Below are positions 1 through 24,134 of a stretch of DNA of 24,134 nt, piece after piece. Below the pieces are notes generated by a model, which made no database searches, had not been told where the DNA came from, and saw only the letters and a list, made by a program, of their open reading frames with translations. The position numbers and the translations under genes were made by a program. Numbering within the stretch: position 1 is the first letter of the stretch; each line of letters starts with the position of its first letter. Source of the stretch: a virus; the IMG/VR virus record IMGVR_UViG_3300032323_000135, positions 1 through 24,134 of that record. The stretch is one strand, 5' to 3'.

Positions 1-1
1 A

Positions 2-2986
2 GCAGCATTAACAGTAGGTACAGCCACTACTGCTACAACTGCATCAAATATTAATGGTGGTTCTGCTGGTAATCTAGTTTATCAGGTTGATACTAATGAC
101 ACTGGATTTATTGCTCCAGGCGAAACAGGTTATCTACTTCGTTCTACTGGTGCTTCCACTGCACCTGACTGGGTTGCTGCTAACTTAACTATCGGTTCTA
201 CTGCAGTAGCACTTGGAACTACTGTAACATCTTTTGCTGGTATTACTTCTTTAGATGGAACATCAGGTTCTACTTCTTATTTCGCAACTCCAACTGCTCC
301 AGTCTTATTTACTGGCGCAACTACGCTAACAATTGGTTACGGTAGTACTGCTTCTTCTACTACAAATATTTCTACTGGTGCTGTTGGTTCTGGTAATACT
401 AAAACTATTAATATTGGTACTGGTAGTGCAGCAGGTTCAACAACTAATATTAATCTTGGTGATGCTGATGGTGGCACAGTAACTGTAAATAAAGATCTAG
501 TAGTTTCTGGTAACTTTACCGTAAACGGAACAACAACCACACTCAATTCAACAACACTTGATGTTGATGACTTAAACATTACTGTTGCATCAGGTGCTGC
601 TAATTCTGAAGCTGCTAATGGTGCAGGTCTTACTGTTGATGGTGCTTCTGCAACAATACTGTATACCCATGCAACTACTTCTTGGGATATTAATAAACCA
701 TTAATTGGAGCAACAACAGATTATTGGAAGATACCAGTTGGTACTACATTACAGAGACCAGCAACTCCAGCTACTGGTATGATTCGTTACAACAGTACTA
801 TTTCTTCGTTTGAAGGATATGCATCGGCTGCATGGGCATCTCTTGGTGGCGTAAAATCTGTTGATGGGTTTACTTTTATTCAAGCAGAAACATCTGCTGG
901 TAACTCAAATGGTGACTTAGATTTTTATGCTGAAGATAGTGCAGGAACTGCAGCTACTCAAATTGGTCAATGGAATCGCACTAATTTAAAAGATTATACT
1001 GGCACATTGGTTGGCACACAAACTACTCAGAATGTGTTTAATGCTACTGCCACTACTGTTAATGCCTTCGGTGCAGCTACTACCCTTAATATTGGTGCTG
1101 CGACTGGTACTTCAACAGTTGGTAATCGACTTAAATTATCTAGAGCAAACAGCACTGCTGATGGCACTGGGCAAATTCTTTTAGATGGATCAACTGGTAA
1201 TAGAATTGATTGGAATTCAAATGGCACTGCTGCTCCATCGTTTACCACTAGAAGCGTTGGCACTAAATTAACACTGTTTCCATCAGTTGGTGCGTCAGCA
1301 GTCGATTATGCTATCGGTATTAATTCAGGCACATTATGGAATAGTATTCCTGCAACTGATGCTGGACAATTCTTTAAATGGTATGGTGGAGAAACTGAAG
1401 TTGCTTCTTTATCTGGTACAGGTGTTTTTACTTTAACTGGTAATGCTAGTATTGGTGGTACTCTTGCAGTTACTGGTAATCAAACTAATACTGGAGATTT
1501 AGCAGTTAATGGTGGCGATATTACTACTTCTGCTACTACATTTAACCTATTAAATACAACTGCTACTACATTAAATATTGGTGGCGCAGCAACTGCCATG
1601 ACTATCGGTTCTGGTGCTACTGGTGCTACAACTACGATGTCGAAAGACGTAGTTATTGTAGGTAACTTAACTGTTCAAGGAACAACTACAACAAATACTT
1701 CTAATACTTTAACAGTTTCAGATTCTGTAGTTTATCTTGCTGATGGTAATAGCGGTAACGCATTAGATATTGGTCTGATTGGAGAATATACTGCTACTGG
1801 TGTTAAATATGCTGGTTTAGTCAAAGACGCATCTGATAGTGTTTGGAAATTCTTTAGTGCTCCAACTAATGCTCCAACTGCTGGTAGTACAGTAGACTTT
1901 ACTGGTGCTACATATGATTCTATTAAAGTCACTGCAGTAAATAAAGTTACTATTACTGAACCTGCATCTTCAGCAACATTGACGATCTCTAATGGTGGTA
2001 GTTTAATTACATCTGGTGGACATAGTTTAACTTTAACAACTTCAGCTTCTACTAATGTTACATTACCAACTACTGGCACTTTAGCAACTATTGCTGGAGC
2101 TGAGACATTAACAAATAAAACTTTAACTAGTCCAACTTTAACTACTCCAGTTCTTGGAACACCAAGTTCTGGTACTCTTACAAGTTGTACTGGTCTTCCA
2201 GTTGCTACAGGTATTTCTGGTTTGGGTGCTGGTGTTGCTACATTTTTAGCTACCCCATCTTCAGCTAACCTTATTTCTGCTATTACAGATGAAACTGGAA
2301 CTGGCGCATTAGTTTTTGCCACTAGCCCAAATTTAGTGACTCCAGCATTAGGAACACCAAGTTCTGGTACTCTTACAAGTTGTACTGGTCTTCCAGTTGC
2401 TACAGGTATTTCTGGTCTTGGCACTAGCGTTGCTACTGCTCTTGCTGTTGCTGTTGGTTCTGCTGGCGCATTCGTAACGAATGGTGGTGCTCTTGGAACT
2501 CCATCTTCTGGTACACTAACCAACTGTACTTTCCCAACACTAAACCAAAATACAACTGGTTCTGCTGCGACATTCACTAGCACTTCACAAAACTCACAGT
2601 TTAACTCTGTTGGTGTGGGTACTGCTGGTTCTGGTACTGCTGGGCAAATTCGTGCAACAAACTCAATAACTTCTTTCTACTCTGACGATCGTTTAAAAAC
2701 TAAGACAGGTAATATTCAAAATGCTCTTGAGAAAGTTCTTTCTCTTGATGGATTCCATTACCATGCAAATGAAACTGCAGTAGCATTGGGTTACGATGCT
2801 TCTCAACAACAAGTTGGGTTATCTGCTCAACAAGTTCAAGCAGTTCTACCAGAGGTTATTGCACCTGCTCCAATCGATCCACAATATATGACTCTACACT
2901 ATGAACGAATTGTTCCACTATTGGTTGAGGCAATTAAAGAGCAACAAAAACAAATTGAAGAACTTAAAGCAAAGTTAGGGAACTAA
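2..2986 (+). CDS. Large tail fibre protein, C-terminal part, with S74 self-cleaving chaperone domain (5' partial)
   Basis: The reading frame of the first in-window ATG (779) is open back to base 2, so this is a 5'-truncated gene with about 994 codons visible. Most of it is Thr/Ser/Gly/Ala-rich beta-repeat sequence typical of trimeric phage fibres: TTLNIG-type repeats, and two related 'GN(F/L)TV(N/Q)GTTTT' modules near residues 163 and 560. An exact 66-base duplication lies at 2156-2221 and 2351-2416. The last ~100 residues (from Ser894, motif SDDRLK, to VPLLVEAIKEQQKQIEELK) match the peptidase S74 intramolecular chaperone domain. That domain helps fibres trimerise and then cuts itself off before the SDD-type serine. 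It lies just upstream of gp13, where T4-like phages carry baseplate and fibre genes. The fibre class is confident; which fibre it is, and its receptor, cannot be told. Confidence 0.88.
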   Translation, partial: AALTVGTATTATTASNINGGSAGNLVYQVDTNDTGFIAPGETGYLLRSTGASTAPDWVAANLTIGSTAVALGTTVTSFAGITSLDGTSGSTSYFATPTAPVLFTGATTLTIGYGSTASSTTNISTGAVGSGNTKTINIGTGSAAGSTTNINLGDADGGTVTVNKDLVVSGNFTVNGTTTTLNSTTLDVDDLNITVASGAANSEAANGAGLTVDGASATILYTHATTSWDINKPLIGATTDYWKIPVGTTLQRPATPATGMIRYNSTISSFEGYASAAWASLGGVKSVDGFTFIQAETSAGNSNGDLDFYAEDSAGTAATQIGQWNRTNLKDYTGTLVGTQTTQNVFNATATTVNAFGAATTLNIGAATGTSTVGNRLKLSRANSTADGTGQILLDGSTGNRIDWNSNGTAAPSFTTRSVGTKLTLFPSVGASAVDYAIGINSGTLWNSIPATDAGQFFKWYGGETEVASLSGTGVFTLTGNASIGGTLAVTGNQTNTGDLAVNGGDITTSATTFNLLNTTATTLNIGGAATAMTIGSGATGATTTMSKDVVIVGNLTVQGTTTTNTSNTLTVSDSVVYLADGNSGNALDIGLIGEYTATGVKYAGLVKDASDSVWKFFSAPTNAPTAGSTVDFTGATYDSIKVTAVNKVTITEPASSATLTISNGGSLITSGGHSLTLTTSASTNVTLPTTGTLATIAGAETLTNKTLTSPTLTTPVLGTPSSGTLTSCTGLPVATGISGLGAGVATFLATPSSANLISAITDETGTGALVFATSPNLVTPALGTPSSGTLTSCTGLPVATGISGLGTSVATALAVAVGSAGAFVTNGGALGTPSSGTLTNCTFPTLNQNTTGSAATFTSTSQNSQFNSVGVGTAGSGTAGQIRATNSITSFYSDDRLKTKTGNIQNALEKVLSLDGFHYHANETAVALGYDASQQQVGLSAQQVQAVLPEVIAPAPIDPQYMTLHYERIVPLLVEAIKEQQKQIEELKAKLGN
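2156..2416 (+). repeat. Exact 66-bp direct repeat within the fibre gene
   Basis: Bases 2156-2221 and 2351-2416 are identical over 66 bp, 195 bp (65 codons) apart and in frame. Each encodes GTPSSGTLTSCTGLP followed by VATGISG. A third, diverged copy of the first half lies at 2495-2530 (GTPSSGTLTNCT). The near absence of silent changes between the two long copies suggests recent duplication or gene conversion. Confidence 0.9.
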
Positions 2987-2987
2987 T

Positions 2988-3950
2988 ATGGCAGTTACAT
3001 CAAGAGAGACTTTATCGGAATATTGCTTAAGAGCATTGGGAGCTCCAGTTCTTGAAATCAATGTGGACGACGACCAATTAGAAGATCGCATTGATGAAGC
3101 ATTAGATGTGTTTAGATTGTATCACTATGATGGTATTGAAAAAATTTATCTTAAGCATAAAATTACTGCGTCAGAATTAAATATCACTGGAACAAATGCT
3201 GCATCTTTTGCAGCTACTTCTAAAATTACTGGCGGAACTTCAGGTGCAACTGCTATTATTGAATCAGCCAAAGATAATAACACTTTATACATCTCTAGAA
3301 CTATCGGTGCTTTCGTTGCTAACGAAACTATTACTAATCCTGATGGAACTACTGCTACTTTAACAGCTTCAAGTTTTTATACTGCTGGTGATGTTGATAA
3401 TGGTTGGATTCCTATTCCTGATTTAGTTTATGGTGTGTCAAGAGTACTACCACTATATCAAGGAACATCCTCTTCTCGTTCTATTTTTGATTTACAGTAT
3501 CAACTTAGATTAAACGATTTGTATGATTTGTCAAGTACTTCGTTAATTTACTATACGACAGTAATGAGTCACTTAGCAACACTTGATTTAATATTAAACG
3601 GAAAACCAATTTATCGTTTCAATCGTTTAATGGATAAACTTTATGTTGATATTGATTGGAAATCTATTAACAAAGTTAATGTGGGTGATTACTTTATTGT
3701 TGAAGCATATCGTGCTTTGGATCCAACAGAGTTTTCAAAAGTGTGGAACGAACCATGGTTAAAGAAATATGTAACTGCTCTGTTTAAAAAACAATGGGCA
3801 ACTAATCTTAAAAAGTTTTCTGGTTTACAACTTCCAGGTGGTGTCACTCTGGATGGCAATTCACTTTATAATGAAGCGGTGCAAGAAATTATTGCACTTG
3901 AAGACGACATTCAAAACAAGTCTGCTCCGTTAGACTTTTTCCTGGGATAA
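2988..3950 (+). CDS. gp13: Neck protein gp13 with an inserted beta-rich module
   Basis: 320 aa, close to T4 gp13 (309 aa). In T4, gp13 and gp14 form the neck that closes the filled head and accepts the tail. The N-terminus carries the conserved gp13 pattern of marine T4-like phages (YCLRALGAPVLEINVDDDQ, then EALDVFRLYHYDG), and the family pattern resumes at IPIPDLVYGVSRVLP (about residues 141-155) and QYQLRLNDLYD. Between them, about residues 63-130 are a Thr/Ala/Gly-rich segment with ITGGTSGATA that looks like an insertion. The ATG is one base after the fibre stop codon, and gp14 begins 3 bases after this stop, so the genes are co-transcribed. Identification rests on sequence pattern plus the 13-14-15-17 order. 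Confidence 0.88.
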   Translation: MAVTSRETLSEYCLRALGAPVLEINVDDDQLEDRIDEALDVFRLYHYDGIEKIYLKHKITASELNITGTNAASFAATSKITGGTSGATAIIESAKDNNTLYISRTIGAFVANETITNPDGTTATLTASSFYTAGDVDNGWIPIPDLVYGVSRVLPLYQGTSSSRSIFDLQYQLRLNDLYDLSSTSLIYYTTVMSHLATLDLILNGKPIYRFNRLMDKLYVDIDWKSINKVNVGDYFIVEAYRALDPTEFSKVWNEPWLKKYVTALFKKQWATNLKKFSGLQLPGGVTLDGNSLYNEAVQEIIALEDDIQNKSAPLDFFLG

Positions 3951-3953
3951 AAT

Positions 3954-5012
3954 GTGGCTAGAAATGTATACTTCTCTCAAGGAACTGCCAACGAACAATA
4001 TCTAATTGAAGATATTATCGTAGAATCGCTGCAGGTTTATGGGCAAGATTTTTATTATATTCCAAGAACGCTTGTAGCCAAAGATAATATTCTTGGTGAA
4101 GATCGTTTATCAGAATTTAAACAAGCATATGGTATTGAAATGTATCTCGAAAATGTTGATGGGTTCGAGGGACAAGGTGCTTTTATTCAAAAGTTTGGTT
4201 TAATGATGGAGCAATCAGCAACTCTAACAGTTTCTCGTCGCCGTTGGGACCAACTTGTTGGAAGATTTAATCAGGCTCAATTACCAAATAGACCTTGCGA
4301 GGGAGATTTACTTTACTTTCCTTTGACTAAAGGGTTATTTGAAATTAAGTTTGTTCAACATCAAAATCCATTTTATCAACTTGGTAAACTTTATGTTTAC
4401 AAACTTCAAGTTGAATTGTTCCAATATGCTTCTGAACATATTGATACTGGTCTAAAAGATATTGATGTATTTGAAACACTTAAATCTTATGATACTTCTT
4501 ATGCAAGAAATGCAACTGGATCAGTGACTGGGGTAACAATAACAAATCAAGGAAGTGGATATACATTAACTCCGACAATATCACTTTCGGGTGGCGGTGG
4601 AACTCAAGCATTCTCACCAGCTACATTGTCCTTGACGAAAACTGCTGATAAAATAACTGCTATATCTATTACAAATGTTGGAACTGGATATGATACTGTT
4701 CCAACAGTAATTATTGGAACTGAATGGGTTTCTGGTGCTTCAGTTAGCACTAATGCTCAAGTATTTTACTCTACTAGATTATATACTGCTACTGTTGGTG
4801 GAACATTTAGTTCAACTGCGCCGACACATACATCAGGTGCTGTAAGTAATGGAACAGCAACATTAACTTTTGCTGGTGTTAAAGCAACTGCTACAGTTAC
4901 TATTGAACCTAATGCTGATTTACCACAATCTTATGGTGATAATATTAAATTTAAAAATGAAGCAAGCGATTTAATATTTGATACAAACAATCCGTTTGGA
5001 GAAATTCAGTAA
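3954..5012 (+). CDS. gp14: Neck protein gp14, GTG start, with GSGY-repeat insertion
   Basis: 352 aa against 256 aa for T4 gp14, the partner of gp13 in the head-completion neck. The N-terminal ~185 residues carry the family pattern (ARNVYFSQGTANEQYLIEDI; YGQDFYYIPRTLV; LENVDGFEGQG). The C-terminus (DNIKFKNEASDLIFDTNNPFGEIQ region) is also family-like. The extra length is a block at about residues 187-325 with two GSGY/GTGY...P(T) beta repeats starting at residues 200 and 243. The start is GTG at 3954; the nearby ATG at 3952 is in another frame that does not give this protein. The stop overlaps the gp15 start (TAATG), indicating translational coupling. Confidence 0.87.
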   Translation: MARNVYFSQGTANEQYLIEDIIVESLQVYGQDFYYIPRTLVAKDNILGEDRLSEFKQAYGIEMYLENVDGFEGQGAFIQKFGLMMEQSATLTVSRRRWDQLVGRFNQAQLPNRPCEGDLLYFPLTKGLFEIKFVQHQNPFYQLGKLYVYKLQVELFQYASEHIDTGLKDIDVFETLKSYDTSYARNATGSVTGVTITNQGSGYTLTPTISLSGGGGTQAFSPATLSLTKTADKITAISITNVGTGYDTVPTVIIGTEWVSGASVSTNAQVFYSTRLYTATVGGTFSSTAPTHTSGAVSNGTATLTFAGVKATATVTIEPNADLPQSYGDNIKFKNEASDLIFDTNNPFGEIQ

Positions 5013-5743
5013 TGTTAAATATTCCTCCATTTTATCACGGACTTACTCGTCAAGTTATTGTTGCTTTCGGTAGTCTGTTTAGTAACATTAAAATTGAAAG
5101 AGCTGACAATACTGGAACTGTTCAACAAACAGTTGTTGTTCCATTAGCATATGCTCCAAAAGAAAAGTGGTTAGTTCGTGTTGAGCAAGATCCAACTCTT
5201 GAGAGACACACTTATACAATTTTACCTAGAATGTCTTTTGAAATTACTGGAATGAACTACGATCCTCTTCGCAAAGTAAATCGTATGTCGCAAGTATCTT
5301 GTTATAAAGCAAATGGAGCAAGTCCAGCTACATTAAAACAATTGTATTCACCTGTTCCTTATAATATTGATATCTCGCTTTATATTTTAACTAAAACTCA
5401 AGAAGACGCTCTTCAAATTGTTGAGCAAATTTTACCATACTTTACTCCAGAATTTACACTTAGTGTTAATGCTATTCCAAGTATGAGTGTTGCTCTTGAC
5501 ATTCCTATTATTTTAAACAGTGTTGCTGTTCAAGATGACTATGATGGCGATTTTCAAACTCGCAGATTTGTAACTTATACTTTAAACTTCACATTAAAAA
5601 CAAACTTCTTCGGTCCAGTCGGCGAACAAGGTCCAATTAGAACTGTGTATATTGATAAACTCTCAGAACCTGGAAGAAAATATACAGCAGCAGGAGATTT
5701 TGAAACTGGAGATATTACGGAAACTTGGCAAGATACATTCTAA
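5012..5743 (+). CDS. gp15: Tail terminator / sheath stabiliser gp15
   Basis: 243 aa (T4 gp15 is 272 aa). In T4, gp15 forms the hexameric ring that caps the finished tail tube and sheath and docks to the neck. The N-terminal pattern MLNIPPFYHGLTRQVIVAFG and later EVRVEQDP-like (LVRVEQDPTLERHTYTILPR) and LNSVAVQDDYDGDF segments are typical of gp15 in T4-like phages. The ATG overlaps the last base of the gp14 stop. The TAA is followed at once by the gp17 ATG, leaving no room for a small terminase gene. No insertion module is seen here, unlike gp13 and gp14. Confidence 0.9.
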   Translation: MLNIPPFYHGLTRQVIVAFGSLFSNIKIERADNTGTVQQTVVVPLAYAPKEKWLVRVEQDPTLERHTYTILPRMSFEITGMNYDPLRKVNRMSQVSCYKANGASPATLKQLYSPVPYNIDISLYILTKTQEDALQIVEQILPYFTPEFTLSVNAIPSMSVALDIPIILNSVAVQDDYDGDFQTRRFVTYTLNFTLKTNFFGPVGEQGPIRTVYIDKLSEPGRKYTAAGDFETGDITETWQDTF

Positions 5744-7378
5744 ATGGCTCAAATATATAATGCAAATCCGAATTTAAAAGCAATAGGTGTTCCTGTTCAG
5801 TTTACTCCTGAGCAGGTTCAGGAATATATCAAGTGTAAAAATGATTACATTTATTTTATTGAAACCTATTGTCAAATTGTTACCCTTGATAGAGGTCTAC
5901 AACCCTTTAAGTTATACGATTGTCAAAAAAGAAAACTAGACATTATTCATGAGAATCGTAAAGTTATTCTTATGGAAGGTCGTCAGCAAGGTAAAACAAC
6001 TACTTCTGCTGCATATATTCTTTGGTATACTATATTTCAAGATGCTAAAAATGTGGCGATCTTAGCAAACAAAGCAACTGCTGCTCGAGAAGTTCTTGCT
6101 AGATATCAAACTATGTATGAGGGATTACCAATTTGGTTACAACAAGGTGTTAAATCTTGGAACAAAGGCGACATTGAATTAGAAAATGGTTCTAAAGTAT
6201 TTACCTCGGCTACTTCTACATCAGGTATTCGTGGTAAATCTGTAAACTTACTTTATGTTGACGAAGCTGCAATTATTCCAAATACTGTTGCTGAACAATT
6301 TTTTACTTCTGTTTATCCAACAATTTCTGCTGGTGAAACAACTAAGATATTATTAAGTTCAACACCACTTGGTTATAATCATTTCTGGAAATTTTGGAAC
6401 GATGCTGAGAACAAACGAAATGGTTTCGTTAATTGTTTTATTCCTTATTGGGAAATTCCAGGTCGTGATGAAGTATGGGCTGCAGAACAAAAAGCAATTC
6501 TTGGCGACTTAAAATATAATCAGGAAGTTCTTTGTAAATTCTTAGGTTCTGCCTTAACATTGGTAAATGCCGACACAATTGGTAGAATGTCTCCAACATA
6601 TCCAATATATCAGAAAGATGGATTGGATGTATTTGAAGAACCAATTTATGAGATTGACACTGAAAAGATGGACAATTTCGGTAAACGAATAGTTAAACCA
6701 CCCCATTCTTATTGTATTATTGTTGATACGGCAAAGGGAGTTGGTGGAGATTACTCAGCATTTTCGGTTATTGATATTACCGAGGCACCATACAAACAAG
6801 TTGCCAAATATCGTAAAAATGATATATCGCCTTTGCTGTATCCAAATGTTATCTTTAAGGTAGCCAAAGAATACAACATGGCTTATATTTTGGTAGAGAT
6901 AAATAGTAGCGAGCAGGTTGCTTCTATTCTGCACCATGAATTAGAATATGAAAACATCTTATTTGTAAATAGAAATACCACTGGTCAAACAGTTTCAGGT
7001 GGATTTGGTGGGGGCAAAGCCCAATTAGGTGTTGTGACGGATAGAAAAGTAAAACGAATTGGTTGTATGAACTTTAAAACTCTGTTGGAAGAACAGAAAT
7101 TGTTAATTCCAGATGCAGATACTATTTCAGAGATTACAACTTTTATTGAATCTAGAGGTTCTTATGCTGCAGACGATGGATACACTGACGATTTAGTTAT
7201 GACTCTAGTTCTTTTTGGTTGGCTAACTACCCAACCATATTTTAAAGACTTAAATGATATAAACATGAGGGAACTAATTTATAGATCCCGTATTAAAATG
7301 ATTGAAGATGAATTAACCCCATTTGGATTTATTAGCGACGGACAGGGTTCGGAAGAACCAGTCTTGCACAACTTTTAA
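5744..7378 (+). CDS. gp17: Terminase large subunit gp17 (packaging ATPase-nuclease)
   Basis: 544 aa, shorter than T4 gp17 (610 aa). It is the motor that pumps DNA through the portal and cuts concatemers. The ATPase domain shows the variant Walker A GRQQGKTT (residues 79-86), Walker B LLYVDEAA (about 169-176, Glu174 catalytic) and a coupling motif SSTPLG (205-210). The RNase H-like nuclease domain shows VDTAKG (Asp328), GGDYSA, VEIN (Glu385) and TDDLVM (Asp483), which line up with the acidic triad of T4 gp17. All key residues are present. The ATG directly abuts the gp15 stop with no clear Shine-Dalgarno, so translation is probably by re-initiation. Confidence 0.95.
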   Translation: MAQIYNANPNLKAIGVPVQFTPEQVQEYIKCKNDYIYFIETYCQIVTLDRGLQPFKLYDCQKRKLDIIHENRKVILMEGRQQGKTTTSAAYILWYTIFQDAKNVAILANKATAAREVLARYQTMYEGLPIWLQQGVKSWNKGDIELENGSKVFTSATSTSGIRGKSVNLLYVDEAAIIPNTVAEQFFTSVYPTISAGETTKILLSSTPLGYNHFWKFWNDAENKRNGFVNCFIPYWEIPGRDEVWAAEQKAILGDLKYNQEVLCKFLGSALTLVNADTIGRMSPTYPIYQKDGLDVFEEPIYEIDTEKMDNFGKRIVKPPHSYCIIVDTAKGVGGDYSAFSVIDITEAPYKQVAKYRKNDISPLLYPNVIFKVAKEYNMAYILVEINSSEQVASILHHELEYENILFVNRNTTGQTVSGGFGGGKAQLGVVTDRKVKRIGCMNFKTLLEEQKLLIPDADTISEITTFIESRGSYAADDGYTDDLVMTLVLFGWLTTQPYFKDLNDINMRELIYRSRIKMIEDELTPFGFISDGQGSEEPVLHNF

Positions 7379-7391
7379 AAAGTGGATTTTA

Positions 7392-7398
7392 CTAAATA
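7392..7398 (+). promoter_or_regulatory. Possible late promoter box upstream of gp18
   Basis: ACTAAATAAT lies in the gap between gp17 and gp18; the CTAAATA core resembles the T4 late -10 element TATAAATA. The same ACTAAATA string recurs in the gp18-gp19 gap. In AT-rich DNA such a match also occurs by chance (CTAAATA is found inside gp68 and uvsW), so position is the main support. Confidence 0.35.
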
Positions 7399-7437
7399 AT
7401 CTAGTGAATGCTCAAACTCAAATGGCACAAACAAATA

Positions 7438-7449
7438 ACATGTACATGT
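7438..7449. repeat. 12-bp perfect palindrome just before the gp18 ribosome binding site
   Basis: ACATGTACATGT is a perfect palindrome ending 3 bases before the AAGGAG (7453-7458) of gp18. It could be a protein-binding site, a small mRNA hairpin near the ribosome site, or chance. Confidence 0.5.
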
Positions 7450-7465
7450 AACAAGGAGAATTACA

Positions 7466-9901
7466 ATGCCTTTTCAACTTAGTCCAGGTGTTGCAGTCGT
7501 AGAAAAAGACTTTTCATCAATCGTTCCAGCAGTTAGTTCTTCTGTTGGTGCTTTTGCAGGTTCTTTTGCTTGGGGTCCAGTATTGCAACCAGTAACAGTT
7601 TCTTCGGAAAATGTTTTGGTTCAACAATTTGGTAAACCTAACGACTCCAACTTCGCTTCATTTTTTTCAGCAGCGAACTTTTTATCTTACGCTAATAATC
7701 TGTTGCTCGTTCGAGCAGATTCTACCAATGGTAAAAACGCTGTTTCTACACCAACAGGTGGATTAGCAACCTTAACAATAAATGCTGCTGGTTCAGGTTA
7801 TAGCTCTACTGCTGCTGCTCCAACCGTAACAATAAGTGCTCCAGAAGAATCTGGTGGTATACAAGCTGTAGCAACTGTTACTCTGTCGGGTGGTGCAATT
7901 ACTGCCGTAGCAGTAAGTTCTGGTGGTTCTGGTTATGCTACTGCTCCAACTGTTAATATTGCTACAACAGCTGGTACTGGTGCTACATTTACTGCCGTTC
8001 TTACACCAGCAACTATTGCTGGTACTGCTATTTCTGGCACTGGTGGTCAATTCACTTGTACTGCAACTACTATTGCTGTTGGTAATTTAATTGCTATTTC
8101 TGGCACATTAAGTGGTGATGGTGCTATTACTGGTTACTCAACTCCAACAACATATAAAGTTTCTGCTATCACTGGTAGCGGTTCTTCTGTTACTGGATTT
8201 ACTTTAACTACTACTGCTGATGTGGCAATTGTTACTACTGCTGGTACTACAACTGGTTTAACATTTAGTAATAATTCAAATCAATCAGTTGCTTCCGTTA
8301 CTGTTGTAGATGGTGGATCTGGTTATAAAGGCACTGTTACTGCGACATTCTCAACTGGTACTGCTACAGCTGGTGCTGTTACTATTGCATCTTCATCTAT
8401 TTCCGCTGCAACAATTACTACCGCTGGAACTGGATACTCTGCAGCTCCAACTATTACTGTTGCTGCTCCTCCATCAGGAACTACTGCTACATTAAACAGA
8501 ACTATTAGTACTGCTGGTGTAAAAATTAGAAATTCTGAACATTATCTGTCTTCATTCTCATCTGGTGCTGCTGTTACTGGAGAATTTGCTGCTAAATTCC
8601 CAGGTGCACTAGGAAACTCATTAAAAGTTGCTTACGCTGACTCAGCAACTTTTGCTACTTGGACATATAAAGCTGAATTTGATGCTGCTCCAGGAACTTC
8701 TACTTACGCTGCTGGTGTAGGTGGTTCTGATGATGAAATGCATATTATTGTTATCGACGAAGATGGCGATTGGACTGGAACTCCAGGTACTGTGTTAGAA
8801 AAATTTGCATTTGTTTCTAAAGCTGGCGATGCTAAAAAGCCAGATGGAACAAACAATCACTATAAAGATGTAATCAATGCTAACTCTGACTACATTTGGT
8901 GGACTGATTACCTAGCTGGATCTGACTGGGGTACTAATGCTTCTGGTAATGCATCTACTCTATTAGCGTCTGCTGGTTCATTCAGTTTAGCTGGTGGTGT
9001 CGATGACTACACAATGTCTGCTGGTCAACAACAAACTGCATATGCTCTTTTTGCTAACGCTGAATTGTATGATGTAAGTTTAATTATTGCTGGTAAAGCA
9101 AATGCTGCTACTGCAAAAATTATTGCTGACTTGGCTCAGACTCGTGCTGACTGTGTTGCCTTTATTTCTCCACAAGATAACTCTACTGGTGATGTTATTA
9201 TCGGTAACTCTTCAACCGAAACTGATGCAATCGTAACATACCGCAATGCAGTTAATGTGATTCACTCTTACGCTGTTATTGACTCTGGTTACAAATATCA
9301 ATACGATCGTTATAACGACAAGTATCGTTATATTCCATTGAATGCTGATGTGGCAGGATTGTGTGCTCGTACTGATTATACTAATGACCCATGGTTCTCT
9401 CCAGGTGGATACAATCGTGGTCAGATTAAGAATGTTGTTCGTTTGGCTCATAATCCAGACAAAACAAATCGTGACACTCTTTACAAAGCTGGTGTTAATC
9501 CAGTTGTTTCATTCCCAGGACAAGGAATTGTTCTATTCGGTGATAAAACAATGCAGACTAAACCAAGTGCTTTTGATCGTATCAATGTCCGTCGTCTGTT
9601 TATTGTTCTTGAAAAAGCAATTGCTACTGCTGCTAAGTTCCAACTCTTTGAGTTTAACGACAGCTTTACTCGTGCACAATTTAAGAACTTAGTAGAACCA
9701 TTCCTCCGTGATGTTCAAGGTCGTCGTGGTATTATTGATTTCCGTGTTAAGTGCGACGATACTAACAACACTGGCGAAGTTATTGACCGCAATGAATTCA
9801 TTGCTGATATCTTTATCAAGCCAAATCGCTCTATCAACTACATTACTCTGAACTTTGTTGCTGCTCGCTCTTCTGCGAACTTCACAGAGATCGGTGGTTA
9901 A
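7466..9901 (+). CDS. gp18: Tail sheath protein gp18 with a ~250-residue beta-repeat insertion
   Basis: 811 aa against 659 aa in T4. gp18 is the contractile sheath. The N-terminus (FQLSPGVAVVEKDFSSIVPAV; VGAFAGSFAWGPV; NNLLLVRA) and the region from residue 352 on (VKIRNSEHYLSSF; GEFAAKFPGALGNSLKV; C-terminal NFVAARSSANFTEIGG) are clearly sheath. Residues about 98-348 are a Thr/Ser/Gly/Ala-rich insert with four GSGY-type units starting at residues 109, 154, 284 and 321 (consensus G(S/T)GY...(A/P)PT(V/I)) and a different beta module in between (about 180-275). AAGGAG at 7453-7458 lies 7 bases before the ATG. A late-promoter-like CTAAATA lies 67 bases upstream of the start. Confidence 0.93.
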   Translation: MPFQLSPGVAVVEKDFSSIVPAVSSSVGAFAGSFAWGPVLQPVTVSSENVLVQQFGKPNDSNFASFFSAANFLSYANNLLLVRADSTNGKNAVSTPTGGLATLTINAAGSGYSSTAAAPTVTISAPEESGGIQAVATVTLSGGAITAVAVSSGGSGYATAPTVNIATTAGTGATFTAVLTPATIAGTAISGTGGQFTCTATTIAVGNLIAISGTLSGDGAITGYSTPTTYKVSAITGSGSSVTGFTLTTTADVAIVTTAGTTTGLTFSNNSNQSVASVTVVDGGSGYKGTVTATFSTGTATAGAVTIASSSISAATITTAGTGYSAAPTITVAAPPSGTTATLNRTISTAGVKIRNSEHYLSSFSSGAAVTGEFAAKFPGALGNSLKVAYADSATFATWTYKAEFDAAPGTSTYAAGVGGSDDEMHIIVIDEDGDWTGTPGTVLEKFAFVSKAGDAKKPDGTNNHYKDVINANSDYIWWTDYLAGSDWGTNASGNASTLLASAGSFSLAGGVDDYTMSAGQQQTAYALFANAELYDVSLIIAGKANAATAKIIADLAQTRADCVAFISPQDNSTGDVIIGNSSTETDAIVTYRNAVNVIHSYAVIDSGYKYQYDRYNDKYRYIPLNADVAGLCARTDYTNDPWFSPGGYNRGQIKNVVRLAHNPDKTNRDTLYKAGVNPVVSFPGQGIVLFGDKTMQTKPSAFDRINVRRLFIVLEKAIATAAKFQLFEFNDSFTRAQFKNLVEPFLRDVQGRRGIIDFRVKCDDTNNTGEVIDRNEFIADIFIKPNRSINYITLNFVAARSSANFTEIGG
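7757..8509 (+). repeat. Repetitive insertion block inside gp18 (GSGY repeats)
   Basis: This in-frame block encodes four GSGY/GTGY units (codons at 7790, 7925, 8315 and 8426) rich in ACT/GCT/GGT codons, interrupting the conserved sheath sequence. The same kind of unit is inserted in gp14 at 4551 and 4680. The boundaries are estimated from where conserved sheath motifs stop and resume. Confidence 0.7.
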
Positions 9902-9904
9902 TGA

Positions 9905-9911
9905 CTAAATA
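9905..9911 (+). promoter_or_regulatory. Possible late promoter box upstream of gp19
   Basis: ACTAAATAG lies immediately after the gp18 stop codon and 19 bases before the gp19 ATG. It has the same ACTAAATA string as upstream of gp18. It is followed by a strong AGGAG ribosome site (9919-9923). A transcript starting 6-8 bases downstream would have only a short leader, so the promoter role is tentative. Confidence 0.35.
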
Positions 9912-9930
9912 GAGAAAAAGGAGATAACAA

Positions 9931-10527
9931 ATGGCAAATATTGCTGATTTTAAAGCCCAGTTGATTGGTGGCGGTGCTCGCCCTAATCAATTCCGAGTGG
10001 ACTTAACTTTCCCTAACTATGTAACACTAGGTGCGATTGCTGGTTTACAAGGTCAATTCCTTTGTAAAGCAACCACATTACCAACTTCTCTATTAGAGAA
10101 TATTGGTATTCAATATCGTGGTCGCCAAATTAATTTTGCAGGCGAGCGTACTTTTGAACAGTGGCAAATTACTGTTTACAATGATACAACTTTCAATATT
10201 AGAAATGCTTTTGAAGTCTGGTCAAACGGAATTCAAAACAACTCTACAACTTTAGGTCGTACTAATCCTCGTGATTATCAAGTTGATTTGTCAGTTAATC
10301 AATTAGATCGTAATGGTTCTACTGTTAAAAACTATTTGTTCCGTGATGCATATCCAGTGGCCATTGGTCCAGTTGGATTGGATTATGAAACAACTAACCA
10401 AATTGAAACATTTGATGTGACATTCCAATACAATTACTGGACTTCGAACACTTCTACTGATGGTGCTGCCTTTGGCGTTAATGCTACGGTCAATACTCCA
10501 GTTGGTTCGTTCCCACTCCCACTCTAA
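9931..10527 (+). CDS. gp19: Tail tube protein gp19
   Basis: 198 aa (T4 gp19 is 163 aa). It is the stacked-hexamer tube inside the sheath through which DNA passes. The family pattern is clear: ANIADFKAQLIGGGARPNQF, then FLCKATTLPTSLLENI, YRGRQINFAGERTFEQW, and DTTFNIRNAFEVW. The extra ~35 residues are mainly at the C-terminus (TSNTSTDGAAFGV onward). AGGAG at 9919-9923 sets the start at 9931. It follows the sheath gene as in T4. A hairpin overlaps its stop codon and may reduce read-through into gp20. Confidence 0.95.
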   Translation: MANIADFKAQLIGGGARPNQFRVDLTFPNYVTLGAIAGLQGQFLCKATTLPTSLLENIGIQYRGRQINFAGERTFEQWQITVYNDTTFNIRNAFEVWSNGIQNNSTTLGRTNPRDYQVDLSVNQLDRNGSTVKNYLFRDAYPVAIGPVGLDYETTNQIETFDVTFQYNYWTSNTSTDGAAFGVNATVNTPVGSFPLPL

Positions 10528-10553
10528 TCCGATTAGGATTGGGGTAGGATTTT
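10521..10553 (+). terminator. Hairpin overlapping the gp19 stop codon, possible attenuator/terminator
   Basis: Bases 10521-10530 can pair with 10536-10545 (10 pairs including two G-T) around a 5-base loop GATTA. A short T4 tract follows at 10550-10553. The stem contains the gp19 stop codon. The T-tract is weak and displaced, so partial termination or 3'-end protection of the abundant sheath/tube mRNA is more likely than full termination. Confidence 0.45.
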
Positions 10554-10569
10554 AACTTGAGGTTATATA

Positions 10570-12135
10570 ATGGCTGAATTATTCGGTTTTGAAATAAGTC
10601 GTAAAAAGGCAAAAGAGCTACCTTCAGTGGTAGCTCCTTACGCTGATGATGGATCAACAGTAACCAGTTCGGTTAATGCTGGTGCATACTATTCTCTAGT
10701 CGTTGACTTAGAGGGTGTTGTTAAAAATGAAAACGATCTTATTCGCAGATATCGAGAAGTCGCCCAGTATCCAGATTGTGATACGGCGATCGACGACATT
10801 GTGAATGAAGCAATTGTTGTAGAAGAAGACTCTGAAGCAGTAAAATTAAATACAGATAATGTAAATGTTTCAGACAATATTAAAAAGAAAATTCGTGAAG
10901 AGTTCGAAGAAGTTTTATACTTGCTGAGATTTAGTGAAAAAGGTCACGATATTTTTAGACAGTGGTATATTGATGGAAGATTAAATTACCACATTTTAAT
11001 TGATGAAAAGAATCCAAGAAATGGGATTCAAGAATTAAGACCAATTGATCCTCGTAAAATTCGTAGGATTAAAAATGTCAAGAAAGAAAAGAATCCTAAA
11101 GGTGTTGAGGTTGTTGTATCGGTTGATGAATACTACATCTACAATGACAAAGGGATTACAGAACAAACAACTCAGGGTGTTAGATTAACTCTAGACTCTG
11201 TATTATATTGTGGTTCTGGTATGGTTGATTTAAATACTGGTATGATGTTGTCATATTTACACAAAGCAATTAAACCAGTTAATCAATTAAAAATGATTGA
11301 GGACGCTGTAGTAATTTATCGAATCAGCCGTGCTCCTGAGCGCAGAATATTTTATGTTGATGTGGGTAATCTGCCAAAAGTTAAAGCAGAGCAATATGTT
11401 AATGATTTGATGAATCGTTATAAGAATAAAATTGTTTACGATGCAAATACAGGTGAAGTAAGAGATGACCGTAAACATTTATCTATGCTTGAAGATTTTT
11501 GGATGCCACGAAGAGAAGGTGGTAAAGGTACAGAGATTACAACACTTCCAGGTGGTCAAAATCTTGGTGATATCCAAGATATCCAATATTTCCAAACTAA
11601 ATTGTATCAGTCATTGAATGTTCCAACAAGTAGATTGCAGTCTGATACTGGATTTACTCTTGGTCGTTCAACAGAAATTAGTCGTGATGAATTAAAGTTT
11701 CAAAAATATATTGCCAGATTGCGCAAGAAATTTAGTGGTTTGTTTAATGACGCATTAAAGATTCAACTGATTGCCAAAGGTATTATAAACGAAGCCGATT
11801 GGGATCTTATCAGAAAAGATCTTCACTACGACTTTATGAAAGATAATGCTTTCGCTGAGTTAAAAGATTCAGAATTAATGGCTCAAAGATTGCAAGCATT
11901 ACAAATGATTGAGCCATATATTGGTAAATTTTACTCAGTTGATTGGGTTAAGAAAAATATTCTTCGTATGTCGGAAGAGCAAATTGAAGACATCGAAGAC
12001 CAGATTGAAGCTGAGGGTAACTATCAAATGTCCAATGCTCAACAACAAGGTGCTATGGCTGGAGTGCAACAAGTTGCCCAACAGCAAGAATTAGAAAACG
12101 CTGGAATGGGTCAACCTGACCAGCAGAAACAATAA
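10570..12135 (+). CDS. gp20: Portal vertex protein gp20
   Basis: 521 aa, nearly the same as T4 gp20 (524 aa). The dodecameric portal starts prohead assembly, is the channel for packaging by gp17, and is the site of neck attachment. Conserved portal stretches include YRE(V)AQYPDCDTAIDDIVNE, RQWYIDGRLNYHILID, ELRPIDPRKIRRIK, PERRIFYVDVGNLPK, and LQSDTGFTLGRSTEISRDE. The C-terminal ~40 residues are Gln-rich (AQQQGAMAGVQQVAQQQ). TTGAGG at 10557-10562 precedes the ATG. It is the first gene of the head-assembly cluster. Confidence 0.96.
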   Translation: MAELFGFEISRKKAKELPSVVAPYADDGSTVTSSVNAGAYYSLVVDLEGVVKNENDLIRRYREVAQYPDCDTAIDDIVNEAIVVEEDSEAVKLNTDNVNVSDNIKKKIREEFEEVLYLLRFSEKGHDIFRQWYIDGRLNYHILIDEKNPRNGIQELRPIDPRKIRRIKNVKKEKNPKGVEVVVSVDEYYIYNDKGITEQTTQGVRLTLDSVLYCGSGMVDLNTGMMLSYLHKAIKPVNQLKMIEDAVVIYRISRAPERRIFYVDVGNLPKVKAEQYVNDLMNRYKNKIVYDANTGEVRDDRKHLSMLEDFWMPRREGGKGTEITTLPGGQNLGDIQDIQYFQTKLYQSLNVPTSRLQSDTGFTLGRSTEISRDELKFQKYIARLRKKFSGLFNDALKIQLIAKGIINEADWDLIRKDLHYDFMKDNAFAELKDSELMAQRLQALQMIEPYIGKFYSVDWVKKNILRMSEEQIEDIEDQIEAEGNYQMSNAQQQGAMAGVQQVAQQQELENAGMGQPDQQKQ

Positions 12136-12148
12136 CTAGGAGATATAA

Positions 12149-12373
12149 ATGAGTACTCGTGATTTGATCGACGCAATTGAAACTGGTGAATCAAGTAAAG
12201 TTGAGACCAGCTTTAACAATATTATGGTCGCTAAAGTATCTGAGAGATTAGATGCTATGCGCAATGATATGTCCCAAAATATGTTTAGAACTCCAGAAGC
12301 TGTAGAAGAAATTTCTGACGAAGAAGTATCTGACGAAACTGAAACAGAAGAAACTACTGAAGAGAATGAGTAA
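12149..12373 (+). CDS. gp67: Prohead core protein gp67
   Basis: 74 aa (T4 gp67 is 80 aa). It has a basic/polar helical N-terminal half (STRDLIDAIETGESSKVETSF) and a strongly acidic tail (EEISDEEVSDETETEETTEENE). This matches the internal core protein gp67, which T4 needs for correct scaffold assembly and which gp21 degrades during maturation. It sits directly between gp20 and gp68, as in T4. AGGAG at 12138-12142 sets the ATG at 12149. The last 8 bases overlap gp68. An opposite-strand frame here is a shadow. Confidence 0.85.
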   Translation: MSTRDLIDAIETGESSKVETSFNNIMVAKVSERLDAMRNDMSQNMFRTPEAVEEISDEEVSDETETEETTEENE

Positions 12374-12908
12374 ATCGTTTTCAACATTTAAACAGCAAGT
12401 CCTAGAGCAATCTGGGCTTGCGCAAACACTTTTCATTTATGGTGAAGATGTAAAAATTACATCAGAGAATGAAGTGTTTGTAAATAATTACTATGTAAAA
12501 ACTTTGAGTACATTAGAAGAGGCAAGGGAATACGCTAAAAAATATATTGAAGATACTAAACTATTAGAAAATATTGATAATACGATCCCAGAAGAAAAGG
12601 TTGCACACTATATAAGACAATATCACAACATTGATAAGATTACAGATACCCTTGTAGAATCATACATAGAACTTGCCTCTTCTAATGTGTTTACAGTTGA
12701 TCCAGTTGTAACTGCTATTAAAGAATCTAAAACAGCAGAGTTTGCTGGAAAACTACAGTATCAATTAAATGATGGCTCTGTAGTTGCAATAAATGAAGAC
12801 ACACAATTAATGCTAAATAATATATTGGCAGATAAAAATGAAATTGTTGAATATATGCGCGAAAGCAAAGACAACTTCATTAGAATCATAAAAGAACTCG
12901 GAGAGTAA
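12366..12908 (+). CDS. gp68: Putative prohead core protein gp68
   Basis: 180 aa (T4 gp68 is 141 aa). Identification is mainly by position between gp67 and the gp21 region, supported by a charged, helix-rich composition suited to a scaffold component (EEAREYAKKYIED; DKNEIVEYMRESKDNFIRIIKELGE). The ATG lies within the gp67 tail (8-base overlap), implying coupled translation. It ends 1 base before the next start. I do not recognise a diagnostic gp68 motif, so a lineage-specific core protein in the same slot is possible. Confidence 0.65.
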   Translation: MSKSFSTFKQQVLEQSGLAQTLFIYGEDVKITSENEVFVNNYYVKTLSTLEEAREYAKKYIEDTKLLENIDNTIPEEKVAHYIRQYHNIDKITDTLVESYIELASSNVFTVDPVVTAIKESKTAEFAGKLQYQLNDGSVVAINEDTQLMLNNILADKNEIVEYMRESKDNFIRIIKELGE

Positions 12909-12909
12909 A

Positions 12910-13371
12910 ATGGCTGTTACAAAAACCATATTAAAATGCACAAATAATGAAACAGTAGTTAAGGTAGCTGGAACAGCTGCTGCAGCAACCATTGATTTAT
13001 CAGTTGATTGTTTAGCTACTACTGATGCTTTGGCTGGTGGCACTCAAACAGTTAATATTGCTCAGTTGCAGTATTCTGGTTTAGCATCTTCAACGATTAC
13101 TGTTACTAGAAATTCAATTAATATCTTTACTATTGGTGCTGAGGGAGAAGGAACTATCGACCTTGGAACAGGTAATGGTATCGCCGATACAATTCAAAAC
13201 ACTCAAGATATTGTTGTTACAATCGCTGGTGCTGAAGCCCAGTGTTATTTGGTTCTCCGTAAAGTTGGTGGATTTGCTTCTAAAGTTGAAAACGCTACTT
13301 ATGGTGCTTACGACGATCCAACTAGAGTTGGTGCTTCGACTACTATGTCGGGTTCCCCAGATAAGGTATAA
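12910..13371 (+). CDS. Unrecognised 153-aa beta-rich protein in the head-assembly operon
   Basis: This gene lies in the tight run gp68-x-gp21 (1-base gap before, 4 bases after), a position where T4 has none. The protein is rich in Thr, Ala, Ile, Val and Gly with alternating hydrophobic stretches (SSTITVTRNSINIFTIG; DTIQNTQDIVVTIAGAEAQCYLVLRK), which suggests an all-beta domain. It ends with a polar tail (YDDPTRVGASTTMSGSPDKV). It has no signal peptide, membrane segment or catalytic motif. It is co-expressed with capsid assembly genes, so a minor head protein such as a decoration or internal protein is a reasonable inference only. Confidence 0.8.
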   Translation: MAVTKTILKCTNNETVVKVAGTAAAATIDLSVDCLATTDALAGGTQTVNIAQLQYSGLASSTITVTRNSINIFTIGAEGEGTIDLGTGNGIADTIQNTQDIVVTIAGAEAQCYLVLRKVGGFASKVENATYGAYDDPTRVGASTTMSGSPDKV

Positions 13372-13375
13372 AACT

Positions 13376-14029
13376 ATGAAACTAATTAGAGAAGTTTTAG
13401 AAACTACAAACTGTGTTATCGAAGAAAAAGTCGGTGGCAAAAAGAATTACTTTATTGAGGGTATCTTCCTTCAGTCAGAAATTACAAATCGTAACAACCG
13501 CATGTACCAAGAAAAAGTTATGGACAAAGAAGTCGGTCGTTATATGAAAGAGTATGTAGAAAAGAATCGTGCCTACGGCGAACTTGGTCATCCAGAAACA
13601 CCATCTATTAACTTAGATCGTGTGTCACACTTGATTATTGATCTCCGTAAAGAAGGCAAAAATTATGTAGGTAAAGCCAAAATCCTAGAAACTCCAATGG
13701 GTATGATCGCTCGAGGTCTGCTTGATGGTGGTGCTAATCTTGGCGTGTCTAGCCGAGCAATGGGTTCACTCCGCACTAATAATGAGGGTGTTCAAATTGT
13801 TCAGGACGACTTTATGTTATCTACGGCAGCAGATATTGTTGCCGACCCATCAGCTCCAGATGCATTCGTAAGAGGTATTATGGAAGGCAAAGAATGGGTA
13901 TTCGTTGATGGAAAGTTTGTGGAGAAAAATATCGAGGAAGCAAAGTATGCTATTAGGAGAGCTTCTTCTAGTCAGTTAGAGGAAGCAAAGATTCTCGCTT
14001 TCCAAAGTTTTCTGAGTAAAATCAGATAA
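13376..14029 (+). CDS. gp21: Prohead maturation protease gp21
   Basis: 217 aa from the ATG at 13376 (T4 gp21 is 212 aa). The same frame is open further upstream to 13133, but that stretch overlaps the previous gene and has no family sequence; MKLIREVLE is the natural N-terminus. gp21 is a serine protease that assembles inside the prohead and cuts scaffold and capsid proteins after Glu. Candidate catalytic residues are His72 in ELGHPETPSINLDRVSH and Ser125 or Ser126 in LGVSSRAMGS. The family arrangement (FLQSEITNRNNRMYQ near the N-terminus, GMIARGLLDGGANLG before the Ser) is intact. It is followed by a gap with ATAAATA boxes before gp22. Confidence 0.92.
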   Translation: MKLIREVLETTNCVIEEKVGGKKNYFIEGIFLQSEITNRNNRMYQEKVMDKEVGRYMKEYVEKNRAYGELGHPETPSINLDRVSHLIIDLRKEGKNYVGKAKILETPMGMIARGLLDGGANLGVSSRAMGSLRTNNEGVQIVQDDFMLSTAADIVADPSAPDAFVRGIMEGKEWVFVDGKFVEKNIEEAKYAIRRASSSQLEEAKILAFQSFLSKIR

Positions 14030-14043
14030 ATAATAAATAAATA
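14026..14043 (+). promoter_or_regulatory. Overlapping ATAAATA late-promoter-like boxes upstream of gp22
   Basis: The end of gp21 and the following bases read ATAAATAATAAATAAATA, giving ATAAATA at 14026-14032, at 14033-14039 and again at 14037-14043. These resemble the gp55-dependent late element TATAAATA of T4. They lie 29-46 bases before the gp22 ATG, which is good spacing for a leader with the AGGAG at 14061-14065. Confidence 0.55.
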
Positions 14044-14071
14044 CATAGAACTATCCAGTTAGGAGATAACG

Positions 14072-15097
14072 ATGTCAATCGAACAAAAAATCGCTGAAAT
14101 GTTAGCAGAGTCAAAGGCAAAATCTGCCATGATTTCTGAAGAGATTTCTGAGGAAACAATAGAAGAAGGCAATGTAGTTACAGCTAATGCTTCAGCTCAA
14201 GAGCCAAGCAATATTGCTGCAATCGCTAAGTCTGATGGTGTCACCAGTGTTGAAGGTGACGAAGAAAACAATGCTAAAAATGGCACACAAAAGCAAGACG
14301 CTGCACAAGTTGCTAAGAAATCTAGCAATGTAGCCAATGCTAAAGCGACTGCTCCAGAAGCAAGTCACATTAGTGGTGTTAAAGAAGACATTGATGCTTT
14401 GATGAATGGAGAAGAACTCTCTGAAGATTTCAAAGCAAAAGCAACTACAATTTTCGAAGCAGCAGTTATGTCTCGTGTAAAAGCGGAAACTGCTCGTTTA
14501 GAAGAGTCGTATGAATCAAAACTTCTTGAAGAAGTTGAGAGCATTAAAGAGGGTCTTGTTGAAAAAGTTGATGGATATCTCGGCTATATTGTCGAGCAGT
14601 GGGTACAAGAGAATGAGTTAGCCCTTGAATCTGGTATGAAGTCTGAAATCATGGAGTCTTTCATTGAAGGTATGAAGTCCTTGTTTGCTGAACACTATAT
14701 TGAAGTTCCTGAAGAGAAGTTCGATGTGTTGGGCGATTTACAAGAAACTTTAGAAGTCCTCGAAGCAAAACTCGATGAGCAAGTAGAAAAGAATATTGAA
14801 TTAACTAAAGCAATTAATGAGCAAAAGCGTGAAGATGCAATTACTCAAACTGCTTCTGGTTTAACAGATACTGATTCTGAGAAATTCAAAGCATTAGCTG
14901 AAGAATTATCGTATGAAGATTCTGAAACATTCTCTACTAAGTTACAGACAATTCGTGAGAATTATTTTGGTGGCAAAAAGCAAATGACTGCAGTTAATTC
15001 AGTCGTTAGCGATACACCTGTTGAAACTCTAATTGAGACCGCACCTGTAGATCCTTCTGTTAAGAAGTATCTTTCTGCACTCGATAAACTCAAATAA
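14072..15097 (+). CDS. gp22: Major prohead scaffold protein gp22
   Basis: 341 aa (T4 gp22 is 269 aa). It is very rich in Glu, Lys and Ala with long predicted helices and coiled coil (about residues 115-260, e.g. ESYESKLLEEVESIKEGLVEK), as expected of the internal core protein that shapes the head and is degraded by gp21. LxE sequences suitable for gp21 cleavage are frequent. The N-terminal ~110 residues contain a low-complexity Asn/Ala/Ser/Glu stretch (VTANASAQEPSNIAAIAKSD) that may account for the extra length. AGGAG at 14061-14065 sets the start. It sits between protease and capsid genes as in T4. Confidence 0.9.
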   Translation: MSIEQKIAEMLAESKAKSAMISEEISEETIEEGNVVTANASAQEPSNIAAIAKSDGVTSVEGDEENNAKNGTQKQDAAQVAKKSSNVANAKATAPEASHISGVKEDIDALMNGEELSEDFKAKATTIFEAAVMSRVKAETARLEESYESKLLEEVESIKEGLVEKVDGYLGYIVEQWVQENELALESGMKSEIMESFIEGMKSLFAEHYIEVPEEKFDVLGDLQETLEVLEAKLDEQVEKNIELTKAINEQKREDAITQTASGLTDTDSEKFKALAEELSYEDSETFSTKLQTIRENYFGGKKQMTAVNSVVSDTPVETLIETAPVDPSVKKYLSALDKLK

Positions 15098-15114
15098 CCA
15101 CAAAGGAATTAAAT

Positions 15115-16383
15115 ATGTCTAATTTAGACCGCCAAGCCCTTATTAAGAAATGGGCACCGATTCTTGAACATGATGCATTGCCATCAATCAAGGATAACTA
15201 CCGTAAAGAAGTTACTGCTGTTCTTTTGGAGAACCAAGAACGCGAATCAATGAAGTCCCAAGAGGCTTTGTTTGAAACTCACGCCAACGCTGCAGGTGCT
15301 ATGCCTGACACTGGTGGTGTTGCTAAGTTTGATCCAGTATTGATCAGCTTGGTTCGCCGTGCTGCTCCACAAATGATCGCTTATGACATCTGCGGTGTAC
15401 AACCAATGACTCAACCAACTGGCTTGATCTTCGCTATGAAGTCACGCTATGCTACTATGGATGGCACTGAGGCTTTGTTTAACGAAGCTGATACTGATTT
15501 TGCTGGTGCTTCTTCACCTGCTCATGAAGGTAGCAATCCAGTTGATGGCACTTACACTACTGGTGTTGGCCAAACAACTACTACTGCTGAAGCTGGTTCA
15601 CGCTTTAACGAAATGGCTTTCTCAATCGAGAAGACTTCTGTTACTGCTAAGACTCGTCAATTAAAAGCAGAATACACTGTTGAATTAGCACAAGACTTGA
15701 AGTCTGTTCATGGTCTTGACGCTGAAGGCGAATTAAGCAACATTCTCTCTACTGAGATCCTTGCTGAAATCAACCGTGAAGTTCTTCGTACTATCTACAC
15801 TACTGCTAAAGCTGGTGCACAAATCGGTACTACCACTGCTGGTACTTTCGACTTGGATACTGACTCTAATGGTCGCTGGTCTGTTGAAAAATTCAAAGGT
15901 CTCTTGTTCCAAATCGAACGCGATGCCAATGCGATTGCTCAACAAACTCGTCGTGGTAAAGGTAACTTTATCATCTGTTCTTCAGATGTAGCTTCTGCCT
16001 TAGCAATGGCTGGTGTTCTTGACTATGCTCCTGCATTGTCTACTAACTTAAATGTTGACGAATCTTCTACTACCTTTGCTGGTATTTTGAATGGTCGTTA
16101 TAAAGTTTATGTTGATCCATTCTCTGCTAACCAATCAGCTTCACAGTTCTTTACTGTTGGCTACAAAGGTACTTCTGCTTTTGATGCTGGTTTGTTCTAT
16201 TGCCCATACGTACCACTCCAGTTGGTTCGTGCTGTAGACCCAACTACATTCCAACCTAAGATTGGTTTCAAGACTCGTTATGGTATGGTTGCTAACCCAT
16301 TCGTTTCATTGGATGGTACTGGTGGCTTGACTGCTAACGAAAACTACTACTATCGTCGTGTTAAGGTTACTAACTTGATGTAA
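15115..16383 (+). CDS. gp23: Major capsid protein gp23
   Basis: 422 aa against 521 aa in T4; shorter forms are common in marine T4-like phages. Conserved stretches include FDPVLISLVRRAAPQMIAYD, ICGVQPMTQPTGLIFAMKSR, EMAFSIEKTSVTAKTRQLKAEYT, and IGFKTRYGMVANPF near the end. It forms the hexamers of the head. The gp21 cleavage site is probably LFE/T at residues 52-55, just before the conserved FDPVLISLVRR region (inference from the LxE rule). AAAGGA at about 15102-15107 precedes the ATG. An intrinsic terminator follows. Codons are drawn from a narrow set (GCT, ACT, GGT), as expected for a highly expressed gene. Confidence 0.97.
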   Translation: MSNLDRQALIKKWAPILEHDALPSIKDNYRKEVTAVLLENQERESMKSQEALFETHANAAGAMPDTGGVAKFDPVLISLVRRAAPQMIAYDICGVQPMTQPTGLIFAMKSRYATMDGTEALFNEADTDFAGASSPAHEGSNPVDGTYTTGVGQTTTTAEAGSRFNEMAFSIEKTSVTAKTRQLKAEYTVELAQDLKSVHGLDAEGELSNILSTEILAEINREVLRTIYTTAKAGAQIGTTTAGTFDLDTDSNGRWSVEKFKGLLFQIERDANAIAQQTRRGKGNFIICSSDVASALAMAGVLDYAPALSTNLNVDESSTTFAGILNGRYKVYVDPFSANQSASQFFTVGYKGTSAFDAGLFYCPYVPLQLVRAVDPTTFQPKIGFKTRYGMVANPFVSLDGTGGLTANENYYYRRVKVTNLM

Positions 16384-16390
16384 TCTTTGT

Positions 16391-16414
16391 TCGGCTTGGT
16401 TATGATTAAGCCGA
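16391..16414 (+). other. Hairpin in the gp23 3' untranslated region
   Basis: TCGGCTT (16391-16397) is perfectly complementary to AAGCCGA (16408-16414) across a 10-base loop. It lies between the gp23 stop and the main terminator and has no T-tract of its own, so a role in mRNA 3' stability or processing is possible. Confidence 0.55.
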
Positions 16415-16433
16415 CACTAGAAGCGGTAATTTT

Positions 16434-16462
16434 AGAGGGATCTTCGGATCCCTCTTTTTTTT
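16434..16462 (+). terminator. Strong intrinsic terminator after gp23 (UUCG loop)
   Basis: AGAGGGATC (16434-16442) pairs perfectly with GATCCCTCT (16447-16455) around a TTCG tetraloop, followed by a run of eight T (16455-16462). UUCG-loop hairpins are very stable and frequent as terminators in T4. This ends the head-gene transcript and separates it from the late promoter at 16465. Confidence 0.95.
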
Positions 16463-16464
16463 GT

Positions 16465-16472
16465 TATAAATA
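16465..16472 (+). promoter_or_regulatory. Late promoter, perfect TATAAATA
   Basis: TATAAATA is identical to the T4 gp55-dependent late -10 consensus. It stands directly after the gp23 terminator, and its last base is 5 bases before the ATG at 16478. In T4 the start of transcription is only about 6-8 bases downstream of the box, so the mRNA would begin at or beside the start codon. No Shine-Dalgarno fits in between. Confidence 0.75.
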
Positions 16473-16477
16473 ACTAT

Positions 16478-17011
16478 ATGGCTCAAATACTCGCATGTCC
16501 CGTACCAACAAATTTAAATCCATTATCTCCTAATGGGTTCAAGTTCAACATCGAAAAATTAGGTGAGGTGGAATATTTCTGCCAAGAAGTTAATATCCCA
16601 GGAATTACAATTGGTGATCCAGTTTTGGCTAACCCATTTCGTGCTATTCCACTTCCTGGAGATCACTTAACTTATGATACTTTAAATGTTAAATTTTTAA
16701 TCGATGCAAATATGGAAAACTACATTGCTATCCATAATTGGATTGTAGCACTGGGATTCCCTGAAGACTATGATCAATACATTGATTACATAAACACAAA
16801 TCAGTTTAATGTTCTTAGCGAACTTGCAAAAAGTTATTCTGATGCTACTTTGCAAATATTATCTGGTGCAAACACACCAGTCAAAACATTAAACTTTAAA
16901 GATCTTGTACCAAGAAGTCTTGGCTCACTTACCTTTCAATCAACAAACCAAGATGTTTTGTATCTCGTTGGGGATGCAACATTTAGTTTCTCTTATTACA
17001 CCTTTGCATAA
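16478..17011 (+). CDS. Tail protein with tube-like (gp19-like) sequence features, in the gp3 position
   Basis: 177 aa, late-expressed. The protein shares the layout of the gp19 tube protein in this window: NGFKFNIEKL then FCQEVNIPGITIG (compare NQFRVDLTF then FLCKATTLP), then a P-G-D/G-E turn with DTLNVKFLIDANMENYIAIHNWIVALGF (compare WQITVYNDTTFNIRNAFEVWSNGI). This suggests a tube-fold protein such as a tube-baseplate or tube-end component. In cyanophages the gene after gp23 is, as I recall, annotated as tail completion protein gp3, and T4 gp3 is of similar length (176 aa), so gp3 is the main alternative; I cannot confirm that by sequence. The start is fixed by TATAAATA at 16465 and lack of another Met until residue 75. 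It is followed by the sigma70-type promoter of uvsY. Confidence 0.75.
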   Translation: MAQILACPVPTNLNPLSPNGFKFNIEKLGEVEYFCQEVNIPGITIGDPVLANPFRAIPLPGDHLTYDTLNVKFLIDANMENYIAIHNWIVALGFPEDYDQYIDYINTNQFNVLSELAKSYSDATLQILSGANTPVKTLNFKDLVPRSLGSLTFQSTNQDVLYLVGDATFSFSYYTFA

Positions 17012-17015
17012 AAAC

Positions 17016-17044
17016 TTGCTATAAATTTGATTTTAGTGTATAAT
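17016..17044 (+). promoter_or_regulatory. Sigma70-type promoter of the uvsY-uvsW operon
   Basis: TTGCTA (17016-17021) and TATAAT (17039-17044) are separated by exactly 17 bases. The uvsY ATG is 24 bases after the -10 box, with GGGGA (17058-17062) as ribosome site. The same arrangement recurs before gp55 and the zincin gene. The spacer contains TATAAATT (17020-17027), one base off the late element. Confidence 0.85.
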
Positions 17045-17067
17045 TATAGTATACACTTGGGGATATT

Positions 17068-17505
17068 ATGACACTTGAAGAACTACAAAATGCTTGGGCT
17101 GATGACTGCATCATTGATGATAACCATCTTGATCGCGAATCTGTTAATACAGCAAAACTCCACTCAAAATATTTGAATCATCTAATTGCCTATAAACTTA
17201 AATTGGCGAAGATGAAGTCAGATTACAACACACTTAGACAACAAAAGTTTCGTTACTATCGTGGCGAACTTTCCAGAGAAGAACTATCTCTATTAGGTTG
17301 GGAACAGTGGCAAGGAATCAAACCACTTAAAAATGAGATGGATGAATTTCTTTCTGGAGATAGTGAATTAAATAAATTAGAAATTAAAGCAAATTATATT
17401 CAAAACATTGTTGAATTTCTTGAGTCAGTTATGAATCAAATCAAAGCAAGAGATTGGCAAATTCGCAACTCCATTGAATGGAAAAAGTTTATTAGTGGCG
17501 CATGA
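17068..17505 (+). CDS. uvsY: UvsY recombination mediator
   Basis: 145 aa (T4 UvsY is 137 aa). UvsY loads the UvsX recombinase onto single-stranded DNA covered by gp32 during recombination-dependent replication. The conserved N-terminal pattern MTLEELQNAWADDCIIDD, the LHSKYLNHLIAYKLKL segment, and FRYYRGELSREELSLLGWEQW match the family. The C-terminal helix region ends with the conserved RDWQIRNSIEWKKFISG. It is the first gene behind the promoter at 17016. The stop overlaps the uvsW ATG (ATGA), as befits coupled expression. Confidence 0.95.
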   Translation: MTLEELQNAWADDCIIDDNHLDRESVNTAKLHSKYLNHLIAYKLKLAKMKSDYNTLRQQKFRYYRGELSREELSLLGWEQWQGIKPLKNEMDEFLSGDSELNKLEIKANYIQNIVEFLESVMNQIKARDWQIRNSIEWKKFISGA

Positions 17506-18986
17506 AAATAACAGTTGAAAAATTAGACGAAGTTCACGTAAGAATTTTCTCGGACGATCCGTCAGTAGAGCAAGAACTATCAGACTTCTTTACCTTTGAA
17601 TATCCAGGTGCTAGGTTTACACCTCAGTATCGAGCAAGGTTGTGGGATGGTAAAGTTCGTATGTATGATCAGTTGCGTAAGACTTTATATGTTGGTCTTA
17701 TGAATTATGTAATTGATTTTTGCGAACGAAATGAATATGAATTATTAATGCCGAATGATTTAATGACTCGTTCAGGTGTTATATCAAACGAAGTCTTTGA
17801 GTTTGCTAAATGGTTAAATCCTCATGGTCATGGCAAACCAATCGAGATTCGTGACTATCAAATTGAAGCAGTTACTGAAGCATTAGATCGCAACAGAATT
17901 TTACTTCTATCTCCTACCGCATCAGGTAAATCTTTTATCATATATACAACCATGCGTTGGCATCTAGAAAACAATCGCAAGTGTATTATTATTGTTCCAA
18001 CAACATCTTTAGTTGAACAACTATACGCTGACTTTGAGGATTATTCTTCTGCCAATGGTTGGAAAACAAATCGTCATGTGCAAAAACTATACAGTGGATT
18101 CACTAAAGATATCTCTGCTGATGTGTTAATTACAACATGGCAGTCTGTGTACAAACAACCTAAACAATGGTTCTCTCAATTTGATGTAATTTTCGGAGAC
18201 GAAGCCCACCAGTTTAAAGCCAATTCCCTTACAACTGTTATGGGCAAATTAACCCATGTTAAATATCGAGTTGGGACAACTGGAACACTAGATAACAAGA
18301 AAATTCATAAGTTAGTCCTTGAAGGAATTTTTGGTCCAACCCATAGAGTTACAACAACTAAAGAGTTAATGGATGCTGGGACTCTCGCCAAACTAAATAT
18401 TACATGTATACTATTAAAATATGATGATATAACTCGTCAGGGTAGAAAAAATAATCAATACGCTGATGAGATGGATTTTATTGTAACGCATGAAAAACGA
18501 AATACTTTTATTTGTAATCTTGCATTAAAATCTGAGGGTAATACCTTAGTTCTTTTCCAGTTTGTTAATAAACATGGAAAAGGTTTATTTGAAATGATTA
18601 AAGATAAAGCACATGACAAACGAAAAATATTTTTTGTATCGGGTGCTACGGAGGTGGAAGATAGAGAAGCCATTAGAAAGATTACAGAAACTGAGAGCGA
18701 TGCTATTATTGTTGCTAGTTTTGGTACATTCTCCACTGGTATCAACATACCGTCTCTCGAGAATGTCATTTTTGCATCGCCAAGTAAATCCAAGATCCGC
18801 AATCTGCAAAGTATTGGTCGCGGATTGAGATTAAAGAATGGTAAGACTGAGTGTAATTTATACGATCTAGCAGATGATTTAAGTTGGAAGTCTTGGAAGA
18901 ATCATACTCTCCATCACTTTGCTGAAAGACTAAAAACTTATTCTGAAGAAAAATTTAATTACAAAATCGTTGAGGTAAAACTATGA
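17502..18986 (+). CDS. uvsW: UvsW DNA/RNA helicase
   Basis: 494 aa (T4 UvsW about 503 aa). It is a superfamily 2 helicase that unwinds R-loops and branched DNA, shifting T4 from origin to recombination-dependent replication. The N-terminal substrate-binding domain has FEYPGARFTPQYRARLWDGK. Motifs seen: Q-motif-like RDYQ (117-120), Walker A SPTASGKS (137-144), TTWQS (211-215), DEAH (233-236), GTTGTL (258-263), motif VI QSIGRGLR (436-443). All helicase motifs are intact. Start and stop overlap the neighbours by 4 bases each. The C-terminal ~50 residues after motif VI keep the family pattern DLSWKSWKNHTLHHFAER. Confidence 0.96.
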   Translation: MKITVEKLDEVHVRIFSDDPSVEQELSDFFTFEYPGARFTPQYRARLWDGKVRMYDQLRKTLYVGLMNYVIDFCERNEYELLMPNDLMTRSGVISNEVFEFAKWLNPHGHGKPIEIRDYQIEAVTEALDRNRILLLSPTASGKSFIIYTTMRWHLENNRKCIIIVPTTSLVEQLYADFEDYSSANGWKTNRHVQKLYSGFTKDISADVLITTWQSVYKQPKQWFSQFDVIFGDEAHQFKANSLTTVMGKLTHVKYRVGTTGTLDNKKIHKLVLEGIFGPTHRVTTTKELMDAGTLAKLNITCILLKYDDITRQGRKNNQYADEMDFIVTHEKRNTFICNLALKSEGNTLVLFQFVNKHGKGLFEMIKDKAHDKRKIFFVSGATEVEDREAIRKITETESDAIIVASFGTFSTGINIPSLENVIFASPSKSKIRNLQSIGRGLRLKNGKTECNLYDLADDLSWKSWKNHTLHHFAERLKTYSEEKFNYKIVEVKL

Positions 18987-19441
18987 ACGAACAGTATGTT
19001 TACTTAAAATTAGTTAATGGCGAACAGATTATGGCAGTTAAAGAGTCAGAAGATTCTGAAACAGTTACATTAAAATTTCCAATGTTAATTAAAACTCATC
19101 TTGTTGGGGCACATGCCAACAGAGTTTCTGAACAAGTTACAGCTGGACCATATTCTTTGTTCGCTGATAATACAAATATTCATATTAACAAAAAACATAT
19201 TATTCTTGATACTGTTTTGGCAGAAAGAGCGATTCCGCATTACATACATTTGGTAAGAGATCACGAGGGTGTTCGTTTAGATTATACGCCACCTCAATTA
19301 CAATGGGAAGATGAACCACCTGCCGATGCTCCAGAAACTGTAGATCTTAAACAAATGCTCGATGCATTAAAATCGTTAGCTGAAGCAGAAGAGAACTTAG
19401 AGGATAATACCTTTGTTGAAGGTAATAAAACATTACATTAG
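18983..19441 (+). CDS. Small Sm-like (Lsm-like) protein, unrecognised function
   Basis: 152 aa, translationally coupled to uvsW (ATGA). The N-terminal ~80 residues have the look of an Sm-like beta barrel: YLKLVNGEQIMAVKESED, then TVTLKFPMLIK, and a later short strand pair around HIILDTVLAERAIPHYIH. The C-terminal ~50 residues are acidic and helical (DLKQMLDALKSLAEAEENLEDN). Proteins of this kind sit beside recombination genes in aquatic T4-like phages, from memory. If Sm-like, RNA binding is possible, which would suit the R-loop helicase next door, but that is inference from fold resemblance only. Confidence 0.7.
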   Translation: MNEQYVYLKLVNGEQIMAVKESEDSETVTLKFPMLIKTHLVGAHANRVSEQVTAGPYSLFADNTNIHINKKHIILDTVLAERAIPHYIHLVRDHEGVRLDYTPPQLQWEDEPPADAPETVDLKQMLDALKSLAEAEENLEDNTFVEGNKTLH

Positions 19442-19525
19442 TTATTACTTTCTTCAAACCCTACATCGAGAGTATACTCCGTGTCAAGTAAAAAAGCAAA
19501 TTATATGCAACAATGAATGAAATAT

Positions 19526-19554
19526 TTGCTATTGTATATGTATTAAGGTATACT
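19526..19554 (+). promoter_or_regulatory. Sigma70-type promoter of the gp55-47-46 operon
   Basis: TTGCTA (19526-19531) and TATACT (19549-19554) are separated by 17 bases, in the 148-bp gap before gp55. The gap's first ~80 bases (19442-19525) show no gene or convincing hairpin. GGAGA at 19576-19580 precedes the gp55 ATG. Confidence 0.82.
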
Positions 19555-19589
19555 AATAGTAATAAAAATAATTATGGAGATTTTATTAT

Positions 19590-20150
19590 ATGGCAACTAA
19601 AGCCAAAGGTGCCCACTATGTCAATAACGCTGATTTCTTAGTGGCGATGAAAGAGTATCGAATCAAGGTACTTGCTGCAAAAGAATTAGGACTGACTAAG
19701 AAAGATTCGGGATATCCACAAGTAACTCCATATATCGGTGGCTGTTTATTAAAAATTGGAACCCATCTATCATACAAAGCGAACTTTATCAATTATAGTT
19801 ATAGAGAAGACATGATTCTTGACGGAATACAAAATTGTCTTCAATACATAGATAACTTTGATCCAGAGAAATCCTCAAACCCATTCGCTTATTTCACACA
19901 AATTATTTACTATGCATTCCTTCGTAGGATTGCCGAAGAGAAGAAACAAACTTATATTAAAGGTAAGTTGATTCAGGATATGCCTTTTGAAGCATTCGAG
20001 TTACAAGAACAGGATGAGTCGGGAGAGTTTCATAATGCATATGTTGATTTTATGCAACAGAACCATACCTTTGATGACTTTATTGAACGCAAAAAAGAAA
20101 AGAAAAAGAAAAAGCAACAAGCATCTTTAGACGATTTCACTGGAGAGTAA
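19590..20150 (+). CDS. gp55: Late-transcription sigma factor gp55
   Basis: 186 aa (T4 gp55 is 185 aa). gp55 replaces the host sigma on RNA polymerase and recognises TATAAATA late promoters. Typical stretches: YVNNADFLVAMKEYR, YPQVTPYIGGCLLKIGTHLSYKANFINYSYREDM (region 2-like core binding), and NPFAYFTQIIYYAFLRRIAEEKKQ (promoter -10 recognition). The C-terminus has a Lys-rich stretch followed by QASLDDF (177-183), resembling the C-terminal sliding-clamp-binding peptide through which T4 gp55 contacts gp45. It lies behind a sigma70-type promoter, so it can be made before late transcription starts. Its stop abuts the gp47 ATG. Confidence 0.95.
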   Translation: MATKAKGAHYVNNADFLVAMKEYRIKVLAAKELGLTKKDSGYPQVTPYIGGCLLKIGTHLSYKANFINYSYREDMILDGIQNCLQYIDNFDPEKSSNPFAYFTQIIYYAFLRRIAEEKKQTYIKGKLIQDMPFEAFELQEQDESGEFHNAYVDFMQQNHTFDDFIERKKEKKKKKQQASLDDFTGE

Positions 20151-21206
20151 ATGAGAGTAGCAATTATTACAGACCAGCACTTCGGTGCTAGGAATGACAG
20201 TACTGCCTTTTTAGATTTTTATGAGAGATTTTATAATGATACTTTCTTTCCTACTTTAGATTCTAATAATATTGAATCTGTTCTTATCCTTGGTGATACT
20301 TTTGATCGTCGCAAATATGTAAATTTTTATTCGTTAGATCGTGCCAAGAAAATGTTCTTTGATAAACTTGAAGAGCGTGGTATTAAAGTTTTTATGATTG
20401 CTGGTAATCATGATACATACTTTAAAAATACAAATGATGTAAACTCACCAGAATTATTGTTAGCTGAATATACAAATATACACTTAGTCAATAAAGCACA
20501 AGATATAATCGTCCATGATACTCCAATTTGTTTCGTGCCATGGATCTGTCCTGATAATTATGAGGAAAGTATTGAAACAATAAACTCCAGCAACGCTGAA
20601 ATATGCATGGGTCATTTTGAGATTGCTGGCTTTGCAATGTATAGAGGAATGGAAAGTCATGAAGGTCTTTCTAAAAATTTGTTTCAAAGGTTTGATATGG
20701 TTTTCAGTGGTCACTACCATCATCGTAGTGACGATGGCCACATATATTATTTGGGAAATCCGTACGAACTTACATGGCAAGACTATAACGATCCCCGAGG
20801 ATTTCACCTGTTCGATATACAAACAAGACAACTCGAATTCGTCAGAAATCCTAATACGATGTTCGAGAGAGCAGAATATGACGATACCCTCGTCGACCCA
20901 TCACTCAACGATTATGGACATTTAACTAACAAATATGTAAAAATTATTGTTGTTAATAAAAATGATTTTTATAAATTTGACAAATTCATAACTAAAGTTT
21001 ATGATGCCAATCCATACGAAGTAAAAATTATTGAAGATTTTTCTGAGTTTACTGAGGGAGAAATTGACTCTGATATAAACTTGGAAGATACACTTGATGT
21101 GTTATCTAATTATATTGATTCAGTTGAAACTGATCTTGACAAAGATAAAGTTAAAACATTTATGAAATCTCTTTACACAGAAGCAATTAATTTAGAGGTA
21201 GAATAA
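20151..21206 (+). CDS. gp47: gp47 recombination nuclease subunit (SbcD/Mre11 family)
   Basis: 351 aa (T4 gp47 is 339 aa). With gp46 it resects DNA ends for recombination-dependent replication and degrades host DNA. All phosphoesterase motifs are present: ITDQHFG (Asp8, His10), GDTFDRR (Asp49), GNHDTY (Asn86, His87), GHFE (His155) and GHYHHR (His188, His190). The C-terminal ~100 residues (after LVDPSLNDYG) would contact gp46. The ATG follows the gp55 stop without a gap. The stop overlaps the next gene by one base (TAATG). Confidence 0.96.
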   Translation: MRVAIITDQHFGARNDSTAFLDFYERFYNDTFFPTLDSNNIESVLILGDTFDRRKYVNFYSLDRAKKMFFDKLEERGIKVFMIAGNHDTYFKNTNDVNSPELLLAEYTNIHLVNKAQDIIVHDTPICFVPWICPDNYEESIETINSSNAEICMGHFEIAGFAMYRGMESHEGLSKNLFQRFDMVFSGHYHHRSDDGHIYYLGNPYELTWQDYNDPRGFHLFDIQTRQLEFVRNPNTMFERAEYDDTLVDPSLNDYGHLTNKYVKIIVVNKNDFYKFDKFITKVYDANPYEVKIIEDFSEFTEGEIDSDINLEDTLDVLSNYIDSVETDLDKDKVKTFMKSLYTEAINLEVE

Positions 21207-21520
21207 TGCAACAACTTAATATAGATTATTTCTTTCCGCTCACGGAACAGATCCCTCTTGAGTTGGATTTTACATTAACCGAAAAATATATTTTAGATAA
21301 AAGAGCGGAGCAGTTAAAAAATTCTGTTACTAGTGGAATTACATTAACTGTTGGCACTGGTGGTACTGCTACTTGGACTACTATATCAAACAATATCGGC
21401 AACCCATCCTTTACTATTAATGTTGATGCGATGCCAATTACTATTATCTCTAAAAAGAAACCCAATATTATAATGAAGTTCATTTATAAATCTATGGGTA
21501 TGAAATGGAAAGCTGAATGA
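21206..21520 (+). CDS. Small unrecognised protein wedged between gp47 and gp46
   Basis: 104 aa. It is coupled on both sides: its ATG shares a base with the gp47 stop (TAATG) and its TGA overlaps the gp46 ATG (ATGA). The N-terminus is hydrophobic-polar (YFFPLTEQIPLELDFTL), the middle is Gly/Thr-rich (SGITLTVGTGGTATWTTISN), and the C-terminus is basic (SKKKPNIIMKFIYKSMGMKWK). No known motif is seen. The coupling argues that it is really translated and perhaps works with the 46/47 complex. T4 also has small genes around 46-47, but I see no resemblance to them. Confidence 0.78.
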   Translation: MQQLNIDYFFPLTEQIPLELDFTLTEKYILDKRAEQLKNSVTSGITLTVGTGGTATWTTISNNIGNPSFTINVDAMPITIISKKKPNIIMKFIYKSMGMKWKAE

Positions 21521-23229
21521 TTGTATTTAAAAAGTTGTCTTGGAAGAATTTTCTATCAACAGGTAACCAACCTAATACAGTACTACTAAACAAATCGACT
21601 ACTACTCTTATCATTGGCAAAAATGGTGAGGGTAAGTCTACGATTTTGGATGCTTTGTGCTTTGCATTGTTTGGTAAACCATTTAGGAATATTAACAAGA
21701 ATCAAATGATCAACTCTATCAACGGCAAGAATGCCTTGGTTGAGATTGAATTTTCTATTGGGCAAAAAGAATATAAAATTATTCGTGGTATTAAACCGAA
21801 TGTGTTTGAGATTTGGTTAGATGGTGCGATGGTAAACCAAGATGCTGCATCTAAGGATTATCAAAAGATTCTTGAACAACAAATCCTCAGATTAAACTAT
21901 AAGACATTTACTCAGGTAGTTATCTTGGGTTCAGCTTCGTTTGTTCCATTTATGCAATTAACGAATGCTCAGCGTAGAGAAGTTATTGAAGACATTCTTG
22001 ACATTAAGATCTTCTCTACCATGAATCAATTATTGAAAGAGAAACAAAATGCTACGAAGGACGAAATCGTTAGAGTTGAATCGGAACTCTCGCTTGCAAA
22101 GCAAAGGGTGGAGTCGCAAAATGCAATCATCAAGACGCTATCGACTGCAAAGGAAGAAAGCATTAATGCGATACTGGGAAAGATTACGAGCAATGAGGAG
22201 ACAATCAGAACTACAAACCTTTTCGTCTCCAATCTTAGCACTGAGATCTCGGAACTTAGGGAGAAAATTTCAACAAGAGATGAGTTGGATTCGGACATCG
22301 AAAAAGCAAAACACCTGCGGTCAAAACTCTCAAGTAAAATTGAAGATTGCGAAAACAATAAAGTTTTCTTCGACGAGAACCATGTCTGCCCAAGTTGCAC
22401 CCAAGAAATTACTGAAGACCATAAGGTCAAAGTCTTGGGAGAAATTCATCAAAGAATCGCTGAAGATAATAAAAAGGTCAAGGAACTCGAGTCTGCCCTC
22501 AGTAAACTCCAAACACAATTACAGCAGATTACTGAAGTTACAGTACAGATTGCTGACAAAACGATTGAACTCTCTACGCACAATTCCGCCATCACTATTT
22601 TAAATAGACAAAATGCAGAAATGCGTACTGAGATTGAATCAAGTAAAACTGATACTGCAAATATTAATGAAGAAAAACAAAAGTTAAAACAGTTGGCTCA
22701 AGAAGCATTGGCAAATATCAATCGTAAAAATGAACTAGATGCAGAAAAAGAGTTGTACGATGTGTCTGGTATTTTGTTGAGGGACACTGGAATTAAGACT
22801 GCTATTATTCGTGAGTATTTACCAGTAATGAATAAGTTGATTAACCAATATTTGAATCAGATGGATTCTTATATTCACTTTGAATTAGATGAGTCGTTTA
22901 ATGAAACTATCAAGTCGAGATTTAGGGATGAGTTTACCTATGCAAGTTTTTCTGAGGGTGAGAAAATGCGTATTGACTTGGCTATATTATTTACTTGGCG
23001 TCAAATTGCCAAACTAAAGAACTCGGTCAATACCAACCTATTAATGTTGGATGAGATTTTTGATTCATCTCTGGATGTTAATGGAACAGATTATTTCTTG
23101 AATTTAATGAACACACTCGGCGACCATGCCAGTGTATTTGTTATATCCCACAAAGGCGACCAGCTTTTTGATAAGTTCAGGTCGGTTATCAAGTTCGAAA
23201 AGAGGAACGATTTCTCGGTTATTGTATAA
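21517..23229 (+). CDS. gp46: gp46 recombination ATPase subunit (SbcC/Rad50 family)
   Basis: 570 aa (T4 gp46 is 560 aa). It is the SMC-like ATPase partner of gp47. Walker A GKNGEGKST (34-42), Q-loop region FTQVVILGS (131-139), coiled coil about 165-410 broken by a zinc hook CPSC (291-294), ABC signature SFSEGEKMR (477-485), and Walker B LLMLDE (508-513) followed by the D-loop SSLD are all intact. The ATG overlaps the preceding stop by 4 bases. The coiled-coil part (about 22060-22600) uses noticeably different codons (more CTC, TCG, AAG, AGG) and carries long chance frames on both strands. Confidence 0.97.
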   Translation: MIVFKKLSWKNFLSTGNQPNTVLLNKSTTTLIIGKNGEGKSTILDALCFALFGKPFRNINKNQMINSINGKNALVEIEFSIGQKEYKIIRGIKPNVFEIWLDGAMVNQDAASKDYQKILEQQILRLNYKTFTQVVILGSASFVPFMQLTNAQRREVIEDILDIKIFSTMNQLLKEKQNATKDEIVRVESELSLAKQRVESQNAIIKTLSTAKEESINAILGKITSNEETIRTTNLFVSNLSTEISELREKISTRDELDSDIEKAKHLRSKLSSKIEDCENNKVFFDENHVCPSCTQEITEDHKVKVLGEIHQRIAEDNKKVKELESALSKLQTQLQQITEVTVQIADKTIELSTHNSAITILNRQNAEMRTEIESSKTDTANINEEKQKLKQLAQEALANINRKNELDAEKELYDVSGILLRDTGIKTAIIREYLPVMNKLINQYLNQMDSYIHFELDESFNETIKSRFRDEFTYASFSEGEKMRIDLAILFTWRQIAKLKNSVNTNLLMLDEIFDSSLDVNGTDYFLNLMNTLGDHASVFVISHKGDQLFDKFRSVIKFEKRNDFSVIV

Positions 23230-23257
23230 CCCTACAAACTGTAGGGGTTTGCAACCC
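23230..23257 (+). terminator. Overlapping hairpins after gp46
   Basis: CCCTACA (23230-23236) pairs with TGTAGGG (23240-23246) directly after the gp46 stop. The right arm overlaps a second possible hairpin GGGTT (23245-23249) with AACCC (23253-23257). The two cannot form fully together. No T-tract follows, so this is not a standard intrinsic terminator; mRNA end protection or partial termination is possible. Confidence 0.45.
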
Positions 23258-23283
23258 TCTTCCAGTAAGGATGCAAATAATGC

Positions 23284-23312
23284 TTGCTTTTAATTCATAA
23301 ATAAGGTATAAT
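23284..23312 (+). promoter_or_regulatory. Sigma70-type promoter of the zincin gene, with a late-like box in its spacer
   Basis: TTGCTT (23284-23289) and TATAAT (23307-23312) are 17 bases apart. CATAAATA at 23296-23303 inside the spacer differs from the late element by one base, so early and late transcription could both start here. GAGGA (23326-23330) lies 7 bases before the ATG at 23338. Confidence 0.82.
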
Positions 23313-23337
23313 TATTCTATAACTTGAGGAATAATTT

Positions 23338-24114
23338 ATGATGAATTCTAAAGACCTGCTGGCTAGACTTTTGGCAAACGAAAACTTGAATGTTATTCGT
23401 GCCAATGTAGGGACAGCATCCTTCGAAAGTATTACTAGAACACTTACTCTCCCAATGTGGAAAGATATGACTAACGATGTTGAGGAAATGCTCATCGGTC
23501 ATGAAGTTGGTCATGCTTTATACACTACAACCAGTCATATGGAAGAACCAGACTTCCGTGCAATCCAAGGCTACATGAATGTAGTTGAAGATGTCCGCAT
23601 CGAAAAGAAAATCAAAAACAAATATCCAGGTCTGCGCAAAGCATTCATCACTGGTTACAAAGAACTAAACGAGAAAGACTTTTTCGGTGTTCAAGGTAAA
23701 GATCTATCAAACCTCATTCTAATTGATCGCATCAATTTATACTACAAGTGTGGTATTAACTGTGGTGTAAAATTCAGCCCAGCTGAGATGGACTTTGTCC
23801 GTAGGGTTGACCGCTGTGATACAATGAATGATGTATACTTCTTGGCTCAAGAAATCTATTCGTTCTCCAAAGAAGAACGAGATGCTAAGCGTGAAGAACT
23901 TAAGAAACTACAAGAGTTGCTTGGCGAAGATCCACCTGAAGAAATGGATGAGACCGACAATTTTATGGACGATCCTGATGACTTTGATGACTATTCTCCC
24001 GAGGAAGAAATTGAAGACGAAGAACAACCAGAAACTAAAAAGAAGTCTTCCACATCTCAAACTGATGAAGAAAAGAAAATTGAAGAAGAAAAAGCCCAAC
24101 TTGAAAAAGTCTAA
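23338..24114 (+). CDS. HExxH zinc-peptidase-like protein, probably truncated at the window end
   Basis: 258 aa up to a TAA at 24112-24114. The zincin motif HEVGHALYT (His55, Glu56, His59) is followed by NVVEDVRIEKK (81-91), where Glu84 or Asp85 is a candidate third metal ligand. After residue ~195 the protein becomes acidic and low in complexity (DDPDDFDDYSPEEEIEDEE, then Lys/Glu/Ser-rich). Similar HEIGHAL-type proteins are annotated as 'peptidase' in marine T4-like phages and, from memory, are much longer with a second domain (sometimes VWA-like) after an acidic linker. Here the frame stays open after the stop and repeats KKIEEE. The stop could therefore be an assembly error or a real mutation. 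The first of two adjacent ATGs is preferred by ribosome-site spacing. The substrate is unknown. Confidence 0.82.
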   Translation: MMNSKDLLARLLANENLNVIRANVGTASFESITRTLTLPMWKDMTNDVEEMLIGHEVGHALYTTTSHMEEPDFRAIQGYMNVVEDVRIEKKIKNKYPGLRKAFITGYKELNEKDFFGVQGKDLSNLILIDRINLYYKCGINCGVKFSPAEMDFVRRVDRCDTMNDVYFLAQEIYSFSKEERDAKREELKKLQELLGEDPPEEMDETDNFMDDPDDFDDYSPEEEIEDEEQPETKKKSSTSQTDEEKKIEEEKAQLEKV

Positions 24115-24134
24115 AAGAAAATTGAAGAAGAAAA
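24071..24134 (+). repeat. Exact 22-bp direct repeat at the window end
   Basis: Bases 24071-24092 are repeated exactly at 24113-24134, the last 22 bases of the window. The offset of 42 is a multiple of three. The copy encodes KKIEEE in the same frame; the codon before it is GAA in the first copy and TAA in the second. Confidence 0.9.

Follow-up and report, generated by a model that had tools for sequence, protein, structure and literature searches.

An array of GxGY units at the domain I site of a T4-type tail sheath protein, a possible surface-binding coat

The DNA analysed here (the window) is a 24,134-base record of an uncultured virus with a T4-type structural region, in which the genes appear to follow the order 13-14-15-17-18-19-20-21-22-23; the 13-, 14- and 15-like genes, the sheath, the tube and the protease were found by profile and the terminase by tblastn, and the portal, scaffold and capsid were assigned from a reading of the translations alone. 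Gene 18 (Table 1) encodes a T4-type tail sheath protein, gp18. Its product scores above the Pfam cut-offs for PF22671 (N-terminal domain III region; Gp18_domIII_N, residues 29-83), PF04984 (subtilisin-like sheath domain; Phage_sheath_1, residues 528-696) and PF17482 (C-terminal domain; Phage_sheath_1C, residues 698-798), and its best fold match in the PDB is T4 gp18. It shares less than 60% identity with the closest isolate sheaths, and the same holds for the window terminase compared with isolates. Elsewhere in the window, a tail-fibre-like protein (2-2986), its start truncated by the contig end, carries a Peptidase_S74 chaperone domain at its end; the gp13-like protein (2988-3950) contains an unrelated-looking GGTSGATAIIES-type insert at about residues 60-135 that also matches phrog_358 and tail-fibre profiles; and a second tail-tube-like gene (16478-17011; phrog_45) lies past the capsid gene, separate from the gp19-like gene (9931-10527).

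Table 1. Features of the sheath gene and of the neck gene that also carries GxGY units.
Feature	Residues	Position (nt)	Strand	Basis
Gene 18, tail sheath protein	811 aa	7466..9901	+	PF22671, PF04984, PF17482, phrog_23 tail sheath; T4 gp18 in PDB by sequence and fold
Insert at the T4 gp18 domain I site	~93-352	7742..8521	+	missing in empty-site relatives; T4 and kin have domain I there
GxGY unit 1	97-143	7757..7894	+	unit profile 38.6 bits (DNA search); 41.2 bits (independent profile)
GxGY unit 2	140-180	7883..8011	+	47.3 bits (DNA search); 37.2 bits (independent profile)
GQFTC module, between units 2 and 3	179-277 (99 aa)	8000..8296	+	shared with some 110 viral contigs, where it lies in sheath as well as other proteins
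GxGY unit 3, diverged	274-309	8285..8395	+	26.9 bits (DNA search); 18.0 bits (independent profile)
GxGY unit 4	307-349	8384..8515	+	48 bits (DNA search); 32.6 bits (independent profile)
gp14-like head-closure (neck) gene, with its own GxGY units at 4515-4631 and 4644-4721		3954..5012	+	PF11649, phrog_460; unit profile; local match to sheath insert

Between the two conserved halves of the sheath, four units of about 42 aa and a 99-aa module lie in frame, within a stretch (residues 83 to 528) that has no Pfam match. The preliminary description had placed such an insert, flanked by conserved sheath sequence, at nucleotides 7757-8509, and this was borne out within a few codons: Pfam sheath domains lie on both sides, and relatives with an empty site align across it with a linker of about 20 aa, setting the borders given in Table 1. 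The distinct module proposed at about residues 180-275 is likewise present as a conserved block, separate from the GxGY units. As for the units themselves, a profile trained on relatives, without the window and without its closest kin (L003-L006), recovers all four at 18.0-41.2 bits, against a best score of 8.0 bits in 300 shuffles of the insert. The motif G(S/T)GY...PT(V/I), which had been ascribed to each of them, fits three; unit 3 keeps GSGY and has lost the PT(V/I) part ('GSGYKGTVTATF'). Across 29 diverse GxGY units the first glycine, the third-position glycine and the tyrosine are invariant, partly by choice, since the units were selected by that motif. The insert is composed to 74.5% of G, S, T, A and V, with 3.1% charged residues. 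Neither the insert nor the unit profile retrieved a solved structure by sequence search, and an Ig-like domain or another curated family was ruled out for the units and for the window module, which match no Pfam or other curated family. Because the record is an uncultured-virus contig, an assembly artefact or chimaera might be suspected; the same in-frame order of units and module recurs in the independent contigs L003-L006 and in about 30 others, which refutes this explanation and leaves it a negligible probability.

In a set of 80 viral contigs that carry a relative of the sheath, the domain I site holds a linker of about 20 aa, two units (insert of ~102 aa), three units (L040), four units (~185 aa), four units plus the module (~275 aa; the window and L003-L006) or about eight units (~350 aa). 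The empty site is frequent (L052, L066, L074 and others): the sheath of L052 reads straight across it as 'AALNAVSSGSAVKIKNNADY', and a near-empty site was found in the isolated cyanophages and pelagiphages examined. The gp18 relatives do not align continuously over the region: their site is either empty or holds a different number of units. The repeat array had been called unusual for a sheath, and this has to be restricted, as arrays at the domain I site are common among uncultured T4-like relatives; it stands for isolated phages to the extent that tblastn against INPHARED gave no match to the sheath array spanning more than about 27% of its length. On a tree of the sheath core, from which the insert was left out, the presence or absence of the array needs at least seven changes, three of them forced by starred branches; the empty-site pair L052/L077 is nested in a clade of four-unit sheaths, and L040, with three units, is sister to L026, with four. 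From this repeated gain, loss and resizing we infer that the array cannot be needed in general for sheath assembly or contraction, and would thus be dispensable for sheath function.

Structure prediction gave a consistent picture of the units. In the AlphaFold2 model of full-length gene 18, pLDDT is 80-92 across most of the units and about 40 across the module, while the insert modelled alone, from a deeper alignment of 31 inserts and module fragments, reaches a mean pLDDT of 91.7 and shows three strands per unit, so that two units provide six strands. We predict that two units pair into one six-stranded barrel and that each subunit would bear a barrel, the module and a second barrel. In the graded series of relatives, arrays mostly comprise two, four or about eight units (L040 excepted), which would agree with a pair as the folding unit. 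A Foldseek search of the insert-alone model against the PDB returned no significant match (best E 0.2), whether to a lectin, a carbohydrate-binding module or another fold, and T4 gp18 was absent among the 50 matches listed; the non-significant matches included many F1-type ATPases, as well as phage tailspikes and depolymerases. The N-terminal domain of F1-type ATPases is a six-stranded barrel.

According to PMC3004832, T4 gp18 carries domain I (residues 98-188) as an insertion in domain II; it projects outward and forms no gp18-gp18 contacts. When the window sheath is aligned with those of T4 and six further T4-like phages, all of which carry domain I at this site, the insert falls at the same position, entering domain II after about residue 97. 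Since domain I of T4 protrudes without sheath-sheath contacts, it is fair to suppose, as the preliminary description did, that the insert is displayed on every sheath subunit, and we consider the architecture and exposure of the insert very probable. Domain I of T4 binds the baseplate and the retracted long tail fibres, and its mutations G106S, S175F and A178V block fibre retraction (PMC3004832); the published residues G106, S175 and A178 agree with the T4 sequence in Met-less numbering only. In T4 gp18 (L083:3537-5516), the G106S site is the first glycine of G-S-N-Y, which corresponds to the invariant first glycine of GxGY, and in the alignment Aeromonas T4-like phages have G-Q-G-Y at the position of G-S-N-Y. 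Together, these correspondences hint that T4 domain I could be a worn two-unit array. The unit profile gave no match to T4 gp18, and a profile-profile comparison of the units with T4 domain I gave a weak, in-register match (probability 2-9%, P 0.004-0.02). A two-unit array as a proven description of T4 domain I was set aside, since unit profile, profile-profile comparison and fold search fail to establish homology.

GxGY units are not specific to sheaths; they recur as a general module in the virion proteins of the tail. Single large phage records contain 16-17 units each by the unit profile, distributed over the sheath, a wedge-type protein of about 935 aa, a gp14-like protein of about 310 aa and a short protein starting MYFK(N/K)FPK, which we take to be gp53-like. 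In the window itself, the gp14-like protein (3954-5012) has, behind its two GxGY units, a EWVSGASVSTNAQVFYSTRLYTAT-type module that is found inside the sheath array of L024 and L031. A module called AW sits inside the arrays of relatives, and two of its copies reach E 0.004 and 0.019 with the CBM5/12 profile, below the Pfam cut-off; a carbohydrate-binding module was rejected for the window's own sheath module, as neither this module nor the gp14 copy matches CBM5/12.

The GQFTC module, too, occurs in more than one kind of virion protein. Of its 79 loci, some of which are fragments, 33 lie in sheath proteins, 23 in wedge-type proteins and 23 in others; a search of the isolated phage collection did not find it. 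When 52 distinct modules are placed in a tree, the window copy groups with sheath and wedge copies, away from other sheath copies, and a single clade of all sheath modules is rejected (AU p 0.0017, for a group chosen after the tree was seen). Judged from this rejection, transfer of the module between sheath and wedge genes is very probable. In L149:1843-4857 and L157:1615-6240, copies are nested, by eye, within other GQFTC copies as if self-inserted. Exchange of modules between unrelated virion genes and self-nesting would also suit another explanation, in which recombining beta modules pile up at a tolerant exposed loop and the array acts as a passive spacer or shield that adds bulk, stability or protection but binds no particular partner; the variable copy number, the repeated gain and loss, and the low-complexity composition of the insert are all in line with it. 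However, the unit motif and the reading frame persist even between widely diverged copies, pointing to selection that acts at least on the fold, and we regard the passive role as somewhat unlikely.

Units also occur outside phages. A hand-written two-unit consensus matches many bacterial loci, low-complexity matches being possible, and upon rechecking with the unit profile all 80 of those retrieved carry units; several of these proteins start, by eye, with signal-like N-termini. In the cyanobacterium Nostoc foliaceum, a 700-aa contractile-injection sheath with adjoining tube genes (L259:1373-3472) carries six GxGY units, the only ones in that genome at the threshold used, and none were found in 144 other genomes sampled from its family. 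Both ends of this sheath match All3325 and the Algoriphagus sheath, and the six units replace about 33 residues of All3325. Because the sheath family and the insertion site are different from those of the window phage, we read the six-unit array as an independent insertion.

These occurrences bear on the strongest mechanistic rival, which owes its standing to T4 genetics, namely that the array could serve as a docking strip, with units on neck, sheath and baseplate binding parts of the phage itself such as the retracted long tail fibres, the baseplate or the whiskers. Domain I of T4 does bind baseplate and retracted fibres and loses fibre retraction through the three mutations described above, T4 G106 coincides with the invariant first glycine of GxGY (with GQGY in the Aeromonas kin), and units on neck, sheath and wedge would line the path of a retracted fibre. 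Docking leaves unexplained, however, why units occur in secreted-looking bacterial proteins and in a contractile-injection sheath; moreover, empty-site relatives are frequent and homology between T4 domain I and the units was not established by profile, profile-profile or fold search. We consider docking unlikely.

We propose instead that a modular surface domain occupies the T4 domain I site, most likely as a multivalent surface-binding coat, to which we assign a probability of roughly 0.45. At an outward-facing site, as deduced from T4, every sheath subunit would display the insert, which may act as a weak multivalent binder of the host envelope or of extracellular polysaccharide and so keep the tail close to the cell. 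Neither assembly nor contraction of the sheath would require it, and tail genes acquire, drop and exchange units and modules. In favour of adhesion, the units are found on several exposed tail parts, in secreted-looking bacterial proteins, in a non-phage sheath and beside a weakly CBM5/12-like module. It is weakened by the fact that the known partners of T4 domain I are baseplate and fibres of the phage itself and not the host, that the CBM-like module lies below the Pfam cut-off and is absent from the window sheath insert, and that the bare composition of the insert fits a passive spacer equally. The adhesive role as such is put forward tentatively, at somewhat less than even odds.

Sheath proteins are usually seen as machinery rather than as recognition surfaces, and natural relatives with 0, 2, 3, 4 and about 8 units offer a ready comparative series for the role of sheath decoration. 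That GxGY units are present on neck and baseplate proteins and also on the sheath of a contractile injection system points to a common stock of surface modules on which contractile machines may draw, as yet undescribed in Pfam and NCBIfam. In its broadest and unlikely form, this would make the GxGY pair a general snap-in surface unit that has independently coated phage and bacterial contractile-injection sheaths, with T4 domain I as its reduced form and GQFTC as a mobile in-frame cassette between virion genes. We found no description of a GxGY sheath array in the literature searched, which does not prove that none exists.

Several known systems resemble the insert in part. According to Evseev et al. 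2022 (PMC9230969), a survey that covers 112 models, sheaths carry extra beta domains away from the tube, mostly Ig-like sandwiches, for which roles in stability or adsorption are proposed; these are extra beta domains like the window insert, but the sections consulted mention no countable GxGY array and no sharing with neck or baseplate. Ig-like domains of tailed phages, described in passages quoted there as exchangeable surface modules in several virion proteins and thought to be weak carbohydrate binders (PMC9230969), are exchangeable like the units, but neither the units nor the window module match an Ig domain or any other Pfam entry. Among contractile injection sheaths (All3325, 7B5H; Algoriphagus, 7ADZ), the related sheath of Nostoc foliaceum carries six units of the window type, although the sheath family and the insertion site differ from those of the window phage. 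The closest counterpart is T4 gp18 domain I (PDB 3FOA), which protrudes from the same site of the same protein family and has been described as a six-stranded barrel, the form also predicted here for a pair of units; it is, however, a single domain of about 90 aa in which the profile recognises no unit, whereas the window insert extends over about 260 aa with four units and a module.
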